NCBI GenBank assembly: GCA_902531755.1
Contig: CACAFI010000001.1
Location: 1-64,000, forward strand
DNA length: 64,000 bases
Source: an uncultured Alphaproteobacteria bacterium
GTDB lineage: Bacteria; Pseudomonadota; Alphaproteobacteria; Rhodobacterales; Rhodobacteraceae
Direction: 5' to 3'
Shown: positions 1-64,000 of the stretch, piece after piece
How the letters are laid out: each line of letters opens with the position of its first letter
Numbering within the stretch: position 1 is the stretch's first letter
Translations under genes and position numbers: made by a program
Notes under the pieces: generated by a model
Told to the model about the DNA's origin: nothing
The model's database searches: none
The model's input: the letters and a program-made list of their open reading frames with translations, nothing else

Positions 1-387
1 GAGTACTCGATAATTCTTGATGATATTGTTGAATTACAAAAAGATGAAAAGGTTAAGCGCCTTAACGATTTCATGAAGAAGTATAGAGACGTAAATGGTA
101 CCTCTGAGTTTAGGAAAAATGTTTCAAAAGCAGTTAAAGAGTTGAAGAAAAAGAATGTTAAAGAGGACAGAGTTGCTAAAAGCTTAGACAAAGCATTGAA
201 AGAAATAAATGAGTTAGAGATGTGGGTTCTTGGCTCAAAGACTACTTTAGTTTCTCCTTTAGAAACTTATTTAGAAAAAACAAAAACAACTCTTGGTGTG
301 AGGGCTCAACCGAAATTTCAAAAAGAGCTTGCCCTGTATTTAGCTAGCTGTAACGCCAATCATAGAGATCTTTCGCTTAACTTTTAG
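1..387 (+). CDS. C-terminal part of an unrecognised Lys/Glu-rich protein (5' end outside window)
   Basis: The frame is open from base 1, so the gene starts upstream of the window; the first in-frame ATG is at 73 but the 24 codons before it continue the same charged, helical composition. The visible 128 residues are rich in Lys and Glu with few aromatics and show no membrane segment or cysteine motif. The gene ends only 6 bases before the convergent bpt stop. I do not recognise the family. A start at 73 giving a 104-residue protein is the alternative. Confidence 0.6.
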   Translation, partial: EYSIILDDIVELQKDEKVKRLNDFMKKYRDVNGTSEFRKNVSKAVKELKKKNVKEDRVAKSLDKALKEINELEMWVLGSKTTLVSPLETYLEKTKTTLGVRAQPKFQKELALYLASCNANHRDLSLNF

Positions 388-393
388 TGAAAC

Positions 394-1200
394 TCATTGA
401 TCTGAAGGTAAGTAAATAGGCACCCCAAGTTTCTTTTTTGGTCTATTTTTAATATCGGATTTTGTATAACCAACTTGGCTAGAGCAAACCCATTTATCGT
501 CTGTGAATACCTCAAGGGGACTAAACCTTTTTTTATAGTCCATCTTAGAGCTGCCTTTTACCCAATAGCCCAGATAAACGAACTTAAGCTTCATCTCTAA
601 CGCCAATCTGTTATGATCTATAATCATATATGTACCAAGGCTTCTTTCCTTGAAATCTGGGTTAAATACTGAATAGATCATAGATATACCATCATCCAAA
701 ATGTCAACTAATGAAAAACTAATAAGTTCTAATTCTCCATTTTTTTTTGCATAATATTCAATCAGCTTGGATTCAACATTTGTTTCTTCGATCATTGCTG
801 TGAAATCGTCAGCATCCATATCTGACATTCCTCCATTGGGATGCCGGGCATTTATATAGTGTTTGAAAAGATCATATTGGGAATCTGTGGCTAGTGGAGG
901 ATTTATAAATCTAACAATATCTTCATTTTTTAAAAGTATCCTCTTTTGTGACTTTGAAGGTTCGAACCCTTTACTCGATATTCTTGCTGACATACACGCA
1001 TTACAGTTGGCGCAAGAAGGCCTATACAAAACATTTTGTGATCTTCTAAACCCCTGTTTTGATAAAGAATTATTAAGGCGTCTAGAATTACTACCATACA
1101 AGGCTGTGAATAGCTTCCTTTCTACTTGATTTTCTAAATAAGGACAATCTTGTGGGGCAGTAACATAAAACTGTGGATTTTTAGGCAGAGTGTGTCGCAT
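394..1200 (-). CDS. bpt: Aspartate/glutamate leucyltransferase (bacterial N-end rule, Bpt/ATE family)
   Basis: Transfers leucine from Leu-tRNA to proteins with N-terminal Asp or Glu, marking them for ClpS/ClpAP degradation in the cytosol. The N-terminal ATE domain has the Cys-rich signature YRPSCANCNACMSAR at about residues 59-73. The C-terminal ATE domain has GTYMIIDHNRLA and YLGYWVKGSSKMDYKKRF, both typical of the family. The 268-residue length is close to the usual bacterial 240-280. It follows metA on the same strand with a 26-base gap. Eukaryote-like arginyltransferase activity is the related alternative, but the short form without extra domains favours Bpt. Confidence 0.93.
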   Translation of the reverse strand: MRHTLPKNPQFYVTAPQDCPYLENQVERKLFTALYGSNSRRLNNSLSKQGFRRSQNVLYRPSCANCNACMSARISSKGFEPSKSQKRILLKNEDIVRFINPPLATDSQYDLFKHYINARHPNGGMSDMDADDFTAMIEETNVESKLIEYYAKKNGELELISFSLVDILDDGISMIYSVFNPDFKERSLGTYMIIDHNRLALEMKLKFVYLGYWVKGSSKMDYKKRFSPLEVFTDDKWVCSSQVGYTKSDIKNRPKKKLGVPIYLPSDQ

Positions 1201-1226
1201 AGTTAAGAATAACCTTAAATTTATGG

Positions 1227-2147
1227 TTATTTCAAGCCAATCTTTTCTATCTCAAAAGGAGTTGTCTGATATATTTCGTTTATCCAGTTTCCATAGAGAA
1301 GATGTGCATGACTGCGCCATCTATTTATTGGGTCTAATTTTGGGTTATCATTGGGAAAGTAGTTTCTGGGAAGCTGAAAATTCTTATTAGCATCTTTATC
1401 TCTCAAATATTCATCGTTAAGGGTATTGCTGTCATACTCCAAATGATTGAGCAAAAATAAAAAGTTTTTTTCCTTATCTTCAATGAGGCATGGCCCAACG
1501 TCATCAGAATCTAAAAGTATTTCTAGATTTTCGTTGTCAACGATTTCATGCCTTGATATTTCCGTCCATCTACTCACAGGAACAATCAAATCGTCTGAAA
1601 AGCCTCTCAAAAAATGTGAGTTAACTTTTCTATTCTTATGCCTAAATAGACCCAAAGCCTTTTTTTCTAGCATGAGTTTTTCTATAGTGTAAAAATAATA
1701 AAGCATAGCCATAGCGCCCCAACAAACTCCAAATACGGAATGGACAGACGCTTTTGTCCACTCTAAAATATCTGTCAACTCTCCCCAATAATCAACTGCT
1801 TCAAATGGAAGATGCTCTATAGGTGCCCCAGTAATTATGAGTCCATCATATTTTTTATCACGCACACTATCAAAGGTTTTATAAAAGTTTTCAAGATGCT
1901 CTTTAGAAGTATTTTTGGAAACGTGGGATGATACCCGTAACAAGGTAAACTCTATTTGAAGAGGTGTTGCTCCGATGAGTCTCGCGAATTGAGTCTCTGT
2001 TTTTATTTTTTCTGGCATTAAGTTAAGTAATATTATCTGGAGAGGACGGATATCTTGCTTCTCGGCTAATTGACTAGACATTACCATAACACCTTCGTTT
2101 TGAAGAATATCGAAGGCTGGTAAATTTTTTGGAATTTTTATCGGCAT
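1227..2147 (-). CDS. metA: Homoserine O-acyltransferase MetA (predicted acetyl-CoA user)
   Basis: First committed step of methionine synthesis: acylates L-homoserine. The catalytic Cys142 lies in FGVCWGAMA, and His235 and Glu237 in NHLEY, so the triad is complete. Residue 111 is Glu (GAPIEHL). In the MetA family Glu111 is associated with acetyl-CoA use and Gly111 with succinyl-CoA, so this is predicted to be a homoserine O-acetyltransferase despite belonging to the fold historically named succinyltransferase. At 306 residues it is full length. The ATG overlaps the stop of the upstream ATPase gene by one base (TAATG), indicating translational coupling. No SAM riboswitch precedes it because it sits inside a leftward block. 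Confidence 0.95.
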
Positions 2148-2941
2148 TATTGGCTCTTTATTTTACTCACAATTTCAAACTGTATTGCCTCTATTAAATT
2201 CGCTGCGGATTTTACTTTACGTAATTGCTCGAAGTTTAATGATATACCCCAATTTTCAGAGATTGTATCAAAAATCTCCTTTCTTCTTTTAATAAGCGCT
2301 TTAAATCCATAGATCATGAAGTCATCGGGATTTATTTCATCATTAATATTTGATAGATCATTTCTGAAAGCTTGCCATAGAGAGTGTAAGAAATTTTCTT
2401 CATAATACATTGGTTTAGGTTTGGCTAAAAATCTGTCAATTAATACTTGATACATAGAGTCAGGTGCTTCAAGACAGATTATAAGAAAGTTTTTGGATAA
2501 CGATGATAGGACTTTATCATTTTCGTCAAATGGGTTGACCAGTTCGCAAATTGAACCGGATGTATCACAAACAATATGAGACAATTCTGGTGAGTTCTCT
2601 ACTAGTGAACATGCATTGAGTGTTGCCTTAATCTCTGCTTCGCGGTGAAGCTGTTGACGTGTTAAGTACTCCGAAAATGAAATGCCTCCCATCGAAGGAG
2701 ACCCAGGTTTGCCAAGGAAATTAGATAAATTTGTTAGATTACCTATTTCAAATCCATCAAGTAGGTGTTGATGCTGGTGTTTGAACAGAAGCTTGCCTAT
2801 CTCATAATCCACTGAATAATGAGACCAACTGTCTTTTTTTACTAAGCTTCGAGAGATAAATGTTTTCCCAAGACCAGACATACCAAGTAATGCAAAACGC
2901 TTGAGTTGGAATGCAGAAGTTTCATTAGCAATAATTTTCAT
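2147..2941 (-). CDS. P-loop ATPase of unknown role, coupled to metA
   Basis: A P-loop GMSGLGKTF at about residues 19-27 matches Walker A, followed by a short kinase-like fold; ICLEAPDS around residue 155 may be a strand before the lid region. There is no signal peptide or membrane segment. The substrate is unknown. It overlaps metA by one base and follows the DUF2244 gene by 33 bases, so it is probably in one transcript with them. A small-molecule kinase or a regulatory NTPase are both possible; nothing in the sequence decides between them. Confidence 0.75.
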
Positions 2942-2974
2942 GTGACTTCAAGTATATGAATCACGTTTGATATA

Positions 2975-3478
2975 TCATGCACTTTTAGCTTTAGCTAGTG
3001 CATTTTGAATTTTATCTCGTAGCTCAGCTCGTTCATCTGGGCTTAAAAAAGCCCCCAATTCAATGTGTCTTCCCTTACCCGTCAAAGTGAGGTAATTTTT
3101 TAATTTTGGATTATTAAAGTCCAAATGTACCCTAGTCCAATAAGGATTACCCTCCCAGGTTTTTTGCTCTTTATTTTTTTCTTTGTGTACTACTATAATC
3201 TTGTTTTTTAAAATTAGAATTTCTTCAAAAGTATTGCCTTGTTGGAAGTTCTTTTGAAGCAAAGTCAGAAAAAGATAAAACGTTAATCCAGAAAAAATAG
3301 TTAGTGTTGTTCCTATTGGGCTACCAATAAAGGGTATTATAGGAAGCAAGAAACCGCATGCTATCAAGGCGAAAACCACTTTAGTTCCATATGAATCTAG
3401 AGATCTATTTGGAACCAAGCGCATTCTCAGAAATGGTCGCTCTTTCTTTTCCTCCCAATTATCCAGTGTTTTCAGCAT
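2975..3478 (-). CDS. DUF2244 family membrane protein next to cytochrome oxidase
   Basis: A 167-residue protein with two adjacent hydrophobic segments at about residues 33-75, then a soluble domain with GNPYWTRVHL and ELGAFLSPDER, both hallmarks of DUF2244. Members of this family are commonly found beside cytochrome c oxidase genes in alphaproteobacteria, and here ctaD lies 12 bases upstream in the same direction. A role in oxidase assembly or stability is an inference from context; no activity is established. Confidence 0.85.
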   Translation of the reverse strand: MLKTLDNWEEKKERPFLRMRLVPNRSLDSYGTKVVFALIACGFLLPIIPFIGSPIGTTLTIFSGLTFYLFLTLLQKNFQQGNTFEEILILKNKIIVVHKEKNKEQKTWEGNPYWTRVHLDFNNPKLKNYLTLTGKGRHIELGAFLSPDERAELRDKIQNALAKAKSA

Positions 3479-3490
3479 GGATAACTCAAG

Positions 3491-5137
3491 CTAGTGGCTA
3501 GTTGACTTTGACTCCCACATTTCTCGTGTAGGTAATGTTTCAAAAGTATGCTCAGGTGGTGGATTTGGTAACGTCCATTCCAATGTATCCGCATGTTTTC
3601 CCCAATAAGCTTCCTCCGTTACACGTCGTCCCCACATTAATGTGTAAAAAACTATACCAAAGAAAAATATAAAAGATCCAAATGAAATGAAAGCCCCAAT
3701 AGATGATACATAATTCCATAATGCAAATTGCTCAGGATAATCTATGTATCGTCGTGGCATACCCTGTCTCCCAAGAAAATGCTGTGGAAAAAAGGTGATG
3801 TTTGATCCAATAAACATTGTCCAGAAGTGTAGTTTACCGGCCCATTCTGGATATTGACGACCAGACATTTTGCCAATCCAGTAATATATACCTGCGAAGA
3901 TGCAAAAGACTGCGCCTAAAGACATAACGTAATGAAAGTGAGCTACCACATAATAAGTGTCATGGTATGCTCTGTCGATTCCCGCTTGGCTTAAGACTAT
4001 ACCTGTCACTCCACCGACTGTGAAAAGAAATAGAAAGCCTATCGACCACAACATTGGTGTTTTAAACTCAACCGATCCACCCCACATTGTAGCAATCCAC
4101 GAAAAGATTTTTATTCCAGTAGGAACCGCTATAACCATTGTTGCTAACATAAAATATGCTTGTTGCGTAACGGACATACCTACCGTGTACATATGATGTG
4201 CCCATACAACAAAGCCTAATGCCCCAATGGCTATCATCGCATATACCATTGGCAAATATCCAAATACTGGCTTCTTTGAAAATGTTGAAATAACATGGCT
4301 TACTATTCCAAAGCCTGGAATAACAATCATGTAAACTTCTGGATGGCCAAAAAACCAAAGTAAGTGCTGATACAGCACAGGGTCTCCACCCCCAGCAGGA
4401 TCGAAAAATGTGGTGCCAAAATTCCTATCAGTCAGAAGCATTGTAATTGCACCAGCCAAGACAGGCAAAGATAGAAGAATAAGAAAGGCTGTGACTACAA
4501 TTGACCAAGGGAAAAGAGGTGTTTTGTGTAAGGTCATACCTGGGGCACGCATATTTAAAAAAGTTGTGATCATATTTATGGCGCTTAGTATTGATGAGGC
4601 TCCAGATAGATGTATAGCGAAAATTGCTAGGTCCATTGACATCCCTTGTTCAGAAGTTGATAACGGTGCGTATAACACCCATCCTACACCTGATCCTAAC
4701 TGACCATTTCCTCCTGGTGCCAATAAACTACATACCGCGAGCGAAGAACCTGCGACGTACAACCAATACGATAAATTGTTCATTCTTGGGAATGCCATGT
4801 CAGGTGCTCCGATCATTAACGGCATGAAATAGTTGCCAAAACCACCAAAGAGAGCTGGAATGACAACGAAAAACATCATCAATACACCATGACCGGTAAT
4901 TAAAACATTCCACATATGCCCATTTGGTTCACCATCGGCATTGGTCATATACTGGACCCCTGGTTCCATAAGCTCTAATCTCATGTAAACGGTGAATGCC
5001 ACTGCAACAAAACCTAAAAGAGCCGCAGTAAATATATATAAGATGCCTATGTCCTTATGATTTGTTGACATAAACCAACGAGTGAAGAAATTTTTCTTTT
5101 CGTGTTCGTGTGAAATTTGATCTGTAACATCAACCAT
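3491..5137 (-). CDS. ctaD: Cytochrome c oxidase subunit I (aa3 type)
   Basis: Catalytic subunit of the aa3 terminal oxidase, reducing O2 at the heme a3-CuB site while pumping protons across the inner membrane. A 548-residue, twelve-helix protein. Visible signatures are the heme a ligand His83 in TGHGVLM, the D-channel entry in [12 protein letters not shown], the cross-linked His-Tyr in [10 protein letters not shown], the CuB histidines in WAHHMYTVG, and the heme ligands in [13 protein letters not shown] strong Shine-Dalgarno (AAAGGGGG) precedes the ATG. The genes for subunits II and III and for heme A synthesis are not adjacent, so the oxidase genes are split in this genome. Confidence 0.97.
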
Positions 5138-5255
5138 TAAAAGACGCCCCCTTTAGCACTGACAGTAAATTGATTAATCCTCTACATATATAATACATAC
5201 CTATTAAGTTTTCCACCCAAAATTTAGAGACTGTTCGACGCACATGAGAGATTTC

Positions 5256-5909
5256 TCATTTTGTAAAAATTGTTGAAAAAGTATGCTTAAAGATCTTATC
5301 AACATCGGCCATTTTTATTTTAACTCCTAACTCGTGTAAAGATGTCACTCCTTTCCCAGGTATACCGCAAGGATTAATGCTAGTGAAAAATTTAAGGTTG
5401 GGGTTTACGTTTAATGCTAGGCCATGGAATGTTACCCACTTCTTTACCCTTAATCCGAGTGCCGCTATTTTTTTATCACGAGTTCCATCTATATTAACGC
5501 TCCTGGGATCCTCAACCCAAACTCCAACCAGTCCTGGAATTCTATACCCTAAAATGTCTAGGTCTTTAAGGACCAAAATCAGCCATTCTTCAATGTTCCA
5601 TACCAATTGTTTTATATCTTTTTTCCCGTGTCTCAAATCGAGCATCAGATAGACAATTCGTTGACCAGGACCGTGATAGGTTGTCTGCCCACCTCTTTTT
5701 GTTTGATAAATTGGAATATTGACATCGTTCTTAAAGTCGTTAGTTTTTGCCGATGTACCGAGGGTAAAAACGCTGTCATGCTCTAAAAACCAGATAAGCT
5801 CTGTCCTGCGGTTTGAAATTATATCTTCAACACGTTTAGACATTGCCTCCTCAGCTATTTGGTAATCTACGACATTTTTCTCATGCTTCCATTCTATCAT
5901 TTGTGCCAT
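5256..5909 (-). CDS. lipB: Octanoyl-[acyl-carrier protein]:protein N-octanoyltransferase (lipoate synthesis)
   Basis: Moves the octanoyl group from acyl carrier protein to lipoyl domains, the first step of endogenous lipoate synthesis. Motifs are RGGQTTYHGPGQ at about residues 70-81, the loop KKIAALGLRV, and the catalytic Cys in TSINPCGI; 217 residues is the usual length. No lipA is adjacent. Read leftward; its start lies 71 bases from the rightward tRNA-Leu, so the two are divergently transcribed. Confidence 0.95.
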   Translation of the reverse strand: MAQMIEWKHEKNVVDYQIAEEAMSKRVEDIISNRRTELIWFLEHDSVFTLGTSAKTNDFKNDVNIPIYQTKRGGQTTYHGPGQRIVYLMLDLRHGKKDIKQLVWNIEEWLILVLKDLDILGYRIPGLVGVWVEDPRSVNIDGTRDKKIAALGLRVKKWVTFHGLALNVNPNLKFFTSINPCGIPGKGVTSLHELGVKIKMADVDKIFKHTFSTIFTK

Positions 5910-5980
5910 TAATAATAATCGTGTTGCTTTTTTTGGGAAAGTATCATATCTAACTCCAGATTGAAAATAGTATTAGAAAC

Positions 5981-6067
5981 GCGGCTGTGGCGGAATCGGT
6001 AGACGCGCAGCGTTGAGGTCGCTGTGGGGTAAAACCCGTGGAAGTTCAAGTCTTCTCAGCCGCACCA
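5981..6067 (+). tRNA. tRNA-Leu (anticodon GAG)
   Basis: Cloverleaf read by eye: acceptor stem GCGGCTG (5981-5987) pairs with CAGCCGC (6057-6063). The anticodon stem CAGCG/CGCTG encloses the loop TTGAGGT with anticodon GAG at 6015-6017. A long variable arm typical of leucine tRNAs lies at about 6025-6037, followed by a T arm with TTCAAGT. Discriminator A and an encoded CCA occupy 6064-6067. No integrase or repeated 3' end was found nearby, so there is no sign of use as an attachment site. Confidence 0.97.
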
Positions 6068-6172
6068 TCTAAAAATTTAAACTTTGATTTGTGAGCACAT
6101 TGTGTGAACAGATCATGAGGGTAGAAAAAATGGTACTTCTTTTCTATGTAAATAGCCTTTTACTATAATTGC

Positions 6173-7243
6173 CTAATCTCTTTTTTTAAAAGCACCCAAT
6201 CTATCTAATGCATTTTTCATAATGTCACCATAAAAGAGACCATAATCGTAGGCATGCAAATTAAAAGCCTTGTCTGGAAAAAATTTGAGATCATCACTTT
6301 TAATTATTAAATTTCCATTTTTGCATGCCACAGCACCAGTGAGTTTTATAATCTTTCGATCATGCTCTTTGGTTAAATTAGAGACCTCGAAAGATCCAAA
6401 GGGCATTGCTCCTAACATTTCTTTTAAAGGCACCTGATTACCATCTTTGGACCAAGAAATTGGATTTATACAATCTAAATCATCATCTTCAAAAAAGGGT
6501 CTTCTACCTTGAATTGTAGCGTTCCACGAAATATAACAATTGTTGTCGTTAAAAACTTTACAGCTTTCGATTAATCTAAATTGTTGAGATTTGATATTGA
6601 ACCCCAATAGGTACGCCGCTATGAGGCCTTCTCTAAATTTTTTGTCACTTTCGTATTCATAAATAAGGCGTCGAAGCAAATGAGTTCCTTGACTGTGCCC
6701 CACCAAAAAAAACCCCCGGTCCAAATTCTCTTCCAAGAATACTTCAAATGCGTCCTTGACGTCTGAGTAAGCCAAATTTATTGCTTGCAATTGTTTTTCA
6801 CCATCACTGGGTGCATTTGAAAAAGCGTATCTATTAGCTTGTCTATAGTGAGGAGCATAAACGTCACAACAGGCGGAAAAGGCTGATGCCTGATTAATTA
6901 AAAGTAGATTTTCTACGATTGGTTGAGAAACATCTTGTTTTTTTGGGTTCCAATTTTCTCCCGTGTAAGTAGTTGAATGTAAATAGAACATTGCACCCTG
7001 CTTTGAAGGTTCTATAAATTCGGCAAGAATAGTAGGCACATATTTTTCTAAACTGTTTATTTTACCAAATGAATACCAATTGGCTGGCTCTCTATAATCT
7101 ATTTTTGTGGAGCTTTGTATGGGTGAAGTTGGTCTTGGTATAAATTGACCAAAAGATTTTGAAGAAAAGGACAATCCTAAAAAAGCTAAAACGAAAATTA
7201 CGCTACAAATACTTACATTATTTTTGCAAAACTCTTGGTACAT
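6173..7243 (-). CDS. Exported DUF3089 alpha/beta-hydrolase-like protein
   Basis: A 356-residue protein with an N-terminal hydrophobic segment at about residues 13-33 acting as signal peptide or anchor. The nucleophile elbow FLVGHSQGTHLL at about residue 180 gives the Ser of a lipase-like hydrolase. Motifs AMFYLHSTTYTG and YAPHYRQA are characteristic of DUF3089, a family often annotated as putative esterase. Its substrate is unknown. It stands alone, leftward, with the next gene divergent. Confidence 0.83.
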   Translation of the reverse strand: MYQEFCKNNVSICSVIFVLAFLGLSFSSKSFGQFIPRPTSPIQSSTKIDYREPANWYSFGKINSLEKYVPTILAEFIEPSKQGAMFYLHSTTYTGENWNPKKQDVSQPIVENLLLINQASAFSACCDVYAPHYRQANRYAFSNAPSDGEKQLQAINLAYSDVKDAFEVFLEENLDRGFFLVGHSQGTHLLRRLIYEYESDKKFREGLIAAYLLGFNIKSQQFRLIESCKVFNDNNCYISWNATIQGRRPFFEDDDLDCINPISWSKDGNQVPLKEMLGAMPFGSFEVSNLTKEHDRKIIKLTGAVACKNGNLIIKSDDLKFFPDKAFNLHAYDYGLFYGDIMKNALDRLGAFKKRD

Positions 7244-7442
7244 ATTATGAACTATCTTATTTTTTTTTATTATTGTCCAATAAATATACTTGCTCTGCTC
7301 CTTAAGCTGAATAATATTACAATTTATTTAAAAGAGTTTAAGGCAAAAAATTTGGTTTCCAGTTTTAAAAAAAGCTATTTGCTTTTTAATGAGAGTATAG
7401 TAATATGTACGTTCAATAATTGAACTTATGGAGGATTGTACT

Positions 7443-7700
7443 GTGAAAAAGCTTAGTTTGGCAATTATTAGTTTCATATTTGTTGGGTCGCAGGCCTTTG
7501 CTGGAGGTGATTGCGCATCCAAGTCAGCTGCATTTGATTCAAAAATAAAAAAGGCCATAGAGATGGCGTCCTTAAGTGATGAGACAGTTCTGAGATTACA
7601 AAAGTTATCCGCAGATTGTCACTATGAGTATAATATTGGTATGTCTACATACCAAACAAACTCATGTAAAAAGGCTCTTGACTTGGTAAAAATCAATTAA
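7443..7700 (+). CDS. Small secreted Cys-containing protein
   Basis: Predicted 85-residue exported protein. A GTG start at 7443 is preferred over an ATG at 7428 because TGGAGG (7429-7434) sits 8 bases before the GTG, and the product then begins with a classical signal peptide (Lys-Lys, hydrophobic core, cleavage after QAFA). The mature part has three cysteines (GDCAS, ADCHY, NSCKK) and no recognised domain. It is likely periplasmic. The upstream 180 bases are an A+T-rich divergent promoter region. Confidence 0.65.
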   Translation: MKKLSLAIISFIFVGSQAFAGGDCASKSAAFDSKIKKAIEMASLSDETVLRLQKLSADCHYEYNIGMSTYQTNSCKKALDLVKIN

Positions 7701-7764
7701 GCCCTAGAGAAGCCCAAGCAATCAAAAATAACAGCTCTGAGTTGTTTTATCATAATTATTAAAA

Positions 7765-7817
7765 TTAATTCTTTGGATCTTTAAATTTCTGATCAATTTG
7801 TAGGTTCAAAGAATTAA
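7765..7817. repeat. 11-bp perfect inverted repeat in a 268-bp intergenic region
   Basis: TTAATTCTTTG at 7765-7775 is the exact reverse complement of CAAAGAATTAA at 7807-7817, with a 31-base spacer. It lies between the small secreted protein and the serine hydrolase gene (gap 7701-7968). No T-run follows on either strand, so it is not an obvious terminator; a cruciform, an mRNA leader fold or an operator are possible. Nothing else is visible in this gap. Confidence 0.4.
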
Positions 7818-7968
7818 CAATTATCATCTGAACCATATGAAAATTTAATATTTTGATTTGTGCGTAATTTATTATGGTTATGCAATTAGATATGTAACAA
7901 AATGAGAAACAAAACTTTATTTTAGTTTGATTTTCTTTTTAATTAATTGAAAAAATGGATCCTAAATA

Positions 7969-9099
7969 ATGTTTGCTAAATCGATATTAATTTCATTTTT
8001 ATTCCTCTGCCTTTCAATCCCTAGTTTTGGAACACAATACTGGCCAACCATAGTATGGAAAAAAAGTTCACCACAGTTGCAAGGCTTCGATCCTAAATCG
8101 ATGAATGAAATGTTTCAGTTCATACAGAAAAGAAAATTTCCTATAGACAGCATTGTTGTAGTTAAAAATGGGTATTTGATCGGAGAGTTTTATGCCGATA
8201 ACAATAACGAAGAAACAATCAGCAATATCTATTCCGTTACAAAAAGTTTCACTTCAGCACTTATAGGCATTGCTATAGACAAAGGTCATATAAAAAGTGA
8301 AAATCAGACATTAGGTTCAATTTTTTCAAAAAACAAGGCTATAAAAAGTGATCCGAAGCTAAAAGATATAAGAGTTCATCATCTATTGACAATGACCTCT
8401 GGGTTAAAGACTAGAGATAATCATCTTTCAAATTATTCCGGCGTATTTTCCCTTAGAAATTCAAAAAACTGGGTCGATCATATTCTTTCATTAGGTACAG
8501 AAAAAAAACCAGGCGAAATTTACAACTACAGTAATGGTGGCTCTCATATATTGGCAGCCATTGTTGCTGAAATTACAAGAGTTCCAGTAGAAAAATACGC
8601 GGAAAGGCATCTGTTTTCTCATATTGGAATAAATAACTATAAATGGGAAAAGGACCCTCAAGGAATTAATCATGGCTATTCTAATCTCGAGTTGTCTGCT
8701 AGAGATATGGCTAAATTAGGTATGCTTTATTTAAATAAAGGGCAATGGGACGAAAAACAGATCATAAGCTCATCGTGGATTGAAAAATCTCTAAAGACCC
8801 ATTCCTATCCAAATAAGGGTCGATTTAATCCCTTTAAATTATATCCCTATAATGGATATGGCTATCAGTGGTGGAACAGTGAAACTGCTTGGAAAGCCGA
8901 CCTAAGTTATCGTAAGGCTTGGGGTATGGGAAATAACACAGCTGAGCACCCTGAGTATTTTTTAGCATTAGGATATGAAGGACAATATGTGTTTATACTT
9001 CCTCGTCATAATATGGTAGTAGTTTTTAAATCACAATTTGGAAAGGCCAGAGATATTTTAATTCCAAAAGCATTAGTTGAAGAATTTCTTTTAAATTAA
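7969..9099 (+). CDS. Exported serine hydrolase of the class C beta-lactamase/EstB family
   Basis: A 376-residue protein with a signal peptide (about residues 1-21). The active-site SxxK is in YSVTKSFTS at about residues 87-95, with Ser and Lys both present. YNYSNGGSH supplies the YxN motif, and GYEGQYVFILP near the C-terminus occupies the place of the KTG/HxG element. These are shared by class C beta-lactamases, D-aminopeptidases and 6-aminohexanoate-dimer hydrolases; the exact substrate cannot be told. It is followed within 75 bases by a small membrane-protein gene. Confidence 0.85.
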   Translation: MFAKSILISFLFLCLSIPSFGTQYWPTIVWKKSSPQLQGFDPKSMNEMFQFIQKRKFPIDSIVVVKNGYLIGEFYADNNNEETISNIYSVTKSFTSALIGIAIDKGHIKSENQTLGSIFSKNKAIKSDPKLKDIRVHHLLTMTSGLKTRDNHLSNYSGVFSLRNSKNWVDHILSLGTEKKPGEIYNYSNGGSHILAAIVAEITRVPVEKYAERHLFSHIGINNYKWEKDPQGINHGYSNLELSARDMAKLGMLYLNKGQWDEKQIISSSWIEKSLKTHSYPNKGRFNPFKLYPYNGYGYQWWNSETAWKADLSYRKAWGMGNNTAEHPEYFLALGYEGQYVFILPRHNMVVVFKSQFGKARDILIPKALVEEFLLN

Positions 9100-9171
9100 A
9101 GAGTGGACAAAAATTCGAAAGTGTTGCTTAATACATTTAGTTCATATAATAAACTAAAAAAAGAGAGCAGA

Positions 9172-9528
9172 ATGAATATAGATCAAGTACTTGTAGCGGC
9201 AAATAATAGAATACACGATGTATACAAAACACTTTATGTATCAATAGCTAGCTACTTGATAATAATTATAGGGTTAACGGTGTCTGAATCTGGTGAGGTG
9301 GACTTAATCTGTGCTGTGCTGGCGGTTGCCATAGCTATTGTACAAATAGCTGCAGGAGATGGCGCTATCAGAGATATTGAAGCTTTAAGAGATGATATGC
9401 CTAAGGAAATGCAAAATTCAAATTTTGCAGAAAGTTGGCGATCACAACCGGTTGGGCTTTTTAGATTATTAAATTTAATTGTGCCAATAGCCGTGAGTGG
9501 TGCAACTCTTTTAACTATTTATAATTAA
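9172..9528 (+). CDS. Small membrane protein of unknown function
   Basis: Predicted 118 residues from ATG 9172; a longer form from GTG 9103 would add 23 polar residues that look less natural. There are two adjacent hydrophobic stretches at about residues 20-36 and 42-58 and a third at the C-terminus (about 95-115), with a charged loop DGAIRDIEALRDDM. I do not recognise a family. It may be cotranscribed with the serine hydrolase upstream. Confidence 0.6.
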   Translation: MNIDQVLVAANNRIHDVYKTLYVSIASYLIIIIGLTVSESGEVDLICAVLAVAIAIVQIAAGDGAIRDIEALRDDMPKEMQNSNFAESWRSQPVGLFRLLNLIVPIAVSGATLLTIYN

Positions 9529-9655
9529 TTCAAAAAATATTTTAGTAGTATTTTCAATACTAGTGGTCCTAAAACCATTTGAGAAAGCTGCTTAATTATT
9601 AAAAGTAACTCTTGAGTATTTTTATTTATTAGTATAACTGTCTGTCTGAGCTTAG

Positions 9656-9720
9656 TTTTTTTCCTTTTTAGAAATTTGAGGAAATTTATTTTCTCAAATT
9701 TGTAATAAAAAAAAAGGAAA
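9656..9720 (+). promoter_or_regulatory. Folded 5' leader sequestering the Shine-Dalgarno of the cold-shock gene
   Basis: The bases 9672-9684 and 9689-9701 form a 13-bp hairpin (one G-U pair, loop TTTA). Outside it, 9660-9669 (TTTCCTTTTT) is the exact complement of 9711-9720 (AAAAAGGAAA), which contains the ribosome binding site 6 bases before the csp ATG. The two helices stack around a small internal loop, so the ribosome binding site is buried in one extended stem. No U-tract follows, so it is not a terminator. A structural switch that responds to temperature or RNA chaperones is inferred. Confidence 0.55.
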
Positions 9721-9726
9721 GATATA

Positions 9727-9933
9727 ATGGCAAATGGAACAGTTAAGTGGTTCAATACCAATAAAGGGTACGGCTTTATTGAGCCTGATGATGGCGATAA
9801 AGATATATTTATACACATAAGTGCTGTTGAAAAATCAGGTTTAAAGACACTTTTAGAAAACCAAAAAGTAACCTTTGAAATAAATCAAGATAAGGGTAGA
9901 TTATCAGCCGCCAACATAAAAATTGTTAGTTGA
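9727..9933 (+). CDS. Cold-shock domain protein (CspA family)
   Basis: A 68-residue single OB-fold RNA chaperone. RNP1-like KGYGFIEP at about residues 14-21 and RNP2-like DIFIHIS at about 28-34 bind single-stranded nucleic acid. The N-terminus ANGTVKWFN is standard. It melts RNA structure in the cytosol, often under cold or growth transition. Its Shine-Dalgarno is buried in the leader hairpin described separately, suggesting post-transcriptional control. Confidence 0.95.
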
Positions 9934-9957
9934 TTATAATTCACCTAATCTCGAGAG

Positions 9958-10941
9958 ATGATTAATGATGAGCGCTCATTCTATTTACGTTATGCAGAGA
10001 CATTAAAGCACCCAAGAGATTTAGAACCCGCCGTTACTAGTTTCTTCCATGAAGACGCAATAATTAATATTGTTCACCCCTTTAATCAGATAAAAGGGCC
10101 AAAGGTCTACCTCGAACATTTTCTTTTACCGCTCCAAGACTCATTAGAGGGACTTTATCGAAGAGACGATATTTTTATGGTTGGTGAGTTTGAAGGTCAC
10201 AAATGGATTAGTTCAACGGGCTATTACGTTGGCCAATTTACAAAAGACTGGGTTGGCATAAAAGCTTCAGGTACCTTGTCATATTTACGTTATGGAGAAT
10301 TCCATCGTGTTGGCAATCACAGGGCTGTTGAAAGCTACATTTTTTTAGACATCCCAGAACTAATGATTGCCTGTAATCAATGGCCAGTAGGTATAGGACC
10401 TGGACATTCCCGGGGATATACGGGTTTGATACAAGGACCAGCATCGCATGATGGCGTCCTCAAACACAATTCTGACCCTAGAGAGGGAGAATTAAGTTAT
10501 AAGATTGTTACAGACATGTTATCAAACTTAGCAACAAAAGATGAAGCTTGGCGTCCATATTGGCATAAAAACATGATTTGGTATGGGCCGGGAGCTTTTG
10601 GTTCCTTTGTTGGTGTAGACGAGTTTGCTTCATTTCAGATTCCGTTCGAGTCCCAATTTGAAGGGTGGTCAGGTGGGTCGAAGAATAATGGGCTTACTAA
10701 ACATTTCACAAGATTTGGTGAGGGAAATTATACTTGTTCAGGAGGATGGCCCTCCATAACAGGAATAAATGTCAAACCCTTTCTCGGAAAAGGGCCAACT
10801 AATGAACGGATATTTATGCGAGTATGTGATTGGTGGCGACGTGAAAATCAATTGCTAATTGAAAATTGGGTATTTGTTGATGTTCCACATGCTTTATTGC
10901 AATTAGGATACGATCCAATGCCAAATTGGCAAATTAAGTAA
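9958..10941 (+). CDS. Double NTF2-like (SnoaL-type) domain protein
   Basis: A 327-residue soluble protein made of two tandem NTF2-like halves, about residues 1-150 and 175-320. Each begins with a helical segment and an xYWHxxxxWYGPGA/FFHEDA-type strand and ends with a Trp-rich strand (DWWRRENQLLIENWVF in the second). NTF2-like folds include polyketide cyclases, ketosteroid isomerase and ring-hydroxylating dioxygenase beta subunits; no specific reaction is evident. It starts 24 bases after csp. There is no signal peptide. Confidence 0.7.
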   Translation: MINDERSFYLRYAETLKHPRDLEPAVTSFFHEDAIINIVHPFNQIKGPKVYLEHFLLPLQDSLEGLYRRDDIFMVGEFEGHKWISSTGYYVGQFTKDWVGIKASGTLSYLRYGEFHRVGNHRAVESYIFLDIPELMIACNQWPVGIGPGHSRGYTGLIQGPASHDGVLKHNSDPREGELSYKIVTDMLSNLATKDEAWRPYWHKNMIWYGPGAFGSFVGVDEFASFQIPFESQFEGWSGGSKNNGLTKHFTRFGEGNYTCSGGWPSITGINVKPFLGKGPTNERIFMRVCDWWRRENQLLIENWVFVDVPHALLQLGYDPMPNWQIK

Positions 10942-10978
10942 GACCCTTTATTATAAACTTGGCAAAGAGAGTTGAAGA

Positions 10979-11335
10979 ATGAAAGAATTATTTAGGTTGC
11001 ATGATGAAAAATCTGCTCCATTAGAAAACCAGCATATACTTGAGAAAGTCAAAGCGTCTTTTGGTATTATTCCAGGACTTTATATAATATTAATAATATT
11101 CCTAATAGTTAAGCCAGCATATACTGGATCAGTATCTGAGCAAAAGATGCATGATAGCAAAGTTACTTCTGGCGAATGTCTAGAAGTTCTTGAGAAAGGA
11201 AATTTTATGCCTATAGACGATGCAGATTTTTATCGCATTTTCTATGAGGGGCATTTATATATCATGACAATTAAGTACATGGGGTTAATTAAGCACTATA
11301 GTTGCGATATGAAAATCAAGCTGATGAAAAATTAA
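10979..11335 (+). CDS. Probable chimeric or truncated gene: CMD-like N-terminus joined to a small secreted protein
   Basis: The first 35 or so residues, including LENQHILEKVKASFGIIPGLY, resemble the start of carboxymuconolactone decarboxylase/AhpD-like proteins. The sequence then turns into a hydrophobic stretch (about 36-50) and a small Cys-containing tail (SGECLEVLEKG, HYSCDMKIK) like other secreted microproteins here. The expected CMD catalytic CxxC domain is absent. I infer a deletion fusion, or a membrane-anchored protein with a coincidental N-terminus. Whether it is expressed is unknown. Confidence 0.45.
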   Translation: MKELFRLHDEKSAPLENQHILEKVKASFGIIPGLYIILIIFLIVKPAYTGSVSEQKMHDSKVTSGECLEVLEKGNFMPIDDADFYRIFYEGHLYIMTIKYMGLIKHYSCDMKIKLMKN

Positions 11336-11432
11336 AGATTTTTCTATTCAAATACGTCGGATCTTTTTGTGATGACCCAAACAATGAAATGTGTTCGATT
11401 TGCATAGAATTTGAATATTAAATAACTTCCAC

Positions 11433-11762
11433 TTAGCTCAGATCTTGAAGAATGACATATCTACTGGACTCGATAACCGGGCTAATAGCTTCAAGTTCTT
11501 TCATTATGCTTTGCCGAAAATTATCAATGGCTTTTTGGCAATCCTTATAAGCTTATGGATTATTATATTCAAAAAGTGTGGATGTCTTATAAGTACCCTT
11601 TTTATTCCAAATTTGATTATAGCAGAATCTTGTACATCCTTTTTGTTTAAGCTTTGCGAAAAGTAGCTATCCTTTTTCTTCCCATAACCTTATGTGAAGA
11701 AGCATCTGAGCTTCAGTTTTAAATGTAAATGTGTTGTACGACATGAGAATAGTTCCATTCAT
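11433..11762 (-). pseudogene. Decayed small protein gene with two in-frame stops
   Basis: A single 110-codon frame runs from ATG 11762 to a TAA at 11433, interrupted by TAG at 11667-11669 and TAA at 11553-11555. The first segment includes MSYNTFTFKTEAQMLLHIRL, the middle has KGTYKTSTLFEYNNP, and the last has AYKDCQKAIDNF and PVIESSRYVILQ. The reading frame is preserved throughout and a Shine-Dalgarno (GAGAGG) precedes the ATG, so this is a recently inactivated gene rather than noise. Size and strand order match the small alpha/beta-barrel-like genes immediately upstream (11796-13225), of which it is probably a diverged relative. Confidence 0.65.
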
Positions 11763-11795
11763 TTTATTGCCTCTCATAAGCTAATTATCAAAAAA

Positions 11796-12086
11796 TTATT
11801 GTTTTCTTAGTTGTTGAATAACATCACCGTCAAATACGATGGTATCTGTTATTTTGAAATCGTATTGTTCCCTCCATTCTGACATTTCGCTAAAAAGTAA
11901 ATCACCTTTTTGCTTAGTTTCAAAAATAACAAACATCAACACGGATTCTGGACTAGCTCGAACCCAAGTGATTTCTAATAAACCACGTTCTAAGAGTTCG
12001 GGAACTTTGGTAGTATGCATGGCAATAAATTTCTCACAGTCTGCTTCTGTAAAAAAGTTAAACATGCCAACCCTACCAACACTCAT
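11796..12086 (-). CDS. Small dimeric alpha/beta-barrel-like protein, paralogue of the next gene
   Basis: Predicted 96 residues. The start at 12086 is chosen because MSVGRVGMFNFF then aligns with MAVARTNIINFF of the neighbour (12128-12421); a start at 12125 adds 13 unaligned residues. Shared features: FF-(S/T)-E-x-D near the N-terminus, a central VRAS, and YDFK followed by a FDG at the C-terminus. The pattern is like ferredoxin-like antibiotic-biosynthesis-monooxygenase/NIPSNAP folds. Function unknown; no catalytic residue can be assigned. Confidence 0.6.
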   Translation of the reverse strand: MSVGRVGMFNFFTEADCEKFIAMHTTKVPELLERGLLEITWVRASPESVLMFVIFETKQKGDLLFSEMSEWREQYDFKITDTIVFDGDVIQQLRKQ

Positions 12087-12127
12087 AATGCGTACATACT
12101 TTCTTCCAACTTTATTATATAACAATA

Positions 12128-12421
12128 CTAATTTTTCATCTTACCATATTCATAAAGAATTTCTCCATCAAAGGTAATCACGTCAACTTTAAAGTCGTAC
12201 TTTTTACGCCATTCATTTGCCCTTCTTAATATCTCTTGAGCTCCTTCTTCGGTTTCAACGACAGAAAAATATAGTAGTGAGGTTGTACTTGCTCTTACGT
12301 AGGTCGCTTCAAGAAGACCACATTCATCTAAGGAACTTGCAAACTCTTTATGAAGAGCAAAATATTTATCGAAGTCTTCTTCCGAAAAAAAATTTATAAT
12401 ATTAGTCCTAGCTACAGCCAT
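12128..12421 (-). CDS. Small dimeric alpha/beta-barrel-like protein
   Basis: A 97-residue cytosolic protein, clearly paralogous to the downstream gene: INFFSEEDFDKYFALH against MFNFFTEADCEKFIAMH, and ATYVRAST against ITWVRASP. Such small proteins usually form dimeric beta-barrels that bind aromatic or heme-like ligands, but nothing here fixes a ligand. It sits between its paralogue and an NTF2-like gene, all leftward, with gaps of about 40 bases, so the set is probably one operon. Confidence 0.65.
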   Translation of the reverse strand: MAVARTNIINFFSEEDFDKYFALHKEFASSLDECGLLEATYVRASTTSLLYFSVVETEEGAQEILRRANEWRKKYDFKVDVITFDGEILYEYGKMKN

Positions 12422-12459
12422 TTTTGCTATTTATTTAGAAAATTTGTTTCATTTAATTT

Positions 12460-12795
12460 TCAGATGCGATCTACCTTCTCCAAATCACGAACGCTGACAA
12501 TATCTCTCCAAACTTTATTATCTTTCCATAATTGCACATTGGTAGTTTCCCATTTTTTACCTCCATGTTCTATTAATACGTCTCTCCATGCCAAAAGATC
12601 TTTATTTTCAATTATAAGCTCAAGCTTTTCAAAAGTTAAGCCGTCCTCAAATCTTTTTTTTATGAATGAGACCATCTCATCTTTGGAAATCAATGTAGTT
12701 TCTCTTAGATATAAATATTCATCATGTAAAATATCCTGAAGTCCCTGAAAGTCTTTATTCTCAATCAGGCTTTTAATTGTGTTCCATTTATTCAT
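12460..12795 (-). CDS. Small NTF2-like (SnoaL-type) protein
   Basis: Predicted 111 residues. The ATG at 12795 is preferred over a GTG two codons earlier because GAGG lies at proper spacing before the ATG. The order helix (WNTIKSLIENKDFQGLQDILHD), then EYLYLRE, KDEMVSFIKKRF and a terminal strand pair is that of NTF2-like SnoaL_2 domains. The position among alpha/beta-barrel paralogues suggests a shared small-molecule pathway, but this is inference only. Confidence 0.65.
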   Translation of the reverse strand: MNKWNTIKSLIENKDFQGLQDILHDEYLYLRETTLISKDEMVSFIKKRFEDGLTFEKLELIIENKDLLAWRDVLIEHGGKKWETTNVQLWKDNKVWRDIVSVRDLEKVDRI

Positions 12796-12922
12796 TAGCA
12801 CCTCTAAATTCCTGTTTCACTCTCATAATAAATTTTATTGATTAGCCCCTCTAAAGGTATTTTATGAAAATCTTTATTTTAATTTATTACATATTCAGCA
12901 ATACATATCTTCGCAGTACCTT

Positions 12923-13225
12923 TTACCTTCCTAGTGATAGAACTTGGTCAACCTCCCAATTATATTTAATTGTTTTTGGTGCTAGTCGATCTCTGAAAGG
13001 TACGATTATTTGCTCTCCGACTTTCATAATAACTTTTTGGTCTGCCTTTTGTTTAAAGGTCCAGAGTGCCAACATTCTATTTGGCATATCGATATCTTTA
13101 ACTATTTCGAGAGTGCTCTCGGGCACTGAGTCTTTATATTTTGGCCACTGCTGTTTTAATACCATAATAAACATTTCACATTCATCTTCGGAAGAAAAAG
13201 TATTTATGATAGTTGTTTTAAACAT
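12923..13225 (-). CDS. Small alpha/beta-barrel-like protein, distant member of the local set
   Basis: A 100-residue protein beginning MFKTTIINTFSSEDECEMFI, which matches the (I/F)N-x-F-(S/T)-(S/E)-E-D-x-x-x-x-(F/M) pattern of the two downstream paralogues. The C-terminal half is more diverged (MLALWTFKQKADQ in place of LLYFSVVETEEGA). It is the most upstream gene of this leftward run. No signal peptide or cysteine motif. Function unknown. Confidence 0.6.
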   Translation of the reverse strand: MFKTTIINTFSSEDECEMFIMVLKQQWPKYKDSVPESTLEIVKDIDMPNRMLALWTFKQKADQKVIMKVGEQIIVPFRDRLAPKTIKYNWEVDQVLSLGR

Positions 13226-13329
13226 ACTTTATTTAACTACTATATGATATGACTTTCAACGGTGAAAATTATTTAAAATGTAGCGCAATTACTGCTCAAA
13301 GATTTGATTTAGAAAAAAAACTCTATATA

Positions 13330-13584
13330 TCAATTGGTACGAGTTGGATAGCAATAGTACCGATGGTCGCCAAGCACTTCATCCGAATTCTGAAAATACT
13401 CCAAAATCTCCCCATTATTTTTTATAAAAAACCGAGGGTCTTTTTTGAGTTCATACGCTTGTCTCATACATTCATTTTTAGATAAGTTATTTTGTATGAT
13501 ATGAGATTGAAAACTCGCATTTGGCGTTATCCCAACGTTTGGGGTGAGGTTTATTATCAATATAAGTGAATACCAAACAGTCAT
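13330..13584 (-). CDS. Small exported protein of unknown function
   Basis: An 84-residue product with a short hydrophobic N-terminus (TVWYSLILIINLTPNVG) that can serve as a signal peptide, then a polar part with two cysteines (KNECMRQ and YYCYPT). GGAG lies 6 bases before the ATG. Similar in style to the secreted microproteins at 7443 and 10979. No family recognised. Confidence 0.5.
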   Translation of the reverse strand: MTVWYSLILIINLTPNVGITPNASFQSHIIQNNLSKNECMRQAYELKKDPRFFIKNNGEILEYFQNSDEVLGDHRYYCYPTRTN

Positions 13585-13643
13585 GGAGGTCTCCGTTGTG
13601 TTATTTGCTGTGAAAAGCGTTAGCTGGTAGCATAGAAATTATT

Positions 13644-14333
13644 TTAAATTAGTTTTTTTAACCAGAGCTTTAAATCCGATATAGTTTTCAGTTCGACAAT
13701 CCTTTCTAAATCAAAAGTACCGTTAACCTCCTCATGTTTCCATGTAAATTTATGAGGAATATAAATTCCCGTCCCCCCAATTTTTGTAACAGGTAGAACG
13801 TCAGATTTTAACGAATTTCCAACCATTAAAAAGTCCTTCGGTGAAATATTATTCTTTTTCAAAATTTCTAGATATGTTTGCTCGTCTTTCTCTGAGACGA
13901 TTTCTATTGAGCTAAAGTATTTCAAAAGCCCAGATTTCTCTACTTTTCTCTGCTGATCAAGTAAATCTCCTTTTGTTATCATTATTAGCTCGTAGCGCTC
14001 TGAAAGATGTCCAAGTGTATCTTTTACCTTTGGTAAGACTTGTATTGGCTGAGCAAGCATATCTTTTCCGATTTTTATTATTTTAGCTATATTCTGGAAA
14101 TCCGGTTGGTTATTGGAGAATCGTACTGATGCTTCTAACAATGAAAGTATAAACCCTTTTATTCCATAGCCATAAAACTTGATATTTTCCTTTTCAATTT
14201 GAAGTATCTCTTCTTCAGGATCTTTCATCTGGGGGTGTAGTTCGATAAACTTCATCTGTGCTCGGTAAAAAAAAACTTCATTTTCCCACAGGGTATCATC
14301 TGCATCGAAACCTATTATTCGTTTATTGCTCAT
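13644..14333 (-). CDS. HAD-superfamily hydrolase (phosphatase-like)
   Basis: A 229-residue haloacid-dehalogenase fold enzyme. Motif I GFDADDTLWENE carries the two catalytic Asp (about residues 9 and 11), motif II is MITKGD, and motif III/IV is MVGNSLKSDVLP. A helical cap lies between motifs I and II, as in the YjjG/PhoE-like phosphatases. The substrate is probably a phosphorylated metabolite. It follows the GNAT gene by 3 bases in the same direction and is therefore cotranscribed. Confidence 0.88.
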   Translation of the reverse strand: MSNKRIIGFDADDTLWENEVFFYRAQMKFIELHPQMKDPEEEILQIEKENIKFYGYGIKGFILSLLEASVRFSNNQPDFQNIAKIIKIGKDMLAQPIQVLPKVKDTLGHLSERYELIMITKGDLLDQQRKVEKSGLLKYFSSIEIVSEKDEQTYLEILKKNNISPKDFLMVGNSLKSDVLPVTKIGGTGIYIPHKFTWKHEEVNGTFDLERIVELKTISDLKLWLKKLI

Positions 14334-14336
14334 TAC

Positions 14337-14777
14337 TTATTTTTCAATCCACTCGAATTGTAATTCCGGTATTCCATCCGAACCGCGGTCTTTTCTATTT
14401 TTGAACTTAAATCCTTCTCTTCTATAAAACTTATGTGCCGAATTATTAAATTCATGACCCCACAGTTGTAAATATTCGTGGTCAGATTTTATTCGGTCAA
14501 GAAGTATCTTCCCAAGACCTTCACCTCTTTTGTTCACATACAATGCGGAAATTTGTAAAGAGCCAGGATTATAAGAAATATACCCATTAATTGGCTGACC
14601 AATTACCCATACTTCTCTGAGTGGAATTGCATTTTTGATCATTTCGGTAAGCTGGTGTTTGTCAAAAAGGCGTGGCATCTCTACCGTTTTTTCAATCCAG
14701 TTATCAACTATTAATGCACATGCTGATGCATCATCAATAGTTGCTCGCCTTAAGGTGTATATTGCATTGGGTATCAT
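14337..14777 (-). CDS. GNAT-family N-acetyltransferase
   Basis: A 146-residue acetyl-CoA transferase fold. An N-terminal RRATIDDA strand-helix, the central strand LQISALYVNKRGEGLGKILLDRI containing the (Q/R)xxGxG-like pyrophosphate loop (RGEGLG, about residues 92-97), and the C-terminal SAHKFYRREGFKF are standard GNAT features. The acceptor is unknown. It heads a two-gene operon with the HAD hydrolase. Confidence 0.88.
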   Translation of the reverse strand: MIPNAIYTLRRATIDDASACALIVDNWIEKTVEMPRLFDKHQLTEMIKNAIPLREVWVIGQPINGYISYNPGSLQISALYVNKRGEGLGKILLDRIKSDHEYLQLWGHEFNNSAHKFYRREGFKFKNRKDRGSDGIPELQFEWIEK

Positions 14778-14820
14778 TACTCTAATTCTCTGACAGCAAG
14801 CATGCTCTATAGTAATTCAA

Positions 14821-15447
14821 TTGCGTTGTTTTACAATTATATTTAAAAATAGAAAGTTCTTGCCAAGTCCAATAAATAAAGAGATAAGTGATTTATATTC
14901 AACAACCTTTTCGGTGGGCGGTGCAATTAGTTACTTTCTATTAAAAAAATCTATTTTTTGGTCTTTTCCAGTGCTCTTTCCAGTATGCCTTATGACAGCA
15001 AACGCTGCTGAGTTTGAATTAAAGGGAATAACAGTTAGCAATCCACACTTAGTAGTTTTTGGAAAAAATGCTAAATCAGGGGCGGGCTATTTTGTTATTT
15101 CAAATAAAAATTCTGATCCTGTAATTTTAAAAAAAGTTACAACTGATTTTGGAAAAGCTATGCTGCATCAGACTGATGTCGATAAAAAAGGAGTCGCTAA
15201 AATGAAGCACTTAGAAAGTATAGCAGTTCCAGGTAATGGATTATTTAAACTTGAGCCTGGGGGAACCCACATAATGTTTATGAATATTTCGATCGATTTT
15301 GATGAGAGTAGCAAATATCCTGTAACTTTGATTTTTGAGGAGAAGGGATCATTAGATATTGATCTTAAACTTAAAAATGCAAAGAAAAATCAAAAAGCGC
15401 ACAAAGACAAACATGGGCACAGTCATAGTCATAAGCACGATCACTGA
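14821..15447 (+). CDS. PCu(A)C-type periplasmic copper chaperone with His-rich tail
   Basis: Binds Cu(I) in the periplasm and helps deliver it to cytochrome oxidase. The domain (about residues 63-180) has the Met/His ligand set MLHQ, MKHLES and GGTHIMFMN, matching the HxnMx(21-22)HxM pattern. A hydrophobic stretch followed by TANAA gives the signal peptide. The C-terminus HKDKHGHSHSHKHDH is an extra metal-binding tail. The start is unclear: the frame opens with TTG at 14821, and no ATG lies directly before the signal peptide, leaving about 40 unexplained N-terminal residues. Confidence 0.85.
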   Translation: MRCFTIIFKNRKFLPSPINKEISDLYSTTFSVGGAISYFLLKKSIFWSFPVLFPVCLMTANAAEFELKGITVSNPHLVVFGKNAKSGAGYFVISNKNSDPVILKKVTTDFGKAMLHQTDVDKKGVAKMKHLESIAVPGNGLFKLEPGGTHIMFMNISIDFDESSKYPVTLIFEEKGSLDIDLKLKNAKKNQKAHKDKHGHSHSHKHDH

Positions 15448-15486
15448 ATAGCTATTTTTATACATTTTAAAGAACGAGTTTAAATA

Positions 15487-16245
15487 TTGGAAATAAATCT
15501 ACTATTTCTATTTACTGTAGTACCTGCAATTATTTTATTCGGCATTGCAAAATCTGGTCTCGGCGGGTCTGTATCGTTGATATCCATTCCTCTGATGACA
15601 TTTATGATGCCATTAAATCAGGCTTTGGCTATTCTTTTACCTATATTGATTTTTTCCGACTTCATCTCAGCCTTTAAATTTCGTAAGGAATTTGATCTCA
15701 ATACACTAAAGTTGATGGTTCCCTTTGCCGCGATGGGAGCAATTATTGGGGCATCTACATTCTCATTTTTTTCTGAGGATTATCTCAAATTTATCTTAGG
15801 TATAATGGGTTTTTTATTCTCATTTCATTATTTTTTTTTAAAAAAAGATGCTGAAAAACCAGCAAAAGAAAATTTTTTAAAAGGCGCTATTTGTTCTTCT
15901 CTTGCTGGGTTCACCTCTTTTTGTGCTCACTCCGGAGGTACTCCGACTAGCATATATTTGCTTCCATTAAGATTACGAAAAGAGATTTATGTTGGAACCA
16001 GGATAATGTTTTTTACGTGCATAAATTTGGTAAAGCTACCTTTTTATATTCATCTATCAATGGTCAATTCTGGTTCTTTAGTCCAATCTTTAGCTCTCCT
16101 ACCTTTATCTGTGTTTGGAATATTTATTGGTTATAAGCTTTTACAGGTGATAAAAGAAAGTGTTTTTTATCATGCTATTTACACTTTGATTTTGGTAGCA
16201 AGCACCAAATTAATAATTGATTTTCTTTATACTATTAGAATTTAA
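15487..16245 (+). CDS. TSUP family permease (TauE/SafE-like)
   Basis: A 252-residue inner-membrane protein with about eight hydrophobic segments. The family signature halves are visible: GIAKSGLGGSVSLISIPLM near the N-terminus and SLAGFTSFCAHSGGTPTSIYLLP in the middle. TSUP members export sulfite, sulfoacetate or related anions; the substrate here is not determined. It starts from TTG at 15487 with a weak ribosome site, 40 bases after the copper chaperone. Confidence 0.9.
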   Translation: MEINLLFLFTVVPAIILFGIAKSGLGGSVSLISIPLMTFMMPLNQALAILLPILIFSDFISAFKFRKEFDLNTLKLMVPFAAMGAIIGASTFSFFSEDYLKFILGIMGFLFSFHYFFLKKDAEKPAKENFLKGAICSSLAGFTSFCAHSGGTPTSIYLLPLRLRKEIYVGTRIMFFTCINLVKLPFYIHLSMVNSGSLVQSLALLPLSVFGIFIGYKLLQVIKESVFYHAIYTLILVASTKLIIDFLYTIRI

Positions 16246-16383
16246 TTAAAAAAATTATTACTTATAAAATTGTCGATCGCTAGCCTAAACTGCAGGACTT
16301 TTTAAATATAGATTTTGCTGAATAATGTTCTTCCTTTAAACTGAAAATTAGTTTTAATTAAAAGATGAAATGAGTGGGATCAA

Positions 16384-17238
16384 ATGATGAATTTTGTTTC
16401 CCTTTTAGGAGTAAAGGGCGGCCCGGCTATCAGGCCCGGGTCGAATATGCCTACTTCTACTTTAATTCACATCAACGGAAAAAATTTGTTAGTAGATACA
16501 GGTTTAGGGGTCTCGCGATCTATCTGTGACCAGGGTATCGAACTTAATGAAATAGACGCTATTTTCATTACGCATATGCATTCAGATCATTACCTTGAGC
16601 TTGGCCCTTTGATTCACACAGCATGGGTATCAGGACGCGTAAAACCTATACCTATTTATGGTCCTAAACAGCTAAAGAATTATTGGAAAGCTTTTCTTGA
16701 GTCAATGGTTGATGATATTAGGCTTAGAATAGAGGATGAGGGACGAATTGATTTAGAGAAACTAACGGTATTTCATGGTTTTGAAGATAGACAGTCTTTA
16801 TCATTATCCAATATCAATATCCGTGTTATGCGCAATCTACATCCCCCGATACGGGATAGTTTTGCACTTCGTTTTGAGTGGAGACATTATTCAATTGTGT
16901 TGTCCGGCGACACAGCTTACATGCCAGAGATGATCGATTTTGCAGATCAAGCGGATCTCTTAATACATGAGGTCATGCTATCTGAAGGAATTGACTTAAT
17001 AATGAATCGTTTAGGGCATCAAAATTATAAGCTTAAGAATCATCTTCTACAAAGCCATACTCTAGCTGAGAATGCAGGATTAATTGCCAAGTGCGCCAAA
17101 GTAAAATCCTTAGCTTTAAATCACTTTGTTCCCGATGGATTTGCAGAGTTTAATGACGAAGATTGGTTGCAGGCTGTTAGAAAGCATTGGTCTGGTAAAG
17201 TTATCCTTGGTAAAGATGGAATTAGAATTCCTTTATAA
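16384..17238 (+). CDS. Metallo-beta-lactamase-fold hydrolase (RNase Z-like subgroup)
   Basis: A 284-residue MBL hydrolase. The Zn motif FITHMHSDHY is at about residues 60-69, with further ligands in RNLHPP, LSGDTAYMPE and the C-terminal LALNHFVP. The layout resembles the RNase Z/arylsulfatase-type subgroup that acts on phosphodiesters or sulfates, but no exosite arm typical of tRNase Z is seen. It overlaps the convergent hypothetical gene by 17 bases at the 3' end. Confidence 0.87.
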   Translation: MMNFVSLLGVKGGPAIRPGSNMPTSTLIHINGKNLLVDTGLGVSRSICDQGIELNEIDAIFITHMHSDHYLELGPLIHTAWVSGRVKPIPIYGPKQLKNYWKAFLESMVDDIRLRIEDEGRIDLEKLTVFHGFEDRQSLSLSNINIRVMRNLHPPIRDSFALRFEWRHYSIVLSGDTAYMPEMIDFADQADLLIHEVMLSEGIDLIMNRLGHQNYKLKNHLLQSHTLAENAGLIAKCAKVKSLALNHFVPDGFAEFNDEDWLQAVRKHWSGKVILGKDGIRIPL

Positions 17239-17623
17239 AACTTCTCGATATGTCACGCGTTGGATAGAGCCAGTATGACCAAACTTTCTTGATATTTCTA
17301 ATATTAAATCCAGACACGTTAGAAAAAAGTTTTGTTGCTATTGACCTAGCCTCATCTAAGGAACACGCTTCTACTATCCATATACTATTCTCATTAACAA
17401 TTTTTCCATTACGTACCGAATTGATCCAATAATCAATTTCATACTCTGATTTCCAATGGGAGACACTTTTTTTGCTAAAAGTGCACTCTACTATTGTTTT
17501 AAAGGAGAAGTCCTCTTGGAACCGTTTTGTAGACACGAAAACCCAATTTTTTTTTGCCATTGAGTTTAGAGCGCTACTAAAGTAAGGCTCCTCTTCGTAA
17601 AGGGTAAGCGTCTTCGTCTTCAA
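17222..17623 (-). CDS. Hypothetical soluble protein
   Basis: A 133-residue product without signal peptide or membrane segment. It has many aromatic residues (WVFVST, HWKSEYEIDYWINS, KVWSYWLYP) and a helix SLDEARSIATKLF, suggesting a small alpha/beta domain. The family is not recognised. It converges on the MBL gene with a 17-base overlap of coding ends. Confidence 0.5.
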   Translation of the reverse strand: MKTKTLTLYEEEPYFSSALNSMAKKNWVFVSTKRFQEDFSFKTIVECTFSKKSVSHWKSEYEIDYWINSVRNGKIVNENSIWIVEACSLDEARSIATKLFSNVSGFNIRNIKKVWSYWLYPTRDISRSFIKEF

Positions 17624-17820
17624 ATGTATCTTTCGAAAGTTTTGTACTTACCAAAAATAGTGCTCTTTAGTAATTTTGCAAAAGTTTTATTTTTTCTAAA
17701 AAAAGTAGAAAAAAAGTCTAACTCCATTTAAAGAATTCCGTGAGTAATCGCCCACAAAATGGATATAACTGAACTAACCGAAGAATTTCAGGGTAATTAC
17801 CTCTGAACAAAGGAAAACTT

Positions 17821-17850
17821 GTAGGAGTAATAAATATGCATTAGATGTAA
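17821..17850 (+). promoter_or_regulatory. Minimal upstream ORFs behind a strong Shine-Dalgarno
   Basis: GTAGGAG (17821-17827) is the only good ribosome binding site in the leader, and the ATG at the right distance (17836) encodes Met-His-stop. Next comes an immediate start-stop ATGTAA at 17845-17850. The real gene starts 19 bases later (17869) without its own Shine-Dalgarno. Reinitiation control is possible, but chance in A+T-rich sequence is not excluded. Confidence 0.3.
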
Positions 17851-17868
17851 AATACTGAACAACAATTT

Positions 17869-18309
17869 ATGAACAATATGATGAAAAAGAAGGTTTATAT
17901 CGCAGGCCCATTATTCAATTATCATGAGAGAGATTTTTTAGAATCCATAGCACTCAATCTTGAAAAAGAAGGCTTCAAATGTTTTCTCCCGCATCGAGAC
18001 TTAACGGGTGTTGAAGAGTCTGAATTAAAAACAACATCTATGACCCAAGAGACAAAGGACAAAATATTTGTTGCAGATTTAACCGCTCTAGGAGAGTCGG
18101 ATCTAACCGTCGCGTTAATAACGGGTTGGGACATAGACTCTGGGACTTCTGCCGAAATAGGGTATACGTTTGCACAGGGAAAACCTATTATCGGCATTGA
18201 TGCTTCGGAGAGAAGATTTAGAAATTTATTTGTAGAGGGAATGATTACCGAAAAGGTTCAAAATATCAGTGCTATCATTCCGGCAATTAAAAGAACATTT
18301 TCTGAATAG
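17869..18309 (+). CDS. Nucleoside 2-deoxyribosyltransferase family protein
   Basis: A 146-residue protein of the deoxyribosyltransferase/DNPH1-like family, which cleaves or exchanges the N-glycosidic bond of 2'-deoxynucleosides or deoxynucleotides. Motifs: VYIAGPLFN near residue 10, the DxxxGT-like GWDIDSGTSAEIGYTFAQGKP at about residues 86-106 with the catalytic Glu in SAEIG, and an N-terminal Rossmann-like start. It may serve salvage of deoxynucleosides or sanitation of modified nucleotides. Starts at 17878 or 17881 are also possible. Confidence 0.85.
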   Translation: MNNMMKKKVYIAGPLFNYHERDFLESIALNLEKEGFKCFLPHRDLTGVEESELKTTSMTQETKDKIFVADLTALGESDLTVALITGWDIDSGTSAEIGYTFAQGKPIIGIDASERRFRNLFVEGMITEKVQNISAIIPAIKRTFSE

Positions 18310-18313
18310 TTCA

Positions 18314-19015
18314 TTAGATATGTCTCGTAACACCTCCATCGACCCTTATACTTTGTCCGGTTATATAGCTACTATCATCTGAAAGTAAGAAAGCTGCCGT
18401 TTTTGCCTGCTCCTCTGCTTTAGCGAACCTTTTGAATACAGACATATGAGATAGTTTTTCTGGCAAATCCAGACTGTCCGTAAATCCGGGTAATAAGCAA
18501 TTCATTCTAATATTGTCTGGTCCATACCGATCAGAGTAAAGTTTGGTGTAGGACGATACTCCTACCCTATAAACGCTTGATGTCGGAAACATTAAGCTAG
18601 GTTCAAAAACTGAAAATGTTGTGATATTTACAATTGAGCCACCTCCTTGAGATTGCATAATAGGAGTTATTAACTTGGATAGCCGGATTACAGGCATTAG
18701 CACCATTTCATTAGCTTTTTTCCAATCATCTTCCGATATTTCGAGAAGATCGCCCTTAGGTGGACCACCTACATGAATTAAAAGGCTATCTATTCTTCCA
18801 AATTTCGCCATCGTAAATTTTATAAGGTTATCGGTATCTCTAGAGTTTTCAGCCCTGCCACGATATGCTATTCCATCAAGCTCATCAGCAAGATTTTCAC
18901 AATTGTCTGATGGAGACATCAACGAAAGCCTGTAGTTTCTTTTTTTCATTTCGCGTGCAATCGCCGCGCCCATTCCCTTTCCCCCACCAACAACAACACA
19001 AACTTGATCGGTCAT
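18314..19015 (-). CDS. Short-chain dehydrogenase/reductase with altered catalytic site
   Basis: A 233-residue Rossmann protein. The cofactor loop VVGGGKGMGAAIA is at about residues 8-20, a Gly-Gly-Pro (HVGGPPKG) stands where NNAG is usual, and the tail GQSIRVDGGV is typical SDR. Where YxxxK is expected the sequence reads SSVYRVGV, so the catalytic Tyr position is Ser and the Lys is Arg. Similar atypical SDRs exist, but classical activity is doubtful. It converges on the deoxyribosyltransferase gene 4 bases away. Confidence 0.87.
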   Translation of the reverse strand: MTDQVCVVVGGGKGMGAAIAREMKKRNYRLSLMSPSDNCENLADELDGIAYRGRAENSRDTDNLIKFTMAKFGRIDSLLIHVGGPPKGDLLEISEDDWKKANEMVLMPVIRLSKLITPIMQSQGGGSIVNITTFSVFEPSLMFPTSSVYRVGVSSYTKLYSDRYGPDNIRMNCLLPGFTDSLDLPEKLSHMSVFKRFAKAEEQAKTAAFLLSDDSSYITGQSIRVDGGVTRHI

Positions 19016-19214
19016 GATAAGCTCCTTATTTAATTTTTGCCTTTAAGCTTAGTAGAAATAGTTAATGAAAAGAACATGAGAATTAAGAAGATATCTAAAA
19101 ATGATAAATTCCCGATTGCAAAATTAAAAAGTTTAGTAAGAGGCTTCAAAATATTCTATATTTTCTTATAAGCAGTGACTTAAACGCTGCTTTTTGTTTT
19201 TTTGGGGTTTATTA

Positions 19215-20117
19215 ATGATAACTTGGATTACACATCCTGAATATGACATTCCACTGACACCAGGCCATAGATTTACCTCAACAAAGTTTTCAGATCTCTT
19301 CGAATTATTAAAAAAATCTAAATATATGAAATCGGCGACCATTCTAGTGCCGGAAAAGGCCAACGCAAAACAAGTTGGTGTTGCTCATTGTAGTGAATAT
19401 GTTAAGAAAATAGCAAATGGTTCATTAGACGAAAAAGAACAGAGGAGGCTGGGGTTGCGTTGGAGCCCAGTGTTGGCAAAGAGATCCTTTATTGCCGTAA
19501 ATGGATCCCTATTAGCTGCAAGATCTGCTTTGCAATACGGCGTTTCATGTCATTTGGCAGGGGGTACTCATCACTCTCATTTTGATTTCGGGTCAGGGTT
19601 TTGTGTCTTTAATGATCTAGCTTTTACTGCATTAACTTTGACTAAAACAAAAGAAGTGAAAAATATTCTGATATTCGATTGTGATGTGCATCAAGGAGAT
19701 GGAACAGCTAGAATATTAGAGAATAACGATAAAACCTTCACGTGTTCAATACATTCTTCAAAAAACTTTCCCTATAGAAAGGCTAATAGTGATCTCGATA
19801 TCGGTTTAGAGGATAACATGTCTTGGTTTGGGTATAAGAGGCACTTGGTAGAGGGATTGAATAAATGCCTAGAAAGATTTTCTCCAGATTTGGTTCTATA
19901 TGTAGCAGGAGTGGATATACATGATAATGATAAGCTGGGCAGGTTAAGTATTGATGATGAAGGTCTTTTTGAAAGAGAAATGATAGTATTGAACTTTTTT
20001 AAGAAAAGAGATATTCCTATTGCAACGGTGATGGGAGGTGGGTACTCAGATGACAAAGACGAGCTTGCTTATCGTCATTCAACTATTGTCAAAGCTGCGC
20101 ATCAGATTTGGGCATAG
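19215..20117 (+). CDS. Histone deacetylase/AcuC-AphA family amidohydrolase
   Basis: A 300-residue Zn-dependent deacetylase fold. Active-site elements are GGTHHSHFDFGSGFCVFND (tandem His and the GFC loop), Zn ligands in DCDVHQGDGT, the third ligand in AGVDIHDNDKLG, and the catalytic Tyr in MGGGYS. Bacterial members hydrolyse acetylpolyamines, acetyl-lysine or other small amides. The ATG at 19215 is chosen over one 7 codons upstream because TGGGGT precedes it and the shorter form begins ITWITHPEYD, the family's normal start. Confidence 0.9.
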   Translation: MITWITHPEYDIPLTPGHRFTSTKFSDLFELLKKSKYMKSATILVPEKANAKQVGVAHCSEYVKKIANGSLDEKEQRRLGLRWSPVLAKRSFIAVNGSLLAARSALQYGVSCHLAGGTHHSHFDFGSGFCVFNDLAFTALTLTKTKEVKNILIFDCDVHQGDGTARILENNDKTFTCSIHSSKNFPYRKANSDLDIGLEDNMSWFGYKRHLVEGLNKCLERFSPDLVLYVAGVDIHDNDKLGRLSIDDEGLFEREMIVLNFFKKRDIPIATVMGGGYSDDKDELAYRHSTIVKAAHQIWA

Positions 20118-20142
20118 GCATTGAGAGGGGCGGTTTTTACAA

Positions 20143-20238
20143 ATGGAACTAATGGATATCTTTATGTTGATTAAGGTTCTTTTGATTTTTGGTTTCGTGA
20201 CTTATTTGTATTGGTCATCAAGAAATACAAAAAAGTGA
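20143..20238 (+). CDS. 31-residue single-span membrane microprotein
   Basis: Small frame from ATG to TGA encoding a peptide with an acidic N-terminus (MELMDIF), a hydrophobic helix of about 18 residues (MLIKVLLIFGFVTYLYW) and a basic end (SSRNTKK). GAGAGGGG lies about 10 bases before the ATG. The charge pattern fits a real membrane peptide inserted N-out, C-in. It follows the HDAC-like gene by 25 bases and may be in its transcript. No relative is recognised. Confidence 0.45.
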   Translation: MELMDIFMLIKVLLIFGFVTYLYWSSRNTKK

Positions 20239-20394
20239 TCTTGTTACACACTGTAGACACTATTTGACTATTTTTTTTCTATGCCATACTTTTAAAACTC
20301 AAGGAAGCCGGCCCTAAAATGTTTGCCAGTTGGGGGAGGGCTCTTGTGTATTTATCGTTAAAAAACAAGAATAATACATGGGATGGTTTTCTTT

Positions 20395-20458
20395 GAGAAA
20401 AGTGGGCCAACATTAGAATGTTAGCCCAATTAGGGGAGGATAAATTCACGTTGTGAAT
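20395..20458 (-). ncRNA. Predicted small RNA with exposed CCUCCCC motif
   Basis: On the minus strand a promoter-like TTGAGT (20487-20492) and TAGGAT (20465-20470) with a 16-base spacer precede a 64-base segment. It has a 5' hairpin ATTCAC/GTGAAT, a single-stranded UUAUCCUCCCCUAAUU, and a hairpin GGGCUAACAUU/AAUGUUGGCCC followed by ACUUUUCU. The one imperfect pair in that stem is G-U only on the minus strand (C-A on plus), which supports the strand. The CCUCCCC resembles an anti-Shine-Dalgarno. It lies in the 313-base gap between the microprotein and cofC. Confidence 0.5.
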
Positions 20459-20500
20459 ATTCTTATCCTACATTAAATGATGGCTAACTCAAGCGTAACG

Positions 20501-20515
20501 TGACGTTAACGTAAA
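20501..20515. promoter_or_regulatory. ACGT-rich palindrome, MerR/LiuR-like operator candidate
   Basis: TGACGTTAACGTAAA is a near-perfect dyad around GTTAAC. It resembles the operators described for MerR-family regulators of branched-chain and fatty acid catabolism (TTTACGTTWACGTAAA type). It lies just upstream of the promoter-like sequence of the predicted minus-strand small RNA. No protein gene starts next to it, because cofC ends here. Confidence 0.4.
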
Positions 20516-20551
20516 CATTAACTGAGCTTTTTGGATAAGGCTAAGGACAAA

Positions 20552-21205
20552 TCAAATTTTTTTGAATAAAGATGGTTTTTTAGTTTTCAGCAACTTCAAG
20601 TCCTTACCAGTATCTAAGTCATCTTTGAGGCTATCTAAAGGGGCTATTATTGTTTTAATTGATTGTTTCGCCGCTTCCTTTTGATGCTCAAAGAATGAAT
20701 TTGGTCCAAATTTAAGGTTGATTTTTGTGGGAAGACTGAGAAACAGCGCGTTTGTCCCGAAGTCAATTGAGGGAGAAATTACCATGCATTCCGAGGCTTT
20801 GTTCCCTAAAGTAATAATTTTTTTTATATCTTTAGTAAGTGGATCAATAATATCTCCAGGGATTATAAGACTAGAATTATAATCGTTCTCATACGACCAG
20901 GTTAAACCTAAAGTTAAAGCTGAGTTGAGATTATTTGGCATTGGTTCTTCAAGCACAATAGCATTAAATTCCTCCGATAACTCTTTTACTTTTTTGCATG
21001 GTGATATTACCACTACATCCGAGAAGATCTGAGGAAATTGGCATCTTAATGTATTTAATTTCTTAAGAAGCTGAGAAAACAAAAGCTCTATTAGCCTTGC
21101 CCTACTGCTTGGAGAGAGAATGTTGGATAAACGGCTTTTCCCTTCGTCTAGGGCTCTCATAGGAATTAAGATTGTGGTTCTATTTTGATAATTTCTCAAT
21201 TTCAT
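20552..21205 (-). CDS. cofC: 2-phospho-L-lactate (or related) guanylyltransferase, F420 side-chain activation
   Basis: Activates a three-carbon phospho-acid with GTP to give the donor used by CofD in coenzyme F420 synthesis. Family motifs are IPMRALDEGKSRLSNILS at the N-terminus (nucleotide loop with Lys-Ser-Arg), IIPGDIID where PaDxP is usual, FGTNALFLSLP and FGPNSFFEHQKEA, and DDLDTGKDL near the C-terminus. At 217 residues it is normal length. It lies 11 bases downstream of cofH. Whether it uses phospholactate, PEP or 3-phosphoglycerate cannot be told from sequence. Confidence 0.9.
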   Translation of the reverse strand: MKLRNYQNRTTILIPMRALDEGKSRLSNILSPSSRARLIELLFSQLLKKLNTLRCQFPQIFSDVVVISPCKKVKELSEEFNAIVLEEPMPNNLNSALTLGLTWSYENDYNSSLIIPGDIIDPLTKDIKKIITLGNKASECMVISPSIDFGTNALFLSLPTKINLKFGPNSFFEHQKEAAKQSIKTIIAPLDSLKDDLDTGKDLKLLKTKKPSLFKKI

Positions 21206-21216
21206 TAAATTATTTT

Positions 21217-22455
21217 TTACTTTAAAAAACTTAATGGATTTTGCCCATCTCTTGAAACTAGAGGCTCAGAAGTAGTTACAACCTCATTGGTCCCGTAGGT
21301 TTTTATCGTTTTATATAAAGTATTTCTTCTAACTGGTACTTTAGACGCTGACCGAATTATATCTACCATTTCTCTTTCTGTAATTTCTTGGCCATTCTTT
21401 GATCCAGCTGAGCGAGAGATACTTTCGTTCATAAGGGTGCCCCCCATATCATTCACGCCCATCGACAAAAGGTTTCTTGCTCTTTCAGCCCCCAATTTTG
21501 TCCAAGAAACCTGGACGTTATCGATTAATCCATTTAAGGCAATTCGTGAGACAGCGTGCATAAGGTCTATTTCATTATCGGATGCACCTGGTCTTACAAG
21601 ATCGGGATTCTCAAGAAATAGTGGGGAATCGTAATGAACAAATGACAATGGAACAAATTCTGTAAAACCACCAGTCTCGATCTGTATCCGACGGATAGTA
21701 TCAAGGTGAATAGCCCAGTGCATTGGAGCGTCTATATGGCCATACATAATTGTTGCTGTTGAAGGAATCCCCGAACTGTGTGCGGTCTTGATGATTTCAA
21801 CCCAACGAGCAGTACTCAGCTTATTTTTTGTGAGTTTTTCCCTAATTTGTTTATCTAAAATCTCTGCGGCTGTTCCTGGCATAGAACCTAAACCACATTC
21901 CTTTAAATCTTCGAGAAAATCTGAATAGCTTAGTTTCATTTTCCTCGCACCATACCAAATTTCAAAAGGAGAAAATGCGTGTATATGTAAATCAGGTAGC
22001 ACTTTTTTTAACGCAATCAATAGATCTCGATAATATGTGCCAGGAAGCTTCGGATGAAGTCCGCCCTGAATACATACTTCTGAAGCACCCCTATTCCATG
22101 CCTCCTTTGCTCGCTTTATTACTTGCTCTATACTTATCCATTCAGCACCTGCTTCATCTAGACGCTTGGCAAAGCCGCAGAATTTACAACCCATGTAGCA
22201 GACATTAGTAAAATTAATATTCCTGTTGATTACAAAGCTAACGTGATCGCCATGTACCTTTTCTCTTAGCCAATCTGCAACTTGTAAAACAGCCTTTTTT
22301 TCTTTACCAGTAGTAAGAAATAATCGTTCAATATCACTCAAGCTTGGACGCCTACCGCTGAGGGATTTTTCCAGAATTAAACGAATGTCTTTTGAGACAT
22401 CCATAAAAATTTCGGCCTCGTCAGTGAATGTACAAGCCGTATTTAGGTCTTTCAT
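21217..22455 (-). CDS. cofH: FO synthase subunit 2 (tyrosine 4-hydroxyphenyl transferase), radical SAM
   Basis: Joins a tyrosine-derived radical to 5-amino-6-ribitylaminouracil, the first half of deazaflavin FO synthesis. The radical SAM cluster motif CYMGCKFC is at about residues 87-94, followed by AKRLDEAG and EVCIQGGLHP, typical of CofH and distinguishing it from the related MqnC/MqnE. The C-terminal NESISRSAGSKNGQE is also characteristic. 412 residues. It overlaps the cofG stop by four bases (ATGA), so the two subunits are translationally coupled. Confidence 0.94.
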   Translation of the reverse strand: MKDLNTACTFTDEAEIFMDVSKDIRLILEKSLSGRRPSLSDIERLFLTTGKEKKAVLQVADWLREKVHGDHVSFVINRNINFTNVCYMGCKFCGFAKRLDEAGAEWISIEQVIKRAKEAWNRGASEVCIQGGLHPKLPGTYYRDLLIALKKVLPDLHIHAFSPFEIWYGARKMKLSYSDFLEDLKECGLGSMPGTAAEILDKQIREKLTKNKLSTARWVEIIKTAHSSGIPSTATIMYGHIDAPMHWAIHLDTIRRIQIETGGFTEFVPLSFVHYDSPLFLENPDLVRPGASDNEIDLMHAVSRIALNGLIDNVQVSWTKLGAERARNLLSMGVNDMGGTLMNESISRSAGSKNGQEITEREMVDIIRSASKVPVRRNTLYKTIKTYGTNEVVTTSEPLVSRDGQNPLSFLK

Positions 22456-23630
22456 GCTGATTCCAATTTCTTAGGTTTATCAATTGGATGAAGTTTATTT
22501 GCACTCTTCGAAATATGAGCGCTAATTGTTGGAGATAAAAACTGTCGCGTATTAAATTTTGGATAAACCGTTAACCTTTCGCCTAGTTCAAAGCCGGCGT
22601 TTCTCACCATGGTAGCGAGCGCATCAATATTTGGCCAAGGATGTTGAGGATTGATAAAGTCTTTTGTCACTGGAGATATTCCACCCCAATCATTAATCCC
22701 TGCATCGATGTACTCAATATGCTCCTGCTCTAGATTGGGAGGAGCTTGAATACTGATTGATGGGCTTAAAATAATTCTAGCAAGGGCTATGGTTTGCAAC
22801 ATGTCATTTAATGAGGGTTCGGGGTGTTCCGCCATTTCTATGTTAGGCTTTCTCTGAAAATTTTGAATTATTACTTCCTGAATATGGCCGTATCGATTAT
22901 TGATTTTTTCTAATAATAAAAGAGCCTCAATCCGCTCATCAAAAGTTTCGCCTATACCAATAAGAATGCCTGTAGTGAAGGGAACTTTCGAAGATCCTGC
23001 GGCAACTAAAGTCCTTATTCGCTGAATGGGGACTTTATCCGGACACGCATAGTGGGCCTCACCTTTCTTGTTTAACCTCTTGCTAGTTGTCTCAAGCATC
23101 ATGCCCATTGATGCAGAAACATTTTTGAGTTTTTTGAGTTCATACTCACTGAGGGTTCCAGCATTTACATGAGGCAGAAGTGATGTCTCTCCAATTACCA
23201 GTTTACACATATCATAGAGATAATCAGTCATAGTGCTATAGCCAAGAGCGGCTAGAGCTTTTTTGGGCTTTGCATACCTTTTTTCAGGTTTTTCTCCCAA
23301 ACTGAACAGCAGTTCTTTACAACCGCTATTTTCACCCTTTCTGGCAGATTTTAGCACTTCATCAGGAGACATGATTTTAGCTTCAGGGTCATCTGGATGC
23401 TTTACAAAAGTACAATAACTACAAGTGTCCCTACACATATTTGTAAGTGGAACAAAAACTTTTTTTGAGTAAGTTATCATTTTGCCCCAATAAGCATCTC
23501 TTTTCTTTGAGGCTCTTTGCATTAATTCTGATAAAGGAGTATTAAAAGCCACCCTTTTATAGGTGTCAATTTCACTTTTGTCTATATCATAGAATTCTTT
23601 ATTTATTATCACAGATGACAAGTTTGCCAT
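22452..23630 (-). CDS. cofG: FO synthase subunit 1 (7,8-didemethyl-8-hydroxy-5-deazariboflavin synthase), radical SAM
   Basis: Second half of FO formation: oxidative ring closure of the CofH product. The radical SAM motif CRDTCSYC is at about residues 66-73, in the CofG context PLTNMCRDTC and TFVKHPDDPEA. Later motifs ETTSKRL, PFTTGILIGIGE and INDWGGISPVT match the family. A strong Shine-Dalgarno (GGGGGGA) precedes the ATG. It is the first gene of the leftward cofGHC operon and shares a 146-base divergent promoter region with the PPOX gene. cofD and cofE are not in the window. Confidence 0.95.
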   Translation of the reverse strand: MANLSSVIINKEFYDIDKSEIDTYKRVAFNTPLSELMQRASKKRDAYWGKMITYSKKVFVPLTNMCRDTCSYCTFVKHPDDPEAKIMSPDEVLKSARKGENSGCKELLFSLGEKPEKRYAKPKKALAALGYSTMTDYLYDMCKLVIGETSLLPHVNAGTLSEYELKKLKNVSASMGMMLETTSKRLNKKGEAHYACPDKVPIQRIRTLVAAGSSKVPFTTGILIGIGETFDERIEALLLLEKINNRYGHIQEVIIQNFQRKPNIEMAEHPEPSLNDMLQTIALARIILSPSISIQAPPNLEQEHIEYIDAGINDWGGISPVTKDFINPQHPWPNIDALATMVRNAGFELGERLTVYPKFNTRQFLSPTISAHISKSANKLHPIDKPKKLESA

Positions 23631-23718
23631 TCATAGTCCCCCCAGTCAAACTATGCCATGATTGACGGTAAAGGGCAATAATTTGTTTAGGTTGAATAAT
23701 CAAACATATTTACTGCGA

Positions 23719-23741
23719 ATTAAGTTGGTGTTAGACTTAAT
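23719..23741. promoter_or_regulatory. Dyad in the divergent cofG / PPOX promoter region
   Basis: ATTAAGT (23719-23725) and ACTTAAT (23735-23741) form a 7-bp inverted repeat with a 9-base spacer, placed between the two divergent transcription units. Position and size suit an operator for co-regulation of F420 synthesis and the oxidoreductase operon. The low complexity of the arms means chance is possible. Confidence 0.3.
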
Positions 23742-23776
23742 CTTAAGGTTTATCAAAAATTTATATGGAGGAATAG

Positions 23777-24307
23777 ATGGGGGTAAAAGTAGCTAAGTTT
23801 ATAGATCTAAGAGAAGGCGTTACCGCAAATCAATTTACCATCGGTGATAGAGAAAAGATTGACAGCATATCTGATCTAGACCCAAATTATAAGAGATTAA
23901 TGGACGAGCCCATAGCATGCGTTATGGCCGTTATGGGTGGTATTGGAAGACCAAACTTGACTCCAATGTGGTTCGATTATGAAGGGGATAAAGTTCTCGT
24001 AAATGTAGCTGAGCACAGAAAAAAAACAAAGTGGATTAAAGACAATCCGCAAATATCTATAATGTTAGTCAATCCAAAAGAGATGTATCACTGGTTGAGC
24101 TTGAAAGTAACTGTCGAGAAGGCAACCCACGAAGATGATGAAGGTGGAGAGAAAGTAATCAACCAACTAAATAAAATTGCAAAGAAATATCTTGGTGTTG
24201 AGGAATATCCTCTCAGAGACCCTTCCTTTCCAGAGAAAAGAATTCTATTTGAGTGCAAGGTTGATAATGTTGCAACATTTGGAACATTTGATTGGAATAA
24301 TTGGTAA
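23777..24307 (+). CDS. PPOX-class (split beta-barrel) flavin or F420-dependent oxidoreductase
   Basis: A 176-residue split beta-barrel protein of the pyridoxamine-phosphate-oxidase superfamily. The strand order is visible: CVMAVMGGIGRPNLTPMWFDYEGDKVLVNVAEHRKK includes the substrate/flavin strand, then KTKWIKDNPQISIMLV and a C-terminal LRDPSFPEKRILFECKVDNV. The KW(I/V)KDNP-type turn occurs in deazaflavin-binding FDOR proteins. Divergence from cofG supports F420 as cofactor, but FMN is not excluded. GGAGG lies 7 bases before the ATG. Confidence 0.82.
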   Translation: MGVKVAKFIDLREGVTANQFTIGDREKIDSISDLDPNYKRLMDEPIACVMAVMGGIGRPNLTPMWFDYEGDKVLVNVAEHRKKTKWIKDNPQISIMLVNPKEMYHWLSLKVTVEKATHEDDEGGEKVINQLNKIAKKYLGVEEYPLRDPSFPEKRILFECKVDNVATFGTFDWNNW

Positions 24308-25479
24308 AAGTCGGAATAATCGGCGGATCCATAGGAGGACTGACTGCGGCGTGTCTTTTAAGAGACCGCGGTATAGCAGAAGTCGAGGTTTTCGAAAGGT
24401 CACAAAGTGAGCTTGAACAACGCGGTGCTGGGATTGGTTTTTTAGAGCCAGCATCGCGATATCTTAAAACTTTTGCGAAAATTGATATAGAAGACATAAG
24501 TGTAAAAACACCCAAAATTCGTTATCTTAATAGACAAAATGAAATAACTTTCGAAAAAGCCCATACTTATCGATTTAGTTCCTGGACAACAGTATATAAA
24601 CTTCTGCTTAGAAGTTTTGATTCTAATTCTTACAAACTCGGCCAGGAGCTTGTTGATTGGGAAAATGACTCCAAAGCAGTAACCGCTAAGTTTAAAAATG
24701 GAGAGTCTGCAACTTTTGATTTAATGATTTGTGCGGATGGAGTTGGTTCAGATAGTAGAAAAAAACTTCTACCTAATGTACTGAGTAATTATTCTGGTTA
24801 TGTAGCATGGAGAGGGATGGTCTCGGAAAGTGATCTTGATAAAAAATTAAGAGAAAGCCTTTCAGAAGCTATTACCTATTATATTTTCGCTAATAGTCAC
24901 ATTCTCGTTTATCCAATTCCCTCTCTAGATGGCTCTGTTAAAAAAGGAGAGAGGTTGATAAATTTTGTTTGGTATAGGAACTATGCGGAGGGAAGTGAAT
25001 TAGATGATTTACTTACAGGAAATGATGGTAAATATCGATCTATATCTGTTCCACCAGGATTATTAAAAGAGCACCATGTGCTTGAAGCAAAAGCTGTAGC
25101 GAGAGCTAGAATGCCTAGGAATATAGCTAATTTAGTAGACGCCACCCAAAATCCTTTTATTCAAGTAGTATACGATGTTTCAGTTGATAAAATGGTTTTT
25201 CAGAGAATTTGTCTTTTAGGTGATGCCGCATTTGTTGCTAGGCCCCATGCTGCAGCAGGCTCTGCTAAAGCTGCTGAAGATGGTTGGCAATTAGCCAATT
25301 CGCTCGAGAAGCAAAAAGATATCGATAAATCGTTAAAAATGTGGGAGTCAACGCAACTTAGATTAGGGAAAGATTTAATAAAAAGAACAAGGTTGATAGG
25401 CGATAGATCACAAGTTTACAACAACTGGAATCCAGAGGAGAAGAGGTTCCTATTCGGTCTTCACAAAGCAGGTGAATAA
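24301..25479 (+). CDS. FAD-dependent aromatic monooxygenase (2,6-dihydroxypyridine hydroxylase-like)
   Basis: A 392-residue group A flavoprotein hydroxylase. The N-terminal dinucleotide fold VGIIGGSIGGLTAACLL binds FAD ADP, ICADGVGSDSR is the DG motif, and ICLLGDAAFVARPHAAAG is the second FAD ribityl motif (GD). The segments SGYVAWRGMV and INFVWYRNY resemble the dihydroxypyridine hydroxylase branch. A TTG start at 24301 overlaps the PPOX stop by 7 bases, so translation is probably coupled. It likely hydroxylates a nitrogen heteroaromatic or phenolic ring using NAD(P)H; the substrate is inferred only. Confidence 0.88.
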   Translation: MVKVGIIGGSIGGLTAACLLRDRGIAEVEVFERSQSELEQRGAGIGFLEPASRYLKTFAKIDIEDISVKTPKIRYLNRQNEITFEKAHTYRFSSWTTVYKLLLRSFDSNSYKLGQELVDWENDSKAVTAKFKNGESATFDLMICADGVGSDSRKKLLPNVLSNYSGYVAWRGMVSESDLDKKLRESLSEAITYYIFANSHILVYPIPSLDGSVKKGERLINFVWYRNYAEGSELDDLLTGNDGKYRSISVPPGLLKEHHVLEAKAVARARMPRNIANLVDATQNPFIQVVYDVSVDKMVFQRICLLGDAAFVARPHAAAGSAKAAEDGWQLANSLEKQKDIDKSLKMWESTQLRLGKDLIKRTRLIGDRSQVYNNWNPEEKRFLFGLHKAGE

Positions 25480-25480
25480 A

Positions 25481-26602
25481 ATGAGTGATTTTGTAAAGAC
25501 AATGACTATAAGAGCTTTAGCTTTGGTTAAATCATTTAGTAAATCTCAGAAAAGATTGGCATTAAAAAGTTATTCTGATCAAGATAGAACCGTTTGGTTT
25601 TATACGCCCACTAACCATGGTGGACTGTCTTTTGCTGATATGAGCTCAACCCAACATAGATTGGTGCTTAGCCTTGTCTCCTCAGGGCTCTCCACTTCAG
25701 GCTTTAATACAGTTGCCGCAATTATGGGACTGGACAATATTCTGGATAATCTTGAAGATTTTAAAGTAAATTTTAAAAGAGAGCGGGGGAGAGACCCTCT
25801 TCTTTACTACATAACTATTTTTGGAGATCCTGGATCTGAGAAGGAATGGGGATGGCGACTAGGAGGCCATCATATTTCTTTGCATTACTCTATAAAGGGG
25901 CTAAAAGTCTTATCTTTTACACCAAGTTTTTTTGGAGCTGACCCAGCAGATAGTCCATTATTGGGTCCTCATTTGCATAGACCTTTAGCTTCATTGGAAG
26001 ACCTTGGGCGAGAGTTATTCACTTCCTTATCGGGTGCTAATTTGCAATCTGCTCTTATATCTGCAGTACCGCCTGTAGATTTAACAACGGGTAATAGGTC
26101 ATTTGTCACTGATGGAGATAAACCTATGGACCTCATCGATTTATGGAGAGGAGAATTTGAGGGAGGCATGAAAAAGCTTTTACTAGACCTTCAAAAAAAT
26201 GCCGAAAAATTGTTGAGTTTGGATGAAAGCCATGTTGAAGCAATAAAGTTCTCGCTTGAACCTAAAGGTGTCCAGTCAATATATTTGAAAGACAATCAGA
26301 AAGAAATTTTAGAGGCTTTATTGAAAGCTTATTTAGATCGATTACCAGATAATATGGCTGATCAACAACTTAAAAACATTAGAGATGATTTTGACAATTT
26401 ATTTTTTTGTTGGGCAGGAAAAAAAGAAAAACATCAACCACACTATTATAGAATTCAAGGACGCCGAATATTTGTTGAGTACGATAACACACAAAGAGGA
26501 GCTAACCATATTCACACCGTATGGAGAGATTTAGCAAATGACTTCGGTGGAGATGTTTTGAAATCACATTATTCTACCTCGCCGCATCATAAACATGATT
26601 AA
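25481..26602 (+). CDS. DUF3500 family protein
   Basis: A 373-residue protein from ATG 25481 (a GTG 9 bases earlier is less likely), one base after the monooxygenase stop. Motifs WGWRLGGHHISLHYS, FFGADPA, RIFVEYDNTQRGANHIHTVWRDLANDFG and a His-rich end PHHKHD mark DUF3500. The conserved His/Asp positions suggest a metal or heteroaromatic-handling enzyme, but no activity is established. It completes a three-gene operon with the PPOX protein and the monooxygenase. Confidence 0.85.
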   Translation: MSDFVKTMTIRALALVKSFSKSQKRLALKSYSDQDRTVWFYTPTNHGGLSFADMSSTQHRLVLSLVSSGLSTSGFNTVAAIMGLDNILDNLEDFKVNFKRERGRDPLLYYITIFGDPGSEKEWGWRLGGHHISLHYSIKGLKVLSFTPSFFGADPADSPLLGPHLHRPLASLEDLGRELFTSLSGANLQSALISAVPPVDLTTGNRSFVTDGDKPMDLIDLWRGEFEGGMKKLLLDLQKNAEKLLSLDESHVEAIKFSLEPKGVQSIYLKDNQKEILEALLKAYLDRLPDNMADQQLKNIRDDFDNLFFCWAGKKEKHQPHYYRIQGRRIFVEYDNTQRGANHIHTVWRDLANDFGGDVLKSHYSTSPHHKHD

Positions 26603-26613
26603 ACCAAAAATTG

Positions 26614-29349
26614 CTAACCTAACGCGGCACTAATTATTTCCATTTGTTCCTTTTCGAATATTGCATAGTTACCCCCGTCTGGAGCGGCCCTTTCAGGCCT
26701 GGCAATACAACTAAGATGAATTTTTTTTGTCAATGAACCGTTCCTTTTATTTAGGATTTCAGAGGTGAAGTAAAATTCGAACATTTCCTTAATATACCTC
26801 CAAGGGCCCTGGTTTTTGGGCTCTTCCTGACACCATATATACTCTTCAGCATCTTTCTGAGAAAGAATGTCTTTTATTTCAGCTTGGGGGAATGGATATA
26901 ATTGCTCAATCGAAACTACAAGAATTTTCAATTCAAGATTTTTTGATCGAAGTGTTTTTTCTAAGTCGTACCTTATCTTTCCTGAGCAGAATATAATCTT
27001 ACCGTAGATCGTTTTACTATCAGCATTAGCATCGCTTACTAGTATTTTTCTAAAAAAGGTGTCTTCTGAAAATTCTTTTAGTGAGGAAACGCACTGTTTG
27101 TTTCTAAGTAATGATTTCGGTGCGCAAACGATTAGTGGTTTCCTATAGGGCGCAGCCAATTGTTTAAGAAGAAGGTGAAAATAGTTCGCTGGCGTGGAAC
27201 AGTTCACAACAAGCATATTCCCATTTGCACAAAGCGAAAGAAATCGTTCTACTCTGCATGAAGAGTGGTCAGGTCCTTGGCCTTCAAGTCCATGGGGAAG
27301 AAGTAATACTAGAGAAGTCATTCTTCGCCAGCGGTATTCGGAACAAGAGATTACTTGGTCTATTGTCGTTTGAGCACCATTAGCAAAATCTCCAAATTGT
27401 GCTTCCCAAATAGTGAGTGAATATGGATCTACTAGACTATAACCGTATTCGAATGAGAGGGTAGAGTACTCGGAAAGAGGAGAATTTATAAGAGAAAACC
27501 TACCTTGCCCCGTTGAGAGATTTTTTAAAGCAGTATATTTCTCTCCATTTTTAATATCATGGATAGCCCAATGCCGCTGCGTGAAAGTACCTCGTATAAC
27601 ATCTTGTCCCGAAAATCTTACGGGCAAACCCTTATCCAGCAATACAGCGAGCGCTAATGTTTCGGCAGTAGACCAATTTATATTATTTCCACTTTCGACT
27701 GAGTGTGCTCGTTCCATAAGAAATTTTGAAACTTTTGGATTGAGATGAAAATTATCTGGGGATTTAGTGAGGAGTTTTGAGAGTTCTCTTAATTTCGTCT
27801 CATTTATCCCGGTCGTAATCCTTTTATTTATATCAACTTCGGTAGCAAAAGATATTTTTTTCCAATCTTTCAGCAACCAATTTCCTTTATTTGTATTGTA
27901 GCTGTGAGACTTTTCAAACGACCTATTTAAATGTCTGTTATAAACTCTAGAAATGATTTTTCTAAATTTTTTTGCATTAAGGTCGTCTTGCAACTTTTCC
28001 TGACACTGATCTATCGATGAAACTTTATTATCAATTTTGTTATAAAGTAAAGGATCAGTGAATCTTGGTTCATCCAATTCGTTATGACCATATTTTCTAT
28101 AACATACAAGATCAATGAAAATATCAGACTTAAATTTATTCCGATACATAATCGCTAAAGAAGCACTTTGTATAATTGCATCGAGATCATCTCCATTCAC
28201 ATGCAAAACCGGAGCTTCTATCATTTTAGCGATATCAGTACAATAATGAGATGATCGTCCTTCCTCCTCACTTGTAGTAAATCCAATTTTATTGTTAACT
28301 ACCACATGAATACTGCCATTTACTGAATAGCCCGAAAGCTTACTTAGTTGGAGTAATTCTGATGCTAATCCTTGTCCAGAGAATGCTGCGTCTGTATGCA
28401 TTTGGATACATAAAATGTTATCCATCTCATTATTTCGATCAATTTTGGCTCTTGCTTTTCCCATTGTGTAAGCAGCAACGGTTAGTAGATGAGAGGGATG
28501 TGGTGATATTGAAACATTAATTTTATTTTTATTAAATTCTAGTGTATTAGAGTGACCCAAATGATATGGAACATCACCAGTTAAATATTTGTTTTCAGTA
28601 AAAAAGTCTTTTTCCTTAAGCTCAGCAAAAATATGTTCATTAGGCTTCTTTGCAACATTTGAAATTATATTCAACCGACCCCTGTGCATACCTCCAATAA
28701 TTATTTTCTTGAAATTTTTATTTGATGCTTTCCTCAACAGCATTTGTATTAGTGGGACAATAGTTTCAGCTCCCTCGCACCCAAACTTTTTTTTGGTGGG
28801 GTATTTTACTCGTAAAAATTTTTCAAACTCATTAGCCTTAATTAACTCATAAAATGCGTACTTTTTATCTCTTAAATCAAGGTTTTCGTCTCTGACACTT
28901 TCATAAGTGGTATAAAGCCAGTCCCTTATTTTTGAGTCATTTATATGATGAAACTCAGGTCCTATAGAGCCAGAATATAAATATTTGAACTTCTTAATAG
29001 TTTTTTCTACTTCAAGTTTTTGATCATTTTCCGTGTCTTTTTGAAATTCAATCTCATTTAAAACCGTAGATACTACCTCTTTGATTTCTAAGTGGTCTGA
29101 AATATTTTTTCTATCTAAGGGATCGGTTTTTGCGCTTAAGTGGCCATACTGCCTGTACTTAGTTTTTATAGTGTCCAATAAACTTTGTGCTTTTGTCTCT
29201 GAGTACGCAATCTTCTCGTTTATCTGGTTGCTATACTGGGTTTCTTCAAAGTACATAGCCCAGTCAATTGGTACGCTATTGGGATCTTTCAAATAGCGTC
29301 TGTAGTATTCTAATATTGGTTTGGAATCTCCCCCTGAAGGCAAAGGCAC
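26614..29349 (-). CDS. sucA: 2-oxoglutarate dehydrogenase E1-like protein (SucA family), standing alone
   Basis: ThDP-dependent decarboxylase of the OGDH/DHTKD1 type, about 911 residues. Motifs GMHRGRLNIISNV, YHLGHSNT, HVNGDDLDAI, LSEYSTLSFEYGYSL, FGDFANGAQ and LLPHGLEGQGPDHSS are all present. The GTG at 29349 is chosen over an ATG 7 codons upstream because AGAGGAG sits 6 bases before it. Differences from the usual enzyme: MHTDAAFSGQG where HGDAAF is normal, and HNELDEP where HNEGDEP is usual. No sucB or lpd is nearby, so it may be a paralogue with another substrate. Confidence 0.85.
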   Translation of the reverse strand: MPLPSGGDSKPILEYYRRYLKDPNSVPIDWAMYFEETQYSNQINEKIAYSETKAQSLLDTIKTKYRQYGHLSAKTDPLDRKNISDHLEIKEVVSTVLNEIEFQKDTENDQKLEVEKTIKKFKYLYSGSIGPEFHHINDSKIRDWLYTTYESVRDENLDLRDKKYAFYELIKANEFEKFLRVKYPTKKKFGCEGAETIVPLIQMLLRKASNKNFKKIIIGGMHRGRLNIISNVAKKPNEHIFAELKEKDFFTENKYLTGDVPYHLGHSNTLEFNKNKINVSISPHPSHLLTVAAYTMGKARAKIDRNNEMDNILCIQMHTDAAFSGQGLASELLQLSKLSGYSVNGSIHVVVNNKIGFTTSEEEGRSSHYCTDIAKMIEAPVLHVNGDDLDAIIQSASLAIMYRNKFKSDIFIDLVCYRKYGHNELDEPRFTDPLLYNKIDNKVSSIDQCQEKLQDDLNAKKFRKIISRVYNRHLNRSFEKSHSYNTNKGNWLLKDWKKISFATEVDINKRITTGINETKLRELSKLLTKSPDNFHLNPKVSKFLMERAHSVESGNNINWSTAETLALAVLLDKGLPVRFSGQDVIRGTFTQRHWAIHDIKNGEKYTALKNLSTGQGRFSLINSPLSEYSTLSFEYGYSLVDPYSLTIWEAQFGDFANGAQTTIDQVISCSEYRWRRMTSLVLLLPHGLEGQGPDHSSCRVERFLSLCANGNMLVVNCSTPANYFHLLLKQLAAPYRKPLIVCAPKSLLRNKQCVSSLKEFSEDTFFRKILVSDANADSKTIYGKIIFCSGKIRYDLEKTLRSKNLELKILVVSIEQLYPFPQAEIKDILSQKDAEEYIWCQEEPKNQGPWRYIKEMFEFYFTSEILNKRNGSLTKKIHLSCIARPERAAPDGGNYAIFEKEQMEIISAALG

Positions 29350-29430
29350 CGGATCTCCTCTTAAAATCACTAAAATAATAGGCTAATTCAAATTGTATCC
29401 ATTGAAAACTAATTTTATGATTAGGATTAG

Positions 29431-30026
29431 TCAGTAAAGATCCTTGCGGTATTGAGCGATAATATCTTTATCCTCCTTGATCTCGCATTCAATACCTGTT
29501 TGATCTTCTATCATTTCAAAAAGGGTTGGAATAGGACGCTTTCTGGGCCATTTATCAAAATGCCATAAGCTTCCTCTCAATATTGACCTCCCACAGTGTA
29601 AATGTGCTTGGGTAACTTGTCTTCTTATAACAGTTTTTGGAATATTAGAGTGTCTGTATGTCTTTTTCTTATCTCAAGATCCTCAGATATTGTGGCTCCC
29701 CCTTGTACCCTTAATGTCTCATTAACGCTTGTAATAAAAAACAAAAGGGAAACAAAATTATTTTTTAGAATATTTAATAGGCCATCTATGCGGTTATTGC
29801 CTGGTCTATCTGGAATCTCCAGAAACCTTTGATTTATTACTTTTACAAAGCCATGAGGATCACCTTTTGGTGATAGGTCAATATTTTGGCCACTTAGTGT
29901 CCCAATAATAACGAAGGAAGAGTTTTCGATACAACTAATACAGTGTTTATCCAATTTATCTAAAATTTTAGCTGCAGCTTTTTCTTTAGCTGGACCATAA
30001 ATCTCTCTCAACGTTTTCTCATCCAT
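29431..30026 (-). pseudogene. Frameshifted PPOX-class FMN-binding protein (DR_2398/MSMEG_1061-like)
   Basis: The N-terminal frame (30026 to about 29640) has SFVIIGTLSGQNIDLSPKGD, INQRFLEIPDRPGNNR and ETLRVQGGATI, the split-barrel FMN site of this family. After HTDTL the homology continues in the next frame: IPKTVIRRQVTQAHLHCGRS, RGSLWHFDKW and a Cys-containing tail to a TGA at 29431. One missing A (CTAATATTCC, expected CTAAATATTCC) explains it. The total length of 596 bases is one short of an intact reading frame of about 198 codons. A sequencing error is the alternative. Confidence 0.8.
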
Positions 30027-30132
30027 TCTCTTGACCTATTTTTCATCTAATTATTCTTAAAATTTTTTTCAGTAGTATTTTGGTATGGGGTGTTTGACCA
30101 GAAACTCGACGATATTCATGTGTATTATCTTA

Positions 30133-31965
30133 TTATTCAGCAGCCTGTTCAATTGTAATAAAACCCCCTGACTGTTTATCCCAGTATTGTCTATATAAGC
30201 CATTAATCTTCAGAAGCTTTTTATGAGTGCCTTCTTCAGCAATCTGACCATTAGACAGGACGATTATTCTATCCATTTTTGCTAATGTAGACAACCGGTG
30301 AGCAATAGCTAAAACAGTTTTATTCTCCATTACTAGCTCAAGTGCATTTTGTATCGAGCTTTCAACTTCACTGTCCAAAGCACTAGTGGCTTCATCTAAA
30401 ACAAGAATTGGTGAGTCTTTTAAAATTGATCGTGCCAGAGCAATTCTTTGCCTTTGACCTCCAGAAAGCTTAACGCCTTGTTCGCCTAAATGTGCGTCAT
30501 AACCTTTTCTTCCCCTGTGATCCTCTAAATCTTGAATGAACTCATGAGCCTCTGCTTGCCTGCTGGCTCGAATTAGGTCTTTTTCAGTTGCATTGAGATT
30601 TCCATACATGATGTTGTCGCGTGCAGACCTATTAAAAAGAGCTGTTTCTTGGGTCACCATCGCAATTTGTTTTCTTAAACTTGATTGGGTTATATCATTG
30701 ATATTTATATCATCGATAGAAATGGCACCTTTCTGTGGCTCGTAGAGTCTCAATAGAAGAGACACTAAAGTAGATTTACCGGCTCCAGAAGCTCCCACAA
30801 GTCCAATTTTTTCTCCTGCTTGAATAGACAAAGAAATATTTTTTACGGCAGCTAAATTTTGGCCATAGGTAAAGCTAACATTTTTAAAATCTATAGATCC
30901 TTTTGATACCAAAAGGTCTGGAGCTTTATCTTTATCACCTAATTTATATGAAGTAGATAGAGTCTTTACCCCGTCTTCAACCTCTCCAAGGTTAGCGTAT
31001 AGAGTCATCAAAGTAAAACTTACCCATCCAGTCATCTGTGATAGTCTTAATGATATTGCCCCTGCAGCAGCAATATCGCCTGCTGAAACATTACCTACGC
31101 TCCAATAATAAAGGCTCCCACCAACTAACATTACAGGTAAAACTCCTGAGAGACCGTTTAAACAGAACCTAAACCAGGCAGCAATTACTCCATAATGGAT
31201 AGAAAAGTCTCTGAAATTATCCATTGCATCAATTGCCGCATCGTCTTCTTTCTTGTCATGAGAAAATAACTTTACCGTTTTTATATTGGTAACCGTATCG
31301 ACAATTTGTCCAGTTACCAATGCTCTTGCGCCAGCTTTCTCACGTGATCTTTTTCTAATCTTGGGCATGAAATATCGAATGAGAAAAATATATCCAACTA
31401 ACCACGAGAATAGACCTATTGAAAGTGTTATATTCACAGTTGTAAGCATAAGAGCCGCCCCTACCACTGAAGCCAAAGCTAACAGTATAGTATGAATGAT
31501 TTCTATCACTACGTCTGTTGCGGCTCTAGCAGTTTGCATCTCTTTTTGTGCAATCCTTCCAGCGAAGTCATTTTCAAAAAAGGTAACGGACTGTCCGAGT
31601 GTCCATCGATGGAGTCTTGATAAAATCAAATTGAATATGTTGGGTGAGACAACAACGGTTTGTGTGTAAGAAAAAGCTCCAAATACTATTGGCCTAATTA
31701 TTAAAAAAAATAGCAAACCTGAAGCTAGAAGTAATACCTGGCCGCTGATAGGGTTATCAGCTGAAGAGGCTAGCGCTGCATCTATAAGCAGTCCTAAAAG
31801 AACCACAGCAGATACCTCAATTAAGCCAGTTAAGATAGAAACAAAACCAGATAAAAATAATACGGGAAAGCTGCCCTTTAGAGCCCAGTGAAAAAAACGT
31901 AGTGTGCTAGAGGGTGGTGGCCCAATAGCTTTTTGTTTATGGTTGATCCAGTTGGCCGGTTTCAT
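30133..31965 (-). CDS. ABC exporter, fused membrane and ATPase domains (MsbA/LmrA type)
   Basis: A 610-residue half-transporter expected to homodimerise. The N-terminal six-helix domain (about 1-330) is followed by a nucleotide-binding domain with Walker A GASGAGKST at about residues 390-398, Q-loop VTQETALFN, signature LSGGQRQRIALARS, Walker B ILVLDEATSALD and the switch His in AIAHRLST. Substrates in this family are lipids or drugs; here unknown. It stands alone on the minus strand. Confidence 0.93.
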   Translation of the reverse strand: MKPANWINHKQKAIGPPPSSTLRFFHWALKGSFPVLFLSGFVSILTGLIEVSAVVLLGLLIDAALASSADNPISGQVLLLASGLLFFLIIRPIVFGAFSYTQTVVVSPNIFNLILSRLHRWTLGQSVTFFENDFAGRIAQKEMQTARAATDVVIEIIHTILLALASVVGAALMLTTVNITLSIGLFSWLVGYIFLIRYFMPKIRKRSREKAGARALVTGQIVDTVTNIKTVKLFSHDKKEDDAAIDAMDNFRDFSIHYGVIAAWFRFCLNGLSGVLPVMLVGGSLYYWSVGNVSAGDIAAAGAISLRLSQMTGWVSFTLMTLYANLGEVEDGVKTLSTSYKLGDKDKAPDLLVSKGSIDFKNVSFTYGQNLAAVKNISLSIQAGEKIGLVGASGAGKSTLVSLLLRLYEPQKGAISIDDININDITQSSLRKQIAMVTQETALFNRSARDNIMYGNLNATEKDLIRASRQAEAHEFIQDLEDHRGRKGYDAHLGEQGVKLSGGQRQRIALARSILKDSPILVLDEATSALDSEVESSIQNALELVMENKTVLAIAHRLSTLAKMDRIIVLSNGQIAEEGTHKKLLKINGLYRQYWDKQSGGFITIEQAAE

Positions 31966-32011
31966 TTTTGAAGCCCAAGGATAAATATATTTTTTCCTAA
32001 GTCAGAATTTT

Positions 32012-32563
32012 TCATCTAATACTTTTTTCACTTAAAATTATGAGAGAGTTTGATATATCCTCATCCTCTATATTTTTTACACCTCTTGCGAGGCGGAGTT
32101 CGTGAGCTTTTTCTAAAACCTGCCCGTAGGTACAACCGAGAGGGGGTTCAAATTTATAAGTTGCTAGTTCAATCAATAAACCTAGCGGGTCTCGGAAATA
32201 TATTGAGTCCATAAACCCTCTATCTTTTATACCAGAACTTCCAATACCTCTTTCTTTCAATTTTTTTTCTGCAATCCTTATGGTGCTTTGACTTACCCAG
32301 AATGCTAAATGGTGTACAGACCCTACAGAGGTGTCTAATGGTTCTGTTTTTCCTATTCGTGACTCATTAGTAAAAACGGTCACTGTTCGCCCGTCACCAC
32401 AATCAAAATATAAGTGGTTTTCAGTTTCATCATCTAGGTTCGGCTGCTCAAAAATAAGCTTCATCCCCAAAACGTCTTGCCAAAAACCAATAGAAGTTTT
32501 TCTATCGGCGCCGTTAAGAGTAATATGGTGAATTCCTTGGGATTGTAATATCGCTTGCATCAA
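32012..32563 (-). CDS. VOC-family (glyoxalase/dioxygenase-like) metalloprotein
   Basis: A 183-residue vicinal-oxygen-chelate protein with two beta-alpha-beta modules. Likely metal ligands are the N-terminal His in GIHHITLNG, the middle His in SVHHLAFWV and the Glu in GLLIELATY; SIYFRDPLGLLIE is the usual closing strand. Members include ring-cleaving dioxygenases, fosfomycin resistance proteins and glyoxalases. The substrate is not determined. Confidence 0.88.
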   Translation of the reverse strand: MMQAILQSQGIHHITLNGADRKTSIGFWQDVLGMKLIFEQPNLDDETENHLYFDCGDGRTVTVFTNESRIGKTEPLDTSVGSVHHLAFWVSQSTIRIAEKKLKERGIGSSGIKDRGFMDSIYFRDPLGLLIELATYKFEPPLGCTYGQVLEKAHELRLARGVKNIEDEDISNSLIILSEKSIR

Positions 32564-32695
32564 TTTTTCCTGTTAGGAACCTAATTTAATTAGTCAAAAA
32601 ATCAAGTTTTACTCGGGGATATTCTCTTCCACTACTACCATAAATTCGTGAAATATTGTATTGTATTTTATTTTATAATCTAGGGAGCTTTTATA

Positions 32696-33148
32696 ATGAG
32701 ACATCAGGGAGGCTGTCACTGTCAGCAATTTAGTTTTGAAACTGATATTGATCCAATGCTTATTGTTCAATGTAATTGCAAGAGCTGTAGACGTCTTACA
32801 GGCTCAATAAACATTGGGTGTCTTTACGCAGATACAGAAGTCGATTTCGAAGGTGAAACAGATATATACGAGTTTGCCGGAGGCAGCGGATTTATAAACA
32901 AAGCCCATTTTTGCTCAAAATGCAACGTGTGGCTTTATAATAAGCCAGCTCCTGAAGTGATGGAGGGCATGGTAAGTATTCCATTGGACTGCTTTGATAA
33001 TACGAATGATTTAGCACCAAAAGTTGAAATTTGAAGTGAGGGAAAGCTATCTTTCTTATCAAAATCTGAATGTGTTTTAGAAGCCTTTGAAGGCAATGAA
33101 ATACCCGAGAGGTTGATTGCTCTTCTTTCTAGTCTGGAAAGTCGCTAG
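32696..33148 (+). pseudogene. GFA (CENP-V) family zinc protein interrupted by an in-frame TGA
   Basis: The frame opens at ATG 32696 with RHQGGCHCQQFSFE, VQCNCKSCRRLTGS and HFCSKCNVWLY, the cysteine ligands of glutathione-dependent formaldehyde-activating-like zinc proteins. TGA at 33032-33034 ends it after 112 residues, yet the same frame runs on for 37 codons with plausible sequence (SEGKLSFLSKSE, AFEGNEIPERLIALLSSLES) to TAG at 33146-33148. The product is thus truncated by about a quarter, or read through. Other genes here end in TGA, so the codon is not reassigned. Confidence 0.75.
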
Positions 33149-33176
33149 GGTGTTTCGTTTATAATAAAGTGTAAGC

Positions 33177-33743
33177 TCAAGAACTCTCTGAGTCGGTTGA
33201 ATCGAAGATTTTCAAACCATTTTCCCATATCTCGGTTTTTTCAATGTCTCCAAGTATTGTATAATACGTCCAAGTACCAGTTTTCTTTCCGAGTTTATAT
33301 TGACCTTTTTTATAGAGCCAACCGTCATATGGATCTATATAAATCCATGGGCCGTCCAACTTACCATCCCTGTAAGTTGCCTTTATAAAAAGTTGGCCAC
33401 CACTACCATACTGCTCTCTTGTACCATTTAATATTCCAAGAGTGAAAAACTCAATTACCTTTGTTTTTCCATTCTCATGATAATATTCCCATAGATTATC
33501 CTTTTTACCATTTTTAATCATTCCGGTTTCTTTAAGATGTCCATTAGGCCAGTAAATCTCAATTTTTCCATTGAAGGGAGTGTTTTTGAATTTTTCAAAA
33601 AACTGGTTTTTTCGCTCGACTAAATTTTCCCACGTTTTCGGCCCAGACAGGCATTTATTTATAGGAAAAAGAATTAGTATGCTCAAAAAAACTGTAGTGA
33701 AAACAATTAATTTAATATCTATTTTTTTATCGCTTTGATGCAT
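33177..33743 (-). CDS. Exported MORN-repeat protein (YwqK-like)
   Basis: A 188-residue protein with an N-terminal hydrophobic anchor (about residues 12-33) and several MORN_2-type repeats of the pattern G-x-x-x-x-(Y/W)-(Y/W)-x-x-G-x-(L/K): GKIEIYWPNGHLKETG, NLWEYYHENGKTK, GTREQYGSGG, GKKTGTWTYY. Such repeats occur in the YwqK antitoxin-like family and surface proteins; no toxin gene is adjacent. A paralogue lies at 40417-41019. Confidence 0.75.
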   Translation of the reverse strand: MHQSDKKIDIKLIVFTTVFLSILILFPINKCLSGPKTWENLVERKNQFFEKFKNTPFNGKIEIYWPNGHLKETGMIKNGKKDNLWEYYHENGKTKVIEFFTLGILNGTREQYGSGGQLFIKATYRDGKLDGPWIYIDPYDGWLYKKGQYKLGKKTGTWTYYTILGDIEKTEIWENGLKIFDSTDSESS

Positions 33744-33912
33744 ACTTATTTACTTTCTTGAGGTTTCGCATTATTTCGATTTAATCAAGTTTTTTAGAAT
33801 AGATAGTATGCTAGTATATCTTATCAATTGAAATTAATCCCAATATCTAAGCTAAATAAAATAGATTAAATTTTTGGTCTTACTATTGTCTTTTTCTGTT
33901 AATCCTAACATA

Positions 33913-33935
33913 ATCTGACGATGTCAGATGTTTTT
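33913..33935 (+). other. Terminator-like hairpin in a gene-free stretch
   Basis: ATCTGAC (33913-33919) pairs with GTCAGAT (33923-33929), loop GAT, followed by GTTTTT. It points rightward but no rightward gene ends here. Nearby, AACCT/AGGTT (33952-33956 and 33967-33971) encloses a pyrimidine loop TCCCCCTCTG. Apart from these two folds the gap 33744-33990 looks empty. A short untranslated transcript is possible but unsupported. Confidence 0.25.
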
Positions 33936-33990
33936 ACTAGTGTAGTTTGGTAACCTTCCCCCTCTGAGGTTCAGTATGATAATTGGTTAA

Positions 33991-34250
33991 CAAAGTTCAG
34001 AACTTTCTACAATAAAAAAAGCTATGGAATTTTTGTAGAACAGTGGGCAAATTTCGCAGCGTGCTTCTAGGGTCGAGGAAGATGACGTAATAAGAATAAC
34101 AATCATGTGGACGTACAAAGATTATGATGCGTATGAAACCAAAAATTTCATGGTCAATGGGGGAAAGTAGGAGGCCAGTTTATTGCAAAAGCTTCTGGGT
34201 GCAAGGGTTACAAAGTTTGGAGTGATTTAGACGTTACGTCTCCAGAATAA
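33991..34250 (+). pseudogene. Frameshifted remnant of a small protein gene
   Basis: Three protein-like pieces lie in successive frames: IKKAMEFFVEQW (about 34012-34047), then QISQRASRVEEDDVIRITIM and WTYKDYDAYETKNFMVNGGK ending in TAG near 34170, then GGQFIAKASGCKGYKVWSDL ending in TAA at 34248-34250. They read as one small alpha/beta protein broken by two frameshifts. It resembles in size the small barrel-like proteins at 11.4-13.2 kb. The 3' end overlaps the convergent P450 gene by 17 bases. Confidence 0.55.
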
Positions 34251-35454
34251 TTGGAAGGCTTGCAAGCGATCTCATCGCATTATTTGGTTTCCAGGCGGCT
34301 ATACCCTTGGGCCTTATTATTTTTACAAGTCCAGTTAAGGAGCTTGCAAGAGCTGTAATCTCAGCTCTTGCCAAAGTTTGACCCACACAATTGTGAACAC
34401 CTACACCAAGAGCCAAGTGACCTATAGTTCTTCGGGTAACATCATATTTATATGAGTTTTCCCATACTTCAGGATCAGTATTTGCTGACCCTAAAACACA
34501 AAGTATTTTTGTTCCCTCTTCTATAACTACGCCAGATACTTCGGTGTCTATAGCAGATGTACGACAAAAAGCCTTAACAGGGCTTGTTAGTCTTAAAGAT
34601 TCTTCTACTGCATTACCTACTAATGATTTATCGTCTTTTACTAATTGAAACTGTTCTGGATTTTCTGCAAAGCACCACAATAAATTTCCAATTGCACTAA
34701 CCGTAGTATCAATGCCTGCTGATAATAATGATCTCACTAACATTCCCGCTAACTGGTCCTCTTCAGAGTTTTCTGCTGTGCTACGATAAATCTCTTTTGC
34801 AAGGCCATCTGCGTCAATATTTTCTTCAAGGCATTGCTTATTTATTTTTTCAAGGACGGAAAGTCCTTTAGCCATTGCATCTCTACGAAACTCGTTATCA
34901 GGACCAAGAGCATTGAAAACCATAGCCCCGTACCCTAACAACGTTTCCTTATCGATTTTTTTTAAGCCTACAGCTTCTGGGAATACCCTAGTTGGAAATA
35001 TTTCTGCTAAATCAGAGATGCCATCTATCTCTTTTTTTTGTAATAGTTCACGTATCAATTTGTCAGCACAATCTTTAAAAAAATCTTTAAGTTGAGATAT
35101 TTTATTTGGCGACAGTGCTCGAGTAAGAAAACGCCTATTTTTTGTGTGCTCAGGCGGGTCAACTTCTAATACCAGAGATGGTGGTCTCCATGGCTTCTCC
35201 AGTTTGAAATCTTGAATTCCCACCCCTCTTGAAGAAACAAACCTTTTGTGGTCCGAGAAGACCTCCTTTGTTTCCTTATACCGCCCACATGCTAGCATTT
35301 TATATTTATTAAGGTAGACAAACGGCCCTCTTTCACGTAGAGCGCTAAAAAATGTTTGTGGATTTAGTAAGACTTCCTTTGAATACGGATCAATATCCCA
35401 TGCTGTAACATTTTGAGGAACCGCGATTGCTTTATGCCCTTGAAAGAGGTTCAT
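34234..35454 (-). CDS. Cytochrome P450
   Basis: A 406-residue soluble bacterial P450. Landmarks: HTKNRRFLTRALSP before helix C, the I-helix SAGIDTT, the K-helix EESLR (ExxR), and the heme loop LALGVGVHNCVGQTLARAE with the cysteine ligand; the usual Phe at the loop start is Leu. The acid-alcohol pair D-T in the I-helix is present, so oxygen activation should be intact. No ferredoxin or reductase gene is adjacent. Substrate unknown. Confidence 0.93.
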   Translation of the reverse strand: MNLFQGHKAIAVPQNVTAWDIDPYSKEVLLNPQTFFSALRERGPFVYLNKYKMLACGRYKETKEVFSDHKRFVSSRGVGIQDFKLEKPWRPPSLVLEVDPPEHTKNRRFLTRALSPNKISQLKDFFKDCADKLIRELLQKKEIDGISDLAEIFPTRVFPEAVGLKKIDKETLLGYGAMVFNALGPDNEFRRDAMAKGLSVLEKINKQCLEENIDADGLAKEIYRSTAENSEEDQLAGMLVRSLLSAGIDTTVSAIGNLLWCFAENPEQFQLVKDDKSLVGNAVEESLRLTSPVKAFCRTSAIDTEVSGVVIEEGTKILCVLGSANTDPEVWENSYKYDVTRRTIGHLALGVGVHNCVGQTLARAEITALASSLTGLVKIIRPKGIAAWKPNNAMRSLASLPIILET

Positions 35455-35504
35455 GCAAAAATTATCAGCCTATACAAAAACTAAATCAACTTCTTTTTAT
35501 CTTA

Positions 35505-35729
35505 TTATTCTTTCGGACGCTTGAAGACATATTCGGTCAAAGCTCTTCCTCCCCCAACCCGACTAGCACTTACTAATTCCCAACCTTGGTCGCCGTATTT
35601 ATTCAAAGAGGGCGCATAATTTCCTTGTCGCAATTGATCGGCATATAATTCATCATCTTTTGCCAGGTCCTGTAAGCTTTTTAAGCTTCTTACGTTCTCG
35701 ACCAATACTAAGTATTCCCATTTTCTCAT
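35505..35729 (-). CDS. Small DUF4177-like protein
   Basis: A 74-residue soluble protein: RKWEYLVLVENV at the start, LNKYGDQGWELVSAS in the middle and EYVFKRP at the end. The WEY...LN..G..GWELV...FKR pattern is that of DUF4177, small proteins of unknown function. It is leftward, 50 bases before the P450 start, and could share its transcript. Confidence 0.75.
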   Translation of the reverse strand: MRKWEYLVLVENVRSLKSLQDLAKDDELYADQLRQGNYAPSLNKYGDQGWELVSASRVGGGRALTEYVFKRPKE

Positions 35730-35817
35730 TTATAAGCTCCATCTAATCATATAGTATAAACGACTTAATTTCTCCGCTTTGTAGAGTGTTGAAAACATTA
35801 TTAATTAGGGATAAGGC

Positions 35818-36216
35818 CTAGTGAAAGGTTTCCTGAACACTTTTTGACATTAGCATAGTGAATACTATCCCTTGCATAATAAAAAATAGAGGGGAAATAA
35901 TGTAAAAAATAAATAGGTAAAAATAATCTTGTTTTATTTGCATTGGATTAAAGAACTCGCTTATAAATCCAAGAAAAACAAAGAGTAAGACCAATGGTAA
36001 ATAGGTTAATCTACCCAAATTTTTAAGTTTTATAAGAAAAAATGCATTCAACATATAGATAATGGAAAAAACGAGAAATAATACATTTTCAACATCGGTA
36101 AAATACTCTCTGCTTACATTTGTATTCATTGCGGTAGAATTATAGCCACCCCAAATAACTATTAGTAAGTATAGGAGCGATTTCACTAAGACCGCTTTTT
36201 TAAAATCATTTTTCAT
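35818..36216 (-). CDS. Four-helix membrane protein of unknown function
   Basis: A 132-residue protein with hydrophobic segments at about residues 11-24, 43-62, 70-87 and 100-123, and short charged loops. No conserved motif is recognised. It starts 9 bases after the stop of the DCC gene in the same direction, so the two are probably cotranscribed. Confidence 0.6.
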   Translation of the reverse strand: MKNDFKKAVLVKSLLYLLIVIWGGYNSTAMNTNVSREYFTDVENVLFLVFSIIYMLNAFFLIKLKNLGRLTYLPLVLLFVFLGFISEFFNPMQIKQDYFYLFIFYIISPLFFIMQGIVFTMLMSKSVQETFH

Positions 36217-36225
36217 TGATTTGTT

Positions 36226-36585
36226 TTAGATTGACATTTGGCAATGAGCCGATCGCGAAAACTTCCAATCAGCAAATTTATCATAAAGCAAACTAAGTAT
36301 AGATCGCACCCCTGGGATAGCACATATTAACGCTAACAGACGCCACCTTGGAAGTTTTTTCCAAATAGCTATAAACGCATCAATCCCAACATAGATAGTT
36401 CCTGCTTGGTCAGAAACATGCAACCTTCTTAGCGCATCACTTTGAGACACATTGATCTTCTTTAGGTGCTGTGGCTCATTTGCGATGTCGCGCCAAATAA
36501 AAGTTGTTGGCGGACTGATCTTCATATAATGAACTATCTCTCTGCTACAAAGACTACATTTCCCATCATAGAATACTGTTATCAT
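36226..36585 (-). CDS. Thiol-disulfide oxidoreductase-like DCC protein (DUF393)
   Basis: A 119-residue thioredoxin-like protein. The N-terminal VFYDGKCSLCSRE contains the DGxCxxC that names the family. Further features are FIWRDIA and a C-terminal helix pair (PGVRSILSLLYDKFADWKFSR). A role in redox handling is inferred from the CxxC; partners are unknown. It is followed by a small membrane protein. Confidence 0.85.
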   Translation of the reverse strand: MITVFYDGKCSLCSREIVHYMKISPPTTFIWRDIANEPQHLKKINVSQSDALRRLHVSDQAGTIYVGIDAFIAIWKKLPRWRLLALICAIPGVRSILSLLYDKFADWKFSRSAHCQMSI

Positions 36586-36693
36586 AATATTTCTCCTGGC
36601 TTGGAAGTAGGGTAATATTTATGAAGGTCAATAGATCGCTTATCAAATTTATTTATGTTTAGCTAGATTAACTATATCCTTTTTGCGTATCTT

Positions 36694-37443
36694 TCATTCC
36701 ATAAGTATAAAGTCTACACCGCCCAATTGAATATTGTTGTTTGTAAAAAACCCTCTGCTTACTGCTCTTTTCTCTATGTAGGGTTTTTTTACAGTATGAA
36801 TTTGGAAGGCTGATACATGCTCAGATTGTGACTCAGTATTCATAACAAAGTTTATATTTGATCCTGCTAAGTCGATCGAAGTACCATCAATAGATCTTTT
36901 CTTACCCAGTGCTTTTTCCCAATTAGATAATAAATTATCTGGATGTGGACTGCAGATGTTAACACCAGATAGGTGACTGACCAGTGATTTATTTATGTTT
37001 TCCTCCCATTCTGATCCTGCCCAAAGCCAAGAGGAGGGAGGATTCATATTATCTATTGACAAAATAGCACCACCGACTTGTTTTGGATGCAGGTGAAGAG
37101 ATTGACCATGAATACCGTCAGTGTTACGATTTTCGTGCCATACAATATCCATTTCAACAGTTTCTAGCCTTTTTCGTTCTTTTTCCAGATCAACTGAGTC
37201 AACAATGACCATATAGCCTCCGTCACCGCCTCTTTTTCTAAGGAAACGTTCCGCCGATGTATTTTCTTTTACGGGTGTTACCAGCTCTAAAAAGGTGTCT
37301 CCTAGAGGAATAAGAACATTTTGTAAGCCGAAGACAATTAACTCTGGATCACTGAATGTTCTTTTAAGCTCGAAAAGGTCACAAATGCTATCTGCTAGCA
37401 AGTCCATTTCGCTTGTAGCAATGACCAATTGCCTTAAACGCAT
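36694..37443 (-). CDS. Glyoxalase-like VOC protein (two-module)
   Basis: A 249-residue protein with a start RLRQLVIATSEMD and TFLELVTPV typical of the glyoxalase-like domain family PF13468. HPKQVGGAILSID and HLSGVNICSPHPDNL mark the second module. Metal ligands are less clear than in the VOC gene at 32012 because the first His is replaced (QLVIA where DHV is usual). The activity may be altered. Confidence 0.75.
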   Translation of the reverse strand: MRLRQLVIATSEMDLLADSICDLFELKRTFSDPELIVFGLQNVLIPLGDTFLELVTPVKENTSAERFLRKRGGDGGYMVIVDSVDLEKERKRLETVEMDIVWHENRNTDGIHGQSLHLHPKQVGGAILSIDNMNPPSSWLWAGSEWEENINKSLVSHLSGVNICSPHPDNLLSNWEKALGKKRSIDGTSIDLAGSNINFVMNTESQSEHVSAFQIHTVKKPYIEKRAVSRGFFTNNNIQLGGVDFILME

Positions 37444-37583
37444 ATTAAACCCATTTAAAAATTCTTAACTAGAAAAAAGAGTACAAAAAAAAAGCTCAAC
37501 TATAAAGAGATTAAAAAAATTTGATCATTCTTTACTACTCAGCGTTTATAGATAATATTACTATAACCAGTGAGACTTTATGA

Positions 37584-38729
37584 ATGAAAACAAATTTTGG
37601 CAAGGGACTGCTAGCTTTTTCTGAAGGTAAATATCAGCAGGCCTTTACCTTTTTTGAAAAATCCCATAAGGAAAACATTCCACCTGACAAGCATCTTACC
37701 TTGTATAATATGGGGCTAAGCTTAATTTTTTTTGAAGATTTGGCGCTTGCTGAGGATTATTTTTTGAAAGCATTAAATTATCTTCCTAATCACTCTGATA
37801 CTCTTCATTGGATTGCATATATTAATTTTAAGAAGGGACAATTATCAACTGCTCAAGATCATTATTTAGGTTCATTGAAATCAAATCCACGGTCGCAAAC
37901 AAGTATAAATGGCTGCATACATTTTTTTATTGAACAAGGGTTAAACGGAGAAGAAATAAAAGTCTTCTTGAATAAAAATGGTGTGCAACTTAAAGAAAAT
38001 GAAAATTTTTATTTGAAGCTTGCGGATTCAGTGAATGTATCGATTGATTCAAATATTAGCTTCTCTTTGATAGGAATAGATCCTCGATCTACGATGCAGA
38101 AGTCCATCAATAATTACGGTTGCTATGAGCCTTTAATGGTAAAAAAAATATTAAAAAATGTTGGAGAAACGGATATTGTATATGATATCGGAGCACATAT
38201 AGGTTATTACAGCAGTATTTTTAATAAAGTGACTAATAGTAAAGAAGTTGTATCACTTGAACCTGATTTTTATTCGAGTAATCTTATTAAAAGGAATGCA
38301 AATGAAAGAGGTATCGTAGTTAACAAGTTCATCGGAAGTGAGTTAGGCTACAATACAACCACTCTAAATGATTTATCATCCAAGCTTAACTTGAAGCCTT
38401 CAGTAATAAAGATGGATATTGAAGGTTTTGAAGTAGAAGCATTTGAAGGAGGGTGGGAAATAATAAGAAATCTGAGACCACAAATATTTTTGGAAATACA
38501 CCCAAAGTTTATTAACAAAAGAAATCCAATGGCATTTAATAAACTTATAGATGAACTTTTTAAACTTTACAACATGGAGTACGCTAGAAACCATTGGGGC
38601 CAGATTAAGGGTGAAGAAACTTTCCATAATGAATGGGAAAAGGCTACTCCTGATATTATATTTAAAATCGCTAATGAGATAATATTTAATGATCAAAAAC
38701 CTAACGCATTCGCTATACATTGTTTTTAG
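37584..38729 (+). CDS. TPR domain fused to an FkbM-family SAM methyltransferase
   Basis: A 381-residue protein. Residues 1-130 contain about three tetratricopeptide repeats (GLLAFSEGKYQQAFTFFEKS, GLSLIFFEDLALAEDYFLKAL, AYINFKKGQLSTAQDHYLGSL). Residues 185-350 form an FkbM methyltransferase with SAM motif I VYDIGAHIGYYSS and the catalytic-core VIKMDIEGFEVEAFEGG. FkbM proteins O-methylate sugars or natural products; the TPR arm probably recruits a protein or glycan partner. It stands alone on the plus strand in a leftward region. Confidence 0.88.
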   Translation: MKTNFGKGLLAFSEGKYQQAFTFFEKSHKENIPPDKHLTLYNMGLSLIFFEDLALAEDYFLKALNYLPNHSDTLHWIAYINFKKGQLSTAQDHYLGSLKSNPRSQTSINGCIHFFIEQGLNGEEIKVFLNKNGVQLKENENFYLKLADSVNVSIDSNISFSLIGIDPRSTMQKSINNYGCYEPLMVKKILKNVGETDIVYDIGAHIGYYSSIFNKVTNSKEVVSLEPDFYSSNLIKRNANERGIVVNKFIGSELGYNTTTLNDLSSKLNLKPSVIKMDIEGFEVEAFEGGWEIIRNLRPQIFLEIHPKFINKRNPMAFNKLIDELFKLYNMEYARNHWGQIKGEETFHNEWEKATPDIIFKIANEIIFNDQKPNAFAIHCF

Positions 38730-38771
38730 AGTAATTTTTATTAAAAAATAAAGACAGGGTAGAATGATTAA

Positions 38772-38987
38772 ATGAAAGTAAAAGATATTAAACAGATAGG
38801 TTTTCTAGATTGGTGGATACTTATTCCTCTTAGCATAATAATGTATTTAATTTTTCATTTATTTGCTTATTTCTTTTTAAATGTTCTTAATCATAAGCTC
38901 ACTGTGAGAAGCAAAGGTATAGTCCAATTTATTGGCTATACCATTGTTACTATTCTGATGCTAGTTTCCCTTATTTCATTTTTCTAA
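38772..38987 (+). CDS. Small two-span membrane protein
   Basis: 71 residues: hydrophobic segments at about 13-37 and 49-70 separated by a basic loop (NHKLTVRSKG). It follows the FkbM gene by 42 bases in the same direction. No family recognised. Charge distribution suggests both ends lie in the cytoplasm or periplasm together. Confidence 0.5.
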   Translation: MKVKDIKQIGFLDWWILIPLSIIMYLIFHLFAYFFLNVLNHKLTVRSKGIVQFIGYTIVTILMLVSLISFF

Positions 38988-39103
38988 TTGCAAAACCGAA
39001 AACCATTATAGAGACAGCTAACAACTAGGTGTACAAATTAGTTTTCTTTGCTATAGTAGGTTTACAAAGGTTTAGCAAATAAGACCTTACGGTTTATTAA
39101 GAA

Positions 39104-39162
39104 TGAGCAGCAACCTTTGTGCTTTCCTCCCTAACTTAGCCGCAGGGGGACGCGGCTTTTTT
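39104..39162 (+). ncRNA. Predicted small RNA with exposed CCUCCC motif and intrinsic terminator
   Basis: A 5' hairpin AGCA(g)CAA/TTGTGCT (39106-39123) is followed by single-stranded TTCCTCCCTAACTT and a clean terminator: AGCCGC (39138-39143), loop AGGGGGAC, GCGGCT (39152-39157), then six T. A weak promoter TTTAGC (39071-39076) and TATTAA (39095-39100) has an 18-base spacer. There is no reading frame. The order hairpin, CCUCCC(U)AA, terminal hairpin is the same as in the minus-strand element at 20395-20458. The 5' end is approximate. Confidence 0.55.
39138..39162 (+). terminator. Rho-independent terminator
   Basis: A G+C-rich 6-bp stem AGCCGC/GCGGCT with an 8-base loop and a run of six T (39157-39162). 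It points rightward, ending the predicted small RNA or, alternatively, the FkbM-membrane protein transcript about 150 bases upstream. Confidence 0.8.
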
Positions 39163-39186
39163 AGAGAAAGATATCATCAAAAAACA

Positions 39187-40393
39187 TCAAAACGAAGAAA
39201 CTTCAACCTGCATCTCTTTTATTTCTCGGAATCGAATTCGGTTAGCAATTTTTGGTTTTTTTGATAGGTTTATGTCTTTAAATGATAACATTAGCCTTAA
39301 AAACGCAACTTTTGCTTCTAGACGCGCCAGATTAATACCAGCACATATATGAATACCTAGTCCAAAAGATAAATGTCTGTTTGGTGACCTTGATATATCG
39401 AAGGTTTCAGGCTCAAAAAACTGTAAGGGATCTCTGTTGGCTCCGGCAATAATCATATGAACTGGAGTTCCCTTTTGAATTGTTACATCTCCTAGCATTG
39501 TTGTTTCCAAACAACGCCTATTATTAATTTGAATTGGTGGTTGAAATCTGAGAATTTCATCGATAGCTGTATCAATTCTTTCAGGCTCTTTTTGTAATAA
39601 TCTATATTGATCTCTGTGGTTAATAAGTTCATTAAGCCCATGCGATAACATATTTGTCGACGTTTCATGGCCTGCATTCAACATAAAAATGCATTGATGA
39701 AGTAGCTCTGTCTCAGATAATTCCAGACCTTCAGCTTCGATCAAAAGTGAAAGAATTTCATTAGATTTATTAATATCTTTATGAGTTTTTCGAAAATTTA
39801 TCTGATCTTTAAGGTATTGCTTGAAGTTCAAAACAGCAGCCGAACCCTCATCTAACTGTTTGGGTGTAAGTTTAGGTTCTAACGCCCCAAGAATTTTATG
39901 TGCCCAATCTCTAATTAAATTTCGATCCTCGCTTGGTATACCCAGAACGCTACAAACTACATCTACTGGAAGTCGAAAGGAAAAATCTGAAACAAAATCA
40001 AAAGTTTTTTTCTCTTGCATCATGACTAAATAACTATCCACTAACTTGGCGATATCTTTCTCTAAACCAAGAATAGCTTTAGGTGTAAAAGCCTGCTGAA
40101 AAATTTTTCTTATTCGCGTATGATCTGGCGGATCCACAAAAACGACGGAGGTTGTATGGTGCTCAAAAAGGGGTGATGAACCAAATTTTGCCCCAAATTC
40201 TGTTTTTTTTGTCAGAGCTCCAAATTCTAAAATTTCTATAAACACTAACTATATCTTTATATGTCGTTAATACATAGGAGCCATCGGAGTTTTTATGAAT
40301 AGGTGATTTTTCTCTGAGTAAATTATAATAGGTATATAAGTTGTCAATAAAGTCATTTGGGGGATTATAGAGGTCAAAAGATTCGGTGCTCAT
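39187..40393 (-). pseudogene. Cytochrome P450 split by a frameshift in an A8 run
   Basis: The N-terminal frame (from 40393) gives FDLYNPPNDFIDNLYTYY, SYVLTTYKDIVSVYRN and WSSDKK; the rest follows in another frame with TEFGAKFGSSPLFEHHTTS, AGHETSTN (I-helix), EILRF (ExxR) and heme loop SFGLGIHICAGINLAR. The switch falls in eight consecutive A (T8 on plus at 40203-40210); seven would restore one frame of about 401 codons. All catalytic motifs are intact, so slippage at the A run or a homopolymer sequencing error may rescue the protein. Confidence 0.85.
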
Positions 40394-40416
40394 AAAGTAA
40401 AGTTTATAAGATGATT

Positions 40417-41019
40417 TCAGTTAATTGTAGTAATAATCCACTTTCCATTTTGATAAGATTCAGTTTGGACTATAGTGCCATCCACTCCAAATTTTTCCCA
40501 TAAACCGTCTTTATTACCTTCAATATAAAATTGTTTCTCTTTAATATTTGCATTTAAAAAGTAATACACCCAAGTGCCATCCTTTTCGCCTTTTGCAAAC
40601 TGACCTTCAGATTTCTTAATTCCATTCATGTAATATTCAACCCAGTTCCCAACTTTTTTACCAACGGACATATCTCCAATGATTTTTAGTTGACCATTGG
40701 GGTGATAAGACTCAATGTGCCCAGAAAATGGGATATTTGAAAATTTTATGTAATATGTATCCTCTCTTTTGACAACTTCATCCATCTCAATTGAAACTGT
40801 TTTCTCAGAAGGTTTTTTAACGTTCTGTATACTTTTTTTATCTAAACTTTCGTCACTTTCATCAGGTTTATCTTCTATATATGTGTCTAATCGACCGAAA
40901 ACCCAATCGACAAAACTGTTGGTGAGTGTTTGAATAAAAAAGCCAGGTTCAGCCGCACAAATTTTGGGGTTAAAAGAACAAAAAAAGACTATAAAACACA
41001 GTAGGCCATATTTTTTCAT
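40417..41019 (-). CDS. Exported MORN-repeat protein (YwqK-like), paralogue of 33177-33743
   Basis: About 200 residues. An ATG at 41019 is preferred because the signal peptide KKYGLLCFIVFFCSFNPKICAA then starts the protein; an upstream start adds 13 residues. After an acidic linker come MORN_2-type repeats: GHIESYHPNGQLKIIGDM, GNWVEYYMNGIKK, GTWVYYFLNANIKE, GLWEKFGVDGT. Same repeat style as the paralogue 7 kb to the left. No toxin partner is seen. Possibly lipid-linked or periplasmic. Confidence 0.72.
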   Translation of the reverse strand: MKKYGLLCFIVFFCSFNPKICAAEPGFFIQTLTNSFVDWVFGRLDTYIEDKPDESDESLDKKSIQNVKKPSEKTVSIEMDEVVKREDTYYIKFSNIPFSGHIESYHPNGQLKIIGDMSVGKKVGNWVEYYMNGIKKSEGQFAKGEKDGTWVYYFLNANIKEKQFYIEGNKDGLWEKFGVDGTIVQTESYQNGKWIITTIN

Positions 41020-41090
41020 TTCAAGATAATGAGAGAAACATTCTAAAATTGCAATCAATACTATGTTTGTTTGATGCTTTGCAAAGAAAA

Positions 41091-42761
41091 TTATATTCTG
41101 TTTATCGCACTTATTACAGCTTTGATTGGCGCAAGAGTAATGGAAGTGTCTATGCCTACGCCGAACACACTTTTCCCACTCTCATCCGGAACTTTAATTT
41201 CTATGTAAGCTGCTGCTTCAGCAGAAGATCCTGAGCTTCTTGTATTTTGGCCAAAATCATTAAGCATAAAAGTTAGTTTGAAAGTATCTCTCATCGCATT
41301 TACAAAAGCGCTTATTGGACCGTTACCTGTGGAAGAAATTTTTATTTTATCCCCATTGTGATCTATGGTCGCTTCAACAAATTCGGTGTTATCGTCTTTG
41401 GACATTTTCTTGCTTTTAAACTTCAGTAGAGAAAACTTACCTTTTCTTAAAAATTCTTGCTCAAAGATACTCCAAATCATATCTGAAGTTATTTCTTTGC
41501 CTGTCTTGTCAGCGATGCTCTGAACTGCCTCGCTAAATTGAATTTGAGCTCCCCTTGGTATATTGATGTTGTGCTCTTGCTCTAATAACCAAGCAGAGCC
41601 AGCTTTTCCTGACTGCGAATTCACTCTAATAATTGCCTCATAAGTTCTTCCAATATCGCTGGGATCAATAGGCAAATATGGAACTTCCCAATGAGGGTCA
41701 TTAGATTTTGCAATTGCATCCATCCCCTTTCTAATCGCGTCCTGATGACTTCCCGAAAATGCAGTATGGACTAAAAGGCCTGCATAGGGATGACGTTGGT
41801 GTACAGGTAGTTGGTTGCAAAGCTCCGCAGTTTCAATAAGTTTGTTGATATCAGAAAAATCCAGCTCTGGATCAATACCTTGGGTAAACATGTTTAGTCC
41901 CAAAGTTACTATATCTACGTTTCCTGTTCGCTCCCCATTTCCAAACAATGTTCCTTCAACTCTATCGGCTCCTGCCATCAAACCTAGCTCAGTTGCAGCA
42001 ACCCCCGTTCCTCTATCGTTATGAGGATGTAAAGATAATATGACTCTATCTCTATCAGTGAAATTATTGCTCATCCATTCAATCTGGTCTGCATAAATGT
42101 TAGGGGTAGACATCTCTACAGTTGCTGGCAAATTAATAATTACTTTGTTTTGTTTTGATGCCTTCCAGCAATCTAATACAGTTTCACAAACATCTAGTGC
42201 ATAATCTAGTTCAGTTCCCGTGAAACTTTCTGGAGAATATTGAAGGGTAAGAGCAGTGTCCGGCAAATGCTTCAATCTCTCAAAAACCATTGCTGCACCA
42301 TCTAGTGCAATTTTCTTAACGCCATCTCTATCTTGTTTGAAAACAACCTTACGCTGCAAAGTAGATACTGAGTTATAAAGGTGTAAAATTGCCGATTTGC
42401 AACCCTTTAAAGCTTCAAACGTCTTATCAATTAAATGTTCTCTGGCTTGGGTGAGCACCTGTACTGTTACATCATTTGGTATAAGTTTATTATCAATTAG
42501 GTGTCGACAAAATTGAAAGTCGGTTTCAGAAGCAGATGGGAAACCGATCTCAATCTCCTTAAAGCCCATGGAGACCAAAGTTTCAAACATCTTAAGCTTG
42601 CGGGATGTATCCATTGGTTCAACTAAGGCTTGGTTCCCATCTCTGAGGTCAACGCTGCACCAAATTGGAGGTTTTTTAATAGCTTTACTGGGCCAAGTTC
42701 TTTTGTTCAAAGACACTGGGTCTGCTGGCTTATATTTTGTGTGCTTATCATTCACGTTCAT
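41091..42761 (-). CDS. leuA: 2-isopropylmalate synthase (LeuA, long form)
   Basis: First enzyme of leucine synthesis: condenses acetyl-CoA with 2-oxoisovalerate. The TIM-barrel domain has WCSVDLRDGNQAL (catalytic metal and Arg-Asp), EIGFPSASETDF, HPHNDRGTGVAATELG (metal His) and LFGNGERTGNVD. The C-terminal LeuA regulatory domain (about residues 430-556) would confer leucine feedback. At 556 residues it belongs to the long branch found in actinobacteria and many alphaproteobacteria. It is monocistronic here, and other leu genes are absent. Confidence 0.95.
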   Translation of the reverse strand: MNVNDKHTKYKPADPVSLNKRTWPSKAIKKPPIWCSVDLRDGNQALVEPMDTSRKLKMFETLVSMGFKEIEIGFPSASETDFQFCRHLIDNKLIPNDVTVQVLTQAREHLIDKTFEALKGCKSAILHLYNSVSTLQRKVVFKQDRDGVKKIALDGAAMVFERLKHLPDTALTLQYSPESFTGTELDYALDVCETVLDCWKASKQNKVIINLPATVEMSTPNIYADQIEWMSNNFTDRDRVILSLHPHNDRGTGVAATELGLMAGADRVEGTLFGNGERTGNVDIVTLGLNMFTQGIDPELDFSDINKLIETAELCNQLPVHQRHPYAGLLVHTAFSGSHQDAIRKGMDAIAKSNDPHWEVPYLPIDPSDIGRTYEAIIRVNSQSGKAGSAWLLEQEHNINIPRGAQIQFSEAVQSIADKTGKEITSDMIWSIFEQEFLRKGKFSLLKFKSKKMSKDDNTEFVEATIDHNGDKIKISSTGNGPISAFVNAMRDTFKLTFMLNDFGQNTRSSGSSAEAAAYIEIKVPDESGKSVFGVGIDTSITLAPIKAVISAINRI

Positions 42762-42841
42762 AACTTAAAGTTACAGCAAAAAAGAATTCAATAAAGCATT
42801 TTTCAACTGAATACATAATAAAAACTTAAGTTTCTCTAATT

Positions 42842-44062
42842 TTACTTTTCAAAGAATTTGGAAATTGGGAACCGCGCTAAGGCGATAATTATAAAAAACA
42901 AACTAACTAATAATCCTTCGATTGCCATAATATACGAAATCTTTTCAGTAGCAAAAAAATCTGACATTAAAAAAATGTTTAATGAACCAAGGGCACCACA
43001 GCCAATAGCTATGGTAAGCAAACTGAAAGTTGAAGAACGAAGCTCTGAAGTGGAATTAATATAGATAATGGTACTTTGTAACGCTGAGTAACAAGCCGTA
43101 GCCATTCCGAAAATTAATATTGAGAAAAGATATATGAAAATTGTGTTGCTTAAAGCAGCTAGAGAAATAGAAAGCAAAATAATTAACAGGAAGAATATAA
43201 AGCTAATCAATTTTCTGTTGATTGCGATAACCGTTATTGCTGTTCCTCCTAACAACGCTCCAATTCCTTCTAAGGAAGTAAACAATCCGATATATAATTC
43301 ATTGGGATTAAATTTTTCAATAAGCAATAGACTTATTAGTGCAATAAATGGAAGAGCAAAAATATTGAAAACCAGAGTAAGAGATATTACAGATAACAGA
43401 TTAACATTATCCTTTGTCTGTGCGATGACTTTTATTAGTGACTGGGTATAAGTATTTGTATTGGTTATTAAATTATCTCTTTTTTGAGTAGAGACCAAAA
43501 AAACTGATAGCGCATATAGAAGAAATAGGAAAAAAATACCTGTATTCAGATAAAAATATGTCAAAAAAATACCACCAAATAAAGGCCCCAATATTCTCGT
43601 CGCGTGACTAGATAAAACATCCAAGGATACTCCGGCAGAAATTAAATCTTTCGGCAGGGCATCAGCAAGCATAGGCCTTCGAAATGAAAAATCAACGCTC
43701 CATAGCGAGCCACTCATAGTCGATAGTAGTGCCAATAAAAAAACATTTATGTTTGAGCCTGTTTGCGAGTAGACAAAAACAAACAATGAGCATAGAGAAC
43801 AGATTAAACTTGCCCCCAAAACAACTTTTTTTCTTACTACAAATGCACCAGCAAAGCTAAAAGTTACACCTGTTACTGCAACTCCCAGCAGCCTAAGCAT
43901 TATTAAAAGGGCTGCGATGGAAGCGTTCCCAGTTAGCTTCCATGCAATTACTGAAAACAAGAAAACCTCGAACCATCGAGCAACGCTTGTGAGGAAACCG
44001 GCAAGAAATAAAATTGTAAAGGCCTTGGTTTTCCAAATCTCAAATAAAACACGGATATTCAT
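42842..44062 (-). CDS. Major facilitator superfamily transporter
   Basis: A 406-residue protein with about twelve hydrophobic helices and a central loop near residues 195-215 (TQKRDNLITNTNTY). No substrate motif is clear; it resembles the enterobactin-exporter-like MFS branch (KTKAFTILFLAGFLTSVARW at the start). It begins 13 bases after codA on the same strand, so it may be part of the nucleobase operon. Confidence 0.88.
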   Translation of the reverse strand: MNIRVLFEIWKTKAFTILFLAGFLTSVARWFEVFLFSVIAWKLTGNASIAALLIMLRLLGVAVTGVTFSFAGAFVVRKKVVLGASLICSLCSLFVFVYSQTGSNINVFLLALLSTMSGSLWSVDFSFRRPMLADALPKDLISAGVSLDVLSSHATRILGPLFGGIFLTYFYLNTGIFFLFLLYALSVFLVSTQKRDNLITNTNTYTQSLIKVIAQTKDNVNLLSVISLTLVFNIFALPFIALISLLLIEKFNPNELYIGLFTSLEGIGALLGGTAITVIAINRKLISFIFFLLIILLSISLAALSNTIFIYLFSILIFGMATACYSALQSTIIYINSTSELRSSTFSLLTIAIGCGALGSLNIFLMSDFFATEKISYIMAIEGLLVSLFFIIIALARFPISKFFEK

Positions 44063-44075
44063 TGAAAAAAAGAGA

Positions 44076-45350
44076 TTAGCCTTTAAAAAGCAAATCTTCT
44101 CTCTCTGTTTTTGAGCCTAAATTGATTTCATATTTTATTGGTTTCGTAGAACTTATTACTTTACCACGTCTAACAACAAATAGTCTTGCAGGCTTAAGCC
44201 TTATCGCCTCTATAGAATCTTTACATTGTAAAACTACCAAGTCCCCGTTCGATCCATTATCTATTCCATATTTATCTAAATGAAGTATGGAAGCAGCATT
44301 GATCGTTACCGCATCAAAGCATGATATCATCTCATCAATGCCTGTCATATGACAGCAGTGTAAGGCCATGTGTGCTACCTCTAGCATGTCATGGGAACCG
44401 AGTGGATACCAAGGGTCCATAACGCAATCATGTCCAAATGCAACCTTGAGACCCGCATTGATTTGTTCTGGTATTCTAGTTAATCCCCTTCTTTTAGGGT
44501 AATTATCTTGTCTTCCTTGTATCGTAATATTAATTAAGGGGTTTGCTATAATATTTAGATCAGCTTCAACGAGCAACGAGATAAGCTTTGTAAAATAGTA
44601 ATTGTCTATTGAATGCATTGAGGTCAGGTGAGACCCTGCCACTCGTCCCTTAAGCCCAAGTCTTGTAGTTTCCAATGCAAGTTTCTCAACGTGTCTTGAC
44701 ATTGGGTCATCTGTTTCATCGCAATGCAGGTCTGTAAGAAGTCCGCGCTTTTCGGCAATTTCACATAGTATACGAATGGACTCATGACCCTCCTCCATAG
44801 TTCTTTCAAAGTGAGGGATTCCACCAACTACATCAACTCCCATGTCCAGTGCTGCTTCTAAGTTACTCAAACAATTAGCTCTGAGTAATCCATCTTGTGG
44901 AAAGGCAACTAATTGTATATCAATAAAATCTTTCATTGTTTCTCTGACATCGAGAAGTGCTTCAACTCCAATAAGGTTTTCGCCAGAGACATCGACATGA
45001 CTCCGAATTGCTAAAGTCCCCCTAGCTATTGCCCACTTGCAAAACTTTAAAGCTCGCTCCTTAATAGCGTCAGCGGTAAGATTTGGCTTCAATTCTCCCC
45101 ACAATTTTATGCCTTCAAGTAGCGTGCCACTTTCGTTAACGCGAGGGAGTCCATAGCTCAGTGTTGCATCCATATGAAAGTGGCTATCAACAAATGGGGG
45201 AGAAACAAAGTGAAAATCAGCGTCTATGCTGGGGATTTCATCTACCGTAATTTTTGAGGCTATGTCTTTAATAACCCCCCCTTTGATTAAAATATCTTGA
45301 GGGTCTTGGTTTTGTGATAATAAGCAGTTTTTTACCAATAAATCATTCAT
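44076..45350 (-). CDS. codA: Cytosine deaminase-type amidohydrolase
   Basis: Deaminates cytosine to uracil, or a related amino-azaheterocycle. The metal site is visible: VDSHFHMDA (HxH), HVDVSGE, LHCDETDD with the catalytic Glu, GSHLTSMHS and FGHDCVMDPW, in the order and spacing of E. coli CodA. A 424-residue protein in the amidohydrolase superfamily. It lies 18 bases after the second permease gene of the BMP-type ABC importer, so the imported base is probably its substrate. Isoguanine or creatinine deaminase activity are alternatives. Confidence 0.92.
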   Translation of the reverse strand: MNDLLVKNCLLSQNQDPQDILIKGGVIKDIASKITVDEIPSIDADFHFVSPPFVDSHFHMDATLSYGLPRVNESGTLLEGIKLWGELKPNLTADAIKERALKFCKWAIARGTLAIRSHVDVSGENLIGVEALLDVRETMKDFIDIQLVAFPQDGLLRANCLSNLEAALDMGVDVVGGIPHFERTMEEGHESIRILCEIAEKRGLLTDLHCDETDDPMSRHVEKLALETTRLGLKGRVAGSHLTSMHSIDNYYFTKLISLLVEADLNIIANPLINITIQGRQDNYPKRRGLTRIPEQINAGLKVAFGHDCVMDPWYPLGSHDMLEVAHMALHCCHMTGIDEMISCFDAVTINAASILHLDKYGIDNGSNGDLVVLQCKDSIEAIRLKPARLFVVRRGKVISSTKPIKYEINLGSKTEREDLLFKG

Positions 45351-45368
45351 GTAAATCCTCCCTTTTTT

Positions 45369-46316
45369 TTAATGTCTTTCACCACGTCGGAATGGGATCA
45401 AGAGTGCCTTCGGATATCTTGTTCTTTTGGCTGCAATTACCATTGCGACAATACTCAACAAAAAAGGAAGCATGAGAAAAAATTGATAAGGAATAACGGC
45501 TCCAGCTAATTGTTGAGCTCTAACTTGATATGCATCCAGTCCTGCAAAAAGAAGCGCTCCTAAAAGAGCCCTTTCAGGTTTCCAAGACGCAAAAACTACT
45601 AAAGCAATAGCGATCCATCCTCTTCCATTTATCATTCCAAAATAAAATGCGTCAAATGCTGACAATGTTAAGTATGCCCCCCCAACTGCCATCAAGGCAC
45701 TTCCTAATACCACGGCGATAGTCCTTACCAAAAAGACATCAATTCCCTGCGCTTCAAGTGCCATGGGATTTTCACCAGCCATTTTTATTGAAAGACCTAG
45801 TGGTGTTGAGTTCATTAACCAAAATGCGAATACTACAGCTAAAATCGCTAAATAAGTAAAGGGAGTGTGCTGAAAAAATGCAGGGCCTAAAAATGGTAGC
45901 TCTGATAAAAAAGGGATGTCAATGGGCTGGAATGGTTTAATTTTCGGGGGCGTTGTAGACGCTGGTAAAATGAGCTTGAAGCAAAAAAAGCCTAGTGAGG
46001 ATGCCAACATCGTTATTCCAATACCAGTGACATGCTGGGATGCCCCCAAATAGACAGTAAATATAGCGTGTAGAAGACCAAAAATACTGCCAATTATGAG
46101 AGCGGCCAATATACCGGTATATAGGTCGGCTCCAAGAAATACGGTCATCCATCCAACCATTGCTCCAATTGACATAATTCCCTCGATACCAAGATTCAAA
46201 ACACCCGCACGTTCACATAATACTTCTCCAATCGTGGCAAGAATTAAAGGGCAGGCTATTCTGATAGTTGCCGCCCAAAACCCGGCAGTGAAAATAATTT
46301 CTATAAATTCAATCAT
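45369..46316 (-). CDS. BMP-type ABC transporter permease (second subunit)
   Basis: A 315-residue inner-membrane permease of the nucleoside/BMP importer type. ERAGVLNLGIEGIMSIGAM near the N-terminus is the family signature, and GSALMAVGGAYLTLS is in the C-terminal half. The ATG at 46316 is preferred (overlapping the upstream permease stop by 8 bases) over a start 45 bases earlier. Pairs with the 46309-47385 permease in the membrane. Confidence 0.92.
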   Translation of the reverse strand: MIEFIEIIFTAGFWAATIRIACPLILATIGEVLCERAGVLNLGIEGIMSIGAMVGWMTVFLGADLYTGILAALIIGSIFGLLHAIFTVYLGASQHVTGIGITMLASSLGFFCFKLILPASTTPPKIKPFQPIDIPFLSELPFLGPAFFQHTPFTYLAILAVVFAFWLMNSTPLGLSIKMAGENPMALEAQGIDVFLVRTIAVVLGSALMAVGGAYLTLSAFDAFYFGMINGRGWIAIALVVFASWKPERALLGALLFAGLDAYQVRAQQLAGAVIPYQFFLMLPFLLSIVAMVIAAKRTRYPKALLIPFRRGERH

Positions 46317-47385
46317 CTTTTTTAGCTTTAAAAAACAATATTTTGTAATGAACGAATACAAGGCTTAAAAGTATACACAATACAGTTAACGCAACTATTA
46401 CATCTGCCAAATATGTAGGTACATTCATCGCTCTACTCATCGCATCCGCACCAACATAAATTGATGCTAGAAATACTCCCGAAAATATCACCCCAATAGG
46501 ATTGAGATTTGCAAGCATTGCAACAGCTATTCCCGCATATCCAAAACCTGGAGATAAATCTAAAGTAAGATAGCCTTTCAACCCAGCGGTTTCAGTAACC
46601 CCTGCCATTCCTGCCATCCCACCGCTGAGAATTGCTACGATTAATACCGTTTTGAAAATAGGTATACCCGCATGCGACGCAGCTGAGGCATTTAAGCCAA
46701 CTGATTTAATTCGATACCCGATCACAGTTTTACTTAAAATGAACCAAACAGAGAAAGCTAAACCGATAGAAATAATAAAACCAAGGTGAAGTCTGGTTTT
46801 AGAAAGAACTTGGGGTAAGACACCTTCGTCAATCACTGATTTTCCTTGAGGCCAACCCAATGACATTGGGTCCTTCCAAGGGCCTTCTAATAAATAGCTT
46901 ACAAGCAAAACTACTACAAAGTTTAATAGTAGTGTAGTGACTACCTCGTCAACTTTGTAATAAAGTTTTAAAAGTACTAAAGGTAAAAGTAGTAAGCCAC
47001 CGGCAAGAGCCCCAATTACAAACAAAAAGGGAATCATCAGGACGCTTGGTAAAACAACCAATCCAGTACCAAAAAAAGTTGTTGCCAATGCCCCAAAATA
47101 TAATTGGCCTTCCGCTCCTATATTCCAAAATTTCGCTCTAAAAGCGATTGAAGCAGCAAGGCCTGTTAAAATTATTGGAGTTGCTCGAGCAAGCGTTTCC
47201 GCGAATGAATTTTTTGATCCAAAGGCCCCTATAATTAATTGATAATAAGACTCAAATGGATTTGCTCCAGCAAGAATAATCAGCATGCCTGCTAATATTA
47301 TTGCTACTAATATGGCTATAAAAGGAGATAATATGATTAGCCAATAGGGGCTTTTAGCTCTTTCTTCTAATCTGAATTTTAGCAT
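46309..47385 (-). CDS. BMP-type ABC transporter permease (first subunit)
   Basis: A 358-residue permease with about ten helices. FWNIGAEGQLYFGALATTF is the hallmark of the first permease of nucleoside/BMP importers, and GGMAGMAGVTETAG and GYAGIAVAMLANLNP follow. It is preceded directly by the ATPase gene (stop and start share base 47385) and overlaps the second permease, so the three are translationally coupled. Confidence 0.93.
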   Translation of the reverse strand: MLKFRLEERAKSPYWLIILSPFIAILVAIILAGMLIILAGANPFESYYQLIIGAFGSKNSFAETLARATPIILTGLAASIAFRAKFWNIGAEGQLYFGALATTFFGTGLVVLPSVLMIPFLFVIGALAGGLLLLPLVLLKLYYKVDEVVTTLLLNFVVVLLVSYLLEGPWKDPMSLGWPQGKSVIDEGVLPQVLSKTRLHLGFIISIGLAFSVWFILSKTVIGYRIKSVGLNASAASHAGIPIFKTVLIVAILSGGMAGMAGVTETAGLKGYLTLDLSPGFGYAGIAVAMLANLNPIGVIFSGVFLASIYVGADAMSRAMNVPTYLADVIVALTVLCILLSLVFVHYKILFFKAKKDD

Positions 47386-48890
47386 TAAAAACCGTCACCT
47401 GCCATTTGAAGCCCGATAGAAAGTTTATTTGTAGTCCTAGTTTCTATCGGGTTCGATAACATACCTTTGTACATCACCGCTATATCATCGGACATAGAGA
47501 GCAATTCATCTAGGTCCTCTGATATTAAAATGATTGCTGAATTATTCTGTTGAGCTTCAAGAAGTAATTTCTGTATAGAAGCGATCGCACCCTCATCTAG
47601 CCCACGGGTTGGTTGACAAGCGATAATTATTTTAGGCTCTCTCATAAGCCAACGCCCCAAAAGAAGCTTTTGTACATTTCCACCAGAAAGCAATCTACTT
47701 CGTTGTCTTATTGACTGCATTCTCACGTCATATGTTTCACACAAATTTCGACTTCTATCAAACGAATTTTTTTTATTTATAAATCCAAGGCTATTTCTAA
47801 AAAATGAATCATCCATTTCCGTCATTATGGCATTTTCCCATATTTCCATATCCCCTACTATTCCGTCACTATTACGATCTTCGGGTATATAGGCAACACC
47901 CAAATCCATAAATGATTTTGGTGATATATGGACACTCCCAACCTCCTCAAAGACAATACTACCCTGAGTTGCTTTTAAATGTCCTGAAAGGATTTTTGCT
48001 AATGTGGTTTGACCATTCCCGGCAACACCAGCAATACCAAGTATTTGACCGCCATATAAATTTAGATTGACTGAGCTTAAGCGTTGGGCGTCTGCTTTGT
48101 TGTAAGAAACATCTAGTAAGCTTAAGACTTTTGATTTCCTTGGTATTTTTGTTTTCTGTGGATATTCTATTTTCTTTCCAACTATCATTTCAGCAATTTT
48201 TTGTCTCTCCGCAGAATTGGTATCAGTTTCACCAACAGAGGAACCGTTTCTCAATACAATTATCCTATCGCTTACCGCAAGAATTTCATTAAGTTTATGT
48301 GAAATTAAAATTACCGATAAACCGGTTTTAATCATATTACGAATAGTTGAGAATAAAGAATCCGTTTCTTGAGGGGTCAGGGCTGCAGTAGGCTCATCTA
48401 AAATTAGTAGTTTGCAGTCTAAGAAAAGAGTTTTTAAAATCTCTATCCTCTGTTTCTCACTAACTGATAAGTTTGCAACCAGCTCATCAGGGTCAATTGG
48501 CAACCCAAATTTCTTCGATAACTCTAAGATCTTTATTCTAGCTTGCCTTTTGGGTAAAGACAGAGAGAAAATCGATTGTCTCCCTATAATAATATTTTCC
48601 AAAACGGTCAAATTTTCAGCTAAAGTAAAGTGCTGATGAACCATACCAATTCCAAGCTTTATAGCATTATTGGTATTACCAAATTCTATTGTATTTCCTT
48701 CAAAACTTACGTTTCCAGCATCTGGTGTATAGTGACCGAAAAGGATATTCATTAAGGTGGTTTTACCCGCTCCATTTTCTCCTAGAATTGCCAACACTTC
48801 GTTCTTCTTTACTTCAAAGCTAATTTCTTTATTGGCATAAAAATCGCCAAACTTTTTTGTGATTTTTTCTACTTTAAGGAGTGTGGTCAT
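47385..48890 (-). CDS. BMP-type ABC transporter ATPase (two fused nucleotide-binding domains)
   Basis: A 501-residue energy-coupling protein with two nucleotide-binding halves. Half one: Walker A GENGAGKTTLMN, signature LSVSEKQRIEILK, Walker B LLILDEPTAALT. Half two: Walker A-like GVAGNGQTTLAK (degenerate, as usual), LLSGGNVQKLLLGRWL, and ACQPTRGLD. The second site lacks the canonical Lys, typical of this family. The ATG at 48890 is chosen over a TTG two codons upstream. It powers import through the two permeases downstream. Confidence 0.93.
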   Translation of the reverse strand: MTTLLKVEKITKKFGDFYANKEISFEVKKNEVLAILGENGAGKTTLMNILFGHYTPDAGNVSFEGNTIEFGNTNNAIKLGIGMVHQHFTLAENLTVLENIIIGRQSIFSLSLPKRQARIKILELSKKFGLPIDPDELVANLSVSEKQRIEILKTLFLDCKLLILDEPTAALTPQETDSLFSTIRNMIKTGLSVILISHKLNEILAVSDRIIVLRNGSSVGETDTNSAERQKIAEMIVGKKIEYPQKTKIPRKSKVLSLLDVSYNKADAQRLSSVNLNLYGGQILGIAGVAGNGQTTLAKILSGHLKATQGSIVFEEVGSVHISPKSFMDLGVAYIPEDRNSDGIVGDMEIWENAIMTEMDDSFFRNSLGFINKKNSFDRSRNLCETYDVRMQSIRQRSRLLSGGNVQKLLLGRWLMREPKIIIACQPTRGLDEGAIASIQKLLLEAQQNNSAIILISEDLDELLSMSDDIAVMYKGMLSNPIETRTTNKLSIGLQMAGDGF

Positions 48891-48898
48891 TTTCAAAA

Positions 48899-48930
48899 TA
48901 CCACTCCCACTCGGTTGAATGGGAGTGGTG
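48899..48930. terminator. Intercistronic hairpin between the binding-protein and ATPase genes
   Basis: CCACTCCCA (48901-48909) pairs with TGGGAGTGG (48920-48928), extended by an A-T and a G-T pair, loop of 10 bases. Reading leftward it is followed by ATTTTG, only a partial T tract, then the ATPase start. It lies in the 40-base gap after the solute-binding gene, so it may stabilise or partly terminate the highly expressed binding-protein mRNA. Confidence 0.65.
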
Positions 48931-48936
48931 GTTTAT

Positions 48937-49944
48937 TTAGAAGGTAGACTTTGGTTCGGCGTCATTTATTTCTACAGTGAACTTACCCTTCTTTATGTTC
49001 GCTGCAAGAGTAGCTACTTGTTCTTTCACGGCAGAAGGTATCTTACTTTCAAACTCATAATATGGAGCTAGAGATGCGCCTCCTTTGGCCATCATAGTCC
49101 AATCGTGATATTCTTCCGAAGAAAAGTTTCCTGACTTCACCTTAGCTATAGCATGATCTATGGCACCTTCCATATGCCAAAGGGCTGAGGTGACAACCAC
49201 ATCTGTACCATTTTCTTCCTTATTCATATCATTTACATTACCAAACGCCAAAATGCCTTTTTCTCTACACGCGTCAACTACACCTGCTCTTTCTGCGTAA
49301 AGAATATCGCAGCCAGCCTCAATCTGTGCAAAAGCTGCTTCTTTCGCTTTTGGTGGGTCGTACCATGACCCGATAAAGGTTACTTTAAATTTAATATCTG
49401 GCTTAACGGATTTTGCTCCATTCATAAAAGCATGAAATAATCTATTAACTTCGCCGATGGCAAAGCCACCAACCATACCTATCTTTTTAGCTTTTGTCAT
49501 GTGGCCAGCAACAATTCCCATCAAATAGCAAGGTTCATGTATGTAATTATCAAAAACTGAGAAATTATTTCCATGCGGCTTAAATGGATCACCCATCAGA
49601 AAAGCAATTTCTGGATAATCATCAGCGACTTTTCTGGCTTCTTTACTAATGCCAAAGGCTTCTCCAACAATCATATTTACACCACTGTCACAATATTCAC
49701 GCATTACCCTCACATAGTCTGTATTAGCCGTGCTTTCTGAATATACATAGTCAATCTCACCCCGCTTTGCTGCGGCATCTAATGCAAGGTGCAATCGAGC
49801 TACCCATTTCTGTTGTGTCGGCACCGTATATATACCGGCCACTTTTAGTTTACCACTTGCCATTACCGGTAAAGAGCTCACTGCAGTAACCAATGCAGCA
49901 CTTCCAACCGCGAACTCTCGCCTGTTTAAAATCAATTTAGGCAT
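48937..49944 (-). CDS. BMP-family periplasmic nucleoside/nucleobase-binding protein
   Basis: A 335-residue solute-binding protein of the BMP/Med/PnrA group. The N-terminus LNRREFAVGSAALVTAVSSL carries a twin-arginine-like motif before a hydrophobic stretch, and cleavage is predicted after VMA. There is no lipobox Cys, so a soluble periplasmic form is expected. Family motifs: GEAFGISKEARKVA, GMVGGFAIGEVNRL, IGSWYDPPKAKEA and EAGCDILYAERAG. CAGGAGA precedes the ATG. First gene of the import operon ending in codA. Confidence 0.93.
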   Translation of the reverse strand: MPKLILNRREFAVGSAALVTAVSSLPVMASGKLKVAGIYTVPTQQKWVARLHLALDAAAKRGEIDYVYSESTANTDYVRVMREYCDSGVNMIVGEAFGISKEARKVADDYPEIAFLMGDPFKPHGNNFSVFDNYIHEPCYLMGIVAGHMTKAKKIGMVGGFAIGEVNRLFHAFMNGAKSVKPDIKFKVTFIGSWYDPPKAKEAAFAQIEAGCDILYAERAGVVDACREKGILAFGNVNDMNKEENGTDVVVTSALWHMEGAIDHAIAKVKSGNFSSEEYHDWTMMAKGGASLAPYYEFESKIPSAVKEQVATLAANIKKGKFTVEINDAEPKSTF

Positions 49945-50082
49945 GATTCTCTCCTGAACTTATTTAAATGTGACAAAATGTTACTACACTTAGACTAGAT
50001 TCTACTAATTAAATGTAAAGTTAACATAAGATCACGCTCTGCTAGGTTATAAAAAAATGTGAAGATCATGAAAATTTAAAAG

Positions 50083-50565
50083 TTATCCTGACAACTTTGG
50101 TGGGTCCTGCTGTACCAAGGCTAAAAGCCAATCAATTTGTTCTTCTTGGTGTATATTCCAACTCTTAGGTGATAAAGATACTTTTTGAGCCCTACATCTA
50201 AATACAAATGCTTTAAAGGAGCTGACGAGTTTTTTAGAGCTTACCGCTGCTTTCTCCCCTTTGAATTGATTAAAAAAAACATTAAAACGCCTCACGCTCC
50301 CGTTTTCCCTAAATTTTATCTTGTTAAAAACAAAAGATTTTACAAATCGAGCAGTAAATTCATCGATTCCAATATCATTCAATTCTGCAATTATTTCGTT
50401 GGCAGTATCATTTAAAAAATCTTTACTAACTTCTTCATAATGTTTCGATAAGCCGTCACTATATTTTTGGGAGTTAGCAAGAATTGAGGTACTGCCCGTT
50501 AGACCGTCTCCGACAATAACTCCCACAGATACACCCAATATCCATTCTGGACAATAGTTTGACAT
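50083..50565 (-). CDS. Unrecognised 160-residue protein, paralogue of 51713-52201
   Basis: The start SNYCPEWILG, and later KYSDGLSKHYEEVSKDF, FNQFKGEKAA, FKAFVFRCRA and PKSWNIHQEEQIDWL, recur in the gene at 51713. No signal peptide, though the CPxWILG stretch begins a weakly hydrophobic segment (ILGVSVGVIVG). No known domain is recognised. It is divergent from the dehydrogenase gene at 50754, which lies between the two paralogues. Confidence 0.65.
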   Translation of the reverse strand: MSNYCPEWILGVSVGVIVGDGLTGSTSILANSQKYSDGLSKHYEEVSKDFLNDTANEIIAELNDIGIDEFTARFVKSFVFNKIKFRENGSVRRFNVFFNQFKGEKAAVSSKKLVSSFKAFVFRCRAQKVSLSPKSWNIHQEEQIDWLLALVQQDPPKLSG

Positions 50566-50630
50566 AACTTAACGACCTCGCATTCGATCTTAGAAAGATC
50601 AAAAGGTAACACTATAGTTATAAAAATCCA

Positions 50631-50653
50631 ATCAATATTAGGAAAGTATTGAT
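50631..50653. promoter_or_regulatory. Dyad in the promoter region of the dehydrogenase gene
   Basis: ATCAATA (50631-50637) and TATTGAT (50647-50653) form a 7-bp inverted repeat with a 9-base spacer, in the 188-base divergent region between the 50083-50565 gene and the dehydrogenase. A second small palindrome GATCTT/AAGATC lies at about 50586-50600. Possible operators; no regulator is known. Confidence 0.3.
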
Positions 50654-50753
50654 ATTTTCCTTAATAAGGTTTTGTATGTGGTTTTGAATACTTTTGTGGC
50701 TACAAAGAGTAAGTATTCTTGTTTAATTTAAGATATTTTTAGGGGGATATTTT

Positions 50754-51704
50754 ATGGAAGGTATAAGCGTAGGCTTCATTGGGCTTGGCAACTTAGGTCT
50801 AAGGCTAGTATTGAATTTAATTGAATCGGGTACCAATACTTTTATCTACGACGCCGATGATAATAAAAAAGAAAATGTTAGAGACAAAAATGTGACTTGG
50901 CTTAAATCTCCAAAAGAGATTGCCGAAAAGGTAGATATCGTTATTACTTGTTTACCTAGTCCAGACGCCGTAGCAATTGTTGTTGAGTCAAAAAACGGTC
51001 TCTTAGAGGGTCTTAGCCCCAATAAATTATGGGTTGAAATGAGTACTACTGATAGTCAAGAACTTTTAAGATTGGCTAAACTGGTGGAAGAAAAAGGTGC
51101 AATGGTTTTAGAGGCTCCAGTATCAGGCGGTTGTCATAAAGCTTCAAGTGGTAACATCTCTATTTTGGTCGGTGGTAAGAGAATAGCATTTGAAAAAGCT
51201 CTCCCAATACTCAAAATAATCGGATTTAAAATTGTTCATGTAGGTGAGCTAGGTAAAGCTTCAATTTTGAAAGTTGTTACTAATTTTCTTGCTTCTACTC
51301 ATCTGGTCGCGATAGGTGAAGCTCTTATGGTTTCCAAAAAGGCAGGGATTGATCTTGGCAAAGCTTATGACGCTATAAAAATTAGTTCAGGAAATAGTTT
51401 TGTTCATGAAACTGAAAGCCAGGTTATTTTGAGTGGAAGTTATAATGTAAATTTTACGATGGACTTGGTTTGTAAAGATGTCGGTCTGTTTCAAAAATTA
51501 GTAGATACCTACGGTATAAAAACTGATTTATCAGAAAAAATAGTGAAAATATTTGATATAGGAAAAAACATGTATGGGTCCAGAGCTTGGTCAACTCAGA
51601 TAGTGAAGCTCTTGGAAGATAAAAATTGTGAAAACTTGAGAGCAGACGGTTTCCCAGAAGAGCTTTTTGATGAAGAACAAAAAAATATTGGAAGGGAATT
51701 ATAG
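50754..51704 (+). CDS. 3-hydroxyisobutyrate dehydrogenase-family beta-hydroxyacid dehydrogenase
   Basis: A 316-residue NAD(P)-dependent enzyme. The Rossmann start VGFIGLGNLGLRLVLNL is at about residues 6-22 (GLGxxG); the substrate-binding VLEAPVSGGCHKASSG and the catalytic-Lys region GKASILKVVTNFL follow at about 120-180. The family covers 3-hydroxyisobutyrate, tartronate semialdehyde and related acids. It has an AGGGGGA ribosome site. Its two flanking genes are paralogues of unknown function. Confidence 0.9.
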   Translation: MEGISVGFIGLGNLGLRLVLNLIESGTNTFIYDADDNKKENVRDKNVTWLKSPKEIAEKVDIVITCLPSPDAVAIVVESKNGLLEGLSPNKLWVEMSTTDSQELLRLAKLVEEKGAMVLEAPVSGGCHKASSGNISILVGGKRIAFEKALPILKIIGFKIVHVGELGKASILKVVTNFLASTHLVAIGEALMVSKKAGIDLGKAYDAIKISSGNSFVHETESQVILSGSYNVNFTMDLVCKDVGLFQKLVDTYGIKTDLSEKIVKIFDIGKNMYGSRAWSTQIVKLLEDKNCENLRADGFPEELFDEEQKNIGREL

Positions 51705-51712
51705 TCTAATTC

Positions 51713-52201
51713 CTATACGTCCATTACAGAAACTTTTTGCATCATGACTTCGCCAACCCAATCTAGATCTTGAACCTGATCGACTTGCCAGCTTCGAGGG
51801 GGGAAGCCTTTTGCACCTGATCTCATTGAAAATAAAAAAGCTCTAAAGTTGGTAACAATATATTTTTCTGTCCCTGTAGGTGTTCTTTCACCTTTAAATT
51901 CCGACGAAAATATTCCCGACAACTTTCTAGCCGAACCGTCGTCTTTAGTCTTTATTTTTTTATGGATATATCCACGAATTATCTCTTCCGCGGCGCTTCC
52001 TGCATCAACCTCTACAAGTGATGCGAGCATCTTTTCTGCACATACTTGGATGAAATCTGGTGATACCTCCGAATAATGTTCATCAATTGCAACAGAGTAC
52101 TTTTTGACGATTGTATTTATAGGTGCTGAGTAAAGAAGGGTTTCCCTAGCGGCATTTGCACAAAAAATACCGAGTATCCAACCTGGGCAGTGTAAAGCCA
52201 T
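51713..52201 (-). CDS. Unrecognised 162-residue protein, paralogue of 50083-50565
   Basis: The start ALHCPGWILG, and later KYSVAIDEHYSEVSPDF, SSEFKGERTP, FRAFLFSMRSG and PRSWQVDQVQDLDWV, align with the gene at 50083 in the same order and spacing. The alternating helices and a conserved FKGE motif suggest a soluble helical domain. Family not recognised. Convergent with the dehydrogenase gene, 8 bases apart. Confidence 0.65.
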   Translation of the reverse strand: MALHCPGWILGIFCANAARETLLYSAPINTIVKKYSVAIDEHYSEVSPDFIQVCAEKMLASLVEVDAGSAAEEIIRGYIHKKIKTKDDGSARKLSGIFSSEFKGERTPTGTEKYIVTNFRAFLFSMRSGAKGFPPRSWQVDQVQDLDWVGEVMMQKVSVMDV

Positions 52202-52312
52202 CTAGATATAATCCCTACATCCGTTAATAAATGTTACTGATATTGTTAGCATATTTTTCTATGTATGAACAATAAAAACCGTTTTGTTTTAAGCGATTTA
52301 AGCGAAAAAAAC

Positions 52313-52927
52313 TTAATAAAAACATTTAATTTTTTCAGAAATTTTTTCAGGTAACTCTCTTCTGTTAAAAAAAGATAATACTTCCCCATTCTTGTTCACA
52401 AGATAACTGAAAGTAGAGTGATCTACTAAATAGGATCTATCTTCATGATCAACCTTATTTGATTTTCCAAAAACACCATATGCCTTTTTGAGGGCCTCTA
52501 TTTGATCAATTGAACCTGTTAAAGCAATCATTGAATTATGAATATATTCTGAAAAATCTTTTAATCGCTCTGATGTATCTCTTAACGGATCAAGGGTGAT
52601 GAAGACTAAATTAATATCCAATTTCTGTTCATTCATAATATCTTTTACATACGCATTTCTTTCCAAATCATAGGGACAAATATCAGGACAATAGCTATAT
52701 CCGAAGTATAGTAATGAGAGGGAATTATTTTGTTTTTCTAAAGAAAAAGCCTTTTCATTCTGATCAATTAAATCTATTGGTCCCCCTAATCCATCAATAA
52801 AATTAGTAGATTTACTACAGGATCCAGATTCAGATAATTCCCTGTAGATATTATAGGAAAAGGAAAAAATTATGATTATTCCAGAAACTAACAATAAATA
52901 AAAAAATTTAGAATTGTGGGATAACAT
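52313..52927 (-). CDS. SCO1/SenC-type copper chaperone for cytochrome oxidase
   Basis: A 204-residue membrane-anchored thioredoxin-fold protein. The N-terminal hydrophobic anchor is at about residues 8-28, the Cu ligands CPDIC in YFGYSYCPDICPYDLE, and the conserved His in YLVDHSTFSYLV. It delivers or reduces CuA of cytochrome c oxidase in the periplasm. It is separate from ctaD (47 kb away) but belongs to the same pathway as the PCuAC protein at 14821. Confidence 0.92.
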   Translation of the reverse strand: MLSHNSKFFYLLLVSGIIIIFSFSYNIYRELSESGSCSKSTNFIDGLGGPIDLIDQNEKAFSLEKQNNSLSLLYFGYSYCPDICPYDLERNAYVKDIMNEQKLDINLVFITLDPLRDTSERLKDFSEYIHNSMIALTGSIDQIEALKKAYGVFGKSNKVDHEDRSYLVDHSTFSYLVNKNGEVLSFFNRRELPEKISEKIKCFY

Positions 52928-53172
52928 TTACTGATGCCTTTGGTAAACTATGTTAATCTCAACATAAATAATTTAGGTCTATTATCACTTAGGATTGTAG
53001 AGATTATCAAATGCCTTTTTAATGTTGTAATCGATAAACTCGAAATACGGAAACTTATATGTCTCCAAAAGGTAAAAATGTCAAATAAAATTGCACCAAA
53101 CAAAGAAAACCAATAGATATAAAATGATAATAGAGTAAAAAATATAAAGATGGGTCAGGAGATTTTTATATA

Positions 53173-53814
53173 ATGGTTAAGAAACTGGTGAATGGTTTTA
53201 AAAATTTTCGGGAATCTTATTTTGAAAAAAAGAGTCAAGTTCTTCAACAGCTTGCTGAAAAAGGCCAGTCACCTAAAACGATGGTCATTTGTTGTTCTGA
53301 CTCCCGTGTAGAACCATCTATTTTGTTTGGCACAGGACCAGGCGACTTATTTGTTGTCAGAAATGTAGCAAATCTGGTTCCTCCATTCACTTCAAAAGAT
53401 AATGTGAGCATCGGCTCAGCTTTAGAATATGCTGTAAAGATTTTAGGGGTAAAGGATATTATCGTGCTCGGGCATGCTCACTGCGGAGGTGTTGCAGCCC
53501 TATGTAAAAGCATGAATAATGATAAAGAAGAAGAAATTACAGATAATCTGACCGATTTTATAGAGAGTTGGGTTGATATTGCAAAACCGGCTTTATCAAA
53601 AATTAGCTTTGATAATAAAGAAGAAAATATTGAGGTTAATTCAGAGAGGGCAGTGTTACTATATTCCTATAATAATCTCCTTACTTACCCCTGGCTAAAT
53701 GATGCAATAAATGAAAAATCTTTAGCAATCCATGCATGGTGGTTCGATTTTAAATCCGTTACATTGTGGAAAAAGGCTCAAGAGTCCGACTTGTTCATGC
53801 TAATGGAGTTTTGA
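53173..53814 (+). CDS. Beta-class carbonic anhydrase
   Basis: Hydrates CO2 to bicarbonate, 213 residues. Zn ligands are in CCSDSRVEP (Cys and Asp-Arg dyad) and GHAHCGGV (His and Cys). The segment VRNVANLVPP is the standard beta-CA loop. CAGGAGA lies 11 bases before the ATG. It may support carboxylation or pH balance. No operon partner upstream; the following methyltransferase gene starts 5 bases after it. Confidence 0.94.
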   Translation: MVKKLVNGFKNFRESYFEKKSQVLQQLAEKGQSPKTMVICCSDSRVEPSILFGTGPGDLFVVRNVANLVPPFTSKDNVSIGSALEYAVKILGVKDIIVLGHAHCGGVAALCKSMNNDKEEEITDNLTDFIESWVDIAKPALSKISFDNKEENIEVNSERAVLLYSYNNLLTYPWLNDAINEKSLAIHAWWFDFKSVTLWKKAQESDLFMLMEF

Positions 53815-53819
53815 ATTCA

Positions 53820-54419
53820 ATGAGTGCTGACCAAAAAACTTTAGATATATATAATAAGTACATTACGGACTACGAAAAACTCATATCAAAAGAGCTCAAA
53901 GACACAAACTTAGATATTTTTATGAAAATGATAGAGAGAGGTGGAAAAGTACTCGATCTTGGTTGTGGTACCGGAGCTGCATCCCGCGAGCTTTTAAAAA
54001 ACGGCTTTGTACCTTATCCTGTTGATGCTTCTCTCGAGATGATAAGGGTTGCAGAAGCCTCATTGAAAATTAAGCTAAGAAAAATATCTTTTGATGAAAT
54101 AGATGAGCATGATTTTTATCATGCAATTTGGGCTAATTTTAGCTTGCTTCATATAAAAAAAAATCAATTTAGTGATATCTTGAAACGATTATTTTTTTCT
54201 CTCAAGGAAGAAGGCATTCTCTTTTTCAGCCTTAAACGAGGCGTGGGCGAAGGTCGTGACAAGTTAGGTAGGTTTTACAGCTACTATGAAAAGAGTGAAG
54301 TAGAAAAAATTATTGAAAAAGCAAGCTTTCGGACTAGAAGGTACTCTGAGGGTTTCAGCATCGGTTTGGCTGGTGACAAAGAAAGTTGGATGGGTTTTTT
54401 TTGCAAAAAGATAGGATAA
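53820..54419 (+). CDS. Class I SAM-dependent methyltransferase
   Basis: A 199-residue protein. The SAM-binding VLDLGCGTGAASREL is at about residues 46-60 and YPVDASLEMI gives motif II. The ATG at 53820 is chosen over an upstream frame start that would overlap the carbonic anhydrase. The acceptor is unknown. It is cotranscribed with the carbonic anhydrase (5-base gap) and overlaps the lipoprotein start by one base (TAATG). Confidence 0.87.
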   Translation: MSADQKTLDIYNKYITDYEKLISKELKDTNLDIFMKMIERGGKVLDLGCGTGAASRELLKNGFVPYPVDASLEMIRVAEASLKIKLRKISFDEIDEHDFYHAIWANFSLLHIKKNQFSDILKRLFFSLKEEGILFFSLKRGVGEGRDKLGRFYSYYEKSEVEKIIEKASFRTRRYSEGFSIGLAGDKESWMGFFCKKIG

Positions 54420-54709
54420 TGAAACATACTAGATTATTACAAATCTCGGCGATAACCTTTGTTGGGCTGGCAGCCTGCATGAGCAACGAAGAATATAATG
54501 CGCGGTTAGAAAATACCTTTTCGGCCGAATGCCAGAGAGCGGGGTTTCAATTAAATACGGATGTCCATAAATTATGTATGGAAAATAAAAGAGACTTAAA
54601 TAAAATAGACCAACGAAACAGGTTGAATTCATCAATAAATGCTTCTACAGCTTTGCCGGCTACTCCCGGCAATAACTTCTCTTTTTCTTATACTGTTAGA
54701 CTAAAATAG
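54419..54709 (+). CDS. Small lipoprotein
   Basis: A 96-residue product from ATG 54419. KHTRLLQISAITFVGLAAC is a lipoprotein signal peptide with the lipidated Cys at about residue 20. The mature part has two more cysteines (AECQRAG, HKLCMEN) and a Ser/Thr/Ala-rich C-terminus. No family recognised. Translational coupling to the methyltransferase (shared base in TAATG) is clear. Confidence 0.7.
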   Translation: MKHTRLLQISAITFVGLAACMSNEEYNARLENTFSAECQRAGFQLNTDVHKLCMENKRDLNKIDQRNRLNSSINASTALPATPGNNFSFSYTVRLK

Positions 54710-54775
54710 AAGTTTTTGAATAGATTATCGTAGCGTTGATCGTATAATCCAGATACTTAATACTAGTGGCTATAG

Positions 54776-55708
54776 ATGAAAGCAAATAACAACCAAATAG
54801 GAATGATTTTCATACTTATTGGAATGCTAATTTACAGCTTTCATGATTTAGCTGTCAAAATAATAGCTAATGAAACAACTATATTTCAGCTCTTTATAAT
54901 ACGAGCATTTGTTGGTGTAATTGTGACTATGACTTTCTTAAAATGTTTAAATTATAAAATAAGAGTATTTCCGGTTTATCCGAATTTGACACTAATCAGA
55001 TGTGTGTTAATGCATTTTGGGTTCTTTATCTTCTTTATAAGTTTAGAAAAATTATCACTTTCTACAGTGACAGCTCTATTCTTTGCTGCTCCGTTTTTTA
55101 TTGCTGTTTTATCTGCATTGTTTTTATCAGAGAGAATTGGTCTTATTAGAGTTTTGATCATAGTTCTTGGTTTTATTGGGGTGTTTCTTATAGTAAAACC
55201 TTTCGAGGAAACTGAATTCAGCTTTTTTATGTTGGCTCCTTTATTCACTGCGTTTTCTTATGCTGTTGCAATGGTGATTTCTAAATATACCAGAGAGAAT
55301 CAAAATGCATTTCTTCAAGCATTTCAGCAGTATTTTGTCAGTCTACTTCTTTCAATAATTACTTATATAATGGTTTTGGTGTTTCCATTAGATTTTATAG
55401 ATAAAGAGGAGTGGAGATTTATATTTGGTTCAATTAAACTCGATGACTATTTTATTTTTATTTCAATAGCTATATTATCAATTTTTGGAACCCTTGGTAT
55501 GACCTTATTAATACATGCTTACCAAGTTGGGTCTCCAATTACCAATGGGCCGACCGAATATGTTTTATTAATTTTAGCTATAATAAATGGCTATTTCTTT
55601 TTTGGTAATATTCCGGATTACTTATCTTTAGCAGGAATTACTTTAATAATTCTCGGAGGATGGGCTTTGTTTTTCAGGGAACATCAACGAAATAAAATAA
55701 ATCCTTAA
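54776..55708 (+). CDS. EamA/DMT-family membrane transporter
   Basis: A 310-residue protein with ten predicted helices in two five-helix repeats, the drug/metabolite transporter architecture. FLSERIGLIRVLIIVLGFIGVFLIVKP closes the first repeat. A paralogous EamA gene lies at 58052-58909. The substrate is unknown; many relatives export amino acids or nucleotides. It is the only rightward gene in this part until 58979. Confidence 0.9.
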   Translation: MKANNNQIGMIFILIGMLIYSFHDLAVKIIANETTIFQLFIIRAFVGVIVTMTFLKCLNYKIRVFPVYPNLTLIRCVLMHFGFFIFFISLEKLSLSTVTALFFAAPFFIAVLSALFLSERIGLIRVLIIVLGFIGVFLIVKPFEETEFSFFMLAPLFTAFSYAVAMVISKYTRENQNAFLQAFQQYFVSLLLSIITYIMVLVFPLDFIDKEEWRFIFGSIKLDDYFIFISIAILSIFGTLGMTLLIHAYQVGSPITNGPTEYVLLILAIINGYFFFGNIPDYLSLAGITLIILGGWALFFREHQRNKINP

Positions 55709-55972
55709 GTTTAATCTTGCCACTACTATAAAAAATCCACAAGAAAAACAAACTATTAACTCCCTGCAGGTTTTTGCTGTTTGGAATTTTATATCAGGAA
55801 GTAACGTTAGACTAATCACTGCTACGGCCATGGAAAAGTCATCCACATTAATCATCCCAAAAGCTACTCTCGATAAAAAATTGTCAACCCTTGACCCTTT
55901 CCTTAGATTGCATTTTAGACAAGCACTTACTAATAGCGAAAATTTTACCTCACTATAAACGGTGTTATTCAC
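55643..55972 (-). CDS. Uncertain small ORF downstream of the MFS gene
   Basis: A 109-codon frame on the minus strand starts 4 bases after the MFS stop and overlaps the 3' end of the convergent EamA gene by 66 bases. It has protein-like segments (LLVSACLKCNLRKGS, FSMAVAVISLTLLPDI, LIVCFSCGFFIVVARL) but no recognised motif and no good Shine-Dalgarno. It may be a true small protein, a remnant or an artefact. Confidence 0.25.
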   Translation of the reverse strand: MNNTVYSEVKFSLLVSACLKCNLRKGSRVDNFLSRVAFGMINVDDFSMAVAVISLTLLPDIKFQTAKTCRELIVCFSCGFFIVVARLNLRIYFISLMFPEKQSPSSENY

Positions 55973-55976
55973 ATAT

Positions 55977-57164
55977 TCAGCTCGTTTTTAGTCTTAAAAA
56001 TCCAAATTGACGAGAAAAGAATATCAAACCTACAATTGGTCCAGGCAATAAGATCCAAACAAAATACAGACCGAGAGATTCATAAAAGTGAGTGGTTAAA
56101 AAAACAGTGATCATACTTATCGAGAACCCAACACAATTCTGAGCAGTTAAAGCACTCCCAACTAAATGTTGTGGACAAACACTTGCAGAAATTGCTGAAA
56201 ATTGAGGGGAGTCAGAAATAACGAAAAATCCCCATAGCATCAGTAAAACTAGATCAAGAAAAAAGTTAAGATTGCCTAGCAGTGGATAAATTAAACAAAT
56301 GGATAGACTTAAGGTTAACGATAGTGATGCTACTCTACTGCTATTTAAAGATTTTGCTAAAATTCCACCTAAAACACAACCAATAAAACCTAAGCCAATA
56401 ATTAGGAAGCTTAATAATGAAACGATAAACTCTTGATTATGAATTTGATGCTGTGAGACTGTTATTGCTGTTAGAATTGGAACACAAGTCCAGAAAGCAT
56501 ATAATTCCCACATGTGTCCAAAATAGCCAACTGCAGAAGCTATATATTTTCTGTTTTTTAACAGTTCGCGGAATTGGTCTAATAGTCGAAAAGAAGGTTT
56601 TTTGTTTGTTACTAAATGAGGCCCGTCACCCAGGAGATATATTGTAACTCCCGCAATGTAGCATAGCCCAGAAGTGAGTGTAACGGTATATTGCCAATCA
56701 AATGAAATACCTAAAGCTCTTATAAGATAAGGTAAAGATGAACCTAGCACTAACATTCCTACAAGAAGCCCTAACGTGTTGGATGCTTTTTGAGGGTTCC
56801 AACTAATAATCAGTTTCATACCAATTGGATAGATTCCTGCTAGCGCCATTCCAACAACTAATCGAGAAAAAATAACAGAGGTAAAAGAAATTTCTTCAAG
56901 CACGATTAAAGCATTGAATGTTGCCCCTAAGAAACAGCAAAACATTACAATTCGTGATGGTTTAAACTTATCTGCAAATCCGGTAACTGAAAAGAGTAGT
57001 GTGCCGACAATAAAACCGAAATTAACGGAATTTGTTAACAAACCGAGATCACTAGTTGAAAGCGACCATATTTGTTCAATCTGTTTCAATACACCATTAG
57101 TGCTGAACCATAACGAAGTACCAAACATTTGGGCTACAACTATTAGTAAAATAGGATTATTCAT
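55977..57164 (-). CDS. Major facilitator superfamily transporter
   Basis: A 395-residue twelve-helix protein. The loop GFADKFKPSRIV between helices 2 and 3 is the MFS motif-A region, and RLVVGMALAGIYPIGMKL follows in helix 4. The start MNNPILLIVVAQMFGTSLWFSTNGVL matches the CynX/NimT-like sub-branch. The substrate is unknown. It follows the enoyl-CoA hydratase by an 8-base overlap. Confidence 0.88.
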   Translation of the reverse strand: MNNPILLIVVAQMFGTSLWFSTNGVLKQIEQIWSLSTSDLGLLTNSVNFGFIVGTLLFSVTGFADKFKPSRIVMFCCFLGATFNALIVLEEISFTSVIFSRLVVGMALAGIYPIGMKLIISWNPQKASNTLGLLVGMLVLGSSLPYLIRALGISFDWQYTVTLTSGLCYIAGVTIYLLGDGPHLVTNKKPSFRLLDQFRELLKNRKYIASAVGYFGHMWELYAFWTCVPILTAITVSQHQIHNQEFIVSLLSFLIIGLGFIGCVLGGILAKSLNSSRVASLSLTLSLSICLIYPLLGNLNFFLDLVLLMLWGFFVISDSPQFSAISASVCPQHLVGSALTAQNCVGFSISMITVFLTTHFYESLGLYFVWILLPGPIVGLIFFSRQFGFLRLKTS

Positions 57165-57978
57165 TTATCGAAAAACGTTTGTCTCTAAACTTTATAGCTG
57201 TTCGCATTCCTTCTTTTCTTGCTATCTCCATAAATTTTTTCTTGTCCGGTGATCCCTGTGATTCTATCTGATAATCTATCTCAAGACTATTCTCCAAAGA
57301 CTCATGAATTCCTGCAGTCTCAAAACTTTGGTTAATAGCCTTTTTCGTTTTTTTGACTAAGGTGGGATCAATAACAGAGATGTGTTTCGCAATTTGCAAA
57401 GACCTTTCCAATACCTGATCATTTTCGGCTATCTCCGTAACAATTCCTAATTCTAAAGCTGTCGATGATGGTATATCGTCTTTCCCTAATAGAATTATTG
57501 CTTTCGCAGCTTTCATTCCGATTACCCAGGGCAATAGCATTGTAACTATTCCCGCTCCGAACTTAAGCTCAGGCTCACCGAAAAATGAGTCTTTCGAACA
57601 AATTGTAAAATCACAAGCAAGAGATAGTTCAAATGCTCCGGCCAAACACGCTCCCTTTACTGCCGCTATTGTTGGCTTTGGGCTATTCCAAAAACGCATG
57701 ATAGTTTGATGGTCTAGTTCAAGGATTGGCTTCCATTGCTTACCTTTAGGGGCTTTTTCCATTTGATCTTTTAAATCAAATCCAGAAGAAAAGGTATCGC
57801 CTTGACCGGTAATTAATATAACCCGGACCTTTTCATCACTTTCTGCTCTATCCAGTAAAATATTTATCTGTTCTAAAGTTTCTGCATCAAGAGCATTGCG
57901 TCTTTCTGGTCTATTTATAGTAAGTATGGCTATATTGCCATTAACCGAATAAAGAATTTTATCAAAATTTTTCATCAA
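57157..57978 (-). CDS. Enoyl-CoA hydratase/isomerase family protein
   Basis: A 273-residue crotonase-fold enzyme. VRVILITGQGDTFSSGFDL forms the first oxyanion loop, and VKGACLAGAFELSLACDFTICSKDSFFGEPE the second. Where the catalytic Glu of hydratases lies, the sequence is FGAGIVTMLLPW; only one of the usual acid residues (EPELKFGA) is clear, so isomerase or hydrolase activity is possible. Cotranscribed with the MFS gene. Confidence 0.9.
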   Translation of the reverse strand: MMKNFDKILYSVNGNIAILTINRPERRNALDAETLEQINILLDRAESDEKVRVILITGQGDTFSSGFDLKDQMEKAPKGKQWKPILELDHQTIMRFWNSPKPTIAAVKGACLAGAFELSLACDFTICSKDSFFGEPELKFGAGIVTMLLPWVIGMKAAKAIILLGKDDIPSSTALELGIVTEIAENDQVLERSLQIAKHISVIDPTLVKKTKKAINQSFETAGIHESLENSLEIDYQIESQGSPDKKKFMEIARKEGMRTAIKFRDKRFSINE

Positions 57979-58051
57979 CTAATCATAACCCTTCTTAATG
58001 ATAAAAGCGATGTTAACTGATACAAAGATTAGTTTTTGGTGGTCAGACTAT

Positions 58052-58909
58052 TTAAATCCTTTTCTGATTGGCAGAGGAGGTGTAAGTTACATACAATGAT
58101 GATACTATGATCAATGCAGCCCCTATAGTGAACCATAAGCTAATTGTTTCTCCAAAGAAAATAAATCCTATACCGGATGCCCAAACTATTTGGACATAGG
58201 AGATAGGTTGAGTGATTGTAATAGGAGCCAGCTTTAAGGCCATTGTCATTGTGAAATGTCCAGCAGTTGCAAACAAAGCCACAATAGCCAAAAATAATAC
58301 CTCTTGAAGGCTTGGGGTTACCCAAAAAGCTATTGCAAATGGAGCTAAGGTAAGGGTCACAATGAAATTCAGTGCAACAAGAATTTCCAAAGTGCTCTCA
58401 GTTGATGATAATTTTTTTGCCAATATATATGATGCAGCAAAAAACAGTGTAGCTATTATCATAGACAACTGACCTGTTGCTATTCCACTAGTTGAAGGTC
58501 TTATAATTATAATCATGCCTATCATACAAATAGCTAATGCACCAATAATATTAATAGAAAAGGGTTCCTTTAAAAAAATAAATGCTGCTATTGAAACAAA
58601 AATTGGAGTTATATAGCCTATTGCCGTAACTTCAGAGACTGGGATTCTTGCCATTGCAAAAAACCAAAGAATAACTCCAAAACCGTGAGCTAAACCTCTA
58701 GACCAATAAACCCGTCTATTGCTTCTATTTCGTTCTAAAATGAACATTTTTACAATTAATGGAATAAAGAATAGTGTGCTAATTATGTATCGAATAAATG
58801 CAGCAACTGGCGCCGGAATATCACTTCCAATATATCTTACTATGCCCGTAACAATTGCAAAAAGCAATGTAGTAACCACCATCCAAAAAATTGCCTGTAG
58901 ATTTTTCAT
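58052..58909 (-). CDS. EamA/DMT-family membrane transporter
   Basis: A 285-residue ten-helix transporter, paralogous in architecture to 54776-55708. VSEVTAIGYITPIFVSIAAFIFLKEPFSINIIGALAI and QPISYVQIVWASGIGFIFFGETIS are the two repeat-closing helices, each with the conserved Glu-Pro/Glu-Thr. The substrate is unknown. Divergent from the SRAP gene. Confidence 0.9.
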   Translation of the reverse strand: MKNLQAIFWMVVTTLLFAIVTGIVRYIGSDIPAPVAAFIRYIISTLFFIPLIVKMFILERNRSNRRVYWSRGLAHGFGVILWFFAMARIPVSEVTAIGYITPIFVSIAAFIFLKEPFSINIIGALAICMIGMIIIIRPSTSGIATGQLSMIIATLFFAASYILAKKLSSTESTLEILVALNFIVTLTLAPFAIAFWVTPSLQEVLFLAIVALFATAGHFTMTMALKLAPITITQPISYVQIVWASGIGFIFFGETISLWFTIGAALIIVSSLYVTYTSSANQKRI

Positions 58910-58978
58910 TTATTTTCTTTCTGCTTTTTTGTTATTCTCTTTTACACAAATGGTCAAAGATTAATATTAGGGGTAACA

Positions 58979-59563
58979 ATGTGTGGAAGGTTTGTACTTT
59001 CAAATTTTACAGATGTTAAAGACTTTCATAATGTTTTAATTGAACCGTCCTACAATATTGCCCCCTCACACTGTACATTAATTTTTAATCAGGAGATGAG
59101 GCCAGATTTTTTAGAGTGGGGCTATTCTCCCATTTGGGCAAAAAAGCCCATGAATTTAATAAATGCCAAATATGAAAGCTTGGATATTAAACCGAGTTTT
59201 AAGGATTATGAAACTTGCATATTTGTCGCGGATGGTTGGTTTGAGTGGCAAAAAAACTCTAGGGGTGAAAAGCATCCAATATTCATTCATGCTGATAATG
59301 AAATTTTTTATTTAGCCGGTATTAAAAATGCTTCTGGGGCAGCTATAGTCACGATTAATGCTCATCCAAGTTTGACTAATATTCACCACAGACAACCGAT
59401 GTTTTTAGATCGGCTGGAAACATCTTTTTGGCTAAAAGATAAACAAAAAGTTTCCTCATCTAGTTTATTGGAAAGAATAAAATCCCACCGAGTCAGTAAA
59501 TATGTTAACTCGCCGATAAATAATGACCAAAGATGCATTTTGGAAACGCATATGGAACGATGA
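58979..59563 (+). CDS. SOS response-associated peptidase (SRAP/YedK/HMCES)
   Basis: A 194-residue protein that shields abasic sites in single-stranded DNA by covalent linkage. The nucleophile is Cys2 in MCGRFVL, with PSYNIAPSH, INAKYES (Asn and Glu), ADGWFEW and the catalytic His in HHRQPM. All key residues are present. It stands alone, with its start 69 bases from the EamA gene start. A LexA-type box is not obvious. Confidence 0.93.
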   Translation: MCGRFVLSNFTDVKDFHNVLIEPSYNIAPSHCTLIFNQEMRPDFLEWGYSPIWAKKPMNLINAKYESLDIKPSFKDYETCIFVADGWFEWQKNSRGEKHPIFIHADNEIFYLAGIKNASGAAIVTINAHPSLTNIHHRQPMFLDRLETSFWLKDKQKVSSSSLLERIKSHRVSKYVNSPINNDQRCILETHMER

Positions 59564-59572
59564 AAATTATTT

Positions 59573-60706
59573 TCACATTATTTTCTTTAACGTTTCAGTA
59601 AAACGTTCAAAATCAGTTGAATTATTCCATAAGTGAGGTGTAATTCTTAAATTGCCACCTCTCTCAGAGACAAATATTTTGTTTTCTGCCAAAGTTTCTA
59701 GAATATTTTTTGGAGCTTTAGAAGGTAGTTTTGCACCTATAAAATGAGGCCCTCTATTTTCAGGTCTTGGAATTTGTAACCCCAAATCGCTAAGCTTTCT
59801 ACAGAGATTTAGATTGGAGTTATAGAGAGTGTTCTGAATGTTGGGTATACCCCATTTCTGTATTTGACGGAGTGCCTCTAGTACACCGGGAATAAGAGAA
59901 AAATTTGATCGTTGCCCCATATCATACCTAATTGCTCCAGGTTCATAATAATCCTGGTAATCGACGAGGTTTGCAAAATCCTTACTGTTTTTTCTTGTTA
60001 TCCAACCTTCTTCAAGTGGTTCCCCATTATGGAATTTAGGGGAAACATAAAGAAATCCAGTTGAGTAGGGACCAAGCATCCACTTATAATTCGCTACAAT
60101 TGCAAAGGCAGGATCTATTTTACTTAGGTCTATATCGAAAGCGCCCGCTGATTGGGTAAGGTCAACAACAAGTTCTGTTTTACATTCCAAGCATTTTGCT
60201 TTCACTTTTTCTAAATCTATTAATGATCCATTTGTCCATAATACATTTGCAGTTGCGCAAACGCTAACCCGTTCATCTAAAGCGTCGATTATATGATGTG
60301 TGGCTGCTTCACCATCAGGGACATTTACGGTTTTGATCTCAGCACCTTTTTGCTCAGCGATACGTCGCCACGGATAGACATTAGATGGAAACTGATCAGC
60401 TAGAACAAGTATTTTTGAGCCCGCTGAAATCTGTAAATTTTTTGTGGCAGTTTGAACACCATAAGAAGCAGAGGGAATAATAGCTATATTGGTTCCAACT
60501 GTATGCATAAGGCTTGAAAATAAATCCCGAGCCTCTTCAATATCATCAAAAAAATTGCTTATCTTGAGGTTCCATGGATTGGCTTTTAAACGACTTCCAC
60601 TATCTATGGCACTAACGACGCTGGTCAAAAGGGGAGACATGTATGCAGTATTTAAATATGCGACGTCTTCAGGAATATCAAAAAGATGTCTCTGGCAAGG
60701 GATCAT
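59573..60706 (-). CDS. Class V aminotransferase (kynureninase/cysteine desulfurase-like fold)
   Basis: A 377-residue PLP enzyme. The Schiff-base Lys is in IVANYKWMLGPYSTG, the phosphate-binding Ser/Thr in SASYGVQTA, and the pyridine-N Asp in VVDLTQSAGAF. The active-site Cys loop of cysteine desulfurases is absent, so sulfur chemistry is unlikely. It follows the class III aminotransferase by 15 bases, so the two act together on an amino acid or amine. Substrate unknown. Confidence 0.88.
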   Translation of the reverse strand: MIPCQRHLFDIPEDVAYLNTAYMSPLLTSVVSAIDSGSRLKANPWNLKISNFFDDIEEARDLFSSLMHTVGTNIAIIPSASYGVQTATKNLQISAGSKILVLADQFPSNVYPWRRIAEQKGAEIKTVNVPDGEAATHHIIDALDERVSVCATANVLWTNGSLIDLEKVKAKCLECKTELVVDLTQSAGAFDIDLSKIDPAFAIVANYKWMLGPYSTGFLYVSPKFHNGEPLEEGWITRKNSKDFANLVDYQDYYEPGAIRYDMGQRSNFSLIPGVLEALRQIQKWGIPNIQNTLYNSNLNLCRKLSDLGLQIPRPENRGPHFIGAKLPSKAPKNILETLAENKIFVSERGGNLRITPHLWNNSTDFERFTETLKKIM

Positions 60707-60721
60707 GTGTTCTTGTTTAAA

Positions 60722-62005
60722 CTAGGATATTTCTGCAATGCCCTCAGCCGCTTTTTTAAATGCACTATCAGTTATCTGAAGGTCTTCTTCAGTAAGCGCA
60801 AGGTGTGTGTAAAGTTTAGCATCGGCTTTGAGTATTCCGTGTTCTCTAACTATTTGATTAAATGTTTTTGAATATTCAGCCTTATTTTTCTTTGTATCAC
60901 GGTAATTAATAACAGGTGTTTCAGAAAAAATAATATCGAAAAGTGTTGGATCACCAACAATTTGAAAATCTACATTATTACTCTTAAGATGGTTTGATAT
61001 GCTATCAATTAAAAAATGCCCGTTTTCTCTTATCCTATTATAAGCACCATCTCTTCTAAGTATCTCCATGGTTTTTAAACCAGCTACCGCTGCCAACGGG
61101 TTTCCACTAAGGGTACCGATTTGGAAAGTAAACTTCTCTTCACCAACAATATTTTTGTCAAAATGGTTCATAATTTCCTTTTCACCGGCAATAGCTGCTA
61201 GAGGTAAACCACCTCCAATGATCTTCCCAAGCGTACATAAATCAGGCACTACTCCGTATAGCTCTTGTGCCCCGCCGTAGGCCAGCCTAAAACCAGTTAC
61301 TATTTCATCAAAAATTAAAAGTGCGCCAATTCTTTTTGTTTCAGCCCTTAGATGCTCTAAAAATCCTTTTATTGGCGGAATTATTCTTTGAAGTGGTTCT
61401 ACAATTACCCCAGCAATTTGATCTGAATACTCATTCATTATCTCTTTAGCGATTTGGAGATCGTTGAATGGTGCAACCAAAATATCATCTCTAACGGCTT
61501 CAGGAATTCCAGCTGAATCCGGCACTGCTAACGGAAAATTTGCCATTTTGTTAGGTGCAAGGCTCATTAACGAGTCTCCACTCATCCCATGATATCCTCC
61601 TTCAAACTTGAGGATTTTATTTCTACCAGTATGTGCTCTTGCCAATCGCATCGCATACATATCAGCTTCACCACCAGAGCTTACAAATCTAATCTGCTCG
61701 GCACATTTCACTGCGTTACAAATTTCTTCTGCTAACTCAACCCCTTTTGAATTATTGGTGAAAAAAGTAAGACCTTCACTGAGTTGCGCTCGTATAGCAT
61801 CTAATACTTCTTCATTTCCATGGCCCAGTATCATTGGCCCTGAACCAATTAAAAAATCGATATATTCTTTGTTATCTTCATCCCATACACGTGAACCTAA
61901 ACCTCTTTTAAGACTGATGCTAGGGTCAAAATTGCCGAAACCGGCACCCGGAAGTACCTTCTGTGCTCGGCTTTGCCATTCTTTTAGAGAGATATTCTTA
62001 TTCAT
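60722..62005 (-). CDS. Class III aminotransferase (glutamate-1-semialdehyde aminomutase-like)
   Basis: A 427-residue PLP enzyme. The catalytic Lys lies in LGKIIGGGLPLAAIAG, the cofactor Asp in LIFDEIVTGFRL, and SSGGEADMYAMRLARAHTGR is the GSA-type N-terminal half. It resembles HemL but is encoded beside a second aminotransferase and an ABC importer rather than heme genes, so a catabolic or modification role is more likely. A hairpin ends the upstream importer message before this gene. Confidence 0.88.
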   Translation of the reverse strand: MNKNISLKEWQSRAQKVLPGAGFGNFDPSISLKRGLGSRVWDEDNKEYIDFLIGSGPMILGHGNEEVLDAIRAQLSEGLTFFTNNSKGVELAEEICNAVKCAEQIRFVSSGGEADMYAMRLARAHTGRNKILKFEGGYHGMSGDSLMSLAPNKMANFPLAVPDSAGIPEAVRDDILVAPFNDLQIAKEIMNEYSDQIAGVIVEPLQRIIPPIKGFLEHLRAETKRIGALLIFDEIVTGFRLAYGGAQELYGVVPDLCTLGKIIGGGLPLAAIAGEKEIMNHFDKNIVGEEKFTFQIGTLSGNPLAAVAGLKTMEILRRDGAYNRIRENGHFLIDSISNHLKSNNVDFQIVGDPTLFDIIFSETPVINYRDTKKNKAEYSKTFNQIVREHGILKADAKLYTHLALTEEDLQITDSAFKKAAEGIAEIS

Positions 62006-62022
62006 TATCTTTTTCTTTATAA

Positions 62023-62050
62023 GAAAAGGCGGATGATTTTCCGCCTTTTC
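62023..62050 (-). terminator. Hairpin after the ABC substrate-binding gene
   Basis: GAAAAGGCGG (62023-62032) pairs perfectly over 10 bp with CCGCCTTTTC (62041-62050), loop of 8 bases. Reading leftward the 3' arm CCGCCTTTTC is followed by TTATAAAG, a short T-rich tail. It sits in the 69-base gap between the binding protein and the class III aminotransferase, and so probably terminates or attenuates. Confidence 0.7.
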
Positions 62051-62074
62051 AAAACAAATGCTATGTAAATAAGA

Positions 62075-63061
62075 CTACTTCAAAGCTGCGTTTGTAATTT
62101 CGTTAGTCCACGCACCTGATGGTTTCTTTGTAATAACAGGATCAGAATCACCGGACATCAATACCTTTACCGTCCTTTCGTAATCTGCAGGATCAAGTGA
62201 ACCATTAGATCCAGCTGTAAGCTTTGCAATTTCGCCCATCATTCTGACTTGATGTTTCTCGGTTTGCACACCAGCATCATCATTGTCTAGAATAATCATC
62301 GCAGCCTCTTTAGGGTTTGCTTCAGCGTACTTCCAACCTTTCATGGATGCTCGAACAAATCTTACCATTTTGTCTTTGAACGAAGCGTCGCTAAGGTTTT
62401 TCTCATGCACATATAACCCGTCCTCAAGAGTTGCAGCGCCTTCTGCCTGGTACTTGAAAACAGTTAGCTGTTCAGGAGAGTATCCGGCATCTCTTACAAC
62501 CCAATATTCATTATAGGACATAGTAGAAACACATGCTGCCTGACCTTCCGTTAAAGGCTCGACACCCCAGCCTTGCTTTAAAACAGTAACGCCATTTGAA
62601 CTACCGTCGGTTTTTAAGCCTAATCTGCTCATCCAGCTGAGAAAGGGATATTCGTTTCCATAGAACCAAACCCCCAATGTCTTTCCTTTAAGATCAGCAG
62701 TAGTATTTACGCCCATATCTTTCCGACAAGTAAGCATCATACCTGAGCTTTTAAAAGGTTGGGCTATGTTTACTAGTGGAAGTCCTTTTTCTCTTGCTGC
62801 TAGAGCTGATGGCATCCAGTCAACCATAACATCGGCTCCGCCACCTGCTAAAACTTGTGCAGGAGCAATATCCGGTCCACCTGGTTTAATAGTTACATCT
62901 AGGCCCTCAGCATCGTAAAAGCCTTTATCTTTTGCTACATAATATCCAGCAAATTGGGCTTGAGTAACCCATTTTAACTGAATTGTGACCTTGTCAGCAG
63001 AAAAAACAGCTGACGCGCTCAATATAAAAGCACAGGTCAATACAGATAGAATCTTCTTCAT
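62075..63061 (-). CDS. NMT1/THI5-like ABC transporter substrate-binding protein
   Basis: A 328-residue periplasmic protein. Signal peptide with cleavage after SAVFSA; then VTIQLKWVTQAQFAGYYVA, the typical NMT1/THI5 start, plus GLDVTIKPGGPDI, KGKTLGVWFYGNEYPF and DGLYVHEKNL. Relatives bind pyrimidine precursors of thiamin, pyrimidines, riboflavin or nitrogen heterocycles. It is 56 bases downstream of the permease gene; the ATPase is not in the window. The substrate cannot be fixed by sequence. Confidence 0.9.
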   Translation of the reverse strand: MKKILSVLTCAFILSASAVFSADKVTIQLKWVTQAQFAGYYVAKDKGFYDAEGLDVTIKPGGPDIAPAQVLAGGGADVMVDWMPSALAAREKGLPLVNIAQPFKSSGMMLTCRKDMGVNTTADLKGKTLGVWFYGNEYPFLSWMSRLGLKTDGSSNGVTVLKQGWGVEPLTEGQAACVSTMSYNEYWVVRDAGYSPEQLTVFKYQAEGAATLEDGLYVHEKNLSDASFKDKMVRFVRASMKGWKYAEANPKEAAMIILDNDDAGVQTEKHQVRMMGEIAKLTAGSNGSLDPADYERTVKVLMSGDSDPVITKKPSGAWTNEITNAALK

Positions 63062-63117
63062 TTTTTTCCCTCTTTGTGTTTTTTTTATTGTTAATCAAAT
63101 TCAATTGATACGCAACG

Positions 63118-63960
63118 TTATTTTTGTTGGCTGGGATGCCAAAAAGTTGTGCGCCTTTCAATTAACGCAATTACCCCATAAAAAAGACAGCCAGCCATTC
63201 CCGCGACAAAAATTTCTGCCCACACCATGTCCAAAGCAAAACGACCTACTTCAGAGGATATTCGAAACCCCATCCCTTTAATCGGAGATCCAAAAAACTC
63301 AGCAACAATTGCGCCGATTAATGCAAGTGTGGAACATATTTTCAAGCCATTAAAGATAAAGGGCAATGCAGAGGGTAAACGGAGCTTGAATAGTGTTTGA
63401 GTGTAGGATGCATTATATGTTCTCATAAGGTCTTGTCGACTTGGGTCTATCAGTTCTAATCCTTGCACACTATTTACAAGCATTGGGAAATAAACCATTA
63501 CTACGACAATGGCGCATTTCGATTGCCAATCGAATCCAAACCACATCACAAAGATTGGTGCCATTCCTACAATTGGTAGTGCTGAAATAAAATTACCTAA
63601 TGGCAAAAGGCCTCTTTTAAGAAAATTAAACTTATCAATTGCAATAGCAGTGAGAAAAGCAGAGCCGCAGCCTAATATGTATCCGGACAGGGCTCCTTTC
63701 ACCAAGGTTTGAACAAAATCAATCCATAAAATATCTAAAGAACTAGAAAATTTTGAAGCTATGGCAGTCGGAGCGGGTAACAACACAGGGTTTATGGTTA
63801 GCCCAATTACAATCAACTCCCACATAAATAGAAATACTACCCCAAATAAAGACGGGACTATAAACTTTGCCAAATTGAAAGTTTCAAATTTGGATATTCT
63901 AACGTTAAGCCACCATCCTCCAATCCATATTATAAAGAACATAAGCAAATAAATATTCAT
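63118..63960 (-). CDS. ABC transporter permease (SsuC/ThiX type)
   Basis: A 280-residue inner-membrane permease with about six helices. The EAA loop region is YNASYTQTLFKLRLPSALPFIFNGLK, and SALPIVGMAPIFVMWFG is the conserved mid-helix. It pairs with the NMT1/THI5-like binding protein. The ATPase probably lies just beyond the right edge. Confidence 0.92.
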   Translation of the reverse strand: MNIYLLMFFIIWIGGWWLNVRISKFETFNLAKFIVPSLFGVVFLFMWELIVIGLTINPVLLPAPTAIASKFSSSLDILWIDFVQTLVKGALSGYILGCGSAFLTAIAIDKFNFLKRGLLPLGNFISALPIVGMAPIFVMWFGFDWQSKCAIVVVMVYFPMLVNSVQGLELIDPSRQDLMRTYNASYTQTLFKLRLPSALPFIFNGLKICSTLALIGAIVAEFFGSPIKGMGFRISSEVGRFALDMVWAEIFVAGMAGCLFYGVIALIERRTTFWHPSQQK

Positions 63961-64000
63961 CTTATTATAGCCATTCTTTTAAGAGTGATTTTTTGTAAAA

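Follow-up and report, generated by a model that had tools for sequence, protein, structure and literature searches.

A conserved single-copy locus in uncultured Rhodobacteraceae that probably encodes a lineage-specific small RNA of the alphaR8 type

The window (the whole stretch of DNA that was analysed, 64,000 nucleotides) carries on its plus strand a short element that lies between an open reading frame of 71 amino acids and a convergent cytochrome P450 gene, whose stop is at 39187 on the minus strand. The features of this region, together with a comparison element at 20.4 kb, are as follows.

38772-38987, plus strand: open reading frame of 71 aa, upstream neighbour; in the same 15 of 22 genomes as the RNA; no Pfam match
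39030-39057, plus strand: promoter-like site, TGTACA, 16 nt, TATAGT, with TG ahead of the second hexamer; 9 of 12 matches
39064-39162, plus strand: predicted small RNA of about 100 nt, its start placed from the promoter-like site and its end from the T run
39065-39072, plus strand: 5' arm, CAAAGGTT, of a long-range helix in the RNAalifold consensus
39112-39119, plus strand: 3' arm, AACCTTTG, of the same consensus helix, stopping 3 nt 5' of the 10-mer
39123-39132, plus strand: TTTCCTCCCT, anti-Shine-Dalgarno 10-mer, an exact match to the alphaR8 core given in PMC12559287
39138-39162, plus strand: intrinsic terminator, AGCCGC/GCGGCT stem and six T; the stem covaries in the orthologs
39144-39151, plus strand: terminator loop AGGGGGAC, nearly invariant and complementary to the 10-mer
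39187-40393, minus strand: cytochrome P450 gene (PF00067), convergent neighbour, split over two frames in the window copy
20389-20464, minus strand: related alphaR8-type RNA at 20.4 kb, comparison element (E 2.2e-5 with the model R2, described below)

The strings and the intrinsic terminator that an earlier note on this DNA had described at 39104-39162 are all present there. AGCA (39106-39109), g (39110), CAA (39111-39113), TTG (39117-39119) and TGCT (39120-39123) are read in the window sequence; TTTCCTCCCT at 39123-39132 is followed by AACTT; AGCCGC (39138-39143) and GCGGCT (39152-39157) enclose the loop at 39144-39151, and six T occupy 39157-39162. The sole terminator-like site called in 38500-39600 is AGCCGC-AGGGGGAC-GCGGCT-T6, a call which is not significant by itself (mean 0.7 in shuffles). 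The minimum free energy of the 66-nt stretch is ordinary with respect to shuffles (z -0.26), single-sequence fold energies being uninformative at this element; the promoter scan is not significant alone (3 such sites in the region, 4.0 expected), and the 16 CCTCCC of the window are no enrichment over the 13.7 expected. Its position relative to terminators is unusual: two of the 16 (39126 and 20439) stand no more than 25 bases upstream of a terminator-like site, as against 3 of 199 for the other five-C hexamers, and the one identified among these three, CTCCCC at 20438, is the 20.4-kb element shifted by one base. The two CCTCCC places are the two elements that the earlier note had linked. The element is beyond chance because it is conserved: TTTCCTCCCTAAC is found exactly once per genome in 13 of the 22 genomes of the genus (the reversed control pattern has 7 matches in the 22 genomes), and 15 orthologs are syntenic.

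BLAST on a set of 101 genomes (the source genome and 100 relatives) gave 13 matches at E < 1e-11 besides the source genome, all in the same genus. The 71-aa open reading frame and the P450 gene stand beside the element in 15 of 16 checked loci, that of G021 included; a match in G009 (L016) was rejected as an ortholog, being a 25-base chance BLAST match with neither neighbour present. G001 carries TTTCCTCCCC at the position of the core, and G018 is without the core but keeps the rest of the element. A covariance model, R1, was built from 14 orthologs, the G021 ortholog (L039) being left out of the alignment, of R1 and of the identity profile; its match to the window copy, which is one of the 14 training rows, spans 39062-39163. 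Used for the covariance search that the earlier note had proposed, R1 finds the element in 15 of the 22 genus genomes (E <= 6.6e-5), namely in the 14 whose copies it was built from and in G021, whose ortholog, outside the training, scores E 6.6e-5. At E <= 0.01 it finds the element in none of the 392 family genomes outside the genus (394 family genomes were searched), where weak relatives could be missed because stricter filters were used and 10 candidates were scored per genome. The 71-aa open reading frame and the P450 orthologs (at least 66% identity) are present in the identical 15 of 22 genomes as the RNA; since the genus genomes are incomplete (58-91%), absence from the other seven is not proven for each. 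The pattern CTTTGNNNTTTCCTCCCTAACT occurs in 11 public records, nine of them labelled uncultured Alphaproteobacteria bacterium, one Rhodobacteraceae bacterium and one Syntrophomonadaceae bacterium; the match on the Syntrophomonadaceae contig (L079) was rejected as a relative, as no T-run terminator follows it in the stretch examined. The dispersed family proposed in the earlier note holds for the wider group of CCUCCC RNAs and fails for the element at 39104-39162 itself, which is single copy per genome and was rejected as a repeated, dispersed sequence.

The mean pairwise identity of the 14 orthologs, G021 not among them, is 0.44 over 38988-39025, 5' of the promoter-like stretch, and then 0.80 over 39028-39037, around the first hexamer, 0.72 over 39038-39047, around the spacer, and 0.64 over 39048-39057, around the second hexamer. 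It is 0.29 just 3' of the promoter-like stretch, 0.86 over the 5' arm (39065-39072), 0.62 inside, 0.83 over 39104-39120 and 0.89 over the 10-mer; the two sides of the terminator stem have 0.80 and 0.76, the loop 0.97 and the sequence after the terminator 0.57. Conservation peaks in the promoter-like hexamers, the 5' arm, the 10-mer and the terminator and drops in the spacers, a profile which fits a gene that has a promoter of its own and yields an RNA about 100 nt long. The element looks real, conserved and of a known kind. The architecture had been held to be the conserved part, and at this locus it is the letters that are conserved, as the values for the 10-mer and the loop indicate; similarly, the conservation of the promoter-like stretch and of the 5' arm suggests an RNA of about 100 bases in place of the expected 57.

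The alignment consensus obtained with RNAalifold contains two helices, 39065-39072/39112-39119 and the terminator. A three-helix structure with linker-loop pairing beats shuffles, its percentage of paired cells being reached by 2 of 500 and its covariation score by 1 of 500; this excess comes mainly from the terminator, where four of the five double-change cells are found. The terminator stem covaries in the orthologs (G-C to A-U at columns 77-97). The long-range helix is paired in 96.4% of cells, mostly with G-U changes and one double change, and taken alone its covariation is not above shuffles; outside the alignment, G021 has a 10-bp helix, ACCAAGGGTT/AATCTTTGGT, of different letters and with the same relation to the core. 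The AGCA/TGCT hairpin of the earlier note was rejected as a conserved structure, its pair 47-60 being broken in 9 of the 11 orthologs that have letters there and no pair being changed on both sides. The predicted helix that stops 3 nt upstream of the core is long-range, and the nearby local hairpin is not conserved. The mean unpaired probability of the 10-mer is 0.80 in the window copy and ranges from 0.23 to 1.0 over the 13 of 14 aligned sequences having UUUCCUCCC.

Regarding the neighbours, the 71-aa protein shows by eye two hydrophobic stretches, is well conserved in the 15 genomes carrying the RNA and matches no Pfam family at E <= 0.01. The open frame of the P450 gene has 353 aa in the window; the relatives have 14 orthologs, one of them truncated at the end of its contig and the other 13 with 402-416 aa. 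The split over two frames is either a real lesion or an assembly error. We found no report of the 39104-39162 locus in a search of the open-licence literature on MmgR, RF00519 and related sRNAs, and the word suhB is absent from the main text of a survey of Ruegeria pomeroyi sRNAs (PMC4809877).

According to PMC12559287, alphaR8 RNAs have a weak hairpin followed by single-stranded UUUCCUCCCU, and a Rho-independent terminator; MmgR was the only member characterised before SisA-D, SisA pairs with target mRNAs, and CrfA, which has a G/A-rich loop complementary to the core, sequesters SisA with the help of Hfq. PMC1273637 presents suhB as a multi-copy noncoding RNA that has a promoter and a terminator, with a short 5' helix and with conserved letters that are unstructured. 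The linker of the element is exactly UUUCCUCCCU, i.e. the published alphaR8 (suhB/MmgR/SisA) core, correctly placed, with a Rho-independent terminator downstream of it. With MmgR of S. meliloti, SisA-D of C. crescentus and suhB (RF00519) the element therefore shares the exact linker core, as well as, by prediction, a helix just upstream, an intrinsic terminator just downstream and related copies elsewhere in the genome. It differs from them in a 5' half that exceeds the RF00519 match by about 40 nt, in a helix that closes over a loop of about 40 nt where alphaR8 has a short hairpin, in a conserved G-rich terminator loop and in a score below the Rfam cut-off; moreover its neighbours are the 71-aa open reading frame and the P450 gene, whereas according to PMC12559287 the neighbour in most species is an N-formylglutamate amidohydrolase gene.

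RF00519 aligns in register with the window copy from 39106 on, at 12.6 bits against a cut-off of 41 (E 1.6 when 111 bases are searched; in the whole genome E 5.18 and rank 5 of 6), a match which alone means nothing because control genomes match RF00519 at a maximum E of 10 almost everywhere (13 of 14 and 14 of 14). When the 15 orthologs are searched at E <= 10 only two match, that of G021 with 27.4 bits (E 0.0041) and that of G020 with 17.6 bits (E 1.3), the window copy not being among them. On the G021 ortholog no Rfam family scores better than RF00519, which aligns there in the register seen in the weak window-copy match; since BjrC68 (22.0 bits, E 0.0072, cut-off 39) and CsrB (E 0.058) score close, part of the G021 match is the terminator. 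The 41-bit cut-off is a library threshold rather than a biological trait: among 11 other alphaR8-type RNAs of the genus one passes it (42.1 bits) and the other ten have 30.0-38.9 bits. We call the element alphaR8-type, and not a certified RF00519 member, because it stays below 41 bits (12.6, and 27.4 for its best ortholog).

A second model, R2, was built from these 11 RNAs, with neither window element included. In a search over 1704 bases it recovers 13 of the 15 orthologs at E <= 0.025, all on the right strand, and misses those of G012 and G018; across the window it ranks the 20.4-kb element first (E 2.2e-5) and the 39104-39162 element fourth (E 0.43), two apparent chance hits outranking the latter. 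The relation between the two elements, which the earlier note had drawn from their layout, gains support from this model. Conversely, R1 has 13 non-orthologous hits at E <= 1, of which five are CCUCCC-terminator RNAs (L123, L124, L127, L128 and L131) and eight are not of that type.

The 20.4-kb element, on the minus strand, carries CCTCCCCTAA before a terminator in a like layout and has no RF00519 match at E <= 10. A box, TACGTTAACGTCACGTTA, lies at 20496-20513 (minus strand), about 73 bases before its CCTCCCC, and this distance is 73 in six of seven loci of the 20.4-kb type and 74 in the seventh, G011. The region 20330-20515 (minus strand) is a conserved double unit, in which the box is followed by ATCCTCCCCTAATT and a terminator-like hairpin and, about 100 nt on, by a GCCCTCCCCCAACTGG unit; both units are present in all seven loci read. 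The box TACGTTAACGTNACGTTA, with at most one mismatch, was found in 21 of the 22 genus genomes at 33 sites (1-3 per genome; reversed control, 0), and at each of the 10 sites (of 33) that were read it is followed by an RNA-like unit with CCTCCC. Judged by sequence, the box appears to be a regulator site dedicated to alphaR8-type RNAs. At 20552-23630 (minus strand) there are F420 pathway genes, CofC-like and CofH-like by Pfam, an adjacent open reading frame being CofG-like by eye only. As the earlier note had anticipated, the genome has further RNAs with CCUCCC before a terminator, at G000:C12:27737, which R2 supports (E 8.5e-7), and at G000:C67:1617. The latter (L101, 1617-1692), together with L067, L068 and L073, represents another RNA type, in which ACCUCCCUGUUG(G)ACU stands ahead of a terminator of the GCCGAG type and which is present in the source genome and in other genera of the family; it is below the RF00519 cut-off, and R2 does not find it at E <= 1.

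Two further groups of RNAs were compared. AbcR (alphar15) sRNAs, as portrayed in PMC7143759, have a partial similarity to suhB and a CU-rich anti-Shine-Dalgarno motif, and the element resembles them in this motif and in a length of about 100-120 nt. AbcR RNAs have three stem-loops and two anti-Shine-Dalgarno motifs, whereas the element has a single CU-rich motif in 39064-39162 and two consensus helices, and it was not assigned to this group. In Cuckoo/CcsR and alphar14 RNAs the CCUCCUCCC motif is exposed in hairpin loops; the element was not placed there either, CCTCCTCCC being absent from 39064-39162 and CCTCCC lying between the consensus helices.

Taken together, the locus is probably a gene, present once per genome, whose product is a trans-acting small RNA about 100 nt long and belongs, as a lineage-specific variant, to the alphaR8 (suhB/MmgR/SisA-D) type. 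The element, its conservation and synteny, the exact core and the statistical relation of most orthologs to the alphaR8-type RNAs of the genus are observed by computation; the use of the promoter, the ends of the RNA, its binding to Hfq, its pairing with ribosome binding sites and repression are what we infer. The discrete small RNA with an anti-Shine-Dalgarno core that the earlier note had imagined gains support, as a prediction, from this conserved syntenic element with its exact core. The RNA would be transcribed from its own sigma-70-like promoter and would end at the intrinsic terminator; the 5' arm would fold back on AACCUUU, leaving UUUCCUCCCUAACU single-stranded between the two helices. 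With Hfq, on which the RNA probably depends, the linker could pair with G/A-rich Shine-Dalgarno regions (the complement of the core is AGGGAGGAAA), and pairing over these regions would repress translation. The most likely role is that of a trans-acting, Hfq-assisted anti-Shine-Dalgarno repressor, the action on ribosome binding sites being proposed because of the alphaR8 family and of this complementarity.

Target prediction, also suggested in the earlier note, was run with the pattern AGGGAGGAAA-N0-9-ATG on 22 genomes and gave no clear enrichment (32 matches against 25 control matches); no such leader was found in the source genome, G000. Among 30 matches fetched as loci, 10 have an open frame of at least 25 codons, and the other 20 have open frames of 2-15 codons and are probably inside genes. 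The real-frame leaders belong to three SBP_bac_5 genes (L190, L192, L217), three Peripla_BP_6 genes (L202, L210, L211), two VWA genes (L204, L207), one UvrD-like gene (L197) and one other (L216), Pfam having been run on L190, L202, L204 and L197 as representatives and the rest grouped by eye. Six of the 10 precede ABC-transporter-type solute-binding proteins, a class regulated by AbcR RNAs according to PMC7143759; being two gene types with near-identical copies, they are too few for evidence, and the SBP_bac_5 leader is no evidence of selection because its gene occurs in only 3 of the 22 genomes, where it is 99-100% identical.

Other explanations of the locus have to be weighed. An independent anti-Shine-Dalgarno sRNA, no relative of alphaR8, could have converged on UUUCCUCCCU, and this is easily conceived since CCUCC is complementary to any Shine-Dalgarno sequence; most of the score comes from the linker, the terminator and the T run, which could converge, and the weak scores of the window copy with RF00519 and R2, the near equality of BjrC68 and RF00519 on G021 and the different 5' half are all in keeping with such an origin. 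The exact 10-mer and its spacing to the terminator, the recovery of 13 of 15 orthologs by R2 and the first rank of RF00519 on G021 speak for kinship instead, and convergence appears rather unlikely. That the locus holds nothing more than a terminator for the genes upstream, preceded by chance by a C-rich string, is very improbable: a functional-looking terminator does lie downstream of genes, CCTCCC alone is not enriched and the fold energy is unremarkable, but the linker and the 5' arm are as conserved as the terminator in the 14 orthologs and 13 of 22 genomes have a single copy each, and owing to the conservation profile this reading was rejected in its simple form.

An unlikely origin, which is compatible with an alphaR8 one, is that of a 3'-UTR-derived sRNA, cut from the mRNA of the 71-aa open reading frame (or of FkbM-ORF71), sharing its terminator and lacking a separate promoter. 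Rhodobacter is known to have UTR-derived sRNAs (PMC8625941); the RNA is on the same strand about 77 nt 3' of the stop of the open reading frame, the two are in exactly the same 15 of 22 genomes, and the promoter scan alone is not significant. The promoter-like stretch is, however, more conserved than its surroundings, the gap between open reading frame and RNA is about 376 nt in G021, where the RNA is still kept, and the P450 gene co-occurs equally strictly, so that the co-occurrence reflects the whole locus. The probable reading remains that of an alphaR8-type gene with a promoter of its own.

The unusual trait of the element is its nearly invariant G-rich terminator loop, complementary to the core. 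The loop is AGGGGGAC in 11 of the 14 aligned sequences, AGAGGGAC in two and ACGGGGGAC in one, and it is more conserved than the stem (0.97 versus 0.80 and 0.76); GGGG occurs in the loop of 1 of 66 terminator-like sites in the window, and the terminator loop of the 20.4-kb type varies, with five versions in seven loci. In pair 71-86 two G-to-A changes (third loop letter) and a U-to-C change in G001 all keep a standard pair. The loop is predicted to form duplexes of -11.0 and -13.2 kcal/mol with the two 20.4-kb linkers and of -10.2 kcal/mol with its own linker, a complementarity which is not specific, since the reversed linker pairs nearly as well (-9.6 kcal/mol). G021 is without the G-rich loop, and G018 has the loop without the core. 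In Caulobacter the G-rich loop complementary to the alphaR8 core belongs to CrfA, a separate sponge RNA (PMC12559287), whereas here the loop, a putative sponge, is in the terminator of the core-bearing RNA itself. A bifunctional sRNA, combining the alphaR8 core with a G-rich sponge for that core, is conceivable and quite unlikely: the loop would pair with its own linker (as a pseudoknot or a dimer) or capture siblings such as the 20.4-kb RNA, and the RNA would titrate its own family, as CrfA does.

AlphaR8 RNAs are widespread in Alphaproteobacteria. If the built-in sponge were true, a single RNA would unite the regulator with its sponge. A divergent member below the cut-off, with relatives elsewhere in a small genome, suggests that annotation misses part of the regulatory layer of uncultured Rhodobacteraceae, which we take to be bacteria of the surface ocean.
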